Shown here: piece after piece, positions 1 through 64,000 of the stretch
How positions within the stretch are numbered: the first letter of the stretch is position 1
Layout of the letters: each line of letters begins with the position of its first letter
From: Candidatus Promineifilum breve
Lineage (GTDB): Bacteria; Chloroflexota; Anaerolineae; Promineifilales; Promineifilaceae
Direction of reading: 5' to 3'
Length of the DNA: 64,000 nucleotides
Assembly: GCF_900066015.1 (NCBI RefSeq)
Contig: NZ_LN890655.1
Coordinates: 124,001 to 188,000 of the forward strand
Notes under the pieces: generated by a model
Told to the model about the DNA's origin: nothing
Databases searched by the model: none
What the model saw: the letters and a program-made list of their open reading frames with translations, nothing else
Made by a program: the position numbers and the translations under genes

Positions 1-1216
1 AGTCGAGCACCGGTACGCCAAAGGCGTCGGTCTCGCTCGTGCCGGCCTCGATGGCCGCCATCAGCTTGTCGAAGCCGAAAATGGTCACGTGCGGGTCGAG
101 CTTGCCGGCCACGACCATGAACTCGCCATCGGGCGTCACGTCCACGCCGTGGGGGCTTTTCGGCTCCGGCACGAAGTAGAGCAGACCCTCAGCGATAGCC
201 GTTTCGAGGGTGATAACCGGGAAGTCGTTGATCATCTCCACGTTGCCGGCCGCGTAGACTTCCTTGGCCTTCTCCAGGTTGAAGACGTGGAGATAGTCCA
301 TGTCGCGCTGGCTGGCGCCGGACTCAAAGGGCGGGTTGCCCAGTTCCACGCCGCCGGTCGCCATCTCGGTGTTGATCGAGTTGCAGAACACCCAGCCTTC
401 GCTGACCAGCTTGCCGCTGTCGCACAGGTCTTGCCAGTAGGGCGGCAATTCGATGGCGAACGATTGCGCCGTATCGATGCGGCCCTTTTCGCGATCGAAC
501 TTCCAGAAGGTGATCATGCCGCGATAATCTTCTTCATAGTTCTCGATGGAACTGTAGGCGAAGCCCAGGGGCATGGCGTACTGGCCGCCCTCGACGATGT
601 AATCGGTGTCGGGGGTGACGAACGTGCCGCCGTGGTCGCTCAGGGTGATGGGGTTCTTGACGATCTGCTTGACGTCGAAGTCGCGCAGGTCGATGACGGC
701 CACGCGCGCATTGGCCTTGTCGTTGATGAACAGGAAATCGCCGTCATAGTCGCCATCCATCTCGCTAAGCGCCGGGTGATGGGTATCGGCCCAGGTCAGC
801 GGCGAGCCGTCGGGCGTCAGGCCACCTTGCTCCAGGACGCTCATCGTCCCCAGCTCCCCATAACCGAAGCCCTGCCACGGTTCGGGGGTGAAGACGGCAA
901 TCTGCTTGATGATACGCATCGATGGCAGACCGATAACGTATACCTGACCCGACTGGCCGCCCGAAGCGAATTGATAATATTCGTCGTGCTTGCCGCTGGG
1001 CGTGTAGGTTTTCACGGCGGCGGCGATATCGGCCGGCGTCAGGCCACGCGCCTCGGCAATGGCGTTGATGTCCTCCGTGGCTCCGGCGACTTGCGCCCCG
1101 GAGGCTGCTTGTTCGGCATTGTCTTGGCAACTAACGACCAGGACGGCCATGGCCGCCAGGATCATCAGTACCGTGACCAACAGCAGCGGTCGTGTTGATG
1201 ATCGGTTGAGTTTCAT
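1..1216 (-). CDS. nosZ: Nitrous oxide reductase NosZ, lipoprotein/Sec type, 3' end cut by window edge
   Basis: Catalyses N2O + 2e- + 2H+ to N2 + H2O outside the cytoplasmic membrane, the last step of denitrification. The reverse strand is open from the ATG at 1216 to the window edge (405 residues). Residues 11-30 form a hydrophobic signal ending in a lipobox-like VVSC (Cys30), as in Sec-dependent clade II enzymes; no twin-arginine motif is seen. The beta-propeller motif around DTHHP (His146/His147) followed by MDGDYDGDFLFINDKANARV is characteristic of NosZ, and a later SPHGVDV gives another expected copper-cluster histidine. The C-terminal CuA cupredoxin domain lies outside the window. A GGAAG/AGGAG region precedes the start. 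The gene follows a Crp/Fnr regulator on the same strand. Recognition of the family is firm; clade II is inferred from the signal type. Confidence 0.93.
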   Translation of the reverse strand, partial: MKLNRSSTRPLLLVTVLMILAAMAVLVVSCQDNAEQAASGAQVAGATEDINAIAEARGLTPADIAAAVKTYTPSGKHDEYYQFASGGQSGQVYVIGLPSMRIIKQIAVFTPEPWQGFGYGELGTMSVLEQGGLTPDGSPLTWADTHHPALSEMDGDYDGDFLFINDKANARVAVIDLRDFDVKQIVKNPITLSDHGGTFVTPDTDYIVEGGQYAMPLGFAYSSIENYEEDYRGMITFWKFDREKGRIDTAQSFAIELPPYWQDLCDSGKLVSEGWVFCNSINTEMATGGVELGNPPFESGASQRDMDYLHVFNLEKAKEVYAAGNVEMINDFPVITLETAIAEGLLYFVPEPKSPHGVDVTPDGEFMVVAGKLDPHVTIFGFDKLMAAIEAGTSETDAFGVPVLD

Positions 1217-1280
1217 GAATCTTCCATTTCTCCTGTTTCGACGCGCCCCATTAGGGCGTCGCGATAGATAGGGTTAGCAA

Positions 1281-1332
1281 TGGTGACAGGATAGCGGAAA
1301 AGGGGTGGCGGTTCTTTGCAATAATGCAAAGA
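1281..1332 (-). promoter_or_regulatory. Predicted Crp/Fnr-type operator and promoter of nosZ
   Basis: A perfect inverted repeat, TCTTTGCA-ATAA-TGCAAAGA, occupies 1313-1332; its core TTGCA-N4-TGCAA has the exact half-site spacing of FNR-family operators (TTGAT-N4-ATCAA). Reading towards nosZ, a -10-like TATCCT lies at 1293-1288, placing the start of transcription near 1281 and the operator centre at about -41.5, the classical class II activator position. No good -35 hexamer is seen, as expected for an activated promoter. The geometry is read from sequence; use by the adjacent regulator is inferred. Confidence 0.6.
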
Positions 1333-1380
1333 GGGGCGGGGGAGCAGGGGGGCGGGGGAGCAGGGGAGAAAGAGGGAAAG
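1331..1380. repeat. G-rich short tandem repeat (GGGGAGCA-like)
   Basis: Degenerate tandem units of GGGGAGCAGGGG/GGGGGAGCAGG type lie between nosZ and the Crp/Fnr gene and directly abut the nosZ operator. The same units occur inside two methyltransferase genes at 51278-51313 and 52504-52592, so this is a dispersed family. Confidence 0.7.
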
Positions 1381-1394
1381 GGTAAACCAGTTAG

Positions 1395-2132
1395 CTATGA
1401 TTTCGTGGGCGTTTGGCCGGGGTGGGGGATGTCTTCGGCCAGGACGACCAGTTCGTGGGCTTTCAGGAGGGTGATTTTCTTGCGGCCGGTGGCGATGAGG
1501 CCGTCGCTTTCCCATTTGCTGAGGATGCGGCTGACGTTGTAGAGGTTCGTGCCGGTCATCTGGGCCAGGTCTTCGCGGCTCAGGGGCATGTCGATCAAAA
1601 CCCCCTCCTCCGTGCGGCGGCCGAATTGCCGCACCAGCCGCATCAGCGCCCGCGCCACGCGCTGCTCCACGCGCTGCGTCGCCAGCTCCTGGAAGCGGCT
1701 CTGCATCTGGGCGAAGCGCCGGCCGACCATATTCAGCCCGTTGAGGGCCAACTGCGCGTTGTGTTGCATCAGGTCGAGCATCGTCTCGCGCCGCCAGCCA
1801 ACGGCCAGACACGGCTCGATGGCCTCGGCCGATAGCGGATAGGGCAGTTCGTTGAGGGCCATCACGATCCCCAGCCCTTCGCCCGGCCCGAAGTAATTGA
1901 CGATCACCTGATGCCCATCACTCGTCACCTGCGATAGCTTGGCCCGCCCACTGACAAGCACGTAGAGCATGGTCGATTCTTCCCCCTGGTGGAAGAAAAA
2001 GCTGCCGGGTGGTGTCTCATAGAGCCGGCCGGCGGCGGTGATGCGTTCGCATTCCTCCTCACTGAGGTCATGGAACAAGGCGCAGCGGCCGACGGCCTCA
2101 CAGAGATTGGCAGTGTGTTGCATGGAAACCAT
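1395..2132 (-). CDS. Crp/Fnr family transcriptional regulator
   Basis: Dimeric DNA-binding activator. Residues about 15-130 form the cyclic-nucleotide-binding beta-barrel, followed by a long dimerisation helix and a C-terminal winged helix (about 170-225) with LSREDLAQMTGTNLYNVSRILSKW. In FNR and CRP the recognition helix carries a Glu four residues before the conserved Arg; here that position is Tyr (LYNVSR), so operator specificity may differ. Four cysteines exist (C11, C17, C28, C108) but their spacing does not match FNR's C-x2-C-x5-C plus distal Cys, so an Fe-S cluster is uncertain. A second in-frame ATG at 2123 lies 9 nt after a -10-like TAAGAT and could be the true start. Position directly upstream of nosZ suggests control of N2O respiration, similar in role to Dnr/NnrR proteins; effector unknown. 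Confidence 0.88.
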   Translation of the reverse strand: MVSMQHTANLCEAVGRCALFHDLSEEECERITAAGRLYETPPGSFFFHQGEESTMLYVLVSGRAKLSQVTSDGHQVIVNYFGPGEGLGIVMALNELPYPLSAEAIEPCLAVGWRRETMLDLMQHNAQLALNGLNMVGRRFAQMQSRFQELATQRVEQRVARALMRLVRQFGRRTEEGVLIDMPLSREDLAQMTGTNLYNVSRILSKWESDGLIATGRKKITLLKAHELVVLAEDIPHPGQTPTKS

Positions 2133-2310
2133 ATCTTATCACAAGTGGTGCATCCGAACGCCATTATTTCGCCTACCAACCCCGCCTGAACGGCGGCCAC
2201 TTGATGCTTGACGCCCCCTATATCCCATATTATGATTCAGGTTAAAGCATTCGTCCGGCGTTACCTTATGATACATACACCTCGGCCGGCGAATCAGAGG
2301 AGCACAACGC

Positions 2311-3480
2311 ATGGAGACCATCTTCACCCGCCGCGCCTGGCGTGGCGCCGCCCTGGTGCTGGCTTTTGTCATTCTGGTTCTGGCCGGCCGCCCGGCCCAT
2401 GCCCAGGATGCCCAGTGGCTCGGCCAGTTCTGGAACAACCGCGATCTCGGCGGCCCGGTCGTGTTGACCCGCTGGGAAAACAATATCGATTTTAACTGGG
2501 AAGGCGGCTCGCCCGATCCGCGGATCAATTCCGACAACTTTTCCGCGCGCTGGACGCGGACGGTCAACTTCGCGCCCGGCAACTACCGTTTCTTCGCCAC
2601 GATGGACGACGGTATGCGCATCTGGGTCGATAATCAGTTGGTCATCGACGCCTGGCAAGATAGCCAGGAGCGCACGGTCACCTTTGACCGCTTTATGAAC
2701 GGCAACCACGCCATTCGGATCGACTATTTCGAGGCCGGCGGTATGGCCGTGGCCCGCTTCAATTGGCAGCTTCTGGCCGGCGGCGGCGGCGGCCAATTCT
2801 TCCCCAACTGGCAGGCCCACTATTTCAACAACACCACCCTCTCCGGCGCGCCGGTGCTCGTTCGTGACGAGGCCCGCATCAGCACGAATTGGGGCTTTGC
2901 CTCGCCCGGCCCCGGCGTCAATCCCACCTTCTGGTCGGCGCGCTGGACGCGGCAGGTCTCGGCCGAGGCCGGTCAATACCGTCTTATCCTGACCAGCGAT
3001 GACGGCTCGCGCATCTTTATCAATGATCAGTTGGTGCTCGATAACTGGCGCGAGCAGGCCCCGACCCGCCGCGCGGTGGATTACTTCACCAACGGCGGCG
3101 TGCTCAACGTGCGGGTTGAGTTCTTCAATGCCGCCGGCGCGGCGCAACTGACCGCGGAGTTGATCTCCGTCACCGGCGGGCTGACCTCGATCACCCCGCA
3201 ACCGCCGACCGGCGGCGGCAGTTCAGCCGCGTGCGTCACCACGCCCTCCGGGATGCAAGCGCAATCCATCGCCGCCACGCCGCTCAATGTTCGCCAAGGC
3301 CCCGGCACGCAGTTTGCCAGCCTGGGCACGCTGGCCCGCTGCCAGATCGTCCCGCTGACCGGCTTCCGTAACCCGGCCAGCACCTGGGTACAGGTTACCT
3401 TCAATGGTCAGACCGGCTGGGCATCGGCTCAGTTCCTCAATCTGGGGGCTAATATATCTTCCCTGGCCCCCACGAACTAG
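2311..3480 (+). CDS. Secreted protein with two PA14 domains and an SH3b domain
   Basis: Exported, probably carbohydrate-binding protein. A signal peptide (RRAWRG, hydrophobic stretch, likely cleavage after AHA) is followed by two PA14-type repeats (about residues 33-150 and 165-285), each with WNNRDL/YFNNTTL openings, W-x-G sections and the D-D-G motif (MDDGMRIW, SDDGSRIF) that in PA14 lectins binds calcium and sugar. After a short Ser/Pro/Gly linker a bacterial SH3 domain follows (about 310-380, LNVRQGPGTQFASLG...GWASAQFL). A good AGAGGAG ribosome-binding site precedes the ATG, and a strong terminator follows at 3502. No catalytic domain is visible, so a cell-surface or matrix binding role is likely but unproven. 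Confidence 0.85.
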   Translation: METIFTRRAWRGAALVLAFVILVLAGRPAHAQDAQWLGQFWNNRDLGGPVVLTRWENNIDFNWEGGSPDPRINSDNFSARWTRTVNFAPGNYRFFATMDDGMRIWVDNQLVIDAWQDSQERTVTFDRFMNGNHAIRIDYFEAGGMAVARFNWQLLAGGGGGQFFPNWQAHYFNNTTLSGAPVLVRDEARISTNWGFASPGPGVNPTFWSARWTRQVSAEAGQYRLILTSDDGSRIFINDQLVLDNWREQAPTRRAVDYFTNGGVLNVRVEFFNAAGAAQLTAELISVTGGLTSITPQPPTGGGSSAACVTTPSGMQAQSIAATPLNVRQGPGTQFASLGTLARCQIVPLTGFRNPASTWVQVTFNGQTGWASAQFLNLGANISSLAPTN

Positions 3481-3501
3481 CTTCGTAAAGTAGACGCGCA
3501 T

Positions 3502-3537
3502 CAGAAGGCCACGGGGAAACTCGTGGCCTTCTGTTTT
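3502..3537 (+). terminator. Rho-independent terminator after the PA14 gene
   Basis: A near-perfect stem (CAGAAGGCCACG ... CGTGGCCTTCTG) with an 8-nt loop is followed by TTTT. It closes the PA14-gene transcript before the glycosidase gene. Confidence 0.88.
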
Positions 3538-3584
3538 CCGCCACTACTTCCGGCGCGGTTTCCCCCGTACCGGTGGTTGACAAT

Positions 3585-5420
3585 ATGAGAGTCTTCACTT
3601 CCCTGGTCCGCCATTCGACCAAAGCCACACGCATCTGGCCCTTGATCGCCATTCTGGTAGTCGCCTTCCTGCTGACCACTGTCGCGTCGTCCTATAGCCG
3701 GGCAGAGGAACAGCCGCGCGCCACGACCGCCGACGCGCCGGCCTATGGCGTCGTCTTCATCAGTTCGGCCGAAGACCGCGCCGCCGGCAGCGGCCGCACG
3801 CCCGCTTCCATCGCCCAACAGTACCAGAACGGTCTGATGACGGGCGCGGGCTGGAACCGCTGGCCCATCTACTGGAAAGACGTGGAGGAAATCCCCGGGG
3901 CGTTCAACTGGGTCGCGCAAGATGCGACCATTTTGGATGACCTGGCCCACGGCCTGCAAATCAATGCCATCCTGTTGGGCACGCCCGATCCCTACATGAC
4001 CGGCAAGCGCCTCAGCCGGCCGCCACGACCCCGGCCGGCCCAACTGAGCCTAAACGCGGCCGAACGCGCCACTCCCCAGGGCCTCTTCGAGCCGATCTTC
4101 GCCGACGGCAGCGACACCCCCGGCGCGGGCCAGACGCCCAACCCGGAGAACAAATGGGCTGTTTTCGTCTGGCTGGCGGTCAACCGCTATAAGCCCGGCG
4201 GCGAACTGGCCCAGGCCAATGGCTGGCCGGCCGGCGTCGGCGTCACCCACTGGGAGATGTGGAACGAGCCGGACCTCGACAGCTTCTGGGACGCGCCCAT
4301 TGAGGATTACGCCCGGCTGCTCAAGGTCGGCTATCTGACCGCCAAACAAGCCGATCCCAATGCCGTGGTGCTCTTTGCCGGCTTAGCCAATAACTTCGCC
4401 AAGATCAACTACTATCGCGACGTGCTGACGATCCTGGCCGCCGACCCGCAGGCGGCCGAACACGGCTTCTTCCACGACATCCTGGCGACGCATAGCTACT
4501 TCCACGCCTGGAAATCGTGGTACCACGTCTATCGCGCTTTGGGCACGATGCGCGATTTCGACCTCGATAAGCCCATCTGGCTCAACGAGTCGGGCGTCCC
4601 GGCCTGGGATGACTACCCCGGCCCGGTGTGGGATCCCGTGAGCGCCTTGCGGGCCACCACCGCCGAGCAGGCGGCCTACACGATCCAATCGGCCCTCTAT
4701 GCGCTGTACGCCGGGGCCGACAATATCTTCCATTTTCAACTCTACGACGGCTGCGGCAACCAGCCGGCCGGCACCGACTTCCCGCCCCACAATGGCGAAT
4801 TGTGCGACGAGAAAGGCCAATACCAGGGCAAGCCCTGCGCCGGCGACGCCAACGGCCTGTTCCGCAATCCGACGGATATGAGCTGCTTCACCCAACACCC
4901 GCAGCCGGGCAGCGCGCGGCCGACGCTGGCCGCCTTCCAGGTGCTGACGACCCACGTCGTCGATGTGGAACCGTATTGGCGGCGGCGGCCGGGCGAGGCC
5001 GGCGTCTGCCCCATGCAGCGGCCGGACGGCAGCATCTACCTGACCCCGCCGCAGGAGTGGATCGCCTTCTACCGCGAGGCCACCGGCGAGCGCATCGTCG
5101 GCCTGTGGTCATTGTGTGACCGGGACGAGACGGCCATCATCGACGCCACCAGCCCCGACGGCCGGGCTACCCTGGTCTACCCCGACGGCCATACCCAGCC
5201 CATCGCCGCCGTTGACGGCCATTACACCATCGAACTGCCCGCGGCCACCAACCGCAACCCCTTCCCCGGCCAGTCGGTGAACCCGCTGTTCCCGATTGGC
5301 GGCGCGCCGGTTCTGCTCATCGAGCAGGACAGCCGCACCATGCCCGAATTGCCCTACCGGCTCTATTTGCCGTCGGTCGTCGGCTACCCACCGGCGCCGG
5401 AATTGAAGGCGAGTGAATGA
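3585..5420 (+). CDS. Exported glycoside hydrolase-like protein (clan GH-A fold, GH39-like)
   Basis: Secreted or membrane-anchored protein with an N-terminal hydrophobic segment (about residues 15-38). The body resembles clan GH-A (beta/alpha)8 retaining glycosidases: the WEMWNEPDLDSFW motif carries the expected acid/base Glu after Asn, and PIWLNESGVPAWD carries the expected nucleophile Glu. A following segment rich in Cys and a C-terminal beta region end with LPYRLYLPSVV, which may be a sorting or surface-anchoring tail. I start at the ATG at 3585 because GGTGG sits 8 nt upstream; a GTG at 3573 is in frame. The stop overlaps the next ATG (TGATG arrangement), implying translational coupling with the acetyltransferase. 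Substrate cannot be told from sequence. Confidence 0.78.
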   Translation: MRVFTSLVRHSTKATRIWPLIAILVVAFLLTTVASSYSRAEEQPRATTADAPAYGVVFISSAEDRAAGSGRTPASIAQQYQNGLMTGAGWNRWPIYWKDVEEIPGAFNWVAQDATILDDLAHGLQINAILLGTPDPYMTGKRLSRPPRPRPAQLSLNAAERATPQGLFEPIFADGSDTPGAGQTPNPENKWAVFVWLAVNRYKPGGELAQANGWPAGVGVTHWEMWNEPDLDSFWDAPIEDYARLLKVGYLTAKQADPNAVVLFAGLANNFAKINYYRDVLTILAADPQAAEHGFFHDILATHSYFHAWKSWYHVYRALGTMRDFDLDKPIWLNESGVPAWDDYPGPVWDPVSALRATTAEQAAYTIQSALYALYAGADNIFHFQLYDGCGNQPAGTDFPPHNGELCDEKGQYQGKPCAGDANGLFRNPTDMSCFTQHPQPGSARPTLAAFQVLTTHVVDVEPYWRRRPGEAGVCPMQRPDGSIYLTPPQEWIAFYREATGERIVGLWSLCDRDETAIIDATSPDGRATLVYPDGHTQPIAAVDGHYTIELPAATNRNPFPGQSVNPLFPIGGAPVLLIEQDSRTMPELPYRLYLPSVVGYPPAPELKASE

Positions 5421-6004
5421 TGGACAAACCGATCCTGTTCGATTTCCCTTATAGCTTTGACACCGAACGTTTGACCCTTCGCGGCCCGCTGCCCGATGAC
5501 GCCATCCCTCTGCGCGAGGCCGTGTTGGAGTCGCAAGAGGAATTGAAGCCGTGGATGCCCTGGGCGATGAACGTGCTCACCGAGGAGGAGTATCGTGTGC
5601 GCGTGCGCGAGGGACAACTGAAGTTCCTGGCCCGCGAGGATTTGTGGATGATGCTCCTGCTGCGCGGCACGGACACCGTCGTCGGCGGCAGCGGTTTGCA
5701 TCGCATGGATTGGAACGTGCCCAAGTTTGAGATCGGCTACTGGGTGCGCTCGCGCTTCGCCGGGCAGGGCTACATCACCGAGGCGGTCAATGGCCTGACC
5801 GCCTTCGCCTTCGACACGCTGCGGGCCAACCGGGTTGAGATTCGCTGCGACGTCAAGAATACGCGCAGCGCGGCCGTGGCCCGCCGCGCCGGCTACACGT
5901 TGGAAGGGACGTTCCACAACGACGCGCGCGACCACTTCGACCAACTGCGCGATACCTACATCTTCGCCAAAATCCGGGAAGAAGGGGAATTAGCCACGGA
6001 TTAG
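5417..6004 (+). CDS. GNAT-family N-acetyltransferase (RimJ/RimL type)
   Basis: Acetyl-CoA-dependent N-acetyltransferase, 195 residues. The order ERLTLRGPLPDDAIPL (N-terminal beta strand), LLLRGTDTVVGGSGLHRMDW, FEIGYWVRSRFAGQGYITEAVNGL (acetyl-CoA pyrophosphate loop, motif A) and NTRSAAVARRAGYTLEGTF is typical of RimJ/RimL proteins that modify alpha- or side-chain amines of ribosomal proteins or small molecules. It overlaps the glycosidase stop by 4 bases. The last residues (LATD) and the TAG stop are encoded within the outer arm and body of a palindromic repeat that fills the junction with the convergent acyl-CoA synthetase gene, so the native C-terminus may have been replaced. Confidence 0.88.
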   Translation: MMDKPILFDFPYSFDTERLTLRGPLPDDAIPLREAVLESQEELKPWMPWAMNVLTEEEYRVRVREGQLKFLAREDLWMMLLLRGTDTVVGGSGLHRMDWNVPKFEIGYWVRSRFAGQGYITEAVNGLTAFAFDTLRANRVEIRCDVKNTRSAAVARRAGYTLEGTFHNDARDHFDQLRDTYIFAKIREEGELATD

Positions 6005-6083
6005 ACGGATTCAGATGGATTGAAACGGATTAATTTTTTCTTATCCGTGTTCATCCGGGAGCATCCGTTATATCCGTGGCTAA
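5990..6083. repeat. ATCCGT-type dispersed palindromic repeat at a convergent junction
   Basis: Outer arms TTAGCCACGGAT (5990-6001) and ATCCGTGGCTAA (6072-6083) are perfect 12-bp inverted repeats; between them run degenerate copies of ACGGAT and ATCCGT around a TTTTTT centre. It could act as a bidirectional terminator. It overlaps the 3' end of the GNAT gene and touches the acyl-CoA synthetase stop at 6085. Confidence 0.8.
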
Positions 6084-6084
6084 A

Positions 6085-7875
6085 TCATTCCGCCTCGTAC
6101 ATCTCCTCAATCTCGTCCAGGTGCATGTCGCAGATCGCCTTGCGCTTCAGCTTCAGGCTGGGCGTCATCTCGCCGCCTTCGACCGTGAACGGTTTGGATA
6201 GCAAGGTGAATTTGCGCACCTGCTCAACCCGCGCGAATTGCGTGTTCACGTTTTCGTCGATCTCGGCCTGGATCGCCTCGATGACCAGCGGGTGCGTATG
6301 GAGATCTTCGCCGGCGATGCCGTGGGCTTCGGCGAAGCGCAGCGCGGCGTCGGGGTCCAGGGTTAGCAGCGCACACAGATACTTGCGCCCCTCGCCCACG
6401 AGGACGGCCTCGCCCACCAACGACACGTTTTTCAGCGCGGCCTCGATATTGCGCGGGGCGATATTCTTGCCGCCGGAGGTAATAATGATGTCCTTCTTGC
6501 GGCCGACGATGGTCAGAAAGCCCTGCTCATCGAACCGCCCCAGGTCGCCCGAATGGAGCCAGCCGTCGATCAACGTCTCGGCCGTGGCCGCCGGGTCTTT
6601 GTAGTAGCCCATGAAGACGTTCGGCCCGCGCAATAGGATTTCGCCGTCAGGCCCCAGCTTCACCTCGCTGCCCGGCCACGCCTGCCCGGTCGCGCCGAAG
6701 ATGGTCGCTCCCGGCCGGTTGAACGTGGTCGGGCCGCAGCCCTCGGATTGGCCGTAGACCTCGTAGATGGTCACGTCCAGCCCGCTGAAAAACTCCAGGA
6801 TGTCCTTATTGATGGCCGCCGCGCCGGAAACGGCCACCCGGGTGCGACTGAAGCCCAGCAGCGGCTTGATCTTCGAGAAGACGAGGCGGTCGGCCAGGCG
6901 ATATTGGACAGCCAGCGCGCCGCTCGGCTCCTGGCCATGATTGCGGCCTTCCACCACGCGGCGGCCGACCGTCTGCGCCCAGTCGGCGATGCGCCGGCGC
7001 GCACCGTGGGCCTCGCCCAGCCGCTCGCCCACCCGATTGCGAAAGCGTTCCCACACGCCCGGCACGCCAAAGAAGATCGTTGGTTGCACCTCGCGCAAAT
7101 TATCGGGCAGTTGGGTCATCGATTCGGCATAATAGATGGCGAAGCCGACCGTGGCCGCGGTGTGGATGGTGAACATCTGCTCGGCAATGTGGGACAGCGG
7201 CAAGTAGGACAGCAGCACGTCGTTGGGAGTCAACTTGAAGAGCGCCTGCCCGTGATAGGCCGTCGAGGCCAGATTGTGATGGGATAGCATGACGGCCTTG
7301 GGCGGGCCGGTCGTGCCCGAAGTGTAGATTAGGCTCGCCAGGTGTTCCATCTCGATGGCTGCCATCCGCGCGTCGAGTGCAGCCTCGTCGATCGCCGCGC
7401 CACGCGCCAGAAATGCCTCCCAGGTCAGGACCATGGGGTCATCGACGGTCGTGCCGCGCATCATTACCGCCCAGCGCAGATGCGGTAAATCGGCTCGCAC
7501 TTCCTGCACCTTGTGCCATTGGCTCTCGTTCTCGAGGATGATAAGCGGCGCTTCGGAGTGGCCGAGGATGTACTTGACTTCCGACGGGCTATTGGTGGTG
7601 TAGATGCCCGCGCCGACGCCGCCGATCATCATTGCCGCTAACTGACCGATGGCCCACTCCGGCCGATTAAAGCCGAGCATACAGACAATCTGACCCGGCG
7701 CCACGCCGAGAGCGATCATGGCTTTGGCCGCCGTTCGCACCTGAGCGGTGTAGGCTTCCCAGGTGGTGGGAACCCAGGCCGAGCCGATTTTCTCGAAATA
7801 GGCCGGCGCGGCCGGGCGAATGCGGCGGTGTTGCTGGAATCGATCGATGATGCTGTCGCGCTGGGTGGGGGCCAT
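6085..7875 (-). CDS. Long-chain fatty acid--CoA ligase (AMP-forming)
   Basis: Activates fatty acids to acyl-CoA through an acyl-adenylate, at the inner face of the membrane. Features of the ANL superfamily: P-loop LIYTSGTTGPPKAV (A3), AVSGAAAINKDILEFF, YGQSEGCG (A5), LHSGDLGRFDEQGFLTIVGRKKDIIITSGGKNIAPRNIE (A7-A8), and the catalytic-lysine region near the C-terminus. Total of 596 residues fits the FadD15/plant LACS-like subgroup. I choose the ATG at 7875 because AGAGGAGA lies just upstream, although the frame extends 16 codons further. It is convergent with the GNAT gene and follows the phosphoesterase gene at a distance of about 94 bases. Confidence 0.92.
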   Translation of the reverse strand: MAPTQRDSIIDRFQQHRRIRPAAPAYFEKIGSAWVPTTWEAYTAQVRTAAKAMIALGVAPGQIVCMLGFNRPEWAIGQLAAMMIGGVGAGIYTTNSPSEVKYILGHSEAPLIILENESQWHKVQEVRADLPHLRWAVMMRGTTVDDPMVLTWEAFLARGAAIDEAALDARMAAIEMEHLASLIYTSGTTGPPKAVMLSHHNLASTAYHGQALFKLTPNDVLLSYLPLSHIAEQMFTIHTAATVGFAIYYAESMTQLPDNLREVQPTIFFGVPGVWERFRNRVGERLGEAHGARRRIADWAQTVGRRVVEGRNHGQEPSGALAVQYRLADRLVFSKIKPLLGFSRTRVAVSGAAAINKDILEFFSGLDVTIYEVYGQSEGCGPTTFNRPGATIFGATGQAWPGSEVKLGPDGEILLRGPNVFMGYYKDPAATAETLIDGWLHSGDLGRFDEQGFLTIVGRKKDIIITSGGKNIAPRNIEAALKNVSLVGEAVLVGEGRKYLCALLTLDPDAALRFAEAHGIAGEDLHTHPLVIEAIQAEIDENVNTQFARVEQVRKFTLLSKPFTVEGGEMTPSLKLKRKAICDMHLDEIEEMYEAE

Positions 7876-7918
7876 GTTGCTTCTCCTCTGTTCGCTTAAT
7901 TGACTGCTTGCTGAATGA

Positions 7919-7934
7919 GGCACTGCGCAGTGCC
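7919..7934. repeat. 16-bp perfect palindrome upstream of the acyl-CoA ligase
   Basis: GGCACTGC-GCAGTGCC lies 43 bases upstream of the ligase start and downstream of the phosphoesterase stop. It could be an operator or part of a transcription terminator; sequence alone does not decide. Confidence 0.45.
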
Positions 7935-7969
7935 GGCCGACACGGTTATCGATAAATAGCTAACCTATT

Positions 7970-8845
7970 CTATCCAAAAGACCAGCCCGGCGCTCCTGTG
8001 AATGGACGAATGTTTGCCTCGCCCAATACCAGGCGCACGCTTTCCGCCAGACCGATGCTCCCGGCCAGGACGAGCGTCTCGTACTGGCTGGCCCAGTGGT
8101 GAATGAGGCCCCGCGCCTGCCGCAATTCGACCAGCATCAGTTGGGCCAGCGGCCCGCCCTCGTCCAGAAAGCCGGATTGGACGTAATCGGTTTCTATCTG
8201 ACCGTAATCATAATCGATTCGCACGATTTCGGCCCGCCAGCGACCGTTGCGCCAGCAAAATTGCCCGTAACCTGCGCGGCGATCCTCATCGAACGACGAA
8301 CCGACCGATCCGATATTGACCACCAGCGTCCCATCGACCCGGCGCATTAGCGGCCGGTGGGTGTGGCAGGTGACGAAGACGGCCGGCGCGGGGGCGATCT
8401 GGCGGCGAATCTCATCGTCCGGCGTCATGGGATAGATGCCGTCGCGATTGTTGCGCATGGAAGCGTGGACGATGCGCAATAGATCGCCATTCGGCCCGGC
8501 ACGCTCGAAAATGTCCGGCAACAGCCGCAACTCATCGGCGTGGGCCTGCACCTGGGCCAGGGCAAAATGGGCGAAGCGCGTCATCTCGTAGCCCGGCCCG
8601 GCGTGGGGTTTATCGGGGTTGCTGCAATCCAGCACGAAATCTTCGTGGTTGCCGCGCAACAGATGCCAGCCGCACGCGTCGCGCCGCTGCAAAAGCAACT
8701 CCAGACAGGCCCCCGACAGTGGCCCACGGTTCACGATGTCGCCGCCGACGACGACCAAATCTGGCGACCAGGCGTCGACGTGGGCGATCACCGCCCGCAG
8801 AGCGGGCAGATTGCCGTGGATATCGGAGATGACCGCCACCTTCAT
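7970..8845 (-). CDS. Calcineurin-like metallophosphoesterase
   Basis: Dinuclear metal-dependent phosphatase or phosphodiesterase, 291 residues, cytoplasmic. The family metal ligands appear in order: SDIHGN (residues 8-13), GGDIVNRGP, RGNHEDF, CHTHRPLMRR, with a C-terminal VNIGSVGSS typical of the YfcE/PrpE-like group. The start codon lies 7 nt after a TATAAT (8858-8853), so its mRNA may be leaderless. The gene is divergent from the M16 peptidase at 8943. Substrate is unknown; family members hydrolyse phosphodiesters, nucleotides or phosphoproteins. Confidence 0.88.
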   Translation of the reverse strand: MKVAVISDIHGNLPALRAVIAHVDAWSPDLVVVGGDIVNRGPLSGACLELLLQRRDACGWHLLRGNHEDFVLDCSNPDKPHAGPGYEMTRFAHFALAQVQAHADELRLLPDIFERAGPNGDLLRIVHASMRNNRDGIYPMTPDDEIRRQIAPAPAVFVTCHTHRPLMRRVDGTLVVNIGSVGSSFDEDRRAGYGQFCWRNGRWRAEIVRIDYDYGQIETDYVQSGFLDEGGPLAQLMLVELRQARGLIHHWASQYETLVLAGSIGLAESVRLVLGEANIRPFTGAPGWSFG

Positions 8846-8907
8846 GCCCCCGATTATAGCGGATGGTCGTGTGATTGGCTTTCCCCCACGCGCCGAAGAG
8901 CTATAAT
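8846..8907. promoter_or_regulatory. Divergent promoters: phosphoesterase (leaderless) and M16 peptidase
   Basis: On the minus strand TATAAT occupies 8858-8853 and only 7 nt separate it from the phosphoesterase ATG, so transcription would begin at or next to the start codon. On the plus strand TATAAT at 8902-8907 fits a promoter for the M16 gene (ATG 8943). Neither has a strong -35 hexamer. Confidence 0.5.
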
Positions 8908-8942
8908 CAGCAGCCGGTCATTCAAATTAGCGGAGTACGTGA

Positions 8943-10256
8943 ATGGGTTCAGCGATAACCAGAATACAGTTGGCGAATGGATTGACAGTCCTTCTCAAAG
9001 AGATGCACCACGCGCCGGTGGCGACGTTTATGGTGTGGTACCGGGTGGGCAGCCGCAATGAGTTGCCCGGCCACACCGGCGTGTCCCATTGGGTCGAGCA
9101 CATGATGTTCAAAGGCACGCCCCAATTCCCCGGCGAGGTCATGGAGCGCATGATCTCGCGCGAAGGCGGCTATTGGAACGCGTTCACCTGGTTGGACTAC
9201 ACAGCCTACTACGAGACGATGCCTTCCAACCGCATCGACCTGGCCCTGCGCATGGAGGCGGATCGGATGAGCAACACGATCATGGCCGCCGCCGAGGTGG
9301 AATCGGAACGCACCGTCATTTTGTCGGAACGGGCCATGTATGAAAACCAGCCCCGTTTTCTGCTGGACGAAGAACTGACGGCCGCCGCGTTTCGTGTCCA
9401 TCCCTACCACCACGAGGTCATCGGCGATACGGTCGATCTCAAGACCATGTCGCGCGATACGCTCTATAACCATTACCGCCGCCACTACGCGCCCGCCAAC
9501 GCCATCGCCGTCGTCGTCGGTGATTTTGTGACGGCCGACATGCTGGCCCGCATCGAAGAGCTGTTCGGGGCCACCCCGGCCGGCGAGGCCACCCCTCCGG
9601 TGCAGCGCGAGGAGCCGGCGCAATCGGGCGAGCGGCGGGTCATTGTCAACGGGCCGGGCGACACGGCCTATCTGACCGTTGCCTACCACGTGCCCGGCGC
9701 GGCCCACCCCGACTATCCGGCCCTGTCGCTGCTCAACGCGGCCTTTGCCGGCGGCAGCAGCCTGGGCATGTTCGCCGGCGGCGGCTCCAATCGTAGCTCT
9801 CGGCTCTATAAGGCGCTGGTCAGCACCGAGTTGGCCGCCGGGGCCTATGGTGGCCTGACGCCGACCATCGATCCGTTTCTCTACTCCATCAGCGCCGTGG
9901 TGCGCGCCGGGCGTACGCTGGCCGAGGTGGAAGCGGCGCTGGAAGCCGAATTGACCCGCCTGGCCGCCGAGCCGATCACCGAGGCTGAGTTAGCCAAGGC
10001 CCTGAAGCGCGCGCGGGCGCAGTTCATCATGGCCGGTGAAAGCATCTCCGGCCAGGCGCAACTGATCGGCGCGGCCGAGGCCACGACCGGCGATTACCAC
10101 TGGTTCGATACCGTGCTGCAACGGCTGGATACCGTGACCCTGGACGACATCGAGCGCGTGCGCGGCCTCTATTTGCAGCGCCGGAATCGCATCGTCGGCT
10201 GGTATGAGCCGGATGGCAGCCATGGCGGCGCGAACGGTTCCGACGAAGAAGAATGA
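8943..10256 (+). CDS. M16-family zinc metallopeptidase (catalytic subunit)
   Basis: Zinc peptidase of the pitrilysin/processing-peptidase family, 437 residues. The inverted zinc motif HxxEH is present (HWVEHMMFKGT, near residue 48) with the distal Glu ligand in EVESERTVILSERA about 75 residues later. The two M16 half domains are complete. The stop overlaps the start of the PP2C gene by 4 bases. A second M16 gene without the zinc motif follows at 12078; bacterial M16B enzymes often work as such active/inactive pairs. Substrates are probably short peptides or signal peptides (inference). Confidence 0.93.
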   Translation: MGSAITRIQLANGLTVLLKEMHHAPVATFMVWYRVGSRNELPGHTGVSHWVEHMMFKGTPQFPGEVMERMISREGGYWNAFTWLDYTAYYETMPSNRIDLALRMEADRMSNTIMAAAEVESERTVILSERAMYENQPRFLLDEELTAAAFRVHPYHHEVIGDTVDLKTMSRDTLYNHYRRHYAPANAIAVVVGDFVTADMLARIEELFGATPAGEATPPVQREEPAQSGERRVIVNGPGDTAYLTVAYHVPGAAHPDYPALSLLNAAFAGGSSLGMFAGGGSNRSSRLYKALVSTELAAGAYGGLTPTIDPFLYSISAVVRAGRTLAEVEAALEAELTRLAAEPITEAELAKALKRARAQFIMAGESISGQAQLIGAAEATTGDYHWFDTVLQRLDTVTLDDIERVRGLYLQRRNRIVGWYEPDGSHGGANGSDEEE

Positions 10257-12091
10257 ACCCCGTGACTGACCAGTCTGAGCTGATCGCCGATCTCCAGACC
10301 CTCAACGACATCTCGCGCACGTTGAACCAGTTTGCCGACGTGCAATCGGCGCTCAACACGTCGTTGGCGCGGCTGATCGATTTGATGGGCGTCGAGACGG
10401 GCTGGATCTTCGTCGTCGATCCGGCGGCCACCGATCGTTGGGGCGGGCGGGGCTTCCGGCTGGCCGCCCACCACAATCTGCCGCCGGCGATGAGCGTGAC
10501 CAATCCCGACGCCTGGGATAAGGGCTGCGATTGTCAAAAGCTTTGCCAGGCCGGGGCGTTGGTCGATGCCTATAACGAGGTGCGCTGTAGCCGGTTGAGC
10601 GGCGTGACGGGCGATAGGCATGGGCTGGCCGTCCACGCCACGACGCCGTTGCGTGCCGGCGGCCGGGCGCTGGGCATCCTCAACGTGGCCGCGCCTGATT
10701 GGGCCTCTTTCACCCCGCGCAGCCTGAGCCTGCTGACCAATGTCGGCAATCAGATGGGCATCGCTCTGGAGCGGGCGCGCCTGTTCGACGCCCTGCAGGA
10801 ACAACGCATCCACGAGCAGGCGGCGCTCCTCGACCTGTCGCAACAGTTACTCAGCCGCCGCGACCTCGATGATCTGATGGCCTTCATCGTTGAGGAAGTG
10901 CGGCGACAATTGGCGGCCGATGCCTGCGCCGTGTTGCTGACCGGGCCTGATCCTGATTATCTCCACTTTCGCGCCGCCGCCGGCTGGCTGGGCGATCCGG
11001 TCGGCGGCGATTATTTGGTCCCCGCCGATGACTCGACCGGCTCCGGCCAGGTCATGCGCACCCAGCAGGCGCTGCTGATCGAGGACTTGCAGGCCCAGGA
11101 CCCGCCGCTGTGGACGTCGGAGTGGCTGGAACGCGAAGGTTTCCGCGCCGCGGCCATGGTGCCGCTGGTGGCCGACGGCCAATCGATCGGCGCGCTGATT
11201 ATCGATTCGCGCCGGCCGCGCCGTCTAACGGAACTCGAAGTACGCTTCTTGCGCCTCATGGCGAATCAGGCGGCGCTGGCGATTGAGACGGCGCGCTTCC
11301 ATCGCGAAGAACTTCAGCGCGAGCGGTTCGATGAAGAGCTGGCCGTGGCTCGCAAGATACAGATGAGCATGTTGCCGGCCGAATTGCCGCGCCTGCCCGG
11401 CTGGGAATTCGCCGCGCACTTCGAGGCGGCCCATCACATCGGCGGCGACTTCTATGATATGTTCACGCTGCCGGGCGAGCCGGGGCGCTGGGGCATCGTG
11501 ATCGCCGACGTCAGCGACAAGGGCATCCCGGCGGCGCTGTTCATGGCCCTCAGCCGGACGACAATCCGCAATCTGGCCCTGCGCGGCCGTGCCCCGGCCG
11601 AAGTGTTGTCGTGGGCCAACCGCTATATCCAGGAAGATAGCCAGTCCGATATGTTCCTGTCGGCCTTCTATGCCGAGCTTACTCTCGACACCGGCCAACT
11701 GGTGTATGCCAACGCCGGGCATAACCCGCCGTTGCTATGGCGTCAGGCCGAGGGAACTTTCTCGCGTCTGACTCTCACCAGCCCGCTGCTGGGGGTGTTG
11801 GAGGAGATCAACGTGGCCGTGCGCACGGTAACGCTGTTGCCGGGCGACGCGCTGATCCTGTTTACCGACGGCATCACCGAGGCCATCGACGTGGACTTCG
11901 AGGAGTTCGGCGACGAGCGGCTGGAGAGCGCCATCCGCTTGCTGGCCGTCGAGCAGCCCTTACCCAGCGCCGATGACGTCCGCACGACCATCGCCGATGA
12001 GGTGCGACGTTTCTCCGGCAGCATGGTACAGTACGACGATATGACGCTGTTGATCGTTAAGCGTCTTGAGGCAATTTATGACCAGCAATAG
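10253..12091 (+). CDS. GAF-GAF-PP2C (SpoIIE/RsbU-type) serine phosphatase
   Basis: Signalling phosphatase likely acting on an anti-anti-sigma factor or similar phosphoprotein. Two GAF sensory domains (about residues 20-180 and 200-350) precede a PPM/SpoIIE phosphatase domain (about 375-605) with the metal-binding motifs GGDFYDMF, IADVSDKGIPAALFMALSRT, NAGHNPPLL, FTDGITEA and DDMTLLIVKR. The first GAF carries clustered cysteines (CDCQKLCQAG), which may bind a metal or sense redox. The gene starts inside the end of the M16 gene and its own end overlaps the second M16 gene, so the three are translationally coupled; why a sensor phosphatase sits between two peptidase subunits is not known. Confidence 0.92.
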   Translation: MNPVTDQSELIADLQTLNDISRTLNQFADVQSALNTSLARLIDLMGVETGWIFVVDPAATDRWGGRGFRLAAHHNLPPAMSVTNPDAWDKGCDCQKLCQAGALVDAYNEVRCSRLSGVTGDRHGLAVHATTPLRAGGRALGILNVAAPDWASFTPRSLSLLTNVGNQMGIALERARLFDALQEQRIHEQAALLDLSQQLLSRRDLDDLMAFIVEEVRRQLAADACAVLLTGPDPDYLHFRAAAGWLGDPVGGDYLVPADDSTGSGQVMRTQQALLIEDLQAQDPPLWTSEWLEREGFRAAAMVPLVADGQSIGALIIDSRRPRRLTELEVRFLRLMANQAALAIETARFHREELQRERFDEELAVARKIQMSMLPAELPRLPGWEFAAHFEAAHHIGGDFYDMFTLPGEPGRWGIVIADVSDKGIPAALFMALSRTTIRNLALRGRAPAEVLSWANRYIQEDSQSDMFLSAFYAELTLDTGQLVYANAGHNPPLLWRQAEGTFSRLTLTSPLLGVLEEINVAVRTVTLLPGDALILFTDGITEAIDVDFEEFGDERLESAIRLLAVEQPLPSADDVRTTIADEVRRFSGSMVQYDDMTLLIVKRLEAIYDQQ

Positions 12092-13355
12092 TTATCCCGG
12101 CCCCGAATCCATTCACCGCCATGAGTTAGCCAACGGCATCACGTTGCTCATCTACGAGAACATGAGCAGCGACACCATCTCCATCGAGGGCGTGGTGCGG
12201 GCGGGGTCGGTAATCGAAACGCGCCCTAAGGCCGGTCTGGCCGATTTCACGGCCGACCTGCTCATGCGCGGCACGCAGAAGCGCACTTTCGATGAGATCT
12301 ACGAAGCCCTCGAATCGGTGGGGGCGGGGGTGTCGTTCGGCGGCTCGCGCCATACGTCCGGCTTCTCCGGCCGTAGCCTGGTGGAAGATTTCGATCTGGT
12401 GCTCGACATCATCGACGAATCCCTCTGCCGCCCGACGTTCCCCGACGAGCAAATCGAACGGCTCCGGGGGCAAATCATCACCGGCCTGCAAATGCGCGCC
12501 AACAACACGCGGCAAATGGCCTGGCTGGCCTTCCACGAGACGACCTACGCCGACCATCCCTTTGGCCGCTCCGTCAGCGGCTATCTCGATACCATCCCGG
12601 CCATCACCCGGCAAGACATCGTCGATTTCTACGCCCGCCACTATGGGCCACAGGGGATGATCATCGGCGTGGCCGGCGCATTACCCGCCGCGACGATCCT
12701 GGGCAAGATCGAAGCCAAGTTCGGCGGCTGGCGCAACGACGACCAGCAGCCGGTGGGGCTGGCCCCCGATGTAGTCCGCCCGACCGGCGTGCGGCGGCGC
12801 AACCTGCCCATGCCCGAAAAGCATCAGGCCGACATCGTGCTGGGGCTGCCCGGCCCGCGCCGTTCGGCGGCCGACTACCTGGACGCCAGTCTAATGAACA
12901 CCATCCTGGGCGTATTCGGCATGATGGGCCGCATCGGCCAGAACGTGCGCGAAGAGCAAGGGCTGGCCTATTACGCCTCCAGCCGCTTGGAAGGTGGGCT
13001 GGGGCCGGGGCCGTGGACGGCATCGGCCGGCGTTGCCCCCGATAAAGTAGAGCAGGCCATCGAATCCATCCGCCATGAGATTCGGCGCATGATGGACGAA
13101 CCGGTGTCGGCCGAGGAGTTGGCCGACAGCCAAGCCTACCGCACCGGCTCCATGCCCATGAGCCTGGAGACGAACGGCGGCATTGTGGATATTATTACCG
13201 ACATGGAGTTATACGATCTGGGTTTGGATTATCTCTATCGCTATGCCGAACTGATCAACGGCATCACCGTCGAGCGCATTCAGGCCGCGGCCCGCAAATA
13301 TCTGAGCGCCGACGATCTGGTTATTGCCGTCAGTGGGCCAATCGAGGCGGATTGA
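12078..13355 (+). CDS. M16-family peptidase homologue lacking the zinc motif
   Basis: Probable non-catalytic partner of the M16 peptidase at 8943. The overall fold is shared (RAGSVIETRPKAGLADFTADLLMRGTQ), but the HxxEH motif is replaced by a sequence around GLADFTAD with no zinc ligands. The C-terminal half keeps the REEQGLAYYASSRL region (Arg/Tyr motif) that helps bind substrate in inactive M16 subunits. I choose the ATG at 12078; it lies within the last codons of the phosphatase gene. The stop TGA shares its A with the acpS ATG. Heterodimerisation with the first M16 protein is inferred from paralogous known pairs. Confidence 0.88.
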   Translation: MTSNSYPGPESIHRHELANGITLLIYENMSSDTISIEGVVRAGSVIETRPKAGLADFTADLLMRGTQKRTFDEIYEALESVGAGVSFGGSRHTSGFSGRSLVEDFDLVLDIIDESLCRPTFPDEQIERLRGQIITGLQMRANNTRQMAWLAFHETTYADHPFGRSVSGYLDTIPAITRQDIVDFYARHYGPQGMIIGVAGALPAATILGKIEAKFGGWRNDDQQPVGLAPDVVRPTGVRRRNLPMPEKHQADIVLGLPGPRRSAADYLDASLMNTILGVFGMMGRIGQNVREEQGLAYYASSRLEGGLGPGPWTASAGVAPDKVEQAIESIRHEIRRMMDEPVSAEELADSQAYRTGSMPMSLETNGGIVDIITDMELYDLGLDYLYRYAELINGITVERIQAAARKYLSADDLVIAVSGPIEAD

Positions 13356-13759
13356 TGCTGGCCGTCGGGGTAGACATCATCGAGGTGGAGCGCCTGACGC
13401 GCGGCCTGGCCCGCTTCGGCGACCGCTTCTGCGACCGTTTTTTCACGCCGCGCGAGCAGGAGCAGTGCGCCCGTCGCCCGGCCAGCCTGGCCGGCCGATT
13501 CGCGGTCAAGGAAGCCGTGGGCAAGGCCCTGGGCACGGGCATCGGCGATATCGGCTGGAAAGAGATCGAGATCGTCAACGACGAGCGCGGCCGGCCGGTG
13601 CTGACGTTGCATGGCGCGGCGGCCGAACTGGCCGGGGCGCGCGGCCTGAACGAGTGGGCCATCAGTCTGGCGCATACGGCCACCCATGCCGTGGGCATGG
13701 CCGTGGCGACGCAATCATCTCCGAATCACGCGGCGGGGGCCGAGGATAACAATGGCTGA
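13355..13759 (+). CDS. acpS: Holo-[acyl-carrier-protein] synthase
   Basis: Transfers 4'-phosphopantetheine from CoA to a serine of apo-ACP, needed for fatty acid synthesis. The two family signatures are present: GVDIIEVERL near the N-terminus with the Mg-binding Asp, and RFAVKEAVGKALGTG with the second acidic ligand. Length (134 residues) fits the AcpS trimer family. The ATG overlaps the previous stop (TGATG) and the 3' end overlaps the PIG-L gene by 8 bases. The C-terminal tail after SLAHTATHAVGMAVA is a little longer than usual. Confidence 0.94.
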   Translation: MLAVGVDIIEVERLTRGLARFGDRFCDRFFTPREQEQCARRPASLAGRFAVKEAVGKALGTGIGDIGWKEIEIVNDERGRPVLTLHGAAAELAGARGLNEWAISLAHTATHAVGMAVATQSSPNHAAGAEDNNG

Positions 13760-14657
13760 ACCATTAGCCGGGCAAGGGCCTTTGGATTCCGGCGGCGCGT
13801 CGCGTTACCGGCTGCTGGTCGTCCTGGCTCACCCGGATGACGAGTCGTTCGGCATGGGCGGCACGCTGGCCCGCTACGCCGACGAGGGCGCTGACGTCCA
13901 CATCGCCATCGCCACCGACGGCGTGGCCGGATCGGTGGCCGGCGGCTACGAACACACGCTCAAGGAGTTGGCGCTTGTCCGGCGCAAGGAAGTCGAGGCG
14001 GCGGTGGGCGTCCTGGGTGGCACGCTCCACATGCTGGGCTATCGCGACTCCGGCTATATCGGCGACCCGGCCAACCAGCATCCCGATGCCTTCATCAACA
14101 GCGATACGGACGAGGCCACCGGGCGGGTCGTGGCCCTCATCCGGCAAATTCGGCCGCAGGTCGTTGTCACCCACGATGAGACCGGCGGCTACTATCACCC
14201 CGATCACATCTACTGTTGGAAGATCACCCTGGCGGCGTTCGAGGCCGCCGGCGACGCGGCCCGCTACCCGGCCATTGGCCCCACGCCCTACCAACCGCAG
14301 CGGCTCTATTACACCGCCTTCTCCAACCGGATGGTAAAGTTTTTCACCGTGCTCATGCGCCTGCGCGGCCAGGATCCCAAGCGGGCCGGGCGCAACAAGG
14401 ACATCGACTGGACGCGTATCGGCATCGAGCCGCATCGCCTGCACGCCCATATCAATTACCGCAAATATTGGGATGTGAAGCGCGCCGCGGCGGCCGAGCA
14501 TCCCAGTCAGGGCGGCGGCCCGGCCCGGATGCGCATGTTGCCCGAATCGGTGCAACGGCGCTATTTATCGACCGAGACGTTTATTCGCGCCTATCCGCCG
14601 GCGGCCGACGGCCACCGCGAGTATGACCTCTTCGCGGGCATCGACCCCGCGTCCTAG
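13752..14657 (+). CDS. PIG-L family (LmbE-like) zinc deacetylase
   Basis: Zinc-dependent N-deacetylase of the GlcNAc-PI/mycothiol/bacillithiol deacetylase superfamily. The metal motif AHPDDESFGMGG lies near residue 26 and the second HxxH-like element is in THDETGGYYHPDHI. At 301 residues it resembles the MshB/Mca-like group. I start at the ATG at 13752, which overlaps acpS and is preceded by GAGGA; longer versions of the frame read through acpS. No mycothiol or bacillithiol glycosyltransferase is adjacent, so the substrate is open. Confidence 0.88.
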   Translation: MAEPLAGQGPLDSGGASRYRLLVVLAHPDDESFGMGGTLARYADEGADVHIAIATDGVAGSVAGGYEHTLKELALVRRKEVEAAVGVLGGTLHMLGYRDSGYIGDPANQHPDAFINSDTDEATGRVVALIRQIRPQVVVTHDETGGYYHPDHIYCWKITLAAFEAAGDAARYPAIGPTPYQPQRLYYTAFSNRMVKFFTVLMRLRGQDPKRAGRNKDIDWTRIGIEPHRLHAHINYRKYWDVKRAAAAEHPSQGGGPARMRMLPESVQRRYLSTETFIRAYPPAADGHREYDLFAGIDPAS

Positions 14658-14692
14658 ATCGCTTATTCGATGGAATAAGGGAGGTAGCAGCG

Positions 14693-15643
14693 ATGAGTTT
14701 CCGACGAATGCTCCGTATGTTGAGTTGGCTGTTCGGCTTTGCGGCCGGCGTTACGGCCGTCATTGTGGCCTTCTTTGCCCGGCGCATGGTGGCCCCGGCC
14801 CGCCAACCGCTGTGGACTTCCCCGGCTGAGATGGGCATGACCTTCGAGAACGTGCAGTTTCCAGCCCAGGATGGCGTCCGGCTGTCGGGCTGGTTCATTC
14901 CCGCGCCCAGGGACGGCGGCCGGGCCGGAGCGACCATTATCCTGGCCCACGACTGGACGTGGAACCGGCTGGGGGATGCCGCCGCCGACCTGCTGGCGAA
15001 TCTCTCCGGGGCGACGCCGGTCGAGTTGTTGCGCCTGGCCCATGCGCTCCACTTCGAGGGGTACCACATCCTGATGTTCGACCAGCGCAACCACGGCGAA
15101 AGCGCGGCCCATCCGCCGGTCACCTTCGGTCAGGCCGAAGCCAACGACCTGCAAGGCGCGCTGGCCTACCTGCACACCCGGCCCGAAGTGGACAAGGCGC
15201 GCGTGGGCGTGATCGGGTTCTCGATGGGGGCCAATGCCGTCCTCTATAGCCTGCCGCTGACCGACGACATCGGCGCGGCTATTGCCGTCCAGCCGATGAC
15301 TATGGCGACCTATGCCCAGGGCTATGCTCGCGATCTGTTGGGCGCGGCCGGGGGGCTGGTCTTGCCGCTCATCGAATCGACCTATGCCGCTTTCAGCGGC
15401 GTGCGGCTGGACGCGCTACAACCGTCATTTGCCGCGGCCGGCGGCGGGGGCACGCCGGTGCTGTTTGTCCAGTGCAAGGCTGATCCCTGGGGTTCTATGG
15501 AAGACGTCAACCGCCTGCGCTCGGCCACGCCGGAAGGGCAGGGGCCGCTGTACGTGGACGGCAACCACCGCTATCAGGGCTATCAATACCTCATCGAGAA
15601 TCCCCGCATCGCCGTGGCCTTCTTTGAGCAGTACATCGGTTGA
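14693..15643 (+). CDS. Membrane-anchored alpha/beta hydrolase
   Basis: Serine hydrolase with an N-terminal transmembrane anchor (about residues 10-28), probably facing the outside. The fold is visible: LAHDWTWNR oxyanion region, FDQRNHGES, nucleophile elbow GFSMGA (Ser near residue 181), late Asp in CKADPWGSM and His near GNHRYQGY. The arrangement resembles BAAT/acyl-CoA thioesterase-like or YqiK-type hydrolases called FrsA/YfhR-like. A GGAGG ribosome site lies upstream of ATG 14693. It ends the plus-strand run and meets the ABC genes at a strong bidirectional hairpin. Confidence 0.83.
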   Translation: MSFRRMLRMLSWLFGFAAGVTAVIVAFFARRMVAPARQPLWTSPAEMGMTFENVQFPAQDGVRLSGWFIPAPRDGGRAGATIILAHDWTWNRLGDAAADLLANLSGATPVELLRLAHALHFEGYHILMFDQRNHGESAAHPPVTFGQAEANDLQGALAYLHTRPEVDKARVGVIGFSMGANAVLYSLPLTDDIGAAIAVQPMTMATYAQGYARDLLGAAGGLVLPLIESTYAAFSGVRLDALQPSFAAAGGGGTPVLFVQCKADPWGSMEDVNRLRSATPEGQGPLYVDGNHRYQGYQYLIENPRIAVAFFEQYIG

Positions 15644-15653
15644 TATTCAAGGC

Positions 15654-15690
15654 GAGCGGCGGGCGATGAATGAGTTCCCGCCCGCCGCTC
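15654..15690. terminator. Bidirectional hairpin between convergent genes
   Basis: Perfect 12-bp arms GAGCGGCGGGCG (15654-15665) and CGCCCGCCGCTC (15679-15690) separate the hydrolase stop from the ABC exporter stop. No long T-tract on either strand, so termination efficiency is uncertain. Confidence 0.65.
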
Positions 15691-15697
15691 CATTGCG

Positions 15698-17701
15698 CTA
15701 ATCGCCCGGCACGAAGTAGGCCAGTTCTTCCGCTTCTTCCGTGTCATCGGCCGCTTCGGCGGCCAGGGCCGCCGCGTCCTTGCGCCGGAACTGACTCATA
15801 TACAAATCGTAGTAAAACCCGCGCTCGGCCAACAAGCTCTGGTGCGTCCCTCGTTCGATGATCCGGCCGCCGTCCACGACCAGCACCTGGTCAGCGTGGC
15901 GAATGGTGCTGAGGCGGTGGGCAATGACGAAACTCGTCCGGCCGTCCAGCAGCTTTTCCAACGCCTTTTGAATCTGTTTCTCGGTGCGCGTGTCCACGCT
16001 GCTGGTGGCCTCGTCGAGGATCAGGATGCGCGGGTCGATGAGCGCCACCCGGGCAATCGACAGTAGTTGCCGCTGGCCCTGGCTCAGCCCCGCGCCGCGC
16101 TCGCCCAGGATGGTCTGGTAGCCGTCCTGGAGCCGGTTGATGAACTCGTCGGCATGGGCCAGTTGGGCGGCGGCCATGACTTCCTCGTCGGTCGCTTCCG
16201 GCCGGCCGTAGCGGATGTTGTTCATCACCGTGTCGCTGAACAGGAACGAGTCCTGCAAGACGATGCCGATTTGCCGCCGCAGGCTGGCCTGGGTCACGTC
16301 GCGCACGTCGATGCCGTCGATGGTCAGGCTGCCCGACGACACGTCCCAGAAACGGGGCAGTAGATTGATGATCGTTGTCTTGCCCGCGCCGGTGGGGCCG
16401 ACGATGGCGATCGATTGCCCCGGCTGGGCCTCGATATCGACGCCGCGCAAGACCGGCTCGCCGGGGTTATATTCGGCATGGACGTCCCGGTAGACCACGT
16501 GCCCTTGGATGGCCGGCATCTCGGCCGCGCCGGGCCGGTCGGTGATCTCCACCGTCTCGTCGAGCAGGCCGAAGATGCGCTCGGCCCCGGCCACGGCGCT
16601 CTGGATCGTCGCCCATTGGATGGCGATTTGCTGCACGGGCCGGTTGAACTGCTGTGTATAGCCGATGAACGTCGTGATCAGGCCGACCGAGATCGTCGTG
16701 CCCAGCAGCCCTTGCCCGTTGAGCATGAGCAAACCGCCGACGCCGGCCACAATCGCCAGACTGACGTAGGTCAACCCTTCCAGCATCGGCCCCAGCGCGC
16801 CGGTATAGGCCTGGGCGCGGATGTTGGCGTCCCGGTTGGCGGCGTTGCTCTCGCGGAACTGCTGGATGTTCTCCCCTTCGCGGCTGAACGCCTGCACCTC
16901 GCGCACGGCCGAGATGCTCTCCTGTAGATCGGCGTTGACGTTGCCGATCTGCTGGCGGGCCTTGCGGAACGCCTTGCGCGCCTGGTTGGAGAACCAGCGG
17001 GTGAGGATGACCATCAGCGGCAGGGTCAGCAGACTGATGAGGGCAAAGGGCGCGTTCTTCTGGAACATGACGACGACCACCCAGACGATCATCAGGCCGC
17101 CCTGCAGCACCGACACCAGGCCGAACCCGATCACCTGTTGCAGAGTATCCATGTCGTTGGTGAAGCGGCTCATCACGTCGCCCACTTCGTGCTTGGTGAA
17201 GTAGCCCAATGACAGGCGGTGGATGTGGCCGAACACCTCGGCTTGCAGATCGCGCAGGACGCGAAAGCCGGCCCAACTCATCAGGTAGAACATCAGGCCG
17301 CTAAAGATGGCGCTGCCGACGTAGAGGCCGACGATAAGCAGGATCAGCCCGCCGAAGCCGCGCACCAGCTCGTCGGTGGGGGCGTCGGCGGCCGTTGTCG
17401 TGTACCAGCAATTGCTGAACGCGCCGCTCCCGCCCGCGTCCCCGGCCAGCGACGCCAGAAACTCAGCCCCCGCGCCGGCCGTGGCCCGGATGCTGATCGG
17501 GCCAAGATAGCAGTCCACCGCCTGACCCGTCAGGTCGGGAATCAGGACTTGCATATAGGTTCCGGCGATCACCAGGAAGGCGACCAACAGGAGCACCCAG
17601 CTATAGTGGCGGAAGTAGTGCCACAACCGGCGCAAGGTTCCGCTGACGCTGCGGGCCTTGCTCGTCTCCATTCCCAGCGCTCGTGCATTTTCATTCATCA
17701 T
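15698..17701 (-). CDS. ABC exporter half-transporter, consensus-site subunit (TM288-like)
   Basis: Type IV ABC exporter half with an N-terminal six-helix membrane domain (about residues 35-350) and a C-terminal ATPase. Walker A is GPTGAGKTT, the signature loop is LSQGQRQ, Walker B is ILILDEATSSVD with the catalytic Glu, and the H-loop is IAHRLST. A large extracellular loop with Cys (residues 80-115) is inserted between TM1 and TM2. Together with the upstream gene, whose Walker B ends in Asp, this matches heterodimeric exporters such as Thermotoga TM287/TM288 and Bacillus BmrCD, which have one consensus and one degenerate ATP site. Regulated with the MarR gene at the head of the operon. Substrate: drugs or lipids (inference). 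Confidence 0.92.
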   Translation of the reverse strand: MMNENARALGMETSKARSVSGTLRRLWHYFRHYSWVLLLVAFLVIAGTYMQVLIPDLTGQAVDCYLGPISIRATAGAGAEFLASLAGDAGGSGAFSNCWYTTTAADAPTDELVRGFGGLILLIVGLYVGSAIFSGLMFYLMSWAGFRVLRDLQAEVFGHIHRLSLGYFTKHEVGDVMSRFTNDMDTLQQVIGFGLVSVLQGGLMIVWVVVVMFQKNAPFALISLLTLPLMVILTRWFSNQARKAFRKARQQIGNVNADLQESISAVREVQAFSREGENIQQFRESNAANRDANIRAQAYTGALGPMLEGLTYVSLAIVAGVGGLLMLNGQGLLGTTISVGLITTFIGYTQQFNRPVQQIAIQWATIQSAVAGAERIFGLLDETVEITDRPGAAEMPAIQGHVVYRDVHAEYNPGEPVLRGVDIEAQPGQSIAIVGPTGAGKTTIINLLPRFWDVSSGSLTIDGIDVRDVTQASLRRQIGIVLQDSFLFSDTVMNNIRYGRPEATDEEVMAAAQLAHADEFINRLQDGYQTILGERGAGLSQGQRQLLSIARVALIDPRILILDEATSSVDTRTEKQIQKALEKLLDGRTSFVIAHRLSTIRHADQVLVVDGGRIIERGTHQSLLAERGFYYDLYMSQFRRKDAAALAAEAADDTEEAEELAYFVPGD

Positions 17702-17791
17702 AATGGCTTACTCCACGCTGCCACTGAGACCGCCCTCAACCGGCCTGGGCCGTTTGTGGTGGCGCTCTCCTGGCGGCGATCTCTGGCCGCC

Positions 17792-19681
17792 TCAGGCCGG
17801 GGCTATATCTCCCGCCAATTGGGAGTGATAAATATCGGCGTAGATCGGGCTGTTGTCCATGAGTTCCTCATGCGTCCCACGGGCGACGATTTCACCCTTG
17901 TCCAGAATCAGGATGAGGTCGGCGTTGACGACGGTGCTGATGCGCTGGGCGATAACGAAACTGGTGCGCCCCTTCATCAGGCTGTCGAGCGCCTTTTGAA
18001 TCTCGTATTCGGTGTTCAGATCGACGCTGCTGGTGCTGTCATCCAGGATGAGGATGTGGGGATCCAGCAACAGCGCGCGGGCGATGGCGACGCGCTGCTT
18101 TTGCCCGCCGCTCAGCGTGGCCCCGCGCTCGCCAACCGGCGTATCGTAGCCTTGCGGGAAGCCTTCGATGAAGTCGTGGGCGGCGGCGGCCCGCGCGGCG
18201 GCCATGATGTCGGCATCGGAAGCATCGGGGCGGCCGTAGGCGATGTTCTCGCGGATCGTGCCGCTGAACAAGACCGTCTCTTGCAGGACGATGCCGATCC
18301 GCTGGCGCAGGCTCTCCAGCGTCACGTCGCGCACGTCGTGGCCGTCGATGAGCACCTGTCCCTCGCTCACGTCGTAGAAGCGCGGGATAAGATTGATGAT
18401 CGAGCTTTTGCCGCTGCCGGTGGCTCCCAACAGGGCCACGGTTTCGCCCGGATTGGCCCGCAGGTTGATGCTACTCAGCACCGGCTCGCTGCCGGCGAAG
18501 TAGCGGAAGGTGACATCCTTGAATTCCACCACGCCATCGATCTCGCCCAGATCAACCGCGCCGGGCTTGTTCTCCACGTCGTTCTTGGCATCCAGGATTT
18601 CGAAGATGCGGTCGGCGCTGGCCCCGGCCTGGGCCATGAGCGAGATGATGAAGCCCAGTTGCCCCATGGGCAGGAAGATGTAGACCAGATAGAGGCTGAA
18701 CTTCTGCCATTCACCCAGGGTCAACGTGCCGTCGATGATTTGCCGGCCACCGAAGTAGAGGATGGCCGCCTGCCCCAAATTGGCGATCAGGAAGATAAAC
18801 GGGAAGAGAAAGGAGAAGATGCGGTTGACCTTGACCCGCTGCTCGAGCAGGGAGTCGATGCTGTCGTGGAAGCGTTTCTCCTCGCGCGGTTCGCTGGTGA
18901 AGGCCTTGACGACCTTCAGACCGGCCAGGTTTTCCTGCAAAACGGTATTCACGCGGCCCAGACGCTTTTGCACCTCAACGAAGAGAGGTTGGGCGACGGC
19001 CCCGAAGACCATGAACACGATCAGCGCAATGGGCAGGATCGGCAGGACGACCAGGGTTAGCCGCACGTTGGTCAGCAGCAGGATGATCAGCGTCCCGGCG
19101 AGCAGGATGAACGCCTGCAAGGCCATCAGCAGACCCATGGCGATAAAGCTGCGCAGCCGCTCCACGTCATCCGTGGCGCGGATCATCAGTTGCCCGGTGC
19201 GGTTGCGGTCATGGTAGCTGAAGCTGAGACGTTGAATCTTGGTGAAGATATCGTTGCGCAAATCGAAGGCGATATTTTCCGACAGGGCCTGCGATAGAAA
19301 GTTCTGGCCGAAGGAAAACAGACCGCGAGCGATGGCAAAGAGAACGATAATCAGCCCGGCGGTTAGGATGGCCCGCGGCGCGCCGTCCAGTTCGGCCTGG
19401 GCGGCGGTCAGGTCAAGCCCCAATTGTTGGGCGGCGATGGCCTGCACGTTGGCCGGCAGGTTCAGGATGCCCTGATTGGTGGCCGCGGTGATGATCGTGT
19501 CGATAATCTGCTGCAACAATTGCGGCACGACCAACTGGGCGGCCGTGGCAATGATCAGAGCCACCGTCGCGCCGATGGTTAGGCGGGGATATTTAGCCAG
19601 ATAGCGCAAGGCCCGGCCCAGCGAATTCAACGACGGCCGGCCGGTTTTGGGCGCGCCGCGTGTTTTACCGACTGCTTGCAT
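17792..19681 (-). CDS. ABC exporter half-transporter, degenerate-site subunit (TM287-like)
   Basis: Second half of the heterodimeric exporter, 629 residues: six-helix membrane domain then ATPase with Walker A GATGSGKSS, signature LSGGQKQ and Walker B ILILDDSTSSVD. The usual catalytic Glu after Walker B is Asp here, and the switch His is replaced by Gln (IAQRIST), both hallmarks of the degenerate nucleotide site in heterodimeric exporters. The ATG at 19681 is chosen because GGAGG lies 5 nt upstream; it overlaps the end of the MarR gene by 17 bases, so translation is coupled. Confidence 0.92.
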   Translation of the reverse strand: MQAVGKTRGAPKTGRPSLNSLGRALRYLAKYPRLTIGATVALIIATAAQLVVPQLLQQIIDTIITAATNQGILNLPANVQAIAAQQLGLDLTAAQAELDGAPRAILTAGLIIVLFAIARGLFSFGQNFLSQALSENIAFDLRNDIFTKIQRLSFSYHDRNRTGQLMIRATDDVERLRSFIAMGLLMALQAFILLAGTLIILLLTNVRLTLVVLPILPIALIVFMVFGAVAQPLFVEVQKRLGRVNTVLQENLAGLKVVKAFTSEPREEKRFHDSIDSLLEQRVKVNRIFSFLFPFIFLIANLGQAAILYFGGRQIIDGTLTLGEWQKFSLYLVYIFLPMGQLGFIISLMAQAGASADRIFEILDAKNDVENKPGAVDLGEIDGVVEFKDVTFRYFAGSEPVLSSINLRANPGETVALLGATGSGKSSIINLIPRFYDVSEGQVLIDGHDVRDVTLESLRQRIGIVLQETVLFSGTIRENIAYGRPDASDADIMAAARAAAAHDFIEGFPQGYDTPVGERGATLSGGQKQRVAIARALLLDPHILILDDSTSSVDLNTEYEIQKALDSLMKGRTSFVIAQRISTVVNADLILILDKGEIVARGTHEELMDNSPIYADIYHSQLAGDIAPA

Positions 19682-20234
19682 GTGAACCTCCGTGGGAAAC
19701 CGTTCTCTCATCGCGAACCGATTGCGCGCACTGGTTTAGACGGCCCAATAAGCTGCCGAGCGTATCCAGTTCTTCGGAATTAAAGACGGCGAAGAGAGTG
19801 GCTACGAATTGCATGTGTTGGCGGGCGTGCTCGCGCACCTTGTGCCGCCCCGCTTCCGTCAGGCGAATATAAAAGCGCCGGCGGTCATCTTCATCCAGTT
19901 GTCGCTCAATCAACCCCTCTTCTTCCAGGCCGCGAATGAGGGCGCTGATCGTGTTGCGGCTTGTGCCCTGATTTTCGCTGATGGCCGAAGGGTTGATGCC
20001 CTGCGTATTGCCCCGCCATTCATTGAAAAGCAGCGTCATCAGCACGCGAAATTGAGCGTAGGACAGGCTGGACTCATCCAGGCTGCTCTCGCTCAGCCGG
20101 TAAAGCTGATGGGCCACTTTGCGTAGCTCATCCATCAGCCGGTGAACGCGCGGATCCCCTTCAGCGTACAGGGATTCGGCAAAGGTCACGAATTGATGTT
20201 GGGTATCGCCGTCAGGCGGGGGCGGGTGCAGCAT
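19665..20234 (-). CDS. MarR-family transcriptional regulator
   Basis: Dimeric winged-helix repressor, 189 residues. The central domain shows LSYAQFRVLMTLL (helix 1), INPSAISENQGTSRNTISALIRGLEEEGLIERQLDEDDRRRFYIRLTEAGR (recognition helix and wing with the DxDRR motif of MarR). It is the first gene of an operon with the two ABC exporter genes. A near-perfect palindrome spans its predicted transcription start, so it likely represses itself and the exporter until a ligand, perhaps an exported compound, binds. Confidence 0.92.
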   Translation of the reverse strand: MLHPPPPDGDTQHQFVTFAESLYAEGDPRVHRLMDELRKVAHQLYRLSESSLDESSLSYAQFRVLMTLLFNEWRGNTQGINPSAISENQGTSRNTISALIRGLEEEGLIERQLDEDDRRRFYIRLTEAGRHKVREHARQHMQFVATLFAVFNSEELDTLGSLLGRLNQCAQSVRDERTVSHGGSHASSR

Positions 20235-20243
20235 GTGATAGTC

Positions 20244-20298
20244 CTACAGTAGCGAAATATGCTATGTAGAATTATACGTGACCGAACTATTCTGTCAA
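20244..20298 (-). promoter_or_regulatory. Consensus sigma-70 promoter with MarR operator
   Basis: Reading on the minus strand, -35 TTGACA (20298-20293), a 16-bp spacer and -10 TATAAT (20276-20271) both match the consensus exactly. Immediately downstream, an inverted repeat CTACAGTAGC ... GCTATGTAG (20244-20269; arms CTACATAGC-like with one extra base) covers the expected start site near 20264. This is the arrangement of an autorepressed MarR operon. Confidence 0.8.
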
Positions 20299-20333
20299 GG
20301 GAAATGACCCGCTTTCCCCGAGAGGTCAGAGCC

Positions 20334-20366
20334 ATAACGGGCGCGACCGGCTGGCGCGCCCGTTAT
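20334..20366 (-). terminator. Hairpin terminator-like element after the lipoprotein gene
   Basis: Perfect 12-bp arms ATAACGGGCGCG and CGCGCCCGTTAT with a 9-nt loop lie between the lipoprotein stop (20384) and the MarR promoter on the same strand. There is no T-tract, so it may be a Rho-independent-like or processing hairpin. Confidence 0.55.
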
Positions 20367-20383
20367 CCGTAGCGTGGGGCTGT

Positions 20384-21013
20384 TTACTCGCTGTGAAGGA
20401 GCGTGAGGTCGGTTGAGTTGACGGTAATCGTCGCCCCGGCATCTTCTTCCTGGCGCACGGTGGCCTGGAGCAGCACGCCGCGCTGGAATTCGTGCAGCGC
20501 CGGTTGGGTGCCGTCGTCATAGAAAATTTCCTTAACGTGTTGCGAGCGGATGCGGAAGCGCGTGCCCGAAGGGGCCAGCACGACGAACTCCGGGGTTTCC
20601 TGGGGGGTCAGATTGGCGTTTACGATCTCGCCGCGCACGATAAAATCGACGCCGGGAACGACCGCCGCGGGATTAATCTCCAGACCGGTATCGGGATCGG
20701 TGCCGCTGGCCGGCCGCCCGGCGATGAGATCACCACCGGCCGCCTCGCCTTCGACCGGCGCTTCCTCGGCCGCGCCCTCTGCCGCCGCCGCTTCTTCGGC
20801 CGGTGGTTCGGCCTCGGCGGCGGTCTCTTCCGTGGCTGCGGTCTCTTCCGCCGGCTCGGCCGCCTCGTCGGCGGCGGGTTCGGCGGCCGTGGTGTCGGTC
20901 GTTGTCTCATCCACCGCCGGCTCGACCGTCGTTTCCGTGCCGCCGCCGCCACAGGCGACCAGGCCGCCGGAAAGGGCTAAGATCAGGAAGATCATCCATG
21001 CCAATCGCTTCAT
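20384..21013 (-). CDS. Lipoprotein with acidic Ala/Glu/Thr-rich linker, function unknown
   Basis: Exported lipoprotein of 209 residues. The signal ends in a lipobox-like GLVAC (Cys about residue 21) followed by four glycines. A low-complexity linker of Glu, Ala and Thr runs to about residue 95, then a small folded domain of about 110 residues (LEINPAAVVPGVDFIVRGEIVNANLTPQ ... ITVNSTDLTLLHSE) that looks like an OB or beta-barrel domain; I do not recognise it. The ATG at 21013 is supported by GAGGAG 7 nt upstream. It is not evidently linked to its neighbours. Confidence 0.72.
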   Translation of the reverse strand: MKRLAWMIFLILALSGGLVACGGGGTETTVEPAVDETTTDTTAAEPAADEAAEPAEETAATEETAAEAEPPAEEAAAAEGAAEEAPVEGEAAGGDLIAGRPASGTDPDTGLEINPAAVVPGVDFIVRGEIVNANLTPQETPEFVVLAPSGTRFRIRSQHVKEIFYDDGTQPALHEFQRGVLLQATVRQEEDAGATITVNSTDLTLLHSE

Positions 21014-21294
21014 TCTCTTTCTCCTCAAACTAATCTGACGCGGGGTGTCCGGCTGCCCTAGCGCTCAACCGGCCGTTAAGTGGCCTATAGTATGCAAATG
21101 ATCGGGGGAAATGACAAATCCCGGACAGGGCCGGTCGTTGGTTGCCCATCGGTCAATCGCCGCCTGAGCGCCGCTTTACAGCGGCCATGATTCTGGTAGA
21201 ATCGTTGATTGAGGTCGATAAACGCCTCAGAAGCCGCCAATCGCAGAAGTGAAAGCGGCTCCCTGACTCCCTCGCCAACAGGTTATTAACCACC

Positions 21295-22056
21295 ATGACT
21301 TCGTCCGTCAATCGTCCCTTGGAACCGCAACAACGCGCCATCATCGTCGGCGCATCTTCCGGCCTGGGCGCCGCGCTAGTGCGTCGTCTGGCCGCGCAAG
21401 GCTACCGCGTGGCCGCCGTGGCCCGCCGCGAGGCCGAACTGGCCGCCTTGCGCGAGAGTGTGGGCCGCGGTCTGGTCTGCCCCTATGTCCACGACGTGAC
21501 CGAATATGAGCAAGTGCCGCTGCTGTTCGATCAAATCGTGCGCGACCTGGGCGGGCTGGATTTGATCATCTACGTCGCCGCCGTCCAGCCGCCGGTCGCG
21601 CCCACCGAATATGACTTCGCCAAAGACAGGGCCATGCTGGAGACGAACCTGCTGGGCGCGGTGGCCTGGCTCAATCAGGCAGCGACGCGCTTTGAGCGCA
21701 GCCGCCGCGGCCACATCGTCGGCATCAGTTCCATCGCCGGCGAGCGCGGCCGCGTGGGCAGCCCGGTCTATAACACCAGCAAAGCCGGACTGAACACCTA
21801 TCTGGAGGCATTGCGCAACCGCCTCTCGCGCCACGGCGTGACGGTCACGACCATCAAGCCGGGCTTCATCGACACCGAACTATTAAAGAACGCGCCCAAG
21901 ACATTTTGGGTCATCTCGCCCGACACGGCGGCGGCGCAAACGCTGGACGCCATTGCCCACCGCCGCCAGGTGGCCTTTGTTCCGCCGCGCTGGCAATTCG
22001 TGGGCCTTGTCGTGCGGGCCATGCCGTCGGCCATCTTCCGGCGGCTTAACTTCTGA
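21295..22056 (+). CDS. Short-chain dehydrogenase/reductase (possible DprE2-like partner)
   Basis: NAD(P)-dependent oxidoreductase of the classical SDR family, 253 residues. It shows the cofactor motif GASSGLGAALV (residues about 18-28), the catalytic Ser in SSIAGERG and the YNTSK active site (YxxxK), then VTTIKPGFIDTEL. It lies 14 bases before a DprE1-like FAD oxidase. In actinobacteria DprE1 and the SDR DprE2 together epimerise decaprenylphosphoryl ribose to arabinose, and both length and pairing suit that model, but this SDR could serve another ketone. A single operon is likely. Confidence 0.85.
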   Translation: MTSSVNRPLEPQQRAIIVGASSGLGAALVRRLAAQGYRVAAVARREAELAALRESVGRGLVCPYVHDVTEYEQVPLLFDQIVRDLGGLDLIIYVAAVQPPVAPTEYDFAKDRAMLETNLLGAVAWLNQAATRFERSRRGHIVGISSIAGERGRVGSPVYNTSKAGLNTYLEALRNRLSRHGVTVTTIKPGFIDTELLKNAPKTFWVISPDTAAAQTLDAIAHRRQVAFVPPRWQFVGLVVRAMPSAIFRRLNF

Positions 22057-22070
22057 TATGGGATAACGGC

Positions 22071-23543
22071 ATGAGTGATGTAAAAGTACCCCCAACGGCG
22101 CGCGGCGCGCGGGAAAAGTCCAAGGTGACGCCCCCCGTATTGCCGGCCGAACATCTGGAGCGCGTCATGGCCTGGGGCGGGGCCACGGCGGGGATGAGCT
22201 ACGTCTATCGCCCCAGCACGGCCGCGGCGCTCCATGAAACGCTGACGCTGGCCCAGCGCAGCGGCCGGACGGTCGGCCTGCGCGGCGGCGGCAACAGCTA
22301 CGGCGACGCGGCAATGAACAGCGAGAACGTCGTCGTCGATCTGCGGCGCATGAACCGCATCCTCGAATGGGATGCCACGACCGGCCGGATCCGCCTGGAG
22401 CCGGGCGTCACATTGGCCCAACTGTGGCAATACGTGCTGGAAGACGGCTGGTGGCCGCCGGTCGCCACCGGCACCAGCCTGACGACGATGGGCGGCTCGG
22501 CGGCCATGAACGTCCACGGCAAGAACGCCTTTCGTGTCGGGCCAATCGGCGATCACATCCTCGAATTCGATCTCATGCTCGCTTCGGGCGAGACGATCAC
22601 CTGTAGCCGGCAGGAGAATAGCGACGTCTTCCATGCCGCCATCGGCGGCTTCGGCATGTTGGGCATCTTCACGAGCCTGACCATCCAGATGAAGCACATC
22701 TACTCCGGCCTGCTGGACGTGGAGACGACCACCCAGGACGATTTGGCGGGCATGTTCGCCTATTTCGACGACCACGTCGCCACCTCCGATTACACCGTGG
22801 GCTGGATCGATTCGCTGGCCGCCGGCAAGCACACCGGCCGGGGCGACGTGCATCGGGCCAACTACCTGGCCCCGGGCCTCGACCCCAACCCGTCGCAGAG
22901 CTTGCGGCTGGAAAATCAGCACATCGGGCCGAATCTGTTCGGCATCATGCCGCGCTCCATCATGTGGCTCTTCATGCGGCCGATGATGACCGACGCCGGT
23001 CTGTCGCTGGTGAACTTCGGCAAATTCCTGGCCGGTCGGGTGGGCGGCGTCAAGCGCTATCGCCAGCCGCACGCCCAATTCCACTTCCTGCTCGACTACA
23101 TCCCGGATTTCAAGAAAGCCTACGGGCCGGGCGGGCTGATCCAGTACCAGCCGTTCATCCCCCAGGCCACGGCCCACGACGCCTTCGCCGAACTTCTGAC
23201 CCTCTGCCAGCGGCGCGGGCTGCCCAATTACCTGACCGTCCTGAAGCGCCACCGCCCCGATGACTTTCTGATGAGCTACAGCGTGGATGGCTTCTCGCTG
23301 GCGATGGACTTCCGCGTGACGACCGAAAACCGGCAGCGCATCGTCTGGCTGGCGCGGGAGATGGATGAGATCGTCCTGCGCGCCGGCGGCCGATTCTACT
23401 TCGCCAAGGACAGCACGTTGCGGCCGGAGACGGCCCTGGCCTATCTGGGCGCCGAGCGGATCGAAACATTTCGCGCCCTCAAGCGGCGCTGCGACCCCGG
23501 TGGCTTGTTGGAAACGGATCTGTGGCGGCGCGTCTTCGGTTGA
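22071..23543 (+). CDS. FAD-linked oxidase resembling DprE1
   Basis: Vanillyl-alcohol-oxidase-type flavoprotein of 490 residues. The FAD-binding domain has GLRGGGNSYGDAAMN, the substrate/FAD loop TTMGGSAAMNVHGKNAFRVG and IGGFGMLGIFTSLTIQM; the cap domain has YGPGGLIQYQPFIPQ, VLKRHRPDD and RFYFAKDSTLRPE. These match decaprenylphosphoryl-D-ribose 2'-oxidase in order and spacing (for example SYGDN, DIHGKNHHSAGSFG, FLQYQFVIP and AKDSR of the mycobacterial enzyme), although a Gly-Asn-Ala replaces part of the mycobacterial active-site loop. Likely role: oxidising C2 or another hydroxyl of a lipid-linked sugar, with the adjacent SDR reducing it. Alternative: related FAD/FMN sugar-lactone or xylitol oxidase. 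Confidence 0.82.
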   Translation: MSDVKVPPTARGAREKSKVTPPVLPAEHLERVMAWGGATAGMSYVYRPSTAAALHETLTLAQRSGRTVGLRGGGNSYGDAAMNSENVVVDLRRMNRILEWDATTGRIRLEPGVTLAQLWQYVLEDGWWPPVATGTSLTTMGGSAAMNVHGKNAFRVGPIGDHILEFDLMLASGETITCSRQENSDVFHAAIGGFGMLGIFTSLTIQMKHIYSGLLDVETTTQDDLAGMFAYFDDHVATSDYTVGWIDSLAAGKHTGRGDVHRANYLAPGLDPNPSQSLRLENQHIGPNLFGIMPRSIMWLFMRPMMTDAGLSLVNFGKFLAGRVGGVKRYRQPHAQFHFLLDYIPDFKKAYGPGGLIQYQPFIPQATAHDAFAELLTLCQRRGLPNYLTVLKRHRPDDFLMSYSVDGFSLAMDFRVTTENRQRIVWLAREMDEIVLRAGGRFYFAKDSTLRPETALAYLGAERIETFRALKRRCDPGGLLETDLWRRVFG

Positions 23544-23564
23544 CGCGGGCGCGGACCGGCCGGC

Positions 23565-23981
23565 TCACTCGGTCGTGTCCGCTGCGTCGTTATGGCGGCG
23601 GCGGGCCGCCAACCCACGGGCGATGACCGCGGCGTCCTCGTAGCGGCTAAAGAAGTTGTGCTCTCCGGTCAGCGTCGCCAGACGAAGATAGAGGGGGCGG
23701 CCGTCGTCGGCCTCATAGGCGATGGTGATGGTGCGCCCCGTCAGCCCGCGCACCATGTCCCAATAGTCGCCCTCCAGCGCGTCCAGTGCTTTGACCTGTC
23801 CCTCGGCATCGTCCTCGCGCCCGGCCAGCAGCCGGCTCAGGCGGATGATGTACTTATCGGCCCCCGGCACCAGCTCCACCACGTCGGCCTGAAAGATCGC
23901 CCGCAGATAGTCGCCGGGCGGCAGCCGCCAGGCAAATTGCAGCGCGAAGGATTGGCCGGGCTGGTAGTGCGCTTCGGGCAT
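23565..23981 (-). CDS. Hypothetical protein, 138 residues
   Basis: Unrecognised small soluble protein. It begins MPEAHYQPGQSFALQF and contains ADKYIIRLSRLLAGREDD and YWDMVRGLTGRTITIAYEADDGRPLYLRLATL, a mix of beta strands and helices without known motifs; no signal peptide or membrane segment. AGGAG lies about 10 nt upstream of the ATG. It is preceded by a perfect 32-bp palindrome that should terminate the upstream ATPase transcript, leaving its own promoter unclear. Coding use is consistent with neighbours, and the opposite strand offers no better candidate. Confidence 0.6.
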   Translation of the reverse strand: MPEAHYQPGQSFALQFAWRLPPGDYLRAIFQADVVELVPGADKYIIRLSRLLAGREDDAEGQVKALDALEGDYWDMVRGLTGRTITIAYEADDGRPLYLRLATLTGEHNFFSRYEDAAVIARGLAARRRHNDAADTTE

Positions 23982-24000
23982 GGCGGGGTTGCTCCTAATA

Positions 24001-24032
24001 AAATGGGGGTCGCCGGCCGGCGACCCCCATTT
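24001..24032. terminator. Perfect 32-bp palindrome between the ATPase and hypothetical gene
   Basis: Arms AAATGGGGGTCGCCGG and its exact complement are joined with no loop, followed on the minus strand by ATTTTATT-like T-rich bases and then the next gene's ribosome site. It probably terminates the UgpC-type transcript; its proximity to the downstream start suggests attenuation. Confidence 0.72.
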
Positions 24033-24061
24033 ATCGATTCATAACGATTGGCGCGTCGCGA

Positions 24062-25162
24062 TTAGCGGATCGCCAGTTCCGTCGTCTTGTCGAACAGGTG
24101 CATGGAGTTGACGTCGAAGGCCACGGTGATGTTGTTGCCGCTCTGCACGGCAAAGCGCGGGTCGACCGTGCCGACAAAACTATTCTTGCCGGAGTTCAGA
24201 TACAGGTGTAGCTCATGCCCCAACAGTTCGACGACTTCCACGGTGGCGTTGACGTTCTCGCCCACGATGTTGGGCGGCGCAAATTCGGGCGAATGGACGT
24301 GTTCGGGACGAATGCCCATGACGACTTCCTTGCCAACGTAGGAGGCGAACTTTTCCTTGCGGTCGGCCGGAATCTTGAGGCGGAAATCGCCGGTGTCGAT
24401 GAACTGGCGTCCCTCTTCACTGACCAGCGTGCCGTTGAAGAAGTTCATGGCCGGGCTGCCGATGAAGCCGGCGACAAAAATGTTGACCGGTTCATTATAG
24501 AGGTTGCGCGGCGTGTCGCACTGTTGCAGGAGGCCGTCGGCCAGCACGGCGATGCGGTCGCCCATCGTCATGGCTTCCACCTGATCGTGGGTGACGTAGA
24601 TGAAGGTCGTGCCCAACTTCTGGTGCAGCTTGCTGATCTCGGCGCGGGCCGTGACGCGCAGCTTGGCGTCCAGGTTGGAGAGCGGCTCGTCCATGAGGAA
24701 CACCGACGGCTCGCGCACGATGGCCCGGCACACGGCCACACGCTGCCGCTGGCCGCCGGAGAGCGCCTTGGGCTTGCGGTCGAGCAGGTTGGTCAGGCCC
24801 ATGATGTCAGCCGCTTCTTTCACGCGGCGGTCGATCTCGTCCTTGGGCATCTTGCGCAGCTTCAGACCGAAGGCCATGTTGTCGTAGACGCTCATGTGCG
24901 GATAGAGGGCGTACGACTGGAAGACCATGGCGATGTCGCGGTCTTTGGGCGGCACGTCGTTGACGACCCGGTCGCCGATGAGGATGTCGCCCTCGGAGAC
25001 GTCTTCCAGCCCGGCCAGCATACGCAGGTTGGTGGACTTGCCACAACCCGACGGCCCGACGAAAACCATGAACTCCTTGTCGGCGATCTCCAGATTGAAA
25101 TCCTTGATCACACTGACGTCGCCAAATCGCTTATGCACGTGCCGGAAGCTTACACTCGCCAT
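24062..25162 (-). CDS. UgpC/MalK/MsmX-type ABC sugar importer ATPase
   Basis: Cytoplasmic ATPase that powers carbohydrate or glycerol-phosphate importers. Residues 1-235 hold the ATPase: GPSGCGKST (Walker A), LSGGQRQRV (signature), VFLMDEPLSNLDAKLR (Walker B and D loop), VTHDQ (H loop). The C-terminal TOBE/OB regulatory domain (about 240-366) has VVMGIRPEHV and AFDVNSMHLFDKTT. GGAGA lies 5 nt before the ATG at 25162. No permease or binding protein is adjacent, so it may be a shared ATPase serving several importers elsewhere, as MsmX does in Bacillus. Confidence 0.93.
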   Translation of the reverse strand: MASVSFRHVHKRFGDVSVIKDFNLEIADKEFMVFVGPSGCGKSTNLRMLAGLEDVSEGDILIGDRVVNDVPPKDRDIAMVFQSYALYPHMSVYDNMAFGLKLRKMPKDEIDRRVKEAADIMGLTNLLDRKPKALSGGQRQRVAVCRAIVREPSVFLMDEPLSNLDAKLRVTARAEISKLHQKLGTTFIYVTHDQVEAMTMGDRIAVLADGLLQQCDTPRNLYNEPVNIFVAGFIGSPAMNFFNGTLVSEEGRQFIDTGDFRLKIPADRKEKFASYVGKEVVMGIRPEHVHSPEFAPPNIVGENVNATVEVVELLGHELHLYLNSGKNSFVGTVDPRFAVQSGNNITVAFDVNSMHLFDKTTELAIR

Positions 25163-25328
25163 TGTTGTCTCCTGTTCAATCGTATGAAGCAATTAAGGAA
25201 ATTGTTCGCGCCTGCCTCGGTAGTCATGCGCTCGAAGATGTTAGCGGACTATAGCGGAGCGGGGCCAATGGTCAAGGGTTATGTCTAATGGCGTGGTGAT
25301 TTTGGCTAAAAGGGTGGCGGCGCGGGGC

Positions 25329-25454
25329 GTAGGCGGAACTTCCAGTTCCGCGCGGGGTGGGCACGGAGTGGAGCTGGAAGCTCTACCAGTGGTGTAGTGC
25401 GGAACTTCCAGTTCCGCGTGTGGGATGGGGAGTGGAGCTGGAAGCTCCACCTAC
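25329..25454. repeat. Cluster of four GGAACTTCC/GGAGCTGGAAGC palindromic units
   Basis: Units at 25329-25351, 25369-25386, 25394-25417 and 25432-25454 alternate between GCGGAACTTCCAGTTCCGC and GTGGAGCTGGAAGCTCCAC types, bordered by GTAGG or CCTAC. The same units occur at 47970-48061. The cluster ends 3 bases from the stop of the InsA-like gene and spans most of the gap to the ATPase promoter side. Confidence 0.85.
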
Positions 25455-25457
25455 GTG

Positions 25458-25796
25458 TTAGAGGACAAACAAGCCCTCCAGGCGGGCCAGTTCGGCAATG
25501 TCGGGCGGCATGTCGGGCGGCAGATAGCGGGCGTAGTCCTTCATCCAGTTAGCGATGCTCTGGTGATTGACGTTGAGCAGGCGGCCGACCTCGCGCAGGG
25601 AGCGCCCCTCCAGATAGAGTTGCAACGCCTGAAAGCGAATCTCTTCTTCGTACCCCTGGTCTTTGGGGAGGGGCGTATAGCGGCAGCCACAGAAGCCACA
25701 GCGATACCGTTGGCTGCCGGCCGGGGTGCGGCCGTCGCGGGCCTGGCGGGCGCGCTTGTCGCAGCGGGGGCAGATGGGGCGTTGCCTGTCGGTCAT
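25458..25796 (-). CDS. Orphan IS1 InsA-like zinc-finger/HTH protein
   Basis: Small DNA-binding protein of 112 residues. The N-terminal zinc ribbon (ICPRCDKRARQARDGRTPAGSQRYRCGFCGCRYTP) and the following helix-turn-helix (IRFQALQLYLEGRSLREVGRLLNVNHQSIANWMKDYA) match the InsA repressor/first-frame region of IS1-family elements. No InsB catalytic frame, no inverted terminal repeats and no target duplication are seen, so it is a domesticated or remnant protein. Its ATG lies 2 nt after the kinase stop (TAG-CG-ATG), implying co-translation with the kinase. A cluster of palindromic repeats touches its 3' end. Confidence 0.75.
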   Translation of the reverse strand: MTDRQRPICPRCDKRARQARDGRTPAGSQRYRCGFCGCRYTPLPKDQGYEEEIRFQALQLYLEGRSLREVGRLLNVNHQSIANWMKDYARYLPPDMPPDIAELARLEGLFVL

Positions 25797-25798
25797 CG

Positions 25799-26833
25799 CT
25801 AGATCAAGGTCGCCAGCAGGGCCAGCACAAACAAAGCCAGGGCCAGTACCGCCGGCAGCCAGTTGGCGCGCAGCGCGTCGGCCCACGTCCCGGCTTGGGC
25901 GACACGCGGCCGCGCGCCGTGGCCGAATAACGCCTGCGCGAATTGGGTCAGCGATTGCGGCCGATCGTCGGGGTGCATCTCCATCGCCCACATCACGGCG
26001 TCGGACACGTGGGCCGAAATCCCGTCGCTTAGCTGGATCGGTGGCCGCAGCGCCTGCGGATTGAGAAAGCGCGTCTTGGCGTCGGGCGGCGGCGTGCCCG
26101 TCAGCAAGTGATAAAACGTCGCCCCCAGGGCATAGATGTCGGTGCGCGCGTCGGTGTGGCCGCTGTCGCCGCCGTACTGTTCGAGCGGCGTATAGAGCGC
26201 CGTGCCCCGCCCCTGCACCACCGTGATGGTGCGGGCGTCGTCGGGCGAGAGCAGCTTGACCAGCCCGAAATCGACCAGCTTGATGCGCTCGTCGGGCGTC
26301 AGCTTGATATTGCTGGGCTTGATGTCGCGGTGGACGACGGGCGGCGCTTGCCGGTGCAGGTAGCTCAGGGCGTCGATGATCTGCGAGGCCCAGGTCAGTA
26401 CCGTGTTCTCGCTCAATTGGCGATGTTGGGCGCGACTGTCATCGAGCCACTGTTTAAGATCTTTGCCGGGGACGAAATCCATCACCAGGTAATCCCGCAG
26501 GTTGTCGGAGAAGAAGTCCGACACCTTGGGCAGATTGGGGTGATCGAGCTGGGCCAGGATGCTGGCCTCCTGCAAAAATTGCTGGTGGGCCTGGTCGCGC
26601 AACTCCTGCGACAGATGCAGATCAGGGATGACTTCCTTGACGGCGCACAGGCGTCCCGGCAGGCGCAGGTCTTCGGCGCGGTAGACGTTGCCCATGCCGC
26701 CCTGCCCGACGACATGCGTCAGGCGGTAGCGATTGCGCAGGACGGTGCCCTCTTTATAGGGCCACCCCGCGCCAACCGCTTCGGCCGCGCCCTCATCCAG
26801 GGCGGCGGCGTCGATCACTGGACTATCACTCAT
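25799..26833 (-). CDS. Membrane-anchored serine/threonine protein kinase (PknB-like)
   Basis: Hanks-type kinase of 344 residues. The domain (about residues 30-300) has the glycine loop [10 protein letters not shown], the ATP Lys in CAVKEV, catalytic [14 protein letters not shown] as VDFGLVKL, and the APE-like [13 protein letters not shown]. One C-terminal transmembrane helix ([11 protein letters not shown]) anchors it with no extracellular sensor, so activation must be internal or by partners. Start at 26833 is preferred: ATG sits 7 nt after a TATAAT with ATGACA 18 bp further up, predicting a leaderless mRNA; an ATG at 26842 falls within the -10 box. It is divergent from a FHA-winged-helix gene, the likely phospho-target (inference). 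Confidence 0.93.
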
Positions 26834-26870
26834 ACTATCCATTATAATGCAAAGGAGGGAAGGCTGTCAT
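26819..26870. promoter_or_regulatory. Overlapping divergent promoters of the kinase and FHA-regulator genes
   Basis: A palindromic ATTATAAT core gives TATAAT on both strands: 26846-26841 for the kinase with -35 ATGACA at 26870-26865 (18-bp spacer), and 26843-26848 for the FHA gene with -35 TGGACT at 26819-26824 (18-bp spacer). Transcription from the two cannot occur at once, so the genes are likely mutually exclusive or jointly regulated. Confidence 0.65.
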
Positions 26871-26915
26871 ACTTGGCGGGAGATCGTAACCTGCCTGTTA
26901 GCGAGGATTGAACGC

Positions 26916-27554
26916 ATGGACGATAGACCCGTCTTGATGGTGAGCGAGGGTGAGCTGATTGGGCAACGTTGGACGCTCGCCAAGGATGAAGTGGTGATCG
27001 GTCGGGGCAATGACGCCGATATCGTGTTGCCGGAGCGCCAGGTATCCCGCTATCATCTGAAAATCCATTACCACGATGGACGTTTTTCGCTGGAAGACCT
27101 GGACAGCAAGAACGGCACATTCCTCAACGGCCAGCAGGTGAAGGGCACCGTCGGCCTCCAGGACGGCGACGAGATACAGATCGCGCTGTGTGTCCGCCTG
27201 CTCTTCGTGGGCAGCGACGCCACGGTTCCCCTCAGTTTCGATATTCCCCGCGTCGATGGCGGAATGGTCCTGGAAGAGAATAAACGGACTGTATCGATCA
27301 GGGGCCGGGAACTGGACCCGCCGCTGTCGTTGGCCCAGTTCCGGTTATTGGAAATGCTCTATGACGCCGATGGCTCCGTATGCGATCGCGACGACATCAT
27401 CGAGGCTGTCTGGCCCGGCACAGGCGGCCTGGGCGTCTCCGAGCAGGCCATCGATGCCCTGGTGCGCCGCCTGCGCGACCGCCTGGCCGAGATTGACGAA
27501 CACAACTACATCGTCACCGTGCGCGGCCACGGCTTCCGCCTGGATAACCCGTGA
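26916..27554 (+). CDS. FHA domain-winged helix (OmpR/PhoB-type) regulator
   Basis: Predicted phosphopeptide-dependent transcription factor of 212 residues. An FHA domain (about residues 18-95) shows VVIGRGNDADIVLPERQVSRYHLKIHY and LEDLDSKNGTFLNG, the phosphothreonine-binding loops with conserved Gly-Arg, Ser-Arg-x-His and Asn-Gly. A C-terminal winged helix (about 125-212) shows the OmpR-type recognition segment GVSEQAIDALVRRLRDRLAE and the ending VRGHGFRL. Domain order is the reverse of EmbR. The neighbouring kinase likely phosphorylates something it binds. ATG at 26916 is chosen; a longer reading starts at 26847 but is weakly supported. Confidence 0.88.
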   Translation: MDDRPVLMVSEGELIGQRWTLAKDEVVIGRGNDADIVLPERQVSRYHLKIHYHDGRFSLEDLDSKNGTFLNGQQVKGTVGLQDGDEIQIALCVRLLFVGSDATVPLSFDIPRVDGGMVLEENKRTVSIRGRELDPPLSLAQFRLLEMLYDADGSVCDRDDIIEAVWPGTGGLGVSEQAIDALVRRLRDRLAEIDEHNYIVTVRGHGFRLDNP

Positions 27555-27558
27555 TCCC

Positions 27559-27608
27559 CAGACCTGACAGGTGGGCGGACGTGAGTCCGCTCCTACCTGT
27601 CAGGTCTG
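27559..27608. repeat. Nested palindromic element at a convergent junction
   Basis: Outer perfect 14-bp arms CAGACCTGACAGGT and ACCTGTCAGGTCTG enclose an inner hairpin GCGGAC-GTGA-GTCCGC. It sits between the FHA gene stop and the CpXC gene stop and may terminate both. Part of the motif (CAGACCTGACA, CTGACAGGTC) recurs near 55016 and 62117. Confidence 0.82.
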
Positions 27609-27619
27609 ATCGTTGAAGA

Positions 27620-28975
27620 CTAATCGCCCCCGGCCACCAGCAACCTGGCGTTCAACTCCGCCCGGATTTCCACCAGCCGTTCCGCCAGATCGCCCTGCCC
27701 GGCACCCACGGCCTGCTCGCGCACCAAATCGACCATCTCAATCAACTCCGGCGAGATCATCTCCGCGGCCTCCGCCATGACCCGTTCGCGGTCGGCCTTG
27801 CCCGGCGCGCCCAACAGTTGGGTTAGTAACTGGATTTCGGGCGGGGTATCGCCCTGGATACGGCTAATGATGACCGCCTGGATGAGCGCAAGCTTGTCTA
27901 ATTCCTCGCGCCGGCCGCTCTGTTCGGCGTGCAACAGGCGGGCCTCCAGCACGTGCATGAATGCCTCATCGAGGCGGCCCAGCTGCTGCTCGACGGCTTG
28001 CTCCACATCCGGCGCGGCCAGAATGGCGTCCAGCGTGCTCTGGGCTTCCTGCAAGACCTGTTGGGCCGCGGCTTGCATCTCCCGCTGCATTTCCAGCAGC
28101 TGATCGCGCACCCGGCCCAACCGTTGCCCGCCGGCCTTGTCGCCGGCCTTTTCGCGGCGCTCCGCTTCCGTCGTCAGCCGGGCGAAGAAGTCGTAGGTCA
28201 GGGCCTGTTGGCCGGTCAGGGCCAGGGCGCTGACCAGGGACTCATCGGCATCGTTGGCGATGACGTGCTTGGCCAATAGCTCCGGGCTAAGGCCGCCCGC
28301 TTTCTTGGCCTCGCGCCGCAGAGTGCCCAGCGCGATCTGCTGCTTCTCCAATTGCCGGCCGATTTCGGTCTCGGTCATCAGCTTGGCCTGGAGATTGAGC
28401 AGGCCGACGACCTCATTGGGGTCGCCCATCTGGCTGGTGGCGTCGATCTGCGCCCGCAAGATACTGAAGAACGTCTCATCAATGTCCTGCCGGCGATCCT
28501 TGATCAGGAACTCCTGCACGTCGGGCGAGGCCGTCGCCAGCGTACGCAACAGTTCGACCTGGCGCTGTTGCCGGGCCAGCATCTCCGGCGTCACGCCTTC
28601 CGTGCCCCACACCTTTTCCATGAAACTCTGCATGGTCAGCATGGTCTGCGGCTGGAACATATAGCCCCGGCGTTGTTCCATCGGTGTCTGGTTGATGGCC
28701 TGCTGGACGAGACGGCCGACCAGCTCCTCGCGGCGCAGATGATCGAGATTGATCTCTTGCGGCACGTGGATCATAAACAGGTCGTGGGCCTGATCGTGAT
28801 AGAGCAGCGGCGTGGCAATACGTCCGCCCGCGCCGCAATTGGGGCAGACGGCAAAGTTTAATTGGCCCGACAATAACATTTCCTTCAGTTGCGGTTCCCG
28901 GCCGACGTCAATTACCTGATAAATATCGGCTACGTAGGGCGTTCCACAATTTGGGCAACTGATCTGCGTTTGCAT
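27620..28975 (-). CDS. CpXC-domain protein with long helical region
   Basis: Cytoplasmic protein of 451 residues. The N-terminal CpXC zinc-ribbon (about residues 1-125) has CPNCGTPYVADIYQVIDV and VCPNCGAGGRIATPLLYHD with two CxxC pairs. The rest is mostly helical with heptad-like stretches (KAGGQRLGRVRDQLLEMQREMQAAAQQVLQEAQ), suggesting coiled coil. The family is uncharacterised and is typical of Chloroflexota and relatives. Located between the FHA regulator (convergent) and the histidine kinase (upstream on the same strand). No catalytic motif seen. Confidence 0.85.
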   Translation of the reverse strand: MQTQISCPNCGTPYVADIYQVIDVGREPQLKEMLLSGQLNFAVCPNCGAGGRIATPLLYHDQAHDLFMIHVPQEINLDHLRREELVGRLVQQAINQTPMEQRRGYMFQPQTMLTMQSFMEKVWGTEGVTPEMLARQQRQVELLRTLATASPDVQEFLIKDRRQDIDETFFSILRAQIDATSQMGDPNEVVGLLNLQAKLMTETEIGRQLEKQQIALGTLRREAKKAGGLSPELLAKHVIANDADESLVSALALTGQQALTYDFFARLTTEAERREKAGDKAGGQRLGRVRDQLLEMQREMQAAAQQVLQEAQSTLDAILAAPDVEQAVEQQLGRLDEAFMHVLEARLLHAEQSGRREELDKLALIQAVIISRIQGDTPPEIQLLTQLLGAPGKADRERVMAEAAEMISPELIEMVDLVREQAVGAGQGDLAERLVEIRAELNARLLVAGGD

Positions 28976-29042
28976 GATTTCTCCTTAAGGTTTCGCGAGG
29001 GCGTACTCTGTCGCCCGCCCGGCGAAAACGATTTTGTCTGCG

Positions 29043-30650
29043 TCAATCTCGCGGCAGCGAGAAGGTAAAGGTTGTCCCCGGCGCGCCCGGTTCGTCGTCG
29101 CTATTGCTATGGAACCAGATGCGGCCGCGATGCGCCTCGATGATGGCGCGGGACAGGTATAACCCCAGCCCGGTGCCTTCCGTCTTGCGACTGAGGGCGT
29201 TATCCAGGCGGGAGAATTTTTGAAAGATACGGTATTGATCGCGCGCGGGAATGCCGATGCCCTCATCACAGACCGCCACCGTCACGTGTTGCGGATGCAC
29301 CTCGCCGCGAATGGTGATCAGACCGCCATCGGGCGAGTACTTGATGCCGTTACTAACCAGATTATTCAACACCTGAATCAGCCGGCGCTCATCGCCGATA
29401 ATCGTGGGATAGTCGTCGGGGAAGTCCGTCTCGATACGGTGCAGCGTCGTCTGCGTGGCGAACCGGCGGGCGACGTTCTCGGCCAGGCGCGGCAGATTGA
29501 TCTCGTCGCTAATCTCCAGCGTAAACGTGCCCGCCTGGAGTCGGGAAACCTCCAGCAGGTTATCGATGAGCGCGTTCAGATTATCGGCTTCTTCCTCGAT
29601 GACCGTCAGCGATTCAGCCAGAATTTGCGGCGACCAATGCCCCTCCGGCCGGCGCAGTGTGCCGGCATACCCCTTGATGATGGCGACGGGCGTCTTCAGT
29701 TCGTGGCTGATGACCGAAATAAACGTCTTCTGCAATGCTTCTTCCTCGCGATAGCGCGTCAGATCGCGCACGTTGGCGATGATGTCGGTCATGCGGCCGT
29801 CAGCATCCATGAGCGGCGCGTAGGTGATGCCCAGCGTGATGGCGCGGCGATCGCTGGCGCAACTGCTGTCCTGATGGCGCAGCGCCTCGCCTTCGACGTA
29901 GAGATAAGCCGCATTGGGCAGCGGCCATTGATTCTCCAGCGCCGTCCGCAGATCGGCCTCCGTCTTGAGCGAGGCCCACTGGATGACGTCATCGTGCGCC
30001 CGGCCGATGGCCTCGGTTGCCGGCCAGCCGGTCATCTGGCTGAGAGCCTTGTTGAACACCGTGATGTGCAGATGCCGGTCGAGGATCATCACCCCGTCGG
30101 CGCTCTGCTCCAGGATGGCGTCGGAGCGCTGCTTCTCCTGATTGACCTGCTGGTAGAGGCGGGCATTGCGCACGGCGATGGCCGCCTGCTCGGCGAAGCT
30201 GCGCAAGAGGTTAGGCGCGTCCTCGACGAAGTAGTAGTTGCCGGTCTGGAAGACGTAGATGAGGCCGATGACCGTGCCGCCGCTGCTGAGGGGCAGGCGG
30301 ATGACCTGGGAAAGGGCCAGGTCGGCCTCGCGGGCGATCAACTTGAGTTGGTTCGCCAGTTCGGGGAAGGCTTCCCCCTCGTGCCCTTCGCGGTAGGGGA
30401 TGCCACGCACCAGCGGCGCGAAGTGGTCAACCAGATGGGGCGGGATGCCATAGACGGCGGCCACGCGCATCGTCTCGCCCCCCTCGTCGGCCAGGGCGAT
30501 CATGCCCGCCTGGCCCGCGACCAACTCGACGGCTGATTTCAGGATCAGGCGCAGCAAGTCGTGGAGGTCCAACTCGGCCGTCATCGCCCGGCTGATCGCC
30601 AGCAAGTATTCGCGCTGCAAAATGCGGATATCGACCAATGCTCTCGACAT
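29043..30650 (-). CDS. GAF-PAS sensor histidine kinase
   Basis: Soluble sensor kinase of 535 residues. An N-terminal GAF domain (about 20-170), a PAS domain (about 180-290, with DIIANVRDLTRYREEE), a dimerisation/phosphoacceptor region (FISVISHELKTPVAIIKGY, His near 315) and an ATPase domain with VLNNLVSNGIKYSPDGG (N box), DEGIGIP (G1) and GTGLGLYLSRAI (G2) are all visible. No response regulator is adjacent, so it is an orphan kinase in this window. No membrane segment, so the signal is probably cytoplasmic (redox, gas or small molecule, inference). Confidence 0.93.
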   Translation of the reverse strand: MSRALVDIRILQREYLLAISRAMTAELDLHDLLRLILKSAVELVAGQAGMIALADEGGETMRVAAVYGIPPHLVDHFAPLVRGIPYREGHEGEAFPELANQLKLIAREADLALSQVIRLPLSSGGTVIGLIYVFQTGNYYFVEDAPNLLRSFAEQAAIAVRNARLYQQVNQEKQRSDAILEQSADGVMILDRHLHITVFNKALSQMTGWPATEAIGRAHDDVIQWASLKTEADLRTALENQWPLPNAAYLYVEGEALRHQDSSCASDRRAITLGITYAPLMDADGRMTDIIANVRDLTRYREEEALQKTFISVISHELKTPVAIIKGYAGTLRRPEGHWSPQILAESLTVIEEEADNLNALIDNLLEVSRLQAGTFTLEISDEINLPRLAENVARRFATQTTLHRIETDFPDDYPTIIGDERRLIQVLNNLVSNGIKYSPDGGLITIRGEVHPQHVTVAVCDEGIGIPARDQYRIFQKFSRLDNALSRKTEGTGLGLYLSRAIIEAHRGRIWFHSNSDDEPGAPGTTFTFSLPRD

Positions 30651-30759
30651 GAATTAATTCTCTTCAGCGGACGTTGATTCTAACACAGGTTAAATCAAGC
30701 CCATAGCATCCGCCACTTCGCTTTCCGGCAGGTTAAACGCCCATCATACGTCTGTTTTC

Positions 30760-30788
30760 TTGGAATTGCGTAAAACCGATGTTAGAGT
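30760..30788 (+). promoter_or_regulatory. Predicted promoter of the hydrolase-IPK gene run
   Basis: TTGGAA (30760-30765), a 17-bp spacer and TAGAGT (30783-30788) precede the hydrolase ATG at 30813. Each hexamer matches 4 of 6 consensus bases. Confidence 0.4.
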
Positions 30789-30812
30789 AACGTTGTACAG
30801 GGACCACCAGCT

Positions 30813-31631
30813 ATGCCATTCCTGAATCGCGATCAGCACAGCATCTATTACGAGACGGCCGGCGACGCAGCACGGCCGCCGCTGCTCATCATCGCCGGCA
30901 TCACCGATTCCATCGCCAAATGCGAATGGCAGGTGATGGATCTGGCCGCCGATTTCCACGTGATCACCTTCGACAATCGCGGCGCGGGGCGCTCCACGAC
31001 GCCGCCGGCAGGCTATTCCGTGGGCGACATGGCCGGCGACGCCGCCGCCGTGCTGGCCGCGTTGGGTTTGGAGTCGGCCCACATCTTCGGTTTCAGCATG
31101 GGCGGCATGATCGCCTTGCACCTGGCCCTGGACTATCCCCAACTTGTGCGCCGGTTGGTGTTGGGCTGCACGACAGCCGGCGGCCGTCTATCCGTTCGTC
31201 CCGAAGACCTGGTAATGACCGCGCTGCTCAATCCAGAAGGCAGCGGCGACACCCGGCAGGATTTCTATGACCGGCTGTGGATTTCGTTGAGCGACCCTTG
31301 CCTCGCCGAACAACCGGCGGTGGTGGCGCGGCTAGCCGATTTGGCCGCCGACAACCCCCAGACGCCGCTGGGCTACGCCGGGCAACTGCAAGCGGTATTG
31401 ACCCACGACGTAGCCGACCGGCTCGACCGGCTCCGCGCGCCGACGCTCGTCCTGCACGGCGAGGCTGACCGGCTGATTCCGGTCGAGAACGGCCGCTTGC
31501 TGGCCGCGTCTATCCCCGGTGCGCGGCTTATCGTCTATCCTGGGGCGGGGCATCTATTTTTTGTGGAGCGGGCGACCGAAGTCAACCGGGATATCCGCGA
31601 CTTTGTGTGCGCCGCCGAAGCAATCTCGTGA
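30813..31631 (+). CDS. Alpha/beta hydrolase (3-oxoadipate enol-lactonase-like)
   Basis: Soluble serine hydrolase of 272 residues. The canonical fold is visible: FDNRGAGRSTTPPAGYS, the nucleophile elbow GFSMGG (Ser near residue 98), the acid in LHGEADRLIP and the catalytic His in YPGAGHLFFVE. The closest general group is enol-lactone hydrolases/esterases, but no beta-ketoadipate genes are nearby, so the substrate is open. It is first in a plus-strand run with a P1 peptidase, LOG-like protein and isopentenyl phosphate kinase, with only 13 bases before the P1 gene. Confidence 0.88.
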   Translation: MPFLNRDQHSIYYETAGDAARPPLLIIAGITDSIAKCEWQVMDLAADFHVITFDNRGAGRSTTPPAGYSVGDMAGDAAAVLAALGLESAHIFGFSMGGMIALHLALDYPQLVRRLVLGCTTAGGRLSVRPEDLVMTALLNPEGSGDTRQDFYDRLWISLSDPCLAEQPAVVARLADLAADNPQTPLGYAGQLQAVLTHDVADRLDRLRAPTLVLHGEADRLIPVENGRLLAASIPGARLIVYPGAGHLFFVERATEVNRDIRDFVCAAEAIS

Positions 31632-31644
31632 GCCGTGGGTGGGA

Positions 31645-32613
31645 ATGTCCATTATGATCGACTTCGCCGGTATTCGCATCGGCCATGCGACCTATCCCCA
31701 AAATTACACCGGCTGTACGGTGTTTCTCTGTCCACCGGGCACTTTCGGCAGCGTGGATGCCCGCGGTCCAGCGCCCGGCAGCCGCGAGTTCGCCCTGCTG
31801 GCCCCCGACAAGCCGGAGGATAAAGAGGTCAACGCCATCGTGCTGACCGGCGGCAGCGCGTTTGGTCTGGCCACGGCCGACGGCGTGATGCGCTACCTGT
31901 CCGAGCGCGGCATCGGCCATCCGACGCCCATCCGGCCGGTGCCCATCGTCCCGGCCGCGGTCGTGTTCGATCTGGGTCTGAACAATGAGCCCTTCATGCC
32001 CAACGCCACCGCCGGCTACGACGCCTGCGTGGCTGCCGACGCCTTCACCGGCGACATCGCCCAGGGCAACGTGGGGGCGGGGACGGGCGTACTGGTGGGC
32101 AAGTGGGCCGGCTTTCCCCACATGATGAAAGGTGGCTTTGGCGTGGCTTCGTTGCGCGTGGGTGAGGTGGTGGTGGCCGCGGCCGCCGTGGTGAACGCCG
32201 TCGGCGACGTGGTGAATGAAGACGGCGGCGTGTTGGCCGGGGCGCGCGATCCTGCGGGCGGCTGGCTGGCGGCCGAGAATCCGCTGCGCTACGTGGAATG
32301 GGGCAGCCCGCCACCGGCCGGCACGAATACGACGCTGGTCGTGGCGGCGACAAACGCGCGTCTTTCGCGTAGTGAGTTGAGTCGCCTGACCCATCAGGCC
32401 CACAACGGGCTGGCCATTGCCGTGCGGCCGAGCCATACCCGCCACGACGGCGATGTGGCCTTTGCCCTGACGACCAGCCGCGTCAGTGGCGATCTGACGC
32501 TGGTGAATAACATGGTCGTCGCCGTGGTGGGCGAGGCCATCCGCAACGGGGTGCGCCATGCCGCATCCGTTATGGGCATTCCCGGCCTGGCCGGTACCCG
32601 GGAGGAGGATTAA
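31645..32613 (+). CDS. P1 family (S58, DmpA/NylC-like) autoprocessing peptidase
   Basis: Ntn-hydrolase-like aminopeptidase/amidohydrolase of 322 residues. Members fold as one chain that cuts itself to free an N-terminal nucleophile of the small subunit. Here AGTNTTLVVAATNARL (residues 226-241) presents Asn228-Thr229 as the predicted cut site, the Asn-Thr type seen in NylC rather than the Ser of DmpA. Other conserved features: NAIVLTGGSAFGL, GNVGAGTGVLVGK and the terminal DVVFALTTS-like segment. The start is ATG 31645 or ATG 31654; both are possible. The TAA stop overlaps the next ATG. Likely cleaves N-terminal D-amino or beta-amino acid amides, which cannot be told here. Confidence 0.87.
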   Translation: MSIMIDFAGIRIGHATYPQNYTGCTVFLCPPGTFGSVDARGPAPGSREFALLAPDKPEDKEVNAIVLTGGSAFGLATADGVMRYLSERGIGHPTPIRPVPIVPAAVVFDLGLNNEPFMPNATAGYDACVAADAFTGDIAQGNVGAGTGVLVGKWAGFPHMMKGGFGVASLRVGEVVVAAAAVVNAVGDVVNEDGGVLAGARDPAGGWLAAENPLRYVEWGSPPPAGTNTTLVVAATNARLSRSELSRLTHQAHNGLAIAVRPSHTRHDGDVAFALTTSRVSGDLTLVNNMVVAVVGEAIRNGVRHAASVMGIPGLAGTREED

Positions 32614-33164
32614 TGGCCCAACCGATCATCTCTGTTTTCGGCAGTTCGGCCCCGTTGCCCGACAGCGAGCCATACGAGGAGGCGCGCCAGTTAGGCGCAA
32701 TGCTGGCCGAGGCCGGTTTTACCGTGGCGACCGGCGGCTATGGCGGGACGATGGCCGCCGTTAGCCGTGGCGCGGCCGAGGCGGGCGGCCGGGTGATCGG
32801 CGTCACCTCCGGCCACCTGGAGAAGTGGCGGCCCATGCCGCCCAATGAGTGGGTCAGCGAGGAGATACGCCATCCCTCGCAGCGTGAGCGCTTGCTCCAT
32901 CTGGTGATGAACAACGACGGCATGATCGCCTTGCCGGGCGGCATTGGCACACTGTCGGAAGTGGCCCTGGCCTGGAGCCTGATGCAGACGGGGGAGATCG
33001 CCGAGCGGTCGCTGGTCTTGCTCGGCCCCACCTGGCGCGAGACGATTCGCGTCTACGCTCAGGCGGAGTATATCCGGCCACGCGATATGGATCTGATCTA
33101 TCTGGCGACGTCGGCCGAGACGGCGGTGGGCTACACCCGCCAGCGTTTGGCCGCGCGGCTATAG
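32613..33164 (+). CDS. LOG-family (TIGR00725-like) Rossmann protein
   Basis: Cytoplasmic protein of 183 residues with the possible lysine decarboxylase/LOG fold. It has FGSSAPLPDSEPYEEARQLG, a GGYGGTMAAVSRGA nucleotide-binding turn and the key PGGIGTLSEV (PGGxGTxxE) motif of nucleoside-5'-monophosphate phosphoribohydrolases, which release bases from 5'-monophosphates (cytokinin activation in plants). The exact substrate in bacteria is uncertain. Translationally coupled to the P1 gene (shared base). Confidence 0.87.
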   Translation: MAQPIISVFGSSAPLPDSEPYEEARQLGAMLAEAGFTVATGGYGGTMAAVSRGAAEAGGRVIGVTSGHLEKWRPMPPNEWVSEEIRHPSQRERLLHLVMNNDGMIALPGGIGTLSEVALAWSLMQTGEIAERSLVLLGPTWRETIRVYAQAEYIRPRDMDLIYLATSAETAVGYTRQRLAARL

Positions 33165-33192
33165 ACAGTATACCAAAGCTCTCCGGGTGACC

Positions 33193-33990
33193 ATGAGCGA
33201 TCTCATCTTTCTCAAATTGGGCGGCTCGCTGCTGACCGACAAGACCGGCACCGAGGCGCTACGGGCCGACACCTTGCAGCGCCTGGCGGCCGAAATCGCC
33301 GCCGCCCGCGCCGCCGACCCGCAACTCCGTCTCGTCCTGGGACACGGCAGCGGGTCGTTCGGCCACGTGGCCGGCGCCCGCCACGGCACGCGCGCCGGCG
33401 TCGTCGGCCCCGCGCAATGGGCCGGCTTCGCCGAGGTGGCCGATGCCGCGGCGCGGCTCAATCGCCACGTGATCGCCGCGCTGCTGGCCGCGGGCGTCCC
33501 CGCCGTTGGGCTGCCGCCGTCGGCCTCCGCCCTCGTCAGCGACGGCTACATTCGCGAGTTGGCCGTGGCCCCCATTCAGGCGGCGCTGGCCGCCGGGGTG
33601 ACGCCGGTCGTCTTCGGCGACGTGGCCTTCGATGCCGCGCGCGGCGGGACGATCATCTCGACCGAAGAGGTGATGGACTATCTGGCAGCGCGATTGCGGC
33701 CGGCCTGGTTCCTGCTGGCCGGCGAAACGGAAGGGGTGCTGGACGGTGAAGGGAACCTGATCCCGCTCATCACCGCGTCTAACTTGCCATCCTATTTGCC
33801 GGCGCTGGGCGGGTCGCGGGGCACCGACGTCACCGGGGGAATGGCCGCCAAGGTGGCGGCGATGGTGGCGCTGGTGGAAGCCAATCCCGGCCTGGCCATA
33901 CGGATATTCTCCGGCCTGATCCCTGGTCTGCTCACGCGGCTGTTGGTTGATCCTGGTCTGGCGGTTGGTACACGCCTGGCCGCCGGATAG
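33193..33990 (+). CDS. ipk: Isopentenyl phosphate kinase
   Basis: Phosphorylates isopentenyl phosphate (and dimethylallyl phosphate) to the diphosphate in the alternative mevalonate route. The amino acid kinase fold is visible: FLKLGGSLLTDK at the start, GHGSGSFGHVAGARHGT with the conserved His of IPK, DVAFDAARGGTIISTEEVMDYLA, TEGVLDGEG and GTDVTGGMAAKVAAMV. These match IPK rather than glutamate or uridylate kinases. IPK is known from archaea, plants and Chloroflexi such as Roseiflexus. A GTG at 33187 is an alternative start. It closes the run begun by the hydrolase at 30813. Confidence 0.87.
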   Translation: MSDLIFLKLGGSLLTDKTGTEALRADTLQRLAAEIAAARAADPQLRLVLGHGSGSFGHVAGARHGTRAGVVGPAQWAGFAEVADAAARLNRHVIAALLAAGVPAVGLPPSASALVSDGYIRELAVAPIQAALAAGVTPVVFGDVAFDAARGGTIISTEEVMDYLAARLRPAWFLLAGETEGVLDGEGNLIPLITASNLPSYLPALGGSRGTDVTGGMAAKVAAMVALVEANPGLAIRIFSGLIPGLLTRLLVDPGLAVGTRLAAG

Positions 33991-34297
33991 GGGTGGGTTG
34001 TTGGGGCTGGGGGGCGGGATGCCATCCCGCCCTACATAATGGGAGGCTTGTGAGATGAATAAAGGTGACACTCGTCACTTCTATTTGTGACAAATTTCAC
34101 TAACTATAGACCCCTGTTTCTGTCACAATAAGCCTATTACACGCATAACCGACTGGGCGGAGCCGAACGCTCTGCGTGTGGGCGTTTTGCCTTGCCTTAA
34201 TACGAACGGTTATCTCATCACCTGGCCCCCAGTGCGCCTATCACTCCCGTGAACCGGGCAAGGGGGGATAGGTTGATGAACGAGTTGTAGGAGGCTT
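33991..34297 (+). promoter_or_regulatory. hox upstream region with repeat, tandem Crp-like sites and structured leader
   Basis: This 307-base gap carries no gene. It holds (1) the GC palindrome GGGCGGGATG/CATCCCGCCC at 34011-34032, a likely terminator for the kinase gene; (2) two Crp/Fnr-like palindromes at 34064-34101; (3) a -10-like CACAAT at 34124-34129; and (4) a leader with matching ACACGCA and TGCGTGT arms at about 34139-34179 around a GAGC-CGAAC-GCTC hairpin. I recognise no known riboswitch in the leader. Confidence 0.55.
34064..34101 (+). promoter_or_regulatory. Two tandem Crp/Fnr-type operators upstream of hox
   Basis: GGTGACACTCGTCACT (34064-34079) and TGTGACAAATTTCACT (34086-34101) each follow TGTGA-N6-TCACA, matching 8 and 9 of 10 conserved bases. 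Their centres are 22 bp apart, two helical turns, so two dimers could bind on the same face. With the -10-like CACAAT at 34124-34129 the nearer site centres near -42. Confidence 0.6.
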
Positions 34298-34816
34298 ATG
34301 TCATCGCGGAACGAAAAGATCGAACCGCCGTCGGACGACAAACGCTGGCGCATTGTTCAGGCGACCATGCAGCGCAACGGCTTCGAGCGTGACGGCCTGA
34401 TCGAAACGCTTCACACCGTGCAGGAGTCCTTCGGCTTCCTGGATGAAGATTCACTGCGTTACGTGGCGGCGTCGCTCAACGCGCCGCTCAGTCAGGTCTA
34501 CGGCGTCTCCACCTTTTACCATCTGTTCAGCCTCAAGCCGGCCGGCCGCCATACCTGCGTCGTCTGCCTGGGCACGGCCTGCTACATCAAAGGCATTCCC
34601 CTGTTGTTGAAGGAAATCGAAAACGAATACGGCATCAAGGCCGGCGAGACGACGGCCGACGGCAATCTCTCCCTGATGACGGCGCGCTGCCTGGGGTCGT
34701 GCGGTCTGGCGCCGGTGGCCGTGTTCGACGGCGAAATCGCCGGCAAGGTGAACGTCCACGAGGCGATGGATCGACTCCACGCGCTTCAGGAGGCTTACGA
34801 TGTTCGACAGGCTTGA
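34298..34816 (+). CDS. hoxE: Bidirectional [NiFe] hydrogenase diaphorase subunit HoxE
   Basis: NuoE-like subunit of the NAD-linked HoxEFUYH hydrogenase, 172 residues, cytoplasmic. It binds one [2Fe-2S] cluster: the ligands are the Cys pair in [11 protein letters not shown] and the pair in [12 protein letters not shown]. The N-terminal helical bundle ([40 protein letters not shown]) is typical. It is first in the operon and overlaps hoxF by 17 bases. HoxE links hydrogenase to other electron carriers, such as ferredoxin or flavodoxin, in cyanobacteria. Confidence 0.94.
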
Positions 34817-36479
34817 GGAAATCGCCATCACGGAACAGGAACAGGGCGAGCGCTACACCCACACCGTCAACGTTTGCATGGCCGCCGGGTGCATGTCCTC
34901 GCAGAGCGGCGTGATTAAAGAAACGCTCGACAAGGAAGTGGAACGGGAAGGGCTGGAGCGCTGGTGTCGCGTGCGCGGCACGGGCTGCATGGGGCTGTGC
35001 GCCGCTGGGCCACTCGTTTCGGTGAACCCGGAGAAAGAAGGCGAAATCCTTTACCAACACGTCAAAGTCGATGACGTGCCGGAGATCGTCGCCTCATTGG
35101 AGGGCCAACCGGTGGAGCGGCTGCGCTGCCCGACCGACGTGCCCTTCTTCCAGCGGCAACACAAGATCGTCCTGGAGAACAGCGGCCTGATCGACCCGGA
35201 GCGCATCGAGGAATACATCGCCCGCGACGGCTACGCGGCGATGATGAAGGCCATTACCGAGATGTCTCCCGCCGACGTCATCGATGAGATCATCGCCAGC
35301 GGCCTGCGCGGCCGGGGCGGCGGCGGCTACCCGACCGGCCTGAAGTGGACGACGGTCGCCAAGTCCGACGGCGAGATGAAATACATCATCTGCAACGCCG
35401 ACGAAGGCGACCCCGGCGCGTTCATGGATCGCAGCGTATTGGAGAGCGATCCCCATCGCATCCTGGAAGGCATGGCGATTGCCGGCTATGCCGTCGGCGC
35501 GACCCAGGGCTACGTCTACGTGCGCGGCGAATACCCGCTGGCCGTGGCCCGCCTGAAGACGGCCATCCGCCAGGCCCGCCGGGCCAACATGCTCGGCAGC
35601 GGCATCGGCGGCACGCTCTTCAACTTCCACATCGACATCCGCCTCGGCGCCGGCGCCTTCGTCTGCGGCGAGGAGACGGCGCTCATCGCCTCCATCGAGG
35701 GCAAGCGCGGCCAGCCCCGGCCGCGGCCGCCCTATCCGGCGGAGTACGGCCTATGGGGTATGCCGACCCTGATCAACAACGTCGAGACGCTGGCGAGCGT
35801 GGCCCCCATCATCCGCAACGGTGGCGACTGGTACGCGCGGCTGGGCACGGCCACCAGCAAAGGCACCAAGGTCTTCGCCCTGGCCGGCAGCATCAACAAC
35901 ACCGGCCTCATCGAAGTGCCGATGGGCACGTCGCTGCGCGAGATCATCTACGACATCGGCGGCGGTGTCTCCGGCGACGGCCACTGCAAGGCCATCCAGA
36001 CCGGCGGCCCCTCCGGCGGCTGCATCCCGGCCAAGTTCCTCGATACCCTCGTCGATTATGAATCCCTCTCGGCGCTGGGATCGATCATGGGGTCGGGCGG
36101 CATGATCGTCATGGACGATTCGGCCAGCATGGTCGATGTGGCCCGCTTCTTTATGGAGTTTTGCATGACCGAGTCGTGCGGCCGGTGTGTGCCCTGCCGC
36201 GTCGGCACGGTCCACATGTACAACTTGCTCGACAAGTTCAGCCGCCACGAGGGCACGCCCCATGACCTGATCCTGCTGGAGAAGTTATGCGATATGGTGC
36301 GCAACACCAGCCTGTGCGGCCTGGGGCAGACTGCGCCGAATCCGGTGCTCAGCACGCTGCGCTATTTCCGTGATGAGTACATGGACTGCATGATCACCGA
36401 AACGAATGGCAACCAAGCCCACTTCCATAGTTTGTCGGGAAATGGGCTTGGCGATGGGTTACAAGAGGTGGCGCGATGA
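34800..36479 (+). CDS. hoxF: Bidirectional hydrogenase NAD/FMN diaphorase subunit HoxF
   Basis: Catalyses NAD(P)+/NAD(P)H exchange for the hydrogenase; NuoF homologue with an N-terminal thioredoxin-like [2Fe-2S] domain (residues about 20-110, [12 protein letters not shown] and [15 protein letters not shown]). The core has [16 protein letters not shown] (NAD site), [13 protein letters not shown] (FMN site) and [12 protein letters not shown] with [10 protein letters not shown], the [4Fe-4S] ligands. 559 residues fits HoxF. AGGAGG lies before the ATG, and the stop overlaps hoxU by 4 bases. Confidence 0.95.
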
Positions 36480-37201
36480 AACGGCCGTTTAAGACTCGCA
36501 TCAAGACTCTGAAAATCGACGGCGTCGACGTTGGCGCGCGGGAAGATGAAACCATCCTGGAACTGGCCCAGGAGAACGGTATTTTCATCCCCACCCTGTG
36601 CCATCTGGAAGGCGTCCACGACATCGGCTCGTGCCGCCTGTGCCTGGTGGAGATCAAGGGTTCCAACAAGCTCCAGCCCGCCTGCATGACCTATGCCGAA
36701 GAGGGCATGGATGTCATCACCAACTCGGAGCGGCTGCTGACCTATCGGCGGCAGGTGCTCGATCTGCTCTTCTCGGAGCGCAATCACGTCTGCTCCGTGT
36801 GCGTCTCCAACGGCCATTGCGAACTCCAGTGGATGGCGGGCAAACTGGGCATCAGCCACGTCGGCGTGCCCTACCTCTATCCGCAACTGGCCGTGGATGC
36901 CTCGCACCCGTATTACACCTATGACCCCAACCGGTGCATCCTGTGTACCCGCTGTGTGCGTGTCTGTGACGAGATCGAAGGCGCGCATACCTGGGACGTG
37001 ATGGGCCGGGGCGTGGAGTGCATGGTCATCAGCGACCTGAATCAGCCCTGGGGCACGGCCGATAGCTGCACCCGCTGCGGCAAGTGTGTCCAGGTCTGCC
37101 CCACCGGCGCGCTCTTCTCCAAGGGTAAGGCCGTGGCCGAAATGAAAAAGCGCCGCGAATTCCTGCCCTATCTGCAATCCATGCGGGAGGGTCGAAAGTG
37201 A
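36476..37201 (+). CDS. hoxU: Bidirectional hydrogenase electron-transfer subunit HoxU
   Basis: NuoG-N-terminal-like Fe-S subunit of 241 residues that carries electrons between the hydrogenase and diaphorase halves. Cluster ligands in order: plant-type [2Fe-2S] ([19 protein letters not shown] ... C), His-Cys3 [4Fe-4S] ([15 protein letters not shown]), and two ferredoxin-like [4Fe-4S] motifs ([13 protein letters not shown] and [14 protein letters not shown]). The stop overlaps the GTG of hoxY by 4 bases. Confidence 0.95.
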
Positions 37202-37734
37202 GTAACAAACCAACTCTGGCGACGGTCTGGCTCGACGGCTGTTCCGGCTGCCATATGTCCTTTCTCGACATTGACGAACGCATCCTCGATCTGGCGGCCC
37301 AGGCCGACCTGGTCTATAGCCCGCTGGTGGACGCCAAGGAGTTCCCCGACATGGTGGACATCACCCTGATCGAGGGCGCGGTCAGCAGCGAAGACGATTA
37401 CAACAAGATTCGCAAGGTGCGGGCGCACACGCGGCTATTGGTGTCGCTGGGCGACTGCGCCGTGACGGCCAACGTGCCGGCCATGCGCAACCGCTTCAGT
37501 GTCAAGTCGGTGCTGGATCGCGCCTACATCGAGAACGCCGCGCTGAACCAGCACATCCCGGTCGAGGTGATTCCCGCCCTGCGCCGGCAGTCGGTGCCTG
37601 TGCACCAGATCGTGCCGGTGGACGTATTCATTCCCGGCTGCCCGCCCTCGGCCGACATCATTTTCTTTGCCCTGACCGAATTGCTGGCCGGGCGGATGCC
37701 CGACTTGCGGACAATGACCCGCTTCGGCGCGTAA
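37198..37734 (+). CDS. hoxY: Bidirectional hydrogenase small subunit HoxY
   Basis: Small subunit of group 3d [NiFe] hydrogenase, 178 residues, with the proximal [4Fe-4S] cluster only. The four ligands are in [19 protein letters not shown] and PGCPPSAD. Starts with GTG within the hoxU stop. Short length without medial or distal clusters and no signal peptide agrees with a cytoplasmic NAD-reducing enzyme. Confidence 0.94.
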
Positions 37735-37752
37735 AGGCGAGCGAGAACCAAC

Positions 37753-39177
37753 ATGAGCAAGACGATTACCATCGATCCCGTGACCCGCATCGAGGGGCAC
37801 AGCAAGATCACCATCCATCTCGATGACACTGGGCGGGTCAGTTCGGCCCGCTTCCACGTGACGCAATTCCGCGGCTTCGAGAAGCTGGTGGAAGGCCGGC
37901 CGTTCCACGAGATGCCTTCGCTTACGGCCCGCATCTGCGGCATCTGTCCGGTTAGCCATCTGGTCGCCTCGGCCAAGGCCTGCGACGACTTGATGGCCGT
38001 GCAGATCCCGCCGGCGGCGGCCAAGCTGCGCCAGATCTTGAATCTGGCCCAGATTCTGCAATCCCATGCCCTCAGCTTCTTCCACCTGTCGTCGCCCGAC
38101 CTGGTGCTGGGCATGGATTCCGACCCGGCGCGGCGCAATCTGTTCGGCGTGGTCGGGCATTCGCCCGACCTGGCGCGTGACGGCATCTGGCTGCGCCAAT
38201 ACGGACAGGAGATCATCGCTCTGCTGGGCGGCAAGCGCATCCATCCGGCCTGGGTCGTGCCCGGCGGCGTCAGCGCGCCGTTGACGGCCGACCGCCGCGA
38301 GACGATGCTGGCCAAGGTTCCCGACGCCCTGGCCCGCCTGCGCCGCACGCTCGACTGGTACAAGGAAGTGTTCGGCCACTTCGACGCCGAAATCCGCACC
38401 TTTGCCAATTTCCCGTCGCTGTTCATGGGCCTGGTGTCCGACAAGGGCGAACTGGAGATGTACGACGGCAAGATTCGGTTTGTGGATTCCACCGGCCAGA
38501 TCGTGGCCGACAAGCTTGAGCCGCACCAGTTCTATGACTACATTGAGGAAGCGGTGGAACCCGACTCCTATCTGAAGTCGCCCTACTATAAGGCGCTGGG
38601 CTATCCCGACGGCATCTATCGAGTGGGGCCGCTGGCTCGGCTGAATCTGATCGACCGGGTGGGCACGCCGCTGGCCGATGAGGAATGGGCTGAGTTCCGC
38701 ATGTTAGAGCGCGGCGCGACGTTGAGTTCCTTCCAGTACCATTACGCCCGCCTGGTCGAGATGATATACTGCGTGGAGAAGATCGAGCGGCTGCTCAACG
38801 CGCCCGACATCCTGAGCGACCACGTGCGCGCCCACGCCGACCCCAACCGGCTGGAAGGCTTCGGCGTCAGTGAAGCGCCGCGCGGTACACTGATGCACCA
38901 TTACAAGATCGACCGCAAGGGCATGATGCAGTGGGCCAACCTGATTATCGCCACCGGCCACAACAGTCTGGCGATGAACAAGGGCGTCTATCAGGTGGCG
39001 CGCTACTTCGTCCACGGCGAGAAGATCGAAGAGGGCATGTTGAATCGGGTCGAGGCGGTGATCCGTACCTTCGACCCCTGCCTTAGCTGTTCGACCCACG
39101 CCTTTGGGCAGATGCCGCTGCGCATCGAGCTGCTTTCGCCCGAAGGCGAACTGTTGGATAAGGTGCAGCGCGGCTAA
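37753..39177 (+). CDS. hoxH: Bidirectional hydrogenase large subunit HoxH
   Basis: NiFe active-site subunit, 474 residues. The four Ni ligands are Cys62 and Cys65 in RICGICPVSH and Cys443 and Cys446 in DPCLSCSTH. A 25-residue tail follows the His449 cleavage point, so the protein requires endoproteolytic maturation by the protease encoded next. The N-terminal TRIEGH motif is also typical. Group 3d assignment comes from gene context (HoxEFU partners). It lies 18 bases after hoxY, and hoxW begins 2 bases after its stop. Hyp assembly genes are not in this window. Confidence 0.96.
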   Translation: MSKTITIDPVTRIEGHSKITIHLDDTGRVSSARFHVTQFRGFEKLVEGRPFHEMPSLTARICGICPVSHLVASAKACDDLMAVQIPPAAAKLRQILNLAQILQSHALSFFHLSSPDLVLGMDSDPARRNLFGVVGHSPDLARDGIWLRQYGQEIIALLGGKRIHPAWVVPGGVSAPLTADRRETMLAKVPDALARLRRTLDWYKEVFGHFDAEIRTFANFPSLFMGLVSDKGELEMYDGKIRFVDSTGQIVADKLEPHQFYDYIEEAVEPDSYLKSPYYKALGYPDGIYRVGPLARLNLIDRVGTPLADEEWAEFRMLERGATLSSFQYHYARLVEMIYCVEKIERLLNAPDILSDHVRAHADPNRLEGFGVSEAPRGTLMHHYKIDRKGMMQWANLIIATGHNSLAMNKGVYQVARYFVHGEKIEEGMLNRVEAVIRTFDPCLSCSTHAFGQMPLRIELLSPEGELLDKVQRG

Positions 39178-39179
39178 TC

Positions 39180-39665
39180 ATGGCCTTTCTGATCATCGGC
39201 TACGGCAACACGCTGCGCGGCGATGACGGCGCCGGTCGCCGGGTGGTGGAAGCGTTGGCAGACACGCTGCCGCCCGGCGCGGCCGTCTCGCTCCACCAGT
39301 TGACGCCGGAATGGGCCGAGACCATCAGCCACGTGGATCACGTCATCTTCGTCGATGCCACCGAGAGCCAAATACCCGGCGCGGTGCGATGTTTCCCCCT
39401 GTCGGCTGCCCCTGGCCGCCCCGATTCCCATGCCGTCACGCCCGATAGCCTGTTGTTCATGGCCGCCGCGCTCTATGGCCGCGCTCCCTCGGCCCACGTC
39501 GTCACCATCGCCGGGGAATCGTTCGCCCTGTCCGAATCCCTGAGCGTTCGCGTGGCCGCGGCCGTCCCTATCGCCGCGGCCATGATCCACGATCTCATCG
39601 GCCGGTTTCAGGCGACGGAAGCCGATCCGTTCGCGGGCCGCCACCCTGTCAGTTCTGCGCGGTGA
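39180..39665 (+). CDS. hoxW: Hydrogenase maturation endopeptidase
   Basis: Protease that removes the HoxH C-terminal tail after Ni insertion, 161 residues. GYGNTLRGDDGAGRRVVEAL gives the conserved Asp-Asp/Glu region, VDATES the second acidic ligand and VVTIAGESFA the third region with the terminal-His/Glu position of the HycI/HoxW family. Directly after hoxH, which is its substrate. A terminator follows. Confidence 0.93.
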   Translation: MAFLIIGYGNTLRGDDGAGRRVVEALADTLPPGAAVSLHQLTPEWAETISHVDHVIFVDATESQIPGAVRCFPLSAAPGRPDSHAVTPDSLLFMAAALYGRAPSAHVVTIAGESFALSESLSVRVAAAVPIAAAMIHDLIGRFQATEADPFAGRHPVSSAR

Positions 39666-39682
39666 CAACACAAGTAGGTACG

Positions 39683-39716
39683 AAAAACGCCGGAGCGGCA
39701 CAGCCGCCCCGGCGTT
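39683..39716. terminator. Terminator between hoxW and the SPFH gene
   Basis: A GC-rich stem AACGCCGGAGCGG/CCGCCCCGGCGTT (39686-39716, one bulge) is followed on the minus strand by TTTTT (39687-39683). It is a clear Rho-independent terminator for the SPFH operon and can also slow the hox transcript on the other strand. Confidence 0.85.
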
Positions 39717-39739
39717 GATGGCTGAGAATTGAGCTAAGC

Positions 39740-40834
39740 TTAGCCGCCCAGGAACGCTTCCAGGTTAGCCTTGCTGATGCGATAGGCCGCGCCGATCTTC
39801 TTGGCCTTCAGGTCGCCGGCCTCGATGGCCGCCAGTACGTCCTGCGGCGTCACTTGCAGGAATTCGGCCGCCTGCTCCGGGGTCATCACGTCAGGCATGG
39901 GGGGCGGGGGCGACCCGGTGGCCGGCGGTGGCGTCGCGCCCGTGGCCGGGGCCTGCCCGCCTTGCGCCGCTTGCTGGGCCGCCAGCTGCTGTTGCAACAT
40001 TTGTTGTTGCATCTGCTGCTGCTGCATGGCCGCCATACCCATCGCGCCGAAGCCGACTTCGCTGAGCGCGCCGCCGGAGGGGTTGCTGGCCGCGGCCATC
40101 AGCGCGTCGGCCTGCTGCTTCTGGGTGTAAGACGTGCCGTAACCCATGTTGGTGACGACCTTCAGCGAATCGGGGTGGAGCGACATGTTGATGGCGAAAT
40201 CGACCAGCACCATGCCGATGGCGTCGAACTCTTCCTGCAACAGGCCGACGAGTAGCGAGTTCAGTTCCTTGGTGAACGATTGCAACTGGGCCGGGCCGAG
40301 ACCCTTGGCAATCGCCAGCTCACTGAGCTTATCGGAGATCATGATCGCCAGCATCGGGTCGAGGCGGGCCTTCACTTCCTGGAAGCGCACGCTAGGCCGG
40401 AAGGCATCCAGCGCATTAAGGAAGCGCCACGGGTCCTTGACCTTGGTGACGTAGGTGCCGTTGCCGACGATGGCGCTGGCCCCCGGCATCCGCTGCGGGT
40501 GCTCGACGATAATCGGGTTGACCGTGCCCCACTTCAGGGTCAGGTCGGTCGTCTTGACGAAGTAGACGTCGGCCGTAAACACATTGGCCCCACCGAACAG
40601 ACCGGCCTCAAAGAGGTTGGTCAGCATGGGGATGTTCTCGGTGGTCAGCGTATGGCGGCCGGGGGTGAAAGTTCCCATCGCCTCGCCGCCGCGCACGAAG
40701 ACGGCCGTCTCGCCGGGGTTGACGATCAGTTGCGAGCCAAGCTTGATGTCGCCCAGCCCCTCGCGGGGAAATTTCTGGATGACCTCATCCCGTTGCCAGC
40801 TCTCGACGGCGACGCGATCGAATATCTTGGGCAT
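39740..40834 (-). CDS. SPFH-domain protein with a C-terminal excisionase-type helix-turn-helix
   Basis: Protein of 364 residues. The first 225 residues form an SPFH/band-7 domain of the virion-core/YdjI type (FDRVAVESWQRDEVIQKFP, VFVRGGEAMGTFTPGRHTL, MLAIMISDKLSELAIAKGLGPAQLQ). A Gln/Met-rich stretch (MAAMQQQQMQQQM-type, about 265-290) and Pro/Gly linker follow, then an excisionase/MerR-like helix-turn-helix (VMTPEQAAEFLQVTPQDVLAAIEAGDLKAKKIGAAYRISKANLEAFL). Combining a membrane-scaffold-like domain with an Xis-type DNA- or protein-binding fold is unusual. It is last in a four-gene operon starting with a DUF2207 protein. Confidence 0.85.
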   Translation of the reverse strand: MPKIFDRVAVESWQRDEVIQKFPREGLGDIKLGSQLIVNPGETAVFVRGGEAMGTFTPGRHTLTTENIPMLTNLFEAGLFGGANVFTADVYFVKTTDLTLKWGTVNPIIVEHPQRMPGASAIVGNGTYVTKVKDPWRFLNALDAFRPSVRFQEVKARLDPMLAIMISDKLSELAIAKGLGPAQLQSFTKELNSLLVGLLQEEFDAIGMVLVDFAINMSLHPDSLKVVTNMGYGTSYTQKQQADALMAAASNPSGGALSEVGFGAMGMAAMQQQQMQQQMLQQQLAAQQAAQGGQAPATGATPPPATGSPPPPMPDVMTPEQAAEFLQVTPQDVLAAIEAGDLKAKKIGAAYRISKANLEAFLGG

Positions 40835-40854
40835 GATTCAGACCTCCTTATCAG

Positions 40855-41394
40855 TTACTTGATCCCGTTCAGGACTTCCTGGCGGGAGTTAAACGTCTCA
40901 TTGGCGTCCAGCAGCGACGTCGTGAGCGCGGTCAGGGCCTGGCCGAGATCGCCGCCGTCGGCCACGGCCTTGTTCAGGGCATCAACCTCGGCGCCAATCT
41001 GGTCGCTGTGGTTTAGCATCTGTTCGTCGAACGAGTAAAGGCGGGCCAGGTCCTCGGCGTCAACGTCGATGGCGGAAAAGAAGCCGGCATAGCCCACCGG
41101 CGCGTCCTTGATCTTGCCGATCAGACCCATCAGCAGGTTATCGGCCCGGCCCATCTGCTCGGCGTAATCCATCGCCAGAAAGATGTCGCGACTGACGGCC
41201 TGAAAAGCGGTGGAGTAGCTGAGCCGCACCTGCTCCAGCCTGCCTGTGATGGTGTCGCGCAATAGCTGGTCGGCCTCGCGGCGGCGACCCCGTTCCATGT
41301 AGCCACTAAGTCCCGGAATCTTGCTCAACAGATTGCGCAGGGTTCCGGTGTCCCCCACGATCTTTTCGTAAAAACCTTCAACCTTTTCGACCAT
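40855..41394 (-). CDS. Helical protein of unknown function in the SPFH operon
   Basis: Soluble, almost all-helical protein of 179 residues. No motif is recognised. The N-terminal region (VEGFYEKIVGDTGTLRNLLSKIPGLSGYMERGRRREADQLLRDTITGRLEQVRLSY) and later YAEQMGRADNLLMGLIGKI look like amphipathic helices of a bundle. It lies 20 bases upstream of the SPFH gene on the same strand, with GGAG about 10 nt before ATG, and is therefore a likely partner of the SPFH protein. Confidence 0.68.
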   Translation of the reverse strand: MVEKVEGFYEKIVGDTGTLRNLLSKIPGLSGYMERGRRREADQLLRDTITGRLEQVRLSYSTAFQAVSRDIFLAMDYAEQMGRADNLLMGLIGKIKDAPVGYAGFFSAIDVDAEDLARLYSFDEQMLNHSDQIGAEVDALNKAVADGGDLGQALTALTTSLLDANETFNSRQEVLNGIK

Positions 41395-41495
41395 TGTTCG
41401 TTACACTCCTTCGCCCTTTGTGAATGTGGCTGATTCGACTTATTACAGATCGAACGACCGCCACTCCCATCACATCTGAACAGTTGTTTATTTTG

Positions 41496-42011
41496 TTACG
41501 GCAGGAAGTATTCCGTGCCACAGAACGGACAGCGGATGACACCCTTGCCCGCCAGTTCCAATTGGCCGCTGCAATTCTTGCAGCGGTCGAGCGTGCGCAG
41601 TTCGCTGGCTTCGCTGGAGTAGAGCGTGCCCTCGCTCCAGTTGACGTAGCCGCTATAGAGGCCCATGTTGACCAGCTCGTAGACCATTCGCTGCACTTCA
41701 TCCCGGCTGGTACGCAAATCGATCGCCAGATCGGCGATGTTGACCTGGCCGCGCGCCTTGATCATGCCCAGCATCTGCCGTTGTTTGCCGGCCGATGCGG
41801 CCACGGCCGCATCCTGCCGGCCACGCAACAAAAGGTACGCGCCAAAGCCCAATTGCGGCAACACCAGCACCAGAAAGCCGATGACGATGCCCAGCGTGGC
41901 CGCGCCGGAGGTCAGACTGCCCTCGCTGCGATAGACCGCCATGAGGCCGACAATCACGAGGCCGACAACGATGCCGCCGATGATGAGGATGGTACCCAGA
42001 TTTTTGCCCAT
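41496..42011 (-). CDS. Two-TM protein with winged-helix-like region and zinc ribbon
   Basis: Membrane protein of 171 residues: two hydrophobic helices (about 6-25 and 38-60), then a cytoplasmic winged-helix-like segment (MLGMIKARGQVNIADLAIDLRTSRDEVQRMVYELVNMGLYSGYVNW) and a C-terminal zinc ribbon with two CxxC pairs (CKNCSGQLELAGKGVIRCPFCG). It is between the DUF2207 gene (20 bases upstream) and the unknown helical gene. The zinc ribbon plus PCI-like helix suggests binding a protein or nucleic acid at the membrane. Confidence 0.72.
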   Translation of the reverse strand: MGKNLGTILIIGGIVVGLVIVGLMAVYRSEGSLTSGAATLGIVIGFLVLVLPQLGFGAYLLLRGRQDAAVAASAGKQRQMLGMIKARGQVNIADLAIDLRTSRDEVQRMVYELVNMGLYSGYVNWSEGTLYSSEASELRTLDRCKNCSGQLELAGKGVIRCPFCGTEYFLP

Positions 42012-42031
42012 AGACTCCTTGACCCAACCGC

Positions 42032-43966
42032 TTAGCCGAAGCCGGCGCTGCCGCCGCCGCCCGACGAGCCGCCACTGAAGCCGCCACTAAAGCCGCCCCC
42101 ACCCCCCCCACCGCCAAAGCGGCCGGTGCTGCCGGTGTTGGTCGGCGGCGGCGTGCTCTTGAGGACATTGGAAGTGTTGTTCAACATGCGCGTCAGACCG
42201 GTCGACATGCCGGCCAGACCGCCGGTGAGGCCGCCGGAGATGTCGCCCAGATTGGGCATGCCGCCCGATTGGCCGCCGCCACCCGACGGCCGAGGCGCGG
42301 CGACGACGACCGGCCCGCCGATCCCCCCGCCCATCGGCCGGTGCATCGGTGGAAAGGGCATGTACCAGGGTGGCATGATGGTTGCCGGGGATTGCGAGAA
42401 GGTATTGATGAACGAGCGCTCCAGCCCGAAAGCGATAGCATAAGCCAGATACTTATCGAAGATGTCGCCGGAGTTCTCCAGATCAGCGTATTCTTTGATG
42501 TTCTTCAAATAGGTCTTGAAGGCGTTCCACTTGATGGCTGCCTCGGCCCCCTTGGCTGTTTTGCGCGGCATGTGGCGCGCGGCGATGAACAGGGCGATAG
42601 CTGTCGACAGGATGGCGAAGACCGGGAAGCAGACCAGACCGGCGTTGGCGCCGAGGAAGACACCCAGGAAGAACAGACTCAGGATGCCCAGAATCAGTAC
42701 GACCACGGCCATGATGATATAACTGTTACGCACCGATTGCGGCGCGCGCGGCAGATAGCCTTCCTTGATCAGTTCATCGATGATCTGGTCGCGCAGGCCG
42801 GGGATTTTGCTGGCGAATTTGTATTGCAGGCTGCTGAGCGAACGGGTTCCCTCGCCGCGAAAAATGTCGTTCAGGAAGGTGCGCTCGTAGTCGCGCAGGT
42901 GGTCGTCGGGCTTGTCGGTGCGGGTGAAGTTATGGGTGCGCTTCTCTTCCTCCATCGTCACATAGCCGCGATGGGCCAGATCGATGAGGGTCGAGACGAT
43001 GTCCTGCATATCGACCTTTTCATCGACCAGCGAACCGACCATGGCCGGCGGCAAGGCATCGGGCGGCTCGGTGATGTAGTCGGGGACGACAAGGCCCAGT
43101 TGGGGATCACGGCCGCGCGTATACCACAGGGCGACAACGCCCAACGGCCCGCCGACCAGCAACAGCATGGATAGCGCCAGCACGGCCAGCCCCACCACGT
43201 CGTCGCGTTGCTCGGCCGCCTGCCACGACGGGGTGGCGATGGGCAGCAGCGCATTCGGGAATTGAACGCGCACGTCGAGCTTTTCGCCGGGCATGATGGC
43301 CCGTTGGGTGGTGAAGGTGATGACGCGCTCGTCATCGCTGACGTCAATCGCCACCTCGCCCGTTTGCGTGTCGTTCAGGTAGGCGGCCACGAGGTGATCC
43401 TCCGTGCCGGTGAGGCGTTGCGGAAAGACGCCCTCGGGCAGGGTGATCGTGGTGCGACTGTTGTCCACGCGCGACGGGTGATCGCTGGGCAACACGGTCC
43501 AGAAGACCTGATCGCCGGAGTCTTCGCCCGCGCCCACCCTCACCGCGCCATTGACGGTGTAGGAAAAGGTGTAGGTGCGTTCGCCCAGGGCCGGCTCGAA
43601 GTACCAGTTGATGCGCGTTTCGCCGCCCTGATCGACGACTTCAAACGTGCCCGGCGCATTGGAGAAGGACTCCGTGAAGACAAAATCCCCTTCGCGCACG
43701 CTGACATTGCTGATGCCGTCGTTGTTGCCCTGCCGGCCGACGGGGATGCTGCGATAGCCGAAGGTGAACGGCTCGCCGATAAAGTTGAGGGTCTGAGTCT
43801 CCGTCACCTGCAAGCGGCCGTCCGGTTGCAGGGCCAGGTCGATGTCCCATTGCGTCCAATGAAATGTTTTTGTCTGGGCGATTGCTGCGGGAGCTAGGAT
43901 GAGAAAGAAGATGAATAACCCCAGATAAGCGATTCGCCGTGAAAGTACGGGATTCTTTGGCAACAT
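42032..43966 (-). CDS. DUF2207 (YciQ-like) membrane protein
   Basis: Membrane protein of 644 residues. A signal peptide (ends at AIAQ) leads an extracellular beta-rich DUF2207 domain (FHWTQWDIDLALQPDGRLQVTETQTLNFIGEPFTFGYRSIPVG...), then a TM helix (VVGLAVLALSMLLLVGGPLGVVALW), a cytoplasmic region (LGLVVPDYITEPPDALPPAMVGSLVDEKVDMQDIVSTLIDLAHRGYVTMEE, winged-helix-like), two more TMs and a Gly/Ser-rich tail (GGGGGGGGFSGGFSGGSSGGGG). This is the standard architecture of the family, of unknown function. First gene of the SPFH operon. Confidence 0.9.
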   Translation of the reverse strand: MLPKNPVLSRRIAYLGLFIFFLILAPAAIAQTKTFHWTQWDIDLALQPDGRLQVTETQTLNFIGEPFTFGYRSIPVGRQGNNDGISNVSVREGDFVFTESFSNAPGTFEVVDQGGETRINWYFEPALGERTYTFSYTVNGAVRVGAGEDSGDQVFWTVLPSDHPSRVDNSRTTITLPEGVFPQRLTGTEDHLVAAYLNDTQTGEVAIDVSDDERVITFTTQRAIMPGEKLDVRVQFPNALLPIATPSWQAAEQRDDVVGLAVLALSMLLLVGGPLGVVALWYTRGRDPQLGLVVPDYITEPPDALPPAMVGSLVDEKVDMQDIVSTLIDLAHRGYVTMEEEKRTHNFTRTDKPDDHLRDYERTFLNDIFRGEGTRSLSSLQYKFASKIPGLRDQIIDELIKEGYLPRAPQSVRNSYIIMAVVVLILGILSLFFLGVFLGANAGLVCFPVFAILSTAIALFIAARHMPRKTAKGAEAAIKWNAFKTYLKNIKEYADLENSGDIFDKYLAYAIAFGLERSFINTFSQSPATIMPPWYMPFPPMHRPMGGGIGGPVVVAAPRPSGGGGQSGGMPNLGDISGGLTGGLAGMSTGLTRMLNNTSNVLKSTPPPTNTGSTGRFGGGGGGGGFSGGFSGGSSGGGGSAGFG

Positions 43967-44049
43967 GAATTAACGTCCTTCACTATTATCCACGTCTTCA
44001 GGTGGGGATCGCATTTATTATAAACCATCTTTCGGCAAATGGTGACCAA

Positions 44050-44838
44050 TTATGGCCCCAAGTGTAAATTGATGATCGCCGCCGGCGTTCCCTGTTGTTC
44101 CAGCCGCTCCAGCGCGGTATCGATCTCCGTGAGCAATTGTTGATCAGCTATACGCACAACCACCGCATAAGGTTCCGGCACAACCGGCTGGGGGAGATAG
44201 GTGAGGGGTCGGCCGCCGGTCGCCGCGTCGCGCAGAAACAAACGGCCGCCGACATAATCGACCAGGGCCGCGTCGGCCTCGCCCGCTTGCACCGCGCTGA
44301 GGGCTTCGTCCACGCTTGTGAACGTTTGGATGGTCATGTCCCCCAAGCGGTTTTGCCATTCCAGTGCCGTCACGTGGGCTTGCGCGCCCAACTCGACCGC
44401 CAAGGTGCGGCCAGCCAGGTCAGCCATTCCATTAATGGCTGTCTCCCCTTCAGGAATGACCAGCACCAGGCCGGCATCGAAGTAGGGGGTGGAATAGGCC
44501 ACGTCCTCGGTGCGCTCCGGGGCGATGACCAGAGCCGAGAGGAGCACGTCCACCTGCTCGGTCAGCAGGGCGTCGTAGAGGCCGTCGTAGCCGAAATAGG
44601 TGAATTGCGCCTCAAGTCCCATCTCGGTCGCCAGCGCCCGCGCCAAATCGACGTCAATGCCCGTCAGCACACCCGCTTCGTCCAGGGCAAAGGGCGGGAA
44701 AGTCGGATCGATGCCGACACGCAACACGCCCGCCTCGCGAATGCGCGGCCAGCTATCCGCCTGGCGCGCGCAGCCGGCGAGCAGGAGTAGCAGGGCGAAT
44801 AGGATAGCAGCGACCACCGACCGCCGACCACCGACCAC
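44050..44838 (-). CDS. Amino-acid-type ABC transporter substrate-binding lipoprotein
   Basis: Solute-binding protein of PBP family 3. After a lipobox-like LLAGC it shows LRVGIDPTFPPFALDEAGVLTGIDVDLARALATEMG, ALLTEQVDVLLSALVIAPERTEDVAYSTPYF and AALVDYVGGRLFLRD, characteristic of polar amino acid binding proteins. The start is doubtful: the signal peptide is encoded over a repeat of ACCGACCACCG type; in-frame GTG codons at 44838 and 44817 and an upstream ATG at 44949 (overlapping the glycosidase gene) are all possible. I use 44838 for a normal signal. No permease adjacent. Confidence 0.8.
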   Translation of the reverse strand: MVGGRRSVVAAILFALLLLLAGCARQADSWPRIREAGVLRVGIDPTFPPFALDEAGVLTGIDVDLARALATEMGLEAQFTYFGYDGLYDALLTEQVDVLLSALVIAPERTEDVAYSTPYFDAGLVLVIPEGETAINGMADLAGRTLAVELGAQAHVTALEWQNRLGDMTIQTFTSVDEALSAVQAGEADAALVDYVGGRLFLRDAATGGRPLTYLPQPVVPEPYAVVVRIADQQLLTEIDTALERLEQQGTPAAIINLHLGP

Positions 44839-44850
44839 CGATGACCAACC
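44809..44850. repeat. ACCGACCACCG repeat inside a signal-peptide coding region
   Basis: Imperfect tandem ACCGACCACCGACCG units overlap the codons for the signal peptide of the substrate-binding protein; the nearby GGCCGCCAGCC and CCAGCCGTGG units extend it. It seems a dispersed repeat captured by the gene, making the start uncertain. Confidence 0.5.
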
Positions 44851-44917
44851 GCCGGCCGCCAGCCGTAGTGCCTCGCCTGCCAGCCGTGGTCTGTGGTCGG
44901 CCGTCCGTGGTCTTCTC

Positions 44918-46021
44918 CTAATTTCCCGCATACGTCTTGAGCGCCTCATAGATTGGCCGGGCCACGAACTCCGGGGTCACCAGCGTAAAGTTGTCGGGAT
45001 AGCTGCGCACCGGCGCGGGGTAGCGAAAGGCCCAGATGGCGAGCGTCTTTACGTAGGGCCAGTTCGCGGCGGCGTAATCGAGCGCGTCGATGGTGTACTG
45101 GATGCGCTGCGCCGGGCGCACGGCCATCGACCAGCGCGGGTGATCGTTCCAGCCCGACTCGGTGATGTAGATCGGGGTGACCGCGTCGCCGAACTCGACC
45201 ATGATGGCCCGCGCCAGTTCAATGCGCCGAAAGTTGAGCACCGCCGGGTCAGGTTCGGCCGTGGCCGGAAAGGAGAGGCCATAGGCGTGGACGGCCAGAC
45301 CGTCGAAATAGTCGGCCGCGCCCGCCTCATACATGCCCCGCAGGTAGACGAGATCATTCGTCGCCCAGGGCGAGCCTGCCGGTTCCAGTGTGGGGGCCAG
45401 CGCCCCAGCCAGCACGGTGATGTCGGGGTTGGCCGCCTTGACCGCCGGATAGACGACGCGCAACAGATCGACGTAATCCTGCGCCGTGGCCGGGCGGTAG
45501 CCCCACTCAAAGCTGAGGTTGGGTTCGTTGCCGATGATCAGGTAATCGACCTGGCCCCGATACCGGGCGGCAAAGGCGGCGGCGAAGGCCGCGTACGCCT
45601 CGTAGGCATCGTGATCGAGATAGGTGAGCGGGGTATCAGCCGGGCGTGCCCACTCCGGCGTATAGCCGAGCCGGGCGATGACCTTCAGCCCGTTGGCCTG
45701 GGCATGGCCGATGACCAGATCGGGGTGCTCCCAGGCCACGCTGCCGTCCTCGGCCTGATAATAGGCCCACGGGAAGAATTCGACGATCCAAGACGCGCCC
45801 ATTTCGCGCACCATTTGCAGCGAGCGCTGGATCTTCCACTCTTCCACCTCGTCCGTCAGCCGGGTATGGACGCCGAGGATGGGCCGGGTTGTCTCCACGG
45901 CGACGCGCGGGCCAAAGGTGATCAGCGCCGGGGCGGGCCGCAGCAGGCTCACCAGGATCGCCACGGCCAATAAGCGTAGGCCGGGGCCAAATGACAGGCT
46001 GTTTCGAGAAAATGATCGCAT
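44918..46021 (-). CDS. Exported glycoside hydrolase-like protein (clan GH-A fold)
   Basis: Exported protein of 367 residues with an N-terminal hydrophobic segment (LGPGLRLLAVAILVSLL...). It contains FFPWAYYQAEDGSVAWEHPDLV, then LIIGNEPNLSFEWG with the expected acid/base Glu, and PIYITESGWNDHPRW with the expected nucleophile Glu, so the clan GH-A active site is likely retained. Beta strands and AYGLSFPA between them fit a (beta/alpha)8 barrel. Related in style to the glycosidase at 3585 but shorter. The substrate is unknown. The following substrate-binding gene starts very close, suggesting an operon. Confidence 0.78.
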   Translation of the reverse strand: MRSFSRNSLSFGPGLRLLAVAILVSLLRPAPALITFGPRVAVETTRPILGVHTRLTDEVEEWKIQRSLQMVREMGASWIVEFFPWAYYQAEDGSVAWEHPDLVIGHAQANGLKVIARLGYTPEWARPADTPLTYLDHDAYEAYAAFAAAFAARYRGQVDYLIIGNEPNLSFEWGYRPATAQDYVDLLRVVYPAVKAANPDITVLAGALAPTLEPAGSPWATNDLVYLRGMYEAGAADYFDGLAVHAYGLSFPATAEPDPAVLNFRRIELARAIMVEFGDAVTPIYITESGWNDHPRWSMAVRPAQRIQYTIDALDYAAANWPYVKTLAIWAFRYPAPVRSYPDNFTLVTPEFVARPIYEALKTYAGN

Positions 46022-46124
46022 GGTTCACCACCGGGACCGCCGTTAAGTATAGAGGGCCGCCGCCTATGGACGAACAACACCAAGCCACGGTTCATCTTGG
46101 GATAGGTATTCGGCCGCGGGTGGA

Positions 46125-46170
46125 TATAATAAGGCGCGTGACGAATGGCAATCGATTGGTGGAGTGAGTT
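46125..46170 (+). promoter_or_regulatory. Promoter -10 and ribosome site of the epimerase gene
   Basis: TATAAT at 46125-46130 precedes the epimerase ATG (46171) with GGTGGAG close to the start. No clear -35 is seen. Confidence 0.4.
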
Positions 46171-47118
46171 ATGCGTGTTTTTATCACCGGGGCGACAGGT
46201 TTCGCCGGGTCTCATCTGGTTGATTTGCTCCTGGCTGAGGGGCATGACCTGTTCGCCTTGGTCCATGAGGCGACCAGCCATCAAGCATTACCCGCGCACG
46301 AGCACATGCACCAGGTTACCGGCGATCTGCTCGACCCGCCGGCGTTGACCGCGGCCGTGGCCTCGGCCCAGCCGGACGTGATCATCCATCTGGCCGGGCA
46401 GGCCTACCCGGCCCTCTCCTGGCGCGATCCGGCGCTGACCTTTGCCGTCAACACCGGGGGAACGGCCAACCTCCTGCGCGCCGCGGTGGAATACGGCCGG
46501 CCGCGTGTGGTCGTCGTCACCAGCGCCGAGATTTATGGCCCCCTCTCGGCCGCCGACCTGCCGCTGACCGAAAACACCCGGCCCCAGCCGCGCCATCCGT
46601 ATGGCGTCAGCAAGCTGGCGGCGGGCGAACTGGTGCGCGTCTATTGGGAGCGCTACGGTCTGCCGGTCGTTGAAGCCCGGCCGTTCAACCACATCGGCCC
46701 GCGCCAGGCGAAGGGCTTCGTCGTGCCCGATTTCGCCTCGCAACTGGCGGCGATTCGCCTGGGTCGGCAGGCGCCGGTGATCCGCGTCGGCAATCTTGAC
46801 CCGCAGCGCGACTTCACCGACGTGCGCGACGTGGCCGCCGCCTATTGGCGGCTGGCGACGGACGGCCGCCCCGGTCAGGCTTATCTGATCTGCTCCGGTC
46901 AGTCCGTGCCGGTGCGCGCCTTGCTGGAAACGCTCATCGAATTATGCGGCGTCGCCGTGGAAGTCCTCCCGGACGAGAGCCGTCTGAATCCCAACGACAC
47001 GCCCTGCCTCTATGGCAGCTACGCCAAGCTCGCCGCCGACACCGGCTGGCAGCCGACCGTCCCCCTGCGCCAATCATTGGCTGACGCGCTGGCCGATTGG
47101 GAAGCGCGCTTGCGCTAG
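46171..47118 (+). CDS. NAD-dependent epimerase/dehydratase (GDP-mannose dehydratase/reductase-like)
   Basis: Extended SDR enzyme of nucleotide-sugar metabolism, 315 residues. It has the NAD motif GATGFAGSHLVDLL (residues 7-20), catalytic triad TSAEIYG and YGVSK (YxxxK), and FNHIGPRQAKGFVVPDFASQ, LICSGQSVPVRALLETL, the typical GDP-6-deoxy-hexulose reductase or GMD-type region. Its TAG stop is the start of a TAGAAACCCGG repeat, so the native 3' end may have been altered. Confidence 0.87.
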   Translation: MRVFITGATGFAGSHLVDLLLAEGHDLFALVHEATSHQALPAHEHMHQVTGDLLDPPALTAAVASAQPDVIIHLAGQAYPALSWRDPALTFAVNTGGTANLLRAAVEYGRPRVVVVTSAEIYGPLSAADLPLTENTRPQPRHPYGVSKLAAGELVRVYWERYGLPVVEARPFNHIGPRQAKGFVVPDFASQLAAIRLGRQAPVIRVGNLDPQRDFTDVRDVAAAYWRLATDGRPGQAYLICSGQSVPVRALLETLIELCGVAVEVLPDESRLNPNDTPCLYGSYAKLAADTGWQPTVPLRQSLADALADWEARLR

Positions 47119-47186
47119 AAACCCGGTATCTAGAAACCCGGTTTCTTCGTCCGGCATCTGCTTTTGTTGAGGAGAAACCGGGTTCC
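47116..47186. repeat. TAGAAACCCGG palindromic repeat between epimerase and tlyA
   Basis: Two tandem TAGAAACCCGGT starts (47116 and 47131) are followed by AACCCGGTTTCT (47135-47146) whose exact complement AGAAACCGGGTT lies at 47173-47184. Such AACCCGGTTTCT units are a known kind of short dispersed repeat. The first three bases are the epimerase stop codon; the end lies about 10 bases before the tlyA ATG. Confidence 0.82.
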
Positions 47187-47196
47187 TAATAGCGAT

Positions 47197-47973
47197 ATGC
47201 CAAAAGACAAAGAACGCCTCGACATCCTCCTCGTCGATCGCGGCCTGGTAGAGACCCGCGCCCGCGCCCGCGCCCACATCATGGCCGGCGAGGTCACCGT
47301 CAACGGCCAACGGATCGACAAGGCGGGCACGGCCGTCGCCCGCGACGCGCTTATCGAGCTGGCGACGCCGCTGCCCTACGTCAGTCGCGGCGGCTACAAG
47401 CTGGCCGGGGCGCTCGACGGCTTCGGTGTGGCCGTGGCCGGGCGCGTCTGTGCCGACGTGGGGGCCTGCACCGGCGGTTTCACCGACGTGCTGCTACAGC
47501 GCGGCGCGGCCCGCGTCTATGCCATTGACGTGGGCCAGGGCCAACTTGATTGGAAGCTGCGCCAGGATGAGCGGGTCACGGTCATGGAGCGGACGAACGC
47601 CCGCTATCTGGATGCGCTGGCCGAGCCGATTGACCTGGTGGTGATCGACGTCTCGTTCATTTCGCTGAAGCTGATCCTGCCCGCCGTCCGCAAGTGGCTG
47701 GCCGCTACGGGCGAGGTGATCGCTCTCATCAAGCCGCAATTCGAGGCCGGGCCGGAGTCGGTCGGCAAGGGGGGCATCGTGCGCGATCCGGCGGTGCATC
47801 GGGCGGTGCTGGTCGATTTGTTGGGCTGGGCGGCCGCCGCCGGGTGGGCAGTCGGCGGGCTGCGACGCTCGTCGATCGCCGGGACGGATGGCAATGTGGA
47901 ATTCCTGGTGTGGCTACGGCCGGGGGAGTCGTTGCTTGATCATGCCGATCTAATTGCGACTTCCCTGTCGTAG
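47197..47973 (+). CDS. tlyA: TlyA family rRNA 2'-O-methyltransferase (hemolysin-like)
   Basis: 2'-O-ribose methyltransferase of 16S and 23S rRNA, 258 residues. The S4 RNA-binding domain ([33 protein letters not shown]) is followed by an FtsJ-like fold with the SAM motif [19 protein letters not shown] and catalytic KDKE elements (Lys, Asp in IDVSF, Lys in IKPQFEAG, Glu). I use ATG 47197; upstream codons fall in a repeat. The stop TAG is part of the palindromic repeat that starts at 47970. Confidence 0.9.
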
Positions 47974-48061
47974 GTGGAGCTTCCAGCTCCACCCCTTGCC
48001 CAACGTGCGGAACTGGAAGTTCCGCCTACGACCAGCGCGCGGAACTGGAAGTTCCGCCTAC
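47970..48061. repeat. Cluster of three GGAACTTCC/GGAGCTTCC palindromic units
   Basis: Units at 47970-47993 (GTAGGTGGAGCTTCCAGCTCCACC), 48007-48029 and 48039-48061 (both GCGGAACTGGAAGTTCCGCCTAC, identical) lie between the convergent ends of tlyA and the molybdopterin-fold gene. Same family as 25329-25454. The first supplies the tlyA stop codon. Confidence 0.88.
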
Positions 48062-48071
48062 GACAAGCGGC

Positions 48072-48539
48072 CTATCTAATCCGAATCTCCCCCACCCATT
48101 TCACCTGCCGCAAGGCATCATCCGTCTCGCTGGGCACGATGAGACGCACCAGCCCTTCGGCCCGTGTCAGCGGCCGGCCGTCAATCGTCAGGGCCAATAG
48201 CGCGGGCCGGTCGCCGGCTTGGCGCAGTTCTTCGGCCGTCAGCCGCGCGCCAAAGCCATCCTCGCTTTTCACATCCACTTCCACCCAAGCTAAATTGACA
48301 TAATGATCTATCAATGAGAGCAGCGCCACGCCGCCAAAGACGAACGGCCCGGATGACGGGTGGCCGGTGCTGACAATCAGGCAATCGGCGATGGTCTGTT
48401 GCGGCAACTGCCGCAAGTCCTCGGGCGTCAGACGGTACGATTGGGTGTCGCTGGATAGAACGAAAGAAGCGTCGTCGGAGGGCGGCGCGGGGTTCGGTTC
48501 GTGGGAATGTGGCGGCGTCCAAGCGGAGGGTTCGTCCAT
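48072..48539 (-). CDS. Molybdopterin-dependent oxidoreductase-fold protein
   Basis: Cytoplasmic protein of 155 residues with no signal. After a proline-rich start it resembles the molybdopterin-binding fold of sulfite-oxidase-family proteins: [47 protein letters not shown] and [38 protein letters not shown]. The family's Mo-coordinating Cys, usually in a Cys-x-x motif near GHPSSGP, is missing (TGHPS instead), though Cys in IADCLI is near. It may be a cofactor-binding homologue or redox-inactive. Divergent from lepA; a moaA gene lies further on in the window. Confidence 0.68.
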
Positions 48540-48587
48540 ATTGCTCTCCTTGTCTGTCGAACGATGGGTAAGCGTCGCCCATTTTGC

Positions 48588-48599
48588 TATACTTGCGGC
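48588..48599 (+). promoter_or_regulatory. lepA promoter -10, predicting leaderless mRNA
   Basis: TATACT (48588-48593) lies 6 nt before the lepA ATG, so transcription should start at the initiation codon. A -35 hexamer is weak (around 48564-48570). Confidence 0.5.
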
Positions 48600-50402
<1,803 letters not shown>

Positions 50403-50405
<3 letters not shown>

Positions 50406-50475
50406 TGGGTAGTGGATAGTGGGCAGTGGACAGTCTGCCCACTACCCACTACCCACTGCCCACTGTCCACTACCC
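50403..50475. repeat. TAGTGGG tandem and inverted repeat after lepA
   Basis: Tandem TAGTGGGTAGTGGATAGTGG units form a left arm; the right half CTGCCCACTACCCACTACCCACTG is nearly its complement, so a long hairpin is possible. The first TAG is the lepA stop codon. The element ends 16 bases before the methyltransferase ATG, so it may influence that gene's leader. Confidence 0.82.
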
Positions 50476-50491
50476 GTTAAAGAGGAATGCG

Positions 50492-51703
50492 ATGAGACAA
50501 GTTCTCCACGCCTGCCCGGCCTGTGGCGCGGCCGGGATGGCTGTTTTCTATGAAGTGCGTGCGGTGCCCGTCAACAGCGTGTTGCTGGTGACCAGCCGCG
50601 ATGAGGCCATGAACTTCCAGACCGGCGATATTGCCCTGGCCGCCTGCCCGGCTTGCGGTTTTATCAGCAACATCGCCTTCGATGAGGCCCTGACCCAATA
50701 CACCGCCCAATATGAGGCCACGCAGGGCTATTCGCCGACGTTCAACAAGTTCCACAAGGCGCTGGCCCAGGACCTGATCGACCGCTTCGACCTGCATGGC
50801 AAGGACATCATCGAGCTCGGCTGCGACAAGGGCGATTTCATCACCATGTTGGTCGAGATGGGCGACAACCGCGGCGTGGGCTTCGACCCGGCCTACGTGC
50901 CCGGCCGCCATCCCAGCCCGGCGGCCGACCGGCTGACCTTCATCGCCGACTTCTACGGCGAACAGTACGCCGACTACCGCGCCGACTTCATCTGCTGCAA
51001 GATGACGCTGGAGCACATCCCTGACGTGGGCCGCTTCGTCGCCACGGTGCGCCGCTCCATCGGCGACAACGGCGACACGGTAGTTTTCTTCCAGATCCCC
51101 AATGCCCGCTACGTCCTGTGCGACGTGGCCTTCTGGGATATCTACTATGAGCACTGCTCCTATTTCACCAAAGGCTCGCTGGCGCGGCTGTTCCGGGCCA
51201 ACGGGTTTGAGGTGAAGAATCTGTGGACGGCCTATGATGATCAATATTTGATGATTGAGGCGCGGCCGGGGCAAAGCGCAGGGGAGCAGGGGAGAAAGGG
51301 AGCAGGGGAGGAAGAGCTTGACGGTGAGGAGAGTGTAACCGAGACGATGGAAATGGTACGCTACTTCGTGGAGCACTATGAAGCCAAACGTAACGAGTGG
51401 CGGGCGGCGCTGGCCGGGTGGCAGGCGGCGAGCAAGAAGGTCGTCCTGTGGGGCGGCGGCTCCAAGGGCGTGGCCTTCCTGACCACGCTGGGCCAATCGC
51501 TCGACGACATCGCCTATGCCGTGGACATCAACCCCATCAAGACCGGCACCTTCATGGCCGGCACGGGCCAGGAGATCGTCGCGCCCGCTTTCCTCAAAGA
51601 ATATCAACCCGATGTGGTGATCATTATGAATCCGGTGTACCGCGAGGAGATCAGCCGCGACCTGCAAGCGATGGGTTTAGCGCCGGAAATTCGGACGCTG
51701 TAA
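50492..51703 (+). CDS. Methyltransferase with N-terminal zinc motif and C-terminal sugar C-methyltransferase domain
   Basis: Class I SAM-dependent methyltransferase of 403 residues, probably acting on nucleotide sugars (NovU/TylC3-like architecture). N-terminal CPACGAAG and ACPACGF form a zinc site; the SAM core is IIELGCDKGDFITMLVEMGDNRGVGFDPAY and CCKMTLEHIPDV; the C-terminal domain is KKVVLWGGGSKGVAFLTTLG and YAVDINPIKTG. A repeat-encoded Gly/Glu/Lys stretch (GQSAGEQGRKGAGEEELD) lies in the linker between the two. ATG 50492 has AGAGGAAT upstream. A paralogue follows at 51742. Confidence 0.87.
   Translation: MRQVLHACPACGAAGMAVFYEVRAVPVNSVLLVTSRDEAMNFQTGDIALAACPACGFISNIAFDEALTQYTAQYEATQGYSPTFNKFHKALAQDLIDRFDLHGKDIIELGCDKGDFITMLVEMGDNRGVGFDPAYVPGRHPSPAADRLTFIADFYGEQYADYRADFICCKMTLEHIPDVGRFVATVRRSIGDNGDTVVFFQIPNARYVLCDVAFWDIYYEHCSYFTKGSLARLFRANGFEVKNLWTAYDDQYLMIEARPGQSAGEQGRKGAGEEELDGEESVTETMEMVRYFVEHYEAKRNEWRAALAGWQAASKKVVLWGGGSKGVAFLTTLGQSLDDIAYAVDINPIKTGTFMAGTGQEIVAPAFLKEYQPDVVIIMNPVYREEISRDLQAMGLAPEIRTL
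51278..51313. repeat. G-rich short repeat, in frame in the first methyltransferase
   Basis: GGGGAGCAGGGGAGAAAGGGAGCAGGGG-type units are read in frame as Gly, Glu, Gln and Lys at the linker after the SAM core. Same family as 1331-1380 and 52504-52592. Confidence 0.8.
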
Positions 51704-51741
51704 AGCGACCGCCGCCGACCGCTGCCTAACGACCTACAATT

Positions 51742-52962
51742 ATGAACAATATCCCCGTCTGCCCCGAATCCGAGGTCATCCCTCTCATCGAAATGAAGCA
51801 GGTGCCGGTACACTGCAACGTATTGTGGCCGAGCCGCGAGGCAGCGCGCAATGCTCCGCGCGGCGACATTCACCTCGGCTACCTGCCGGGCTGCGGCCAT
51901 ACCTATAACCTGGCCTTCGACCCGTCGCTGATGGAATACACCCAGGAGTATGAGAACTCCCTCCACTTCTCGCCCCGCTTCCAGGAGTACGCCACGGCCC
52001 TGGCTGATGGGCTGGTCGAGAAGTACGATCTACGCGACAAGGACATCGTCGAGATCGGCGCGGGCAAGGGCGACTTCCTGATCATGCTCTGCGCCCTACA
52101 GGGCAACCGGGGTTGGGGCTACGACCCCAGCTACGTGCCCGATGAGGGCTACACCGCGCCCAACGTGACCTTTGTCCAGGACTTCTACACCGAGAAGTAC
52201 ATCGACCAACCGGCCTATCTCATCGTCTGTCGCCATGTGCTGGAGCACATCCCCGATCCCGATGCCTTCATCTCTCAGGTGCGCCGGGCAGTGGGCCAGC
52301 AGCACGCCGTCGTCTTCTTTGAGGTTCCCAATTCCCTCTGGACGCTACGCCGGGGCGGCATCTGGGACGTGATCTACGAGCACTGCTCCTTCTTCAGCCC
52401 CTTCTCGCTGGCCCACCTGTTCCGCCGCCACGGGTTCGACGTTTTGGCCGTCAACGAAGTGTTCGGCGGGCAGTTTGTGACGATAGAGGCTGTGCCGGCG
52501 GAAGCAGGGGGGCAGGGGAGCGGGGGAGCAGGGGAGCAGCCCTCTGCAACGACTTCTTTCTCCCCTGCTCTCCTGTCCCCCTTCTCCCCTGCCGATTTAG
52601 ACGCCCTTACCGCCGACGCCTACGCTTTTGCCGAAAGCTACCGCGCCAAGCGTCAGGAGTGGCAAGAACGGCTGGCTACGCTGGCCGCCACAGGCCAGCG
52701 CGGCGTAGTCTGGGGGGCCGGCTCCAAGGGCGTCACCTTCCTGAACGCCATGGCTGCCGGCGACGAGATCGCCGCCGTGGTCGACATTAATCCGCGCAAG
52801 CAGGGCAAGTACGTGGCGGGGACGGGCCAGCGCATCGTCGCCCCGGCCGAACTGGCCGAACTGCGGCCCGACTTCGTGATCATTATGAACGCCAATTACC
52901 GCGAGGAGATTGGGCGGATGTTGGCGGAGGTCGGAGTAGACGCCCAGATTATGGTGGCCTGA
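51742..52962 (+). CDS. Second methyltransferase paralogue, N-terminal zinc site degraded
   Basis: Paralogue of the previous protein, 406 residues, with SAM core IVEIGAGKGDFLIMLCALQGNRGWGYDPSYVP and CRHVLEHIPDPDAF, and the C-terminal domain RGVVWGAGSKGVTFLNAMA...AVVDINPRKQGKY. The N-terminal Cys pairs of the zinc site are largely lost (only Cys51 or so and a few others in the first 60 residues). A longer repeat-encoded stretch rich in Gly, Glu, Ser and Pro sits at the same linker point as in the first paralogue. Probably specialised for a different sugar. Both genes run in an operon. Confidence 0.85.
   Translation: MNNIPVCPESEVIPLIEMKQVPVHCNVLWPSREAARNAPRGDIHLGYLPGCGHTYNLAFDPSLMEYTQEYENSLHFSPRFQEYATALADGLVEKYDLRDKDIVEIGAGKGDFLIMLCALQGNRGWGYDPSYVPDEGYTAPNVTFVQDFYTEKYIDQPAYLIVCRHVLEHIPDPDAFISQVRRAVGQQHAVVFFEVPNSLWTLRRGGIWDVIYEHCSFFSPFSLAHLFRRHGFDVLAVNEVFGGQFVTIEAVPAEAGGQGSGGAGEQPSATTSFSPALLSPFSPADLDALTADAYAFAESYRAKRQEWQERLATLAATGQRGVVWGAGSKGVTFLNAMAAGDEIAAVVDINPRKQGKYVAGTGQRIVAPAELAELRPDFVIIMNANYREEIGRMLAEVGVDAQIMVA
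52504..52592. repeat. G-rich repeat and its inverted copy in the second methyltransferase
   Basis: GGCAGGGGAGCGGGGGAGC-type units at 52510-52542 face an inverted CTCCCCTGCTCTCCTGTCCCCC copy at 52561-52592, so a long hairpin is possible inside the gene while the frame stays open. Same family as 1331-1380. Confidence 0.82.
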
Positions 52963-53081
52963 GTATCAAGCTAGTCGCGCCGGTTTCCTGCAACAGAATA
53001 AAGAATCCCTGATAGAATCCACCTATACCCGCGCCCGATCGGTTACTTTCAACCGCTGGGAGCCAGGGTATAGGAGGAATC

Positions 53082-53756
53082 ATGTTAAATCAACCGGATG
53101 ATAATGGCGTCAACCCGGCCCGTGAACCCATCAGTTTTTTGGTGTTTGCCGCATCCCTGCGCACCGGGTCTCTGAACGCGAAGTTGGCTCGACTGGCAGC
53201 GGATACGATTGAGTCACATGGCGGAACCGTCGATTACGCCTTTATGACCGAATTCGACGTGCCGTCCTACGACCAGGACGTGCAGGATGGCGAAGGTTTT
53301 CCCCCCGGCGCGCAGCAATTCTACGACCGGCTCAACAAGGCAGATGCCTTCGTCATCGCCTCGCCGGAGTACAATGCGTCGTTTCCCGGCGTGTTGAAGA
53401 ACCTGATCGACTGGGTTTCGCGCTTCAAGCCACAGCCCTTCAATTTTCGCAACGGCATGTTGCTCTCGGCCTCGCCGTCCATGTCGGGCGGCAATCGGGG
53501 CTTGTGGTCGTTGCGTATCCCTTTGGAGCACCTCGGCGCAAGGATCTACCCCGATATGTTCTCCCTGGCCCAGGCGCACCAGGGACTTGATAGCAACGGC
53601 CAACTCCTCAACCCCCAACTCGGCGAGCGGTTTGAGAAAACCGTCGTCGCCTACATGGACCTGGTCGAGGCGGATATCCATTACCATTGCGCCAAGAAAG
53701 CCTGGTTTGAGTATCTGGGCGAGCCGCCGACAGCCGAGACGGAACGCGCGGAGTAG
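53082..53756 (+). CDS. NADPH-dependent FMN reductase
   Basis: Flavodoxin-fold reductase of 224 residues (ChrR/ArsH/YieF-type). FAASLRTGSLNAKLARLA is the phosphate-binding loop and SPEYNASFPGVLKNLIDWVSR is the FMN-contacting and tetramer motif; RGLWSLRIPLEHLGARIYPD follows. Reduces FMN, quinones or chromate with NAD(P)H. A strong AGGAGG site precedes ATG 53082. Confidence 0.88.
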   Translation: MLNQPDDNGVNPAREPISFLVFAASLRTGSLNAKLARLAADTIESHGGTVDYAFMTEFDVPSYDQDVQDGEGFPPGAQQFYDRLNKADAFVIASPEYNASFPGVLKNLIDWVSRFKPQPFNFRNGMLLSASPSMSGGNRGLWSLRIPLEHLGARIYPDMFSLAQAHQGLDSNGQLLNPQLGERFEKTVVAYMDLVEADIHYHCAKKAWFEYLGEPPTAETERAE

Positions 53757-53828
53757 TCCTGTGCAGTTCGACTACGACCGCGCCTCTTCCGGCGCAATGT
53801 CCAGGTATTTGTTTGCGAAAACTCTTCC

Positions 53829-54272
53829 TTAGCTCACCGCCTTCGCTACCAGCGCGGCGATCCTGGCCTCCACGTCGGCCGTCATCTCCCGCAGCGCAAA
53901 CGACGTCGGCCACATGGCCCCATCGTCCAGCTTGGCAACGTCGTTGAAGCCCAGCGTGGCGTAGCGGGCATCGAATTTCTGCGCGCTCTGGAAGAAGCAC
54001 AGGATCTTGCCGTCCTTGGCATAGGCGGGCATCCCATACCACGTTTTCGGCCACAGCGCCGGCGCGGTGGCGGTGATGATCTCATGCAGCCGTTGGGCCA
54101 TGGCCCGTTCCGGTTCCGGCATTTCGGCAATCTTCGCCAGCAAGGCGCTTTCCCCTTCCGCCCTGTCCTTGCTGGCGCGGGCTTCGGCCTTCAGCTCCCT
54201 GGCGCGCTCCTTCATCGCCGCCTGTTCGTCGGCGGTGAAGCCCTTGGACTCTTTGCTTTTTGATTGGCTCAT
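53829..54272 (-). CDS. DUF1801 family protein
   Basis: Cytoplasmic protein of 147 residues (YdhG/DUF1801-like). After a charged N-terminal extension ([38 protein letters not shown], likely helical), the domain shows [87 protein letters not shown] 54272 has GGAGG 5 nt upstream; codons to 54341 are less likely. Function of the family is unknown. It converges with the FMN reductase gene. Confidence 0.85.
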
Positions 54273-54440
54273 ACAATCCTCCATGCCGTGAGTTGGGTTA
54301 AAACGTGCGAAAATTATGCTATATCTGGTCGGATAGAACAAGTGTACAATTGATTAGCGTTGAAGCCGCTGCGCGTGGCGAGCCACGACGCGCTACCGCC
54401 GCAAAGAATAGAGGCTGGTATGAGCGCTGCTCTTCTGCCC

Positions 54441-54468
54441 TTGCCACCCGGCCATCATTCGGTATAAT
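54441..54468 (+). promoter_or_regulatory. rpsO promoter
   Basis: TTGCCA (54441-54446), 16-bp spacer, TATAAT (54463-54468). The leader of about 95 bases to the rpsO ATG includes a GGCC-CTTC-GGCC hairpin and a GGAGG site and could carry S15 autoregulation. Confidence 0.72.
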
Positions 54469-54567
54469 ACCATCTGGCGGAAAGGTACGACGTTATCGGC
54501 ACGACGGCCCTTCGGCCGAGGTATAGGACCTCTCCATTTCGATGTTCAAATATTACGGAGGATTAAG

Positions 54568-54837
54568 ATGCCCTTGAATGGGACAGCGAAAGCCGAATTG
54601 ATTGGCAACTTTGCGACGCACGACGGAGACACCGGTTCGCCCGAGGTGCAGATCGCGCTCATGGACACGCGGATTCGCCAGCTCCAGGAGCACTTGAACA
54701 CCCACAAGCATGATGAAAGCTCCCGTCGGGGACTGCTCAAGCTGGTGGGCAAGCGCCGGCGGATGCTGGCTTATCTGCGCAAGGAACACCCGGACCGCTA
54801 CCGCACGATCATCAACCGTCTGGGCTTGCGGCGCTAG
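54568..54837 (+). CDS. rpsO: 30S ribosomal protein S15
   Basis: Primary 16S rRNA-binding protein, 89 residues, complete. The family sequence is recognisable: [80 protein letters not shown] lies 6 nt before ATG 54568. Followed by a strong terminator and then pnp, the conserved bacterial rpsO-pnp order. Confidence 0.98.
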
Positions 54838-55130
54838 TTTAATAACAAAAGGAACGAAAAGGGCGAAGGGTGCTTCGCCCTTTTTCTAGGAGCGAATAAC
54901 ACCGGCCGGGCTTAGGAATTGGGTATTGTCGCTTACGACGCATGGTGCGGGCGTAGGAGCCAATCCCCAGTCCCTAACCCCACATTCGCTCCCCAATTGA
55001 CTTATGCAGGATCGGCAGACCTGACAATTACATTTGCGGCGCCAACGACGGCCGCCCCTAGGCGGCGGCCCGTTTGCCGTTTCTATCGTGATTGTTTGGC
55101 CCCCTCCTGCCCAGATTGAGGAACCATAGA
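54838..55130 (+). other. Gap between rpsO and pnp with terminator and short repeats
   Basis: No coding signal is seen in this 293-base gap. It starts with a strong terminator; then comes GGAATTGGG (54917-54925) and the facing CCCCAATTG near 54993 and a CAGACCTGACA unit at 55016 shared with 27559. A GGCCGCC-CCTA-GGCGGCGGCC hairpin is near 55048-55070, before the pnp leader. Confidence 0.5.
54857..54885 (+). terminator. rpsO Rho-independent terminator
   Basis: AAAAGGGCGAAG-GGTG-CTTCGCCCTTTTT, a 12-bp stem with a T-tract, lies 20 bases after the rpsO stop. Confidence 0.93.
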
Positions 55131-57365
55131 ATGAAATCCGATACAGTTTTTACAACCCAGGTGGGACGCCACGCGCTGACCATCGCCACCGGCAAGCTGG
55201 CCGAACAGGCCGGCGGGGCCGTCACGTTGCAAGTGGGCGAATCCCTGCTGCTCGCCACGGCCACCATGTCGAAGAACGTCCGCGAAGGGCTGGACTTCTT
55301 CCCGCTCAGTGTCGACTTTGAAGAGAAAATGTACGCCGCCGGGCGTATCCCCGGTGGCTTTTTCCGCCGCGAGGGTAAGCCAACGACCGAAGCCGTGCTC
55401 ACCTCGCGCCTGACCGACCGGCCGCTGCGCCCGCTCTTCCCCGACGGGATGCGCAACGAAGTGCAGGTCATCGTGACCACCCTCTCGTCCGACAGCATTC
55501 ATCTGCTGGACATTATGTCGGTCAACGCCGCCAGCGCCGCCCTGACCATCTCCGACGTGCCCTGGAACGGGCCGATCGGCGCGGTGCGTGTCGGCTACAT
55601 CGACGGCGAGTTCGTCGCCGACCCGACCGTGCTCGAGATGGCGAATAGCTCGCTCGATCTGCGGCTGGCCGGCACGCGCGACCAGATCATCATGATCGAG
55701 GCCGCCGCCAATGAAATCCCCGAAGAGGTGATGATCGACGCGCTGGCCTTCGGCCACCAGGCGCTTCAACCGATTATCACCCTGCTCGAAGAAATGCGCG
55801 CCGCCGTGGGCAAGGAAAAGCGCGAGCCGACTATGGCCGTCGTCGATACGGCCGTCGTCGACCTTGCCAAGAGCCGCATCGGCAATCGTGTAGCCGAGGT
55901 CATCGCCGCGACGACCGAACGCGAAGACCGCAACGAAGCCCTCGATGTCTTGCGCGATGAGATCGTCACCGGCATCGTGGCCGAAAACGAGACCGCCGAC
56001 CCCAAACTGGTGCGCGAGGTCTTCGCCGACGCGATCAAGAAGGCCGTCCGCCGCCGCATCCTCGACGAAGGCATCCGGCCCGACGGCCGGGACTTCTCCT
56101 CCCTGCGCGAGTTAGGCGCCGAGGTCGGCATCAGCCCCCGCGCCCATGGCTCCGGCCTGTTCCAGCGCGGTCAGACCCAGGTGCTGTCTATCGTCGCCCT
56201 GGGAACCCCCCGCGAAGCGCAGAAGCTCGACGGCCTGTCGCCCGAGGACAGCCGCCGCTACATGCACCACTACAACTTCCCGCCCTTCTCTACCGGCGAG
56301 ACGTGGCCCATGCGCGGCCCGCGCCGGCGCGAGATCGGTCACGGCGCATTGGCCGAGAACGCCCTGCTGCCGATGATCCCGTCCGAGGCGGAATTCCCCT
56401 ACACCATCCGCGTCGTGTCCGAAGTGTTGTCGTCCAACGGCAGCACCAGCCAGGCCAGCGTCTGCGCCTCCAGTCTGGCGCTGATGGATTGCGGCGTGCC
56501 GATCAAGCGCCCCGTGGCCGGTATCTCGGTCGGCCTCATCTCCGACGAGGCGAAGTCCGTCCTCCTGACCGACATTCAAGGGCTTGAGGATCATCTGGGC
56601 GACATGGACTTCAAGGTCGCCGGCACCACCGAAGGCATCACCGCCATCCAGTTGGACATCAAGGTTCAAGGTCTCGATCTGGACATCCTGGCCCAATCGC
56701 TGCATCAGGCTCGTGGCGCCCGGATGGAGATTCTGGACGCCATGCTCAAGGCCATCGCCGCGCCGCGCGCGGAGTTGAGCCTCTACGCGCCGCGTATGCT
56801 GACGATCAAGATCGATCCCGAAAAGATCGGCGCGGTCATCGGCAAGGGCGGGGCGACCATCCGCGGCCTGGAAGAGGAATTCGAGGTATCGGTTGACGTG
56901 CAGGAAGACGGCACGATCTTCGTCGCCGGCGTCGATGGGCTGAAGGCCGAGGCCGCGCTGGAACGCATCCACATGCTGACCCACGACCCCGACCTGGGCG
57001 AAATCTTCACCGGCCGGGTCGTGCGCATCACCGACTTCGGCGCGTTTGTCGAACTGGCCCCCGGTCAGGACGGCATGGTCCACATCTCCCAATTGGCCTC
57101 GGAGCATTTGCAGCGCGTCGAGGACGCGGTGCAGATGGGCGACGAGGTCATGGTCATGGTGACCGACGTCAGCGGCGAGGGCAAGATTCGCCTGTCGCGG
57201 CGGGCCGTGCTGGAGGGCTGGACCTTGGAAGAGGCCCGCGCCCAGGACGCCGTGCGCAAGGGCAGCGGCGGCCCGCGCGGCGGCAACGGTGGCCGGGGTG
57301 GCGACCGCGGCGGCGACCGTCGCGGCGGCGGCGGCGACCGTGGTGGCCGTCCGCAGCGCCGTTAA
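55131..57365 (+). CDS. pnp: Polyribonucleotide nucleotidyltransferase (PNPase)
   Basis: 3'-5' exoribonuclease and polymerase, trimeric, 744 residues. Two RNase PH domains (first about 10-230, second about 310-540, with FQRGQTQVLSIVALGTPREAQKLD and SGADG-type SSNGSTSQASVCASSLALMDCGVPI) flank a helical domain; KH domain (ILTIKI-type MLTIKIDPEKIGAVIGKGGATIRGLEEEF) and S1 domain (GEIFTGRVVRITDFGAFVELAPGQDGMVHISQL) follow. The C-terminal tail is a Gly/Arg-rich stretch (GNGGRGGDRGGDRRGGGGDRGG) that could bind RNA or a partner. ATG 55131 has GAGGA upstream. Regulation by RNase processing is usual; not seen here. Confidence 0.96.
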   Translation: MKSDTVFTTQVGRHALTIATGKLAEQAGGAVTLQVGESLLLATATMSKNVREGLDFFPLSVDFEEKMYAAGRIPGGFFRREGKPTTEAVLTSRLTDRPLRPLFPDGMRNEVQVIVTTLSSDSIHLLDIMSVNAASAALTISDVPWNGPIGAVRVGYIDGEFVADPTVLEMANSSLDLRLAGTRDQIIMIEAAANEIPEEVMIDALAFGHQALQPIITLLEEMRAAVGKEKREPTMAVVDTAVVDLAKSRIGNRVAEVIAATTEREDRNEALDVLRDEIVTGIVAENETADPKLVREVFADAIKKAVRRRILDEGIRPDGRDFSSLRELGAEVGISPRAHGSGLFQRGQTQVLSIVALGTPREAQKLDGLSPEDSRRYMHHYNFPPFSTGETWPMRGPRRREIGHGALAENALLPMIPSEAEFPYTIRVVSEVLSSNGSTSQASVCASSLALMDCGVPIKRPVAGISVGLISDEAKSVLLTDIQGLEDHLGDMDFKVAGTTEGITAIQLDIKVQGLDLDILAQSLHQARGARMEILDAMLKAIAAPRAELSLYAPRMLTIKIDPEKIGAVIGKGGATIRGLEEEFEVSVDVQEDGTIFVAGVDGLKAEAALERIHMLTHDPDLGEIFTGRVVRITDFGAFVELAPGQDGMVHISQLASEHLQRVEDAVQMGDEVMVMVTDVSGEGKIRLSRRAVLEGWTLEEARAQDAVRKGSGGPRGGNGGRGGDRGGDRRGGGGDRGGRPQRR

Positions 57366-57386
57366 TCACGTTTAAGCAACCCATCC

Positions 57387-57424
57387 GCCCCGACCGCCAG
57401 GCATAACCGCCCGGTGGTCGGGGC
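57387..57424 (+). terminator. Hairpin after pnp
   Basis: GCCCCGACCGCC (57387-57398) pairs with GGTGGTCGGGGC (57413-57424) with one mismatch. It is followed by CCGGTTTGT, a weak T-run. Confidence 0.6.
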
Positions 57425-57450
57425 CGGTTTGTAGCAAGGAGCGATCTGAA

Positions 57451-58737
57451 ATGAAACGATTCGGATTGCTCCTCATTCTTATCGCCCTGTTGGCTGTGGC
57501 CTGCGCCCCCGGCGCGTCGGAGACCGCGGTCGATCAGGCTGAGAGTGGGGAGACAGCGACAGAAACCGTGCCTACGGAAGAGACGACCACCGAAACGGAG
57601 GCCACCGGCGAAGAAGCCGCCGCCACCGTCGAACCGGCTGGTGGAGTAGACGGCGATCCAACCGTAGTGCGGGAGGACGACTGGCGCAAGGGCAACACGG
57701 TCGATCCGGCAGTTACGATCATCGAGTATGCCGACTTTCAATGTCCCGGCTGCGCGGGTTTTGCCCCGCTGCTGGAACAACTTGTGACCGCCCATCCTGA
57801 TGACGTGCAGATCGTCTACCGTCATTTCCCGCTCACCAGCATCCACGCCAACGCCCAACTATCGGCCGAAGCCGCCGAGGCCGCCGGCGCCCAGGACACA
57901 TTCTGGGAGTATCACGCGCTGCTGTTCGCCCGGCAGGCCGATTGGAGCAGCCTCGACGCGACCGCGGCGCGCCAGTTCTTTATCGACCTGGCCGCCGAGC
58001 TGGAACTGGACGCGGATCAGTTTGCGACCGAATTGGATGAGGGAACCCACACCGCGCGGGTTTCCGCTTCGGAACAAGAAGCGATGGCCTTGGGCTTGCC
58101 CGGCACGCCTTCGGCCATTGTCAATGGACAAATCGTTGCCGGTGAAAATTTACCCCGCGATATTGCCGCCTGGGAGGCATTCGTGGGCGAGGAGATTAAA
58201 TTGAAAGACCTGAAATCCCGCCAATTCTCGGCCGCGCCCGAGATGACCATCAATCAGGATGCCCGCTATCTGGCCCACGTGGCGATGGCCTCGGGCGAGA
58301 CCTTTACCATCGAACTGCTGCCCAAGTCGGCCCCCAAGACCGTCAATAGCTTTGTCTTCCTGGCCCGCAATGGCTGGTTCGACAACGTGACGTTCCATCG
58401 CGTGCTGCCCGGCTTTGTGGCCCAGACCGGCGACCCCAGCGGCACCGGCCGCGGCGGCCCCGGCTACATGATCCCCAACGAGATCGACACCAGCCTGTCG
58501 CATAATGAGGCCGGCGTCGTCGCCATGGCCAATGCCGGCCGCGATACCAACGGCAGCCAGTGGTACATCACCTTTGGCGACGTCAGCCAACTGGACGGTG
58601 GCTATACCATTTTCGGCCGGGTGATCGAGGGCATGGCAGTCGTTGAAGCCATCACGCCGCGCGACCCATCGCGCAACCCCAGCGCGCCGGCCGGCGATGC
58701 GATGACGACGATCACCATCGAAGAGATCTTGCCGTAG
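57451..58737 (+). CDS. Fused DsbA-like thioredoxin and cyclophilin PPIase lipoprotein
   Basis: Predicted extracytoplasmic folding factor of 428 residues with two enzymes in one chain. Signal and lipobox (LLAVACAPG, Cys18). An acidic Thr/Glu-rich linker (20-70). DsbA-type thioredoxin fold (about 75-250) with YADFQCPGCAGFAPLLEQL, where CPGC is the redox pair, and GLPGTPSAIVNGQI with the cis-proline. Then a cyclophilin domain (about 275-428), with VAMASGETFTIELLPKSAPKTVNSFVFLARNGWFDNVTFHRVLPGFVAQTGDPSGTG and MANAGRDTNGSQWYITFGDVSQLDGGYTIFGRV. Both activities on one lipoprotein would couple disulfide handling and proline isomerisation. GCAAGGAG lies upstream. Confidence 0.92.
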   Translation: MKRFGLLLILIALLAVACAPGASETAVDQAESGETATETVPTEETTTETEATGEEAAATVEPAGGVDGDPTVVREDDWRKGNTVDPAVTIIEYADFQCPGCAGFAPLLEQLVTAHPDDVQIVYRHFPLTSIHANAQLSAEAAEAAGAQDTFWEYHALLFARQADWSSLDATAARQFFIDLAAELELDADQFATELDEGTHTARVSASEQEAMALGLPGTPSAIVNGQIVAGENLPRDIAAWEAFVGEEIKLKDLKSRQFSAAPEMTINQDARYLAHVAMASGETFTIELLPKSAPKTVNSFVFLARNGWFDNVTFHRVLPGFVAQTGDPSGTGRGGPGYMIPNEIDTSLSHNEAGVVAMANAGRDTNGSQWYITFGDVSQLDGGYTIFGRVIEGMAVVEAITPRDPSRNPSAPAGDAMTTITIEEILP

Positions 58738-58797
58738 CCTGTCTGGATTATTGGGTAATAGCGTCAACGATACGCCCCACCGTTTCCCAAGGATGGC

Positions 58798-60306
58798 TTG
58801 ATGACCCGACGGTTTGCCTTTCCAGTTGAGCCGTTGGTCACGAACACAGCGTTCAGATCACGCGGCCGAACGTCCTGCCGGTTACCGGACTTCGCCGACG
58901 TTCGGCCGCGTTTGCCTGAGCCGGTGTTGCCCCAGCATGCCGACTGGGAACAACTCTATTGGGTGGCCTGGGAATCCGTGTGGCGGTCTCTGCGGGAGCC
59001 TGCGGCCGATTCCCTGCTGGTCTCAGCCTATCCTACCCCCCAGTCAGGTGGGGCCATCGACATGGGGACAGGGGCTTTCATTGCTAACCTGTCGGGCTAT
59101 GTCCCCGGTTCTTTTTGTCTCATCGAGTCGCTCGATAACTTCTACGCCAACCAGCACGAGGATGGCTTCATCTGCCGGAGCCTGGATACGCCAACGGGCG
59201 CCGACTGCCACGAACCTTTTGAGCCGAACAGCACCGGGCCTAACCTGATGGCCTGGGCCGAATGGCGTCATTTTCGTCTGACGGGCGACAAGGAGCGCGT
59301 GGCCGCCGTTTTCCAACCCCTGTTGGCCTATCACCGCTGGTGCCGGGCCAATCGCACCTGGCGCAGTGGTCTGTATTGGACGACGGCCTACGCGGGCGGG
59401 TTAGAGAATCAACCCCGCGTGCCCGGCGGCCGCTACCATCATAACCATTGGGCCTGGATCGACGCCAGTGCCCAGGCCGCTCTCAATTGCCTGTTGCTGG
59501 AACGGATGGCGACCCTTCTCGATCAGGCGGAAACGATCTCCGATCTGGTGGCCGAGCGCGACACACTGATTCGGAGGATCAACGATGAATTGTGGAGCGA
59601 AGAAAACCATTTCTACCAGGACATTGGGCCGGATGATGGCTTCAGCGCCGTCAAGAGCATTGCCGCCTACTGGATGCTGATGGATCCGCTGCTCGTCCCC
59701 AAGGAGCGCCTCAGCCCTTTCGTGCAGCACTTGCGCGACACCTGGTCTTTTCGGGTTGAGAATGCGCTCCCCAGCATGGCCGCCGATAGCGAGGCCTACA
59801 ATGCCCGCACCGGCAACGGCTGGCGCGGGGCGATCTGGCCGTCGTTGACCTACATGGTCTTGCGTGGCCTGAACGTGGCCGATCAATCTCTCCTGGCCCA
59901 CAACCTGGCCCACAACCACGTGGCGATGGTCAGCCGTGTCTATGAGGAGACGGGCCAATTCTGGCGCAATTATGCCCCGGAAGAGAGCCGCCCCGGCGAA
60001 CCGGCCGAAATCGACCAAACAGGCCTCACCCCGGCGGCGCTCATCGCCATGATCCTGGAAAACATACTGGGCCTGAGCGTCGATTGGCCCTTGCGCCGCG
60101 TCACGTGGCGGCGCTTTCTGGATACGGATCAGGCGTATGGCGTGCGTAACCTGCCGCTGGGCGGTGATGGATCGCTGGACCTTATCGCCGGGGGGGAGTT
60201 GCTTAAAATACGCACCGATAGCCCCATCACCCTGACCGTCCACGACCGCCAGGAGATCATCCAAACGGCCATCCCGGCCGGGACGTTCGAAATCAGTCTC
60301 AAGTAG
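58798..60306 (+). CDS. GH63-like (mannosylglycerate hydrolase-type) glycosidase
   Basis: Cytoplasmic or extracytoplasmic (alpha/alpha)6-barrel enzyme of 502 residues. It lacks a signal peptide. Blocks typical of GH63/MGH-like proteins include SAYPTPQSGGAIDMGTGAFIANLSGYVPGSFCLIESLDNFYANQHEDGFICRSLD, YWTTAYAGGLENQPRVPGGRYHHNHWAWIDASAQA, VKSIAAYWMLMDPLL and GNGWRGAIWPSLTYMVLRGL; the catalytic acids are probably Asp in WAWIDASAQ and Glu in ENQ or CHEPFEPN. May hydrolyse mannosylglycerate, glucosylglycerate or similar osmolytes; unproven. The frame to 60306 is single and complete. Confidence 0.8.
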   Translation: MMTRRFAFPVEPLVTNTAFRSRGRTSCRLPDFADVRPRLPEPVLPQHADWEQLYWVAWESVWRSLREPAADSLLVSAYPTPQSGGAIDMGTGAFIANLSGYVPGSFCLIESLDNFYANQHEDGFICRSLDTPTGADCHEPFEPNSTGPNLMAWAEWRHFRLTGDKERVAAVFQPLLAYHRWCRANRTWRSGLYWTTAYAGGLENQPRVPGGRYHHNHWAWIDASAQAALNCLLLERMATLLDQAETISDLVAERDTLIRRINDELWSEENHFYQDIGPDDGFSAVKSIAAYWMLMDPLLVPKERLSPFVQHLRDTWSFRVENALPSMAADSEAYNARTGNGWRGAIWPSLTYMVLRGLNVADQSLLAHNLAHNHVAMVSRVYEETGQFWRNYAPEESRPGEPAEIDQTGLTPAALIAMILENILGLSVDWPLRRVTWRRFLDTDQAYGVRNLPLGGDGSLDLIAGGELLKIRTDSPITLTVHDRQEIIQTAIPAGTFEISLK

Positions 60307-60316
60307 CCCGGCGATT

Positions 60317-61099
60317 ATGTTTCCTTTTACGGCGGCCACATTCAATCTGCGCGGTGGCGCCGAGCGTTGGCTGGCTCGTCGCCATCTGCTCGTCGGGCAG
60401 ATCGTTGACCTTCAGCCCGACATCATCGCCCTGCAAGAACTGAAACTATCCTTCGGCCAGGGTAGTTGGCTGGCCCGGCAGGCCAACATTCGTCTGACGG
60501 GCGATGCCCGCCACCCGTACCGCCTGGTGACGGCCCGCAACGCAGAACTGAGCCATGCCCTGAGCGGTGTGGGCATCATGACGCGCTTGCCCATCATCTA
60601 CCATGATTCGCTGGCGCTCGGCTATTCGCGGCAGGTGGCGGTGCGGGCCAATGTGGAGTTGCCGGCCGGCGCGGCCGATACGCGCCGCCAATCGCTGGAC
60701 TTTGTGAGTGTGCAATTATGTCCCGGCCCGGCCGGACGTGAGGCGCGGGTGACTCAGGCCATGAACCTGGTGGGCTGGATCAATGAGAAAAGGCGCGTGC
60801 CGTTGCAGATTATTTGCGGCGATTTCAACGAGTCGCCGTCGGGCGCGGCCGTCACCCTCATGCGCCAATCCTACCGCTCGGCCTATGCTTGCGTCCACCA
60901 GCGCGACCCGATCGCCACCTTCCCGACGAATTTCTTGCAGCCCCAGCCGGTGGCGACGGCCTGTCTCGACTACGTGTTCGTCTCGCCGGCCGTGTATAGA
61001 GTGACAAAGGCGTCGTTCTTCTGCGATAAGCCCGCGGCCGAGGATGACACCTTATTTCCATCCGACCACGTGGGCTTGCTGGTCGGTCTAGAGGTTTAG
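60317..61099 (+). CDS. Endonuclease/exonuclease/phosphatase (EEP) family protein
   Basis: Metal-dependent phosphoesterase of 260 residues. EEP motifs in order: [18 protein letters not shown] (Glu metal ligand), [16 protein letters not shown] (catalytic Asp and Asn), [11 protein letters not shown] and [12 protein letters not shown] (Asp-His pair). Begins 10 bases after the glycosidase stop and shares its strand. Likely hydrolyses phosphodiesters or inositol-like phosphates; DNase activity is also possible. Confidence 0.86.
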
Positions 61100-61106
61100 G
61101 TTTGGC

Positions 61107-62105
61107 GTGGCTAAAAACAGAGAATTGATTTCAATCGTCGCCCCGGTCTATAACGAAGAGGGCGTCCTCGATGCGCTGTACGAGCGCGTGCGGGCCGTGC
61201 TGGACGGGGCCGGCGAAGAATGGGAGTTGGTGCTGGTCAATGATGGCAGCCGCGACCGCTCGGCCGAAGTCATCGCCCAATTGCACGAGCGCGATCCGCG
61301 CGTGAAGGGCATCAGCTTCTCGCGCAACTTCGGCTTCCAGATCGCCGCCACCGCCGGCCTCGATTATGCCCGTGGCGACGCGGTGATCCTGACCGACGCC
61401 GACTTGCAGGATCCTCCGGAGGTCTATCCGGCCATGTTGGCCCAATGGCGCGCCGGCTATGACGTGGTCTACGGCGTGCGCGCCAGCCGCCAGGGCGAGA
61501 CGTGGTTCAAGCTGACGACGGCCAAGCTGTTCTATCGCCTGATTCACCGCATCACCAGCATCAACATCCCGCTGGACACCGGTGATTTCCGCCTGATGGA
61601 TCGGCGGGTCATCAATTCGCTGCGCGGTATGAATGAGCGCAACCGCTTCCTGCGCGGCATGGTGCCGTGGATCGGCTTTCGGCAGATAGGGGTGGAGTAC
61701 AATCGGGAAGCGCGCTATGCCGGTGAGGCCAAATTCACCAGCGTCAAGAAGATGCTGCCCTTCGCCCTCGACGCCATCACCAGCTTCTCCTACTTCCCGC
61801 TGCAACTGGCGACGATTCTAGGATTCGTCATCGCCGCCATCAGCGTCGTGGCGATTCTGGCCGTGGTTCTCGTCCGCCTGCTGGGGCCGCACGAGCCATT
61901 GCTGGGGCAGGCGACGACGTTGGTGGCGGTGCTATTCCTGGGCAGCGTCCAGTTGATCAGCCTGGGGATCATCGGCGAATATCTGGGGCGCATCTACGAC
62001 GAGGTGAAGGGCCGGCCGCTCTATCTCATTCAGGAGAGTTGGGGGCTGGAAGAAGGGCCGCTCGGCCGCTTTGCCCCGCCGATGGGGCCGAACAGCACGG
62101 ACTAA
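61107..62105 (+). CDS. GT2 family polyprenyl-phosphate glycosyltransferase
   Basis: Membrane-bound glycosyltransferase of the DPM1/GtrB/ArnC class, 332 residues, transferring a sugar from a nucleotide donor to a polyprenyl phosphate. Catalytic domain: [36 protein letters not shown] (DxD-type), [37 protein letters not shown]. Two C-terminal TM helices ([19 protein letters not shown] and [36 protein letters not shown]). Starts with GTG 61107. Ends a plus-strand run that includes the glycosidase and EEP. Confidence 0.9.
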
Positions 62106-62155
62106 GCGGAATCTAAATCTGACAGGTCAGCGGGCTACACCGCGAACCCAATGGC

Positions 62156-63136
62156 TCAGCCGCCGATCTCCGACATCACCCGGTTGAGCGGGATCACGTC
62201 CTGGGCCAGCCCATGCCCCCACGGCTTCCACCAGATGCCCTTCTTGATGATCGCTTCCAGTTCCTCGTCCGTGGCTCCGGCGCGCAGGGGGGTCATCAGG
62301 TCAACCTCTTTCTCGCGCAAGAGGCACAGGCGCAGGCGGCCGTCGGCCGTCAGGCGGGCGCGGTTGCAGCTGGCGCAAAACGGCTGGCTGATCGAACTGA
62401 TGAAGCCGATTTTGCCCGGCGCGCCGTCGAGCTGGAACAGGCTGGCCTCGCCGTCCAGCACGCCCTGATTGACGGGCCGCAATTCGCCCAGCGCCCCGGC
62501 GATGGTCTCTTGTAGTTCCGCCTGGGTCACCACGCCGGATAGCTGGAAATCGGCCACGTCGCCGAAGGGCATCATCTCGATGAAGCGCACCTGCCACGGT
62601 TGGTAGAGCGTCAGGCGGGCCAGATCGACCACGTCCTCGCCATCGTTGTAGTTGCGCACGACGACCGCGTTGAGCTTGATCTCCAGCCCGGCGGCTTCGG
62701 CGGCGCGTATGCCGCGCCAGACGTCCTCGACTTCGCCCCAACGCGTCAGCTTCTTGAACTTGTGCGGATCGAGCGTATCGATGCTGATGTTGACCCGTTG
62801 CAGCCCGGCATCGGCCAGCGGTTGGGCCAGCCGGTCGAGCAGCAGGCCGTTGGTCGTCATCGCCAGCTTCTCGACGCCGGGCGTGGCGGCCATCGTCGCC
62901 ACCAATTGGACGACGTTGGCCCGCACTGTCGGCTCGCCGCCGGTCAGGCGAAACTTGTGGAAGCCCAATCCGCTGAACAGCCGCACCAGGCGCGCAAGCT
63001 CATCATCCTGCAACAGTTCGCTGCGCGGCCGGAAGGTCATGTCCTCCGGCATACAGTAGACGCAGCGCAGGTTGCAGCGGTCGGTCAGGGAGATACGCAG
63101 ATAATTGATATTGCGGCCGAAGCGGTCGAAGGCCAT
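62156..63136 (-). CDS. moaA: GTP 3',8-cyclase MoaA (molybdenum cofactor synthesis)
   Basis: Radical SAM enzyme starting Moco synthesis: GTP to 3',8-cyclo-7,8-dihydro-GTP. Radical SAM motif TDRCNLRCVYCMPED (Cys-x3-Cys-x2-Cys); GEPTVR; second C-terminal cluster FCASCNRARLTADGRLRLCL (Cys-x2-Cys-x13-Cys); the C-terminal Gly-Gly required for activity is present (MSEIGG). 326 residues, complete. Converges with the GT2 gene. No other moa/moe genes in the window. The molybdopterin-fold protein at 48072 could be a client, but need not be. Confidence 0.95.
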   Translation of the reverse strand: MAFDRFGRNINYLRISLTDRCNLRCVYCMPEDMTFRPRSELLQDDELARLVRLFSGLGFHKFRLTGGEPTVRANVVQLVATMAATPGVEKLAMTTNGLLLDRLAQPLADAGLQRVNISIDTLDPHKFKKLTRWGEVEDVWRGIRAAEAAGLEIKLNAVVVRNYNDGEDVVDLARLTLYQPWQVRFIEMMPFGDVADFQLSGVVTQAELQETIAGALGELRPVNQGVLDGEASLFQLDGAPGKIGFISSISQPFCASCNRARLTADGRLRLCLLREKEVDLMTPLRAGATDEELEAIIKKGIWWKPWGHGLAQDVIPLNRVMSEIGG

Positions 63137-63339
63137 AGCTACTCACTCGCCAACAGTTCAAATGGTTTTAAGTGCCACTAGACGCCCTAACTTATCCTGA
63201 ACTGTAGCCCTTGCCGGACGGCGCGTCAACGGCAAGGCTGTATTATTATCAATAATATCATAAAAAGGCGCTGATGAGAAGTAGCCGAAACAGAGGGCTT
63301 CCGGCGGGAACCAGCAAGACAAATCCAGCGTTGAACAGA

Positions 63340-63395
63340 TATAATAGCGTTGCTCTTCAATAGAGCACCCGATGAATGAAGGTTAGAGTGTTAAT
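63340..63395 (+). promoter_or_regulatory. Promoter region of the LCP gene
   Basis: TATAAT (63340-63345) with AAGACA (63316-63321; 18-bp spacer) lies upstream of the TTG start at 63396. An AT-rich hairpin TATTATT-ATC-AATAATA lies at 63241-63257. Confidence 0.4.
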
Positions 63396-64000
63396 TTGAA
63401 TAGACAGCCATTATTACCGGGCTGGTTGAGCGCCCTGTTGTCGGTTGCGTTTGTGTTTTCCGCCATCGCCGTGTTGTTTTTTGCATACTTCACGGTGCAA
63501 CATTTGATGAGCGAGTCCGCCAATGAGGCCGCGGCGGATGGCCTGGGCGGCGGTCTGGAGCCGGTGGACAACGGTCTGGCTCCCGTGACCGTCGTCGAGG
63601 GGGCCACGCCCGCGCCCACGGTTCAGCCCACGCCGGCCGCCTGGGAAGGCACGGAGCGGGTGAACATCCTGCTATTGGGCATCGACCGCCGGCCGGGCGA
63701 GGCGTTCGTGTCGCGCACCGATTCGATGATGGTCATCTCCATCAACCCGGCGACCAAGTCGGCCTCCGTCCTGTCCATCCCGCGCGATCTCTATGTCCAG
63801 ATTCCCGGCTACGGCGAGGACCGGATCAATACGGCGCTGGTCTATGGGGCCAGAGATGGCGATTATCTCGACGGTGCGGCCCTGGCCATGCAAACCGTTT
63901 CGTCCAATCTCAATATTCCCATCCACCATTTCGTGCTGGTCGATTTCGGCGCGTTCGTGAGGATCATCGACATCCTGGAAGGTATCGATGTTGAGGTTCC
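63396..64000 (+). CDS. LytR-CpsA-Psr (LCP) family protein, 3' end cut by window edge
   Basis: Cell-wall glycopolymer ligase attaching undecaprenyl-linked polymers to peptidoglycan. The visible 201 residues have an N-terminal cytoplasmic start, one TM helix (about 16-38, LSALLSVAFVFSAIAVLFF), a Gly/Ala/Pro/Thr-rich linker and the beginning of the LCP domain: VNILLLGIDRRPGEAFVSRTDSMMVISINPATKSASVLSIPRDLYVQIPG, with the conserved Arg and Asp of the pyrophosphate site. The TTG at 63396 is the only start before the TM segment. The gene continues beyond the window. Confidence 0.9.
   Translation, partial: MNRQPLLPGWLSALLSVAFVFSAIAVLFFAYFTVQHLMSESANEAAADGLGGGLEPVDNGLAPVTVVEGATPAPTVQPTPAAWEGTERVNILLLGIDRRPGEAFVSRTDSMMVISINPATKSASVLSIPRDLYVQIPGYGEDRINTALVYGARDGDYLDGAALAMQTVSSNLNIPIHHFVLVDFGAFVRIIDILEGIDVEV

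Follow-up and report, generated by a model that had tools for sequence, protein, structure and literature searches.

What controls transcription of nosZ in this organism? We know of no well-characterised biological sink for N2O other than nosZ, and the locus at one end of the window (the whole 64-kb stretch of DNA analysed) raises the question directly. An open frame of 698 aa starts with the ATG at position 1216 of the minus strand, and the part of it within the window matches TIGR04246 with E = 9.7e-134. Upstream of nosZ, and downstream of a Crp/Fnr gene at 1395-2132, lies a palindrome.

The sequence was read directly. Positions 1313-1320 are TCTTTGCA, 1321-1324 are ATAA and 1325-1332 are TGCAAAGA. 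The TTGCA-N4-TGCAA palindrome described in the initial annotation is confirmed by this reading, and in fact has arms of 8 bp on either side of its 4-bp spacer. The exact pattern TTGCA-N4-TGCAA occurs once in the 64-kb window; when up to one mismatch is allowed three matches are found against 1.7 expected, so that the 10-letter core by itself is not significant in 64 kb. The longer pattern TTTGCR-N4-YGCAAA has a single match in the 5.03-Mb genome, namely the operator at nosZ, and the reversed-pattern control gave none. The features of the locus are collected in Table 1. Directly upstream of the operator in the direction of nosZ, a tandem G-rich repeat (two copies of ggcgggggagcaggg) occupies window positions 1331-1368; relatives have different repeats or unique sequence at this place.

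Table 1. Coordinates of the features at the nosZ locus, in window positions.
Feature	Position	Strand	Description
Operator	1313..1332	.	Perfect inverted repeat TCTTTGCA-ATAA-TGCAAAGA, TTGCA-type half-sites, centre 1322.5
-10 element TATCCT	1288..1293	-	First T 29.5 bp from operator centre; TAnnnT there in 26/27 promoters
nosZ predicted transcription start	1281	-	Inferred from -10 position and conserved spacing
nosZ, Sec-dependent (clade II) nitrous oxide reductase	1..1216	-	TIGR04246; gene cut by window edge
NnrR-type Crp/Fnr regulator, 245 aa	1395..2132	-	PF00027 + PF13545; co-directional with nosZ, upstream
Recognition helix TNLYNVSR, residues 195-202	1527..1550	-	CRP positions 178-185; covaries with operator base 6

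nosZ is present in 28 of the 52 genomes of the family. The search upstream of orthologous nosZ genes suggested in the initial annotation found the palindrome in all 28, usually beside an orthologous regulator. The letters TTTGC/GCAAA are matched at all ten positions in 21 genes, at nine in five and at eight in two. The palindrome is absent upstream of two outgroup nosZ genes from other families of the same class. Its presence in front of every nosZ gene found in the family confirms that it is genuine.

Twenty-seven nosZ sites were aligned on the palindrome, that of G056 being left out. After GCAAA a G is invariant and an A nearly so, and a TAnnnT hexamer is found exactly at centre +29.5 in 26 of the 27 sites; other offsets each occur in at most two. 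With the first T of the window's -10 element at -12 and the predicted start at 1281, the operator centre falls at -41.5. The class II position previously assigned on the basis of the TATCCT at 1293-1288 is borne out by this conserved spacing. In most of the nosZ-bearing genomes an orthologous regulator gene is situated upstream of nosZ. The regulator gene is 9 kb from nosZ in G011, and on a different contig in G020, G050, G062, G049 and G053; the site is still found at nosZ in each, with one half degenerate in G011. Two genomes (G022 and G061) have the site at nosZ, and no regulator was found in them.

The palindrome lies about 65 bp past the stop codon of the regulator gene and could fold as an 8-bp stem, as might be expected of an RNA hairpin, a terminator or a 3′ end signal of that gene. 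The retention of the site at nosZ where the regulator sits elsewhere argues against such a signal. Moreover, the transcribed strand has no T-run after the palindrome, the site also precedes nirS and nrfHA operons that have no regulator in front, and the spacing to the -10 element is fixed. On these grounds the hairpin or terminator was rejected, and we regard it as extremely improbable.

The Crp/Fnr protein encoded upstream has a cNMP-binding domain and a Crp-type helix-turn-helix, and its AlphaFold model (pLDDT 92) has the Crp/Fnr fold. The protein reads TGTNLYNVSR, with Tyr where CRP has Glu181 and FNR has Glu209, exactly as first noted. The operator of FNR, DNR and FixK is TTGAT-N4-ATCAA. 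The site in the window shares with it the half-site spacing, the TTG core and the class II position at -41.5, whereas its half-sites have C and A where the other has A and T. The FNR traits of Glu209 and TTGAT half-sites are absent, with Tyr in the helix and TTGCA in the operator, and the regulator does not have the conserved FNR cysteines. When it is aligned with E. coli FNR, no cysteines match the four Fe-S ones (the N-terminal cluster and C122), and no Cys column in the regulator clade exceeds 53%.

Leaving out the helix columns, we calculated a tree from 70 proteins, which of the known families covered NnrR, FNR/FixK and CRP. The regulators and alphaproteobacterial NnrR fall in one clade (support 97/90) with NnrR nested inside it, while CRP and FNR/FixK (support 100/95) fall outside, so that FNR and FixK form a clade separate from the regulator. 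Given the missing FNR cysteines and the separate clade, an FNR-type assignment was rejected. By its sequence the regulator is a relative of the nitric-oxide regulator NnrR, a better match than FNR. The supported clade with NnrR means that this genome is not peculiar in its half-site C or in lacking the Glu, both of which are traits of NnrR. The earlier comparison with FNR holds for the half-site spacing and fails for the reference family, since the C and the non-Glu residue are common to NnrR.

Plasmid matches to the regulator agree in kind. The best are alphaproteobacterial proteins encoded beside nirK, nnrS and DUF1858, with the helix TTLHTVSR; the match on an S. meliloti plasmid, in an unannotated record, is called NnrR by similarity. 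Azospirillum NnrR has TTTGCGCCGGCGCAAAGA with the same -10 spacing ahead of DUF1858. The motif ctTTGcgnnnncgCAAag precedes nir, nor and nos genes regulated by NnrR in Alphaproteobacteria (Rodionov 2005, PMC1274295).

NnrR of Rhodobacter sphaeroides, Bradyrhizobium and Sinorhizobium belongs to the same Crp/Fnr clade as the window's regulator. Both have the helix frame T-x-x-T-V-S-R, no Glu at CRP position 181, a ctTTGc....gCAAag core with its flanks, and nir/nor/nos and DUF1858 among their targets. The differences lie at position 181 (His in NnrR, Tyr or Phe here), at positions 179 and 182 (Thr in NnrR, Asn179 and Asn/Gln182 here) and in the base after TTGC (G for NnrR, A here). NnrR is alphaproteobacterial, whereas the present system is found in Chloroflexota and has a single perfect site in the genome, at nosZ. 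The NnrR operator TTGCG-N4-CGCAA with ct/ag flanks is matched by the T-type members of the clade, as TTTGCGC-NN-GCGCAAAGA, and the window's operator deviates from TTGCG-N4-CGCAA by one base per half (A for G). The clade also has an NnrR-like target set (nir, nor, nos and accessory NO genes). In Nitrosophilus labii, too, a Crp/Fnr protein is the proposed regulator of clade II nosZ, with a TTGA-N6-TCAA site and Nss-like regulators, which differ from those of the window (PMC11539149).

Does the regulator act elsewhere? Palindrome matches inside genes of relatives were many, and were discarded as chance. Among 24 other candidate sites in relatives, 18 have a -10 element at +29.5. In G019, G010 and G054 the site stands before nrfHA, in G016 and G051 before NapC/NrfH and HAO-like multihaem cytochromes, and in G008 and G060 before multihaem cytochromes; in G021 it is found ahead of a NirS-like cytochrome cd1 protein and of a CoxB/COX1-type operon. 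Scanning 84,980 species genomes yielded 364 relatives, and the 80 best were retained. Outside the family, these best 80 of 364 include other Chloroflexota, Acidobacteria, Latescibacterota, Planctomycetota, a deltaproteobacterium and others. TTTGCGC-NN-GCGCAAA lies closely downstream of many of their regulator genes, and their targets are NirS, NirK, RIC with qNOR, DUF1858 (hcp-associated) and nosZ.

Some further genes stand near such sites. In two Promineifilum relatives a gene for a fusion of a ydhR-type monooxygenase and a rhodanese follows a perfect TTTGCATTTTTGCAAA with the -10 spacing (L091 4036, L090 3778, L089 4065). In L101 (1983-3632) a perfect site is followed by a CoxB-like protein, with weak similarity to the C-terminal cupredoxin of NosZ, and a COX1-family protein; this pair is a candidate for an unusual NO reductase or oxidase. 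A recurrent regulator-adjacent module in L102 (7294-9642), L104 (1934-4390) and L163 (1241-4608) encodes a small cupin-like protein, a protoglobin protein and a membrane protein, and the protoglobin protein of L102 and L163 has a C-terminal stretch matching ubiquitin-like SAMP1.

The closest relatives of the window's genome that bear a name are Promineifilum (contigs of G002 and G004). Two one-mismatch sites in the window's genome, at C1:3613534 and C2:172431, are next to or within genes that, judged by their frames, have no nitrogen-oxide link. NrfA is encoded (L291 6289-7707, G000:C1:1425546), and no such site is present upstream of nrfHA. The genome has no NirS and no match above the NirK cut-off. 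On motif evidence the regulator thus has no clear target in this genome other than nosZ. The organism is likely to be a nitrite ammonifier that also reduces N2O.

A fold search ranked cAMP-binding relatives first, and the PDB matches single out no ligand; the clade alignment has no invariant His or Cys to fix a cofactor. A Tyr-Pro pair (Y98-P99) and Trp207 are shared by all 58 members of the clade. In R. sphaeroides NnrR, Tyr93 is functionally important. The fold ranking and the lack of an invariant cofactor ligand would allow the adjacent regulator to bind the site as a repressor, or in a response to oxygen or redox state, instead of as an NO-type activator. Yet the centre at -41.5 over the -35 region, together with the fixed +29.5 spacing of the -10 element, is the layout of a class II activator, the targets are nitrogen-oxide metabolism throughout, and NnrR is an activator of such genes (PMC1274295, PMC6710368). 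We therefore consider repression or a redox response unlikely.

The initial annotation had also suggested that the differences in protein and operator are matched. A published rule states that Crp/Fnr position 181 tracks operator base A6 (Rodionov 2005, PMC1274295). In 34 of 34 assignable pairs, TTGCA sites accompany N-x-[YF]-[NQ] regulators and TTGCG sites accompany T-x-[YF]-[TS] regulators. Each site was assigned either to the neighbouring regulator or to the one class of regulator that the genome was found to have; pairs with regulator and nosZ apart rest on the sole class found in an incomplete genome. The helix/operator class is a single change on the family regulator tree, which made a test of coupling on that tree uninformative, and it was repeated on the nosZ tree. 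There the operator class switches five times, at least four of them on well-supported branches, and the regulator class switches along with it each time, with 26/26 genomes in agreement; these provide four independent pairs only, and a sign test gives p = 0.125. Both paralogues are held by G019 and G054, with the N-type beside a TTGCA nosZ site and the T-type near a TTGCG nrfHA site. Two N-type genes of genus g15 (G021b and G056b) stand beside TTGCG sites and are exceptions; they would fit only if a T-type paralogue, such as that found in G021, uses those sites.

On a wider tree, Asn has arisen from Thr at the helix position three times. The origin in Promineifilaceae goes with TTGCA and that in L259 (Chloroflexales) with the site GTTGCACTTTTGCAAA; for the third, in L232/L260, L232 has the mixed site TTTGCATTCGCGCAAA and the search of L260 gave no site. 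The sites at the three origins are thus seen only in part, one of them being mixed. Covariation supports the matching of protein and operator, with the lineage-specific part shifted from the C and Tyr to the next base and Asn. The supported novelty of the lineage is A for G after TTGC, apparently coupled to Asn for Thr in the helix. Whether this extends to a general rule we judge to be evenly balanced: residues 179 (Thr to Asn) and 182 (Thr to Asn/Gln/Ser) may be a further Crp/Fnr specificity switch that sets the base after TTGC. Such a switch would give paralogues in one cell separate operators (for nosZ and for nitrite ammonification), would have arisen at most three times from an NnrR ancestor, and would repeatedly have retuned the nosZ promoter. 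The UBP9 relatives L239 (4681-4696) and L240 (4675-4690) have the helix TQFTVSR and regulator-adjacent sites CTTGCCCCAGAGCAAG and CTTGCCCTGGAGCAAG respectively, possibly a further specificity variant.

The same covariation bears on which protein binds the operator. The genome has at least one other Crp/Fnr gene (C2:127705, 28% identity), whose product might occupy the site instead. Against this paralogue, the site class tracks the NnrR-type helix class, related Chloroflexota paralogues have other helices (e.g., ATRVSINK and STPESVSR), and the adjacency of regulator and nosZ is kept in most genomes. Binding by a different paralogue is thus very unlikely.

We conclude that the palindrome is, with high probability, the site at the nosZ promoter through which the adjacent NnrR-type Crp/Fnr regulator activates the gene. 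A dimer of the regulator would sit on TTTGCA-N4-TGCAAA at -41.5, where it overlaps the -35 region, and would recruit RNA polymerase to the TATCCT -10 element in class II activation. The signal that switches nosZ on would be of the nitrogen-oxide type: probably NO, or a product of nitrite/N2O respiration. In this branch the ancestral helix would have been T-x-[YF]-T and its operator TTTGCGC-NN-GCGCAAA; one of the paralogues in Promineifilaceae would then have acquired N-x-[YF]-[NQ], and its targets TTTGCA. The site, its conservation and spacing, the target set, the covariation and the phylogeny are observed; binding, activation as opposed to repression, the ligand and the atomic contacts we infer.

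A search of the open literature, which excludes most subscription journals, gave no match to the motif strings, and within that scope neither the TTGCA variant nor the occurrence of NnrR-type pairs across Chloroflexota appears to have been described. No described regulator for the clade II nosZ of activated-sludge and soil Chloroflexota was found in the open literature. The pair supplies a concrete regulator, operator and predicted transcription start for clade II nosZ, and ties the clade to NnrR. It also offers a natural series of changes in operator and helix from which to learn how Crp/Fnr paralogues gain separate DNA targets.

Follow-up and report, generated by a model that had tools for sequence, protein, structure and literature searches.

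Octamer hairpin repeats in the linkers of two methyltransferase paralogues of Candidatus Promineifilum breve: probable separate entries of a high-copy family

Introduction

Two neighbouring genes of Candidatus Promineifilum breve, MT1 and MT2, encode paralogous methyltransferases, and both carry a G-rich repeat that is predicted to be read as part of the protein at the same linker. How did a repeat of one kind come to lie in frame at one place in two paralogues? A first-pass annotation had offered two answers, either an insertion that happened before the duplication and later diverged, or a linker that acts as a hot spot, and it regarded the locus as a rare case of a dispersed repeat shaping protein linkers. 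We analysed the locus within the surrounding 64-kb stretch of DNA (the window), in the rest of the genome and in relatives. We consider it very likely that the repeats belong to a high-copy hairpin family that enters genes in frame as well as spacers, and that MT1 and MT2 were hit separately.

Results and Discussion

A G-rich octamer repeat in the linkers of MT1 and MT2

The genes and the repeat elements of the window are located as follows:

50492..51703, + strand: MT1, C-methyltransferase-like SAM enzyme with Methyltransf_23 and Methyltransf_14, 403 aa
51278..51310, + strand: single G-rich arm in MT1, four octamer units (GCAGGGGAGCAGGGGAGAAAGGGAGCAGGGGAG), in frame, residues 263-273
51742..52962, + strand: MT2, paralogue of MT1, 406 aa
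52504..52536, + strand: G-arm of the MT2 hairpin, period 8, opening residues 255-284
52537..52559, + strand: loop of the MT2 hairpin, 23 nt
52560..52592, + strand: C-arm of the MT2 hairpin, the inverted arm, encoding the SFSPALLSPFSPA region of MT2
1333..1368, + strand: third array of the same octamer family, not classed as genic

The start of MT1 was set at the ATG at 50492, and an earlier opening of the ORF is possible. The two proteins are 42% identical. Pfam matches above cut-off place Methyltransf_23 at residues 88-241 of MT1 and 94-236 of MT2, and Methyltransf_14 at 282-394 and 295-397, respectively. Both copies therefore follow the SAM domain and precede the C-terminal domain, in frame and at the same linker, exactly at the coordinates first given for them. 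Judged by these matches, MT1 and MT2 appear to show only part of the three-domain C-methyltransferase layout: the SAM domain (PF13489) and the C-methyltransferase C-terminal domain (PF08484) are present, and PF08421, which we take to be the putative zinc-binding N-terminal domain of C-methyltransferases, gave no Pfam match in either protein at E 0.001. An NCBIfam search returned no family for MT1 or MT2. The best solved relatives of MT2 are sugar 3-C-methyltransferases, e.g. TcaB9.

The repeat unit of both elements is the octamer GCAGGGGA, and their in-frame reading gives ...QSAGEQGRKGAGEEEL... in MT1 and ...AEAGGQGSGGAGEQPSATTSFSPALLSPFSPA... in MT2. For MT1 the predicted tryptic peptide spanning the insert is GAGEEELDGEESVTETMEMVR. 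Within the window GNAGGGGAGNAGGGGAG finds 13 matches with up to three mismatches compared to 2.7 expected, a number reached in none of 100 shuffles. The MT2 element, spanning residues 255-284, folds into one hairpin with a DNA folding energy of -29.5 kcal/mol (shuffles -19.0 +/- 2.6, z -4.0), which bears out the proposal that this copy pairs with its inverted partner while still coding. An AlphaFold model of MT2 based on 36 sequences has a mean pLDDT of 90.9; its sole segment below 50, residues 258-278, lies inside the element, and the insert is predicted to be disordered.

Repeats of other types were also seen in the window. A strong hairpin of another family, with AGTGGGC/AGTGGTC heptamers, occupies 50402-50480 between lepA and MT1, and from an upstream GTG the MT1 ORF can be read open into it. 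REP-like palindromes (GGAACTTCCAGTTCC / GGAACTGGAAGTTCC) are located at 25320-25455 and 47969-48069 as inverted copies 22 kb apart, with a 32-bp tandem of the palindrome unit at 48000-48069, and ACGGATT-type units form an inverted repeat at 5987-6086.

Copy number and architecture of the repeat family

The repeat is dispersed, as had been assumed: a genome-wide count of the 14-mer GGGGAGCAGGGGAG gave 263 copies (119 and 144 on the two strands), and its reversed control is absent. Among other members of the genus we counted 29 copies in G033, 21 in G035, 51 in G037 and 24 in G039, and none in G034, G036 and G038, which are 68, 71 and 98% complete. In a sample of 400 genomes of the phylum any copy of the 14-mer was found in 30, with at most six per genome outside the genus. 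High copy number is thus restricted to the genus.

Arms were searched with a 17-mer, allowing up to two mismatches, in 79 stretches covering 1.56 of 5.03 Mb (60 stretches of contig C1, 320 kb of C2 and all of C3). The C1 stretches lie mostly around listed matches, together with two contiguous 200-kb blocks. This census yielded 169 arms, 100 of them exactly 33 nt long, and no match to the reversed 17-mer. The arms make up 118 elements, two thirds of which (78) come from stretches picked for holding the repeat: 51 are hairpins and 67 are single arms (35 lone G, 32 lone C). Opposite-strand arms within 150 bp of each other always follow the order G-arm then C-arm (51/51). Arms mostly of 33 nt in G-first order amount to terminal inverted repeats, as in MITE, and the typical hairpin element measures 74-90 bp. 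Unit number per arm ranges from 2 to 11 with a sharp peak at four (84 of 170 arms of the octamer family) and very few arms of two or three units.

All six reading frames of the octamer are free of stop codons. Arms are stop-free in 168 of 169 cases for each frame of the C strand, and in 167, 160 and 164 of 169 for the frames of the G strand. Since three units amount to 24 nt, every frame reads one eight-residue cycle, AGEQGSRG on the G strand and SPAPLLPC on the C strand.

We propose that a family of short inverted-repeat elements made of tandem GCAGGGGA octamers would have spread through this Promineifilum-type Chloroflexota genome. As the unit lacks stops and gives the same eight-residue cycle in every frame, a copy that lands in an exposed loop or linker and keeps the frame would be readable and survive, other copies being lost, and MT1 and MT2 would have been hit separately in the same tolerant linker. 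The copies would have moved rather than grown locally, the in-frame pattern would stem from purifying selection and not from targeting, and the proteins presumably keep their function despite the inserts.

It is unlikely that the arrays are instead immobile and grew by local slippage from short G-rich seeds, their sequence being favoured by polymerase or repair. The variable unit number, the independent mutation of units, the coexistence of several unit families of 7-9 nt and the lack of a visible fixed element boundary or target duplication are all compatible with local growth. However, slippage yields direct repeats and not an inverted second arm in fixed order (51/51), and it accounts poorly for one octamer at more than 100 unlinked sites and for an arm length peaking sharply at four units with so few arms of two or three.

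Concerning movement, the reading we prefer, no mobilising enzyme was found in a comparison of Y1 transposases (PF01797), which occur in genus members with and without the repeat. The REP-associated Y1 transposase is disfavoured as mobiliser, showing no correlation across the eight genus members. No target-site duplication was readable between diverged species, and the hairpin lengths, which are evenly spread modulo 3 (5/6/8 in genes, 11/9/12 outside), gave no signal of a fixed one.

Related unit families and the G-quadruplex question

The genome holds several families of 7-9 nt units that share the hairpin layout. Arm order is fixed in each family (6/6, 15/15, 21/21, 29/29, 27/27, 8/8 and 11/11), where AGTGGGC and AGTGGTC matches overlap so that their counts are not independent. 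Arms of four units are the commonest in the 8-mer family and in most 7-mer families, and arms of three units in the two 9-mer families; the mode is four for ACGAATG and three for GAAATCTGT and CTGCGTAAT, and TAGGTGC has eight arms of five units and seven of four. The reversed-unit control of AGTGGGC was not clean. An arm length of about 27-36 nt is common to families with and without G-tracts. Among comparison hairpin families 1 of 53 GAAATCTGT elements and 0 of 11 TAGGTGC elements are genic; the count for the F3 family (GGGTGGC), 35 of 83, was set aside, since much of it seems to consist of coding sequence that matches by chance. Two families meet in a MoeA-PBP fusion (G000 C1:1970495, L135 9539-11647), where one loop carries an GCAGGGGA hairpin and another loop an ACGAATG hairpin; the latter is in frame and reads EEMTNDELRMTNEEKKQGDEPSSFVIRHSSFVIP, and a similar stretch is present in G039.

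It is possible, if somewhat doubtful, that an entire class of mobile hairpins is present in the genus, comprising at least eight families of 7-9 nt units with arms of about 27-36 nt in fixed order, and that one common mechanism reads arm length and orientation rather than sequence. Stop-free units would then generate disordered enzyme loops genome-wide, and which strand is read would be decided by selection on the peptide.

A G-quadruplex role has been proposed for the heptamers of Xanthomonas and Nostoc in the excerpted text of PMC4692102. We regard it as very unlikely that the elements described here are kept for G-quadruplexes acting on DNA or mRNA, with coding being incidental. The modal arm does have four G-tracts, ViennaRNA places one quadruplex in each G-arm when quadruplexes are allowed, and the excerpts of PMC4692102 report the same four-unit preference. 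But arm length is similar in families lacking G-tracts, and for this reason the quadruplex was set aside as the rule behind four units. Furthermore, the full MT2 element favours the hairpin in ViennaRNA even with quadruplexes allowed, and the orientation of the G strand is even between co-directional genes (12:12).

Elements inside genes

An element was counted as genic in frame if the frame is open through it and coding is found on both sides, as judged by a hexamer score trained on the long ORFs of the sample; genes were called by a simple in-house procedure, not taken from standard annotation. On this basis 45 of the 118 elements, in 35 ORFs, are genic and in frame; of the 40 elements in contiguous, unpicked stretches 14 qualify. 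The methyltransferase pair is thus not a rare case, contrary to the first-pass annotation. The coding fraction of the sample is 89% by the in-house calls: elements are less frequent in genes than chance would give, although a good number of copies are tolerated there. Where strong coding is present on both sides of one strand, 38 of 42 elements keep the frame and 4 do not (p 2e-14 against 1/3). A lone G arm at G000 C1:2307956 has strong coding on both sides in different frames, perhaps because a gene is broken there or because two genes adjoin.

A Pfam scan took in 32 of the 35 ORFs (all except O08, O13 and O30). Copies do occur in other interdomain linkers: in addition to MT1 and MT2, a clear position between two domains was seen in a SpoU methylase, a MiaB-type methylthiotransferase, an SDR/MaoC fusion and a PUA/methyltransferase, which makes six elements. 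A restriction of the inserts to sites between domains was rejected, as ten elements are inside a domain match above cut-off: ABC ATPase, ThiD, YlmD-type oxidoreductase, MoeA, TrpE, PreP (two), DUF2142, DmpA-type peptidase and DNA polymerase B. For elements inside catalytic domains an effect on function is possible. The best PDB relative is gapped at the insert in all six proteins tried. Some sister species have clean loops at the TrpE, MiaB-type, MoeA and PreP sites, and the element or a decayed form of it is found at the same place in G035 for MoeA, in G039 for the second PreP site, in G038 for TrpE and in G037 for the MiaB-type protein.

Lone genic arms are read 22 times in the G sense and 4 times in the C sense, compared to 12:12 between co-directional genes (Fisher p 0.015). 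Although the numbers are small, this bias suggests selection on the peptide, favouring the hydrophilic AGEQGSRG over SPAPLLPC, more than selection on transcription.

Is the insert a useful linker that was recruited in the methyltransferase pair for adaptive lengthening? Both paralogues were hit, and the preference of lone genic arms for the hydrophilic reading points in the same direction. We nevertheless hold recruitment to be quite improbable: the same peptide occurs in 35 reading frames of diverse types, the pair of sister species lacks the insert, and the insert is predicted to be disordered, so that tolerance explains the pattern without any benefit.

Comparison with known repeat systems

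Short-unit tandem repeats are also dispersed in the genomes of filamentous bacteria: heptamer repeats of cyanobacteria (STRR) were reportedly described by Mazel in 1990, STRR in rnpB are said to have been described by Vioque in 1997, and small dispersed repeats reportedly by Elhai in 2008. The octamer differs from STRR in that its 14-mer was present, as a single copy, in just one of three cyanobacterial genomes tested, and Cyanobacteria were dismissed as its source.

According to excerpts of PMC2229807 and PMC10969869, Rickettsia palindromic elements (RPE) are similar in being short inverted repeats that occupy spacers and also, in frame, a wide range of unrelated conserved genes, where the RPE peptide is tolerated in the host protein. 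In the same excerpts RPE are about 105-150 bp long, have family-specific sequences and belong to obligate intracellular Alphaproteobacteria, whereas the elements here are typically 74-90 bp, consist of tandem octamers and reside in a 5-Mb Chloroflexota genome; the likeness drawn here is one of behaviour. The G-rich heptamers of Xanthomonas and Nostoc (GGGAATC and GGGGA(C/T)T) resemble the octamer arrays, in the portions cited of PMC4692102, as short G-rich tandem units with a clear four-unit preference, and close convergent pairs of the Xanthomonas heptamers form inverted repeats, as do 51/51 convergent pairs here. In Xanthomonas they are stated there to be 89-93% intergenic and under-represented in genes, in contrast to 45/118 elements genic in frame in this genome, where moreover the unit is an octamer and arm length is independent of G-tracts. 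In behaviour the family is closest to RPE, in build to the short-unit tandem hairpins of Xanthomonas.

Two further systems share single features. Borg elements, as excerpted from PMC9879509, have genic tandem repeats creating disordered protein segments; their genic unit lengths are divisible by three, unlike the 8-nt unit with all frames open and an inverted second arm. PARCEL elements (PMC2996958) are palindromic DNA encoding a repeated peptide, but the peptide there forms tandem protein repeats of 25 residues in ORFs of unassigned function, compared to scattered in-frame inserts in housekeeping enzymes here.

In the open-licence literature the octamer string gave an unrelated occurrence only, none of the matches listed for Promineifilum has repeats as its topic by title, and we found no report of gene-inserted hairpins in Chloroflexota. 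The excerpted text of a REP survey (PMC12306157) names three Chloroflexota species, none of the genus Promineifilum, and in the excerpts compared frequent in-frame gene invasion by palindromic repeats concerns mainly Rickettsia (PMC2229807, PMC10969869).

The phenomenon is larger than the methyltransferase pair: the hairpin family has entered dozens of genes in frame, with inserts predicted to add floppy loops. A third of this Chloroflexota genome sequence already offers at least 45 in-frame cases. They affect well-studied enzymes whose relatives have been solved, and insert-free sister species provide filled and empty versions of one protein. It thereby becomes testable whether new protein segments supplied by selfish repeats are neutral, do harm or are of use, and what moves short-unit hairpin repeats.

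When the inserts reached the methyltransferase pair

Of 49 loci with a good relative, 35 contain both paralogues; they come from Deltaproteobacteria, Planctomycetota, Cyanobacteria, Ruegeria and Chloroflexota, and a few of the 49 are duplicates, the same place having been taken from each of two collections. The tandem pair is thus old and multi-phylum. In most homologues the aligned linker stretch measures about 45-50 aa. It has 48 aa in clean genus members, in which the insert is without counterpart, compared to 55 aa for MT1 and 68 aa for MT2 of this genome. As some distant homologues have long MT2 linkers lacking the repeat peptide (62 aa in L080, 60 aa in L093), length alone is not diagnostic.

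Clean linkers were found for MT1 in G033, G036 and G037 and for MT2 in G033, G036 and G038. The MT2 linker of G035 holds a degenerate array (G-arm) of the GCAGGGGA octamer, that of G039 (L092) a different inverted repeat with the unit CGGCCGT, and that of G037 is long and repeat-free. A 20-mer of the CGGCCGT-unit repeat occurs five times each in G039 and G037 and in none of the other six genus members. In a six-gene tree, made with the insert stretches masked and with within-genus supports of 68-100, some of them weak, this genome (G000) groups with G037 and G039, and G035 with G036. Given the clean MT2 linkers of G036, G038 and G033, two separate gains would be simpler on this modestly supported tree than one gain and at least three losses. 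These observations support the hot-spot idea, in that the methyltransferase linker behaves as a tolerated site in repeated use.

The other original idea, an old shared insert predating the MT1/MT2 duplication and diverging later, is favoured by the shared linker position, but the ancient pair lacks the insert across phyla (35/49 loci) and the inserts occur within the genus alone, where most members lack them; the clean outgroup linkers rule out an insertion before the duplication, and we give this reading practically no chance. An assembly or sequencing artefact, repeats being a known cause of misassembly, is just as implausible, as the genome is in three contigs, reading frames are kept and the same family appears at some of the same gene sites in other assemblies (MT2 and MoeA of G035, PreP of G039).

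The CGGCCGT-unit repeat also matches in PreP-aligned stretches of G039 (C866) and G037 (C241). A cluster of PMT-type membrane glycosyltransferases at G000 C1:2044202-2057444 (L136) represents another case of paralogues hit at one loop: its four ORFs contain five hairpins, and in three the insert comes after a similar position of the PMT_2 profile (about 89-94).
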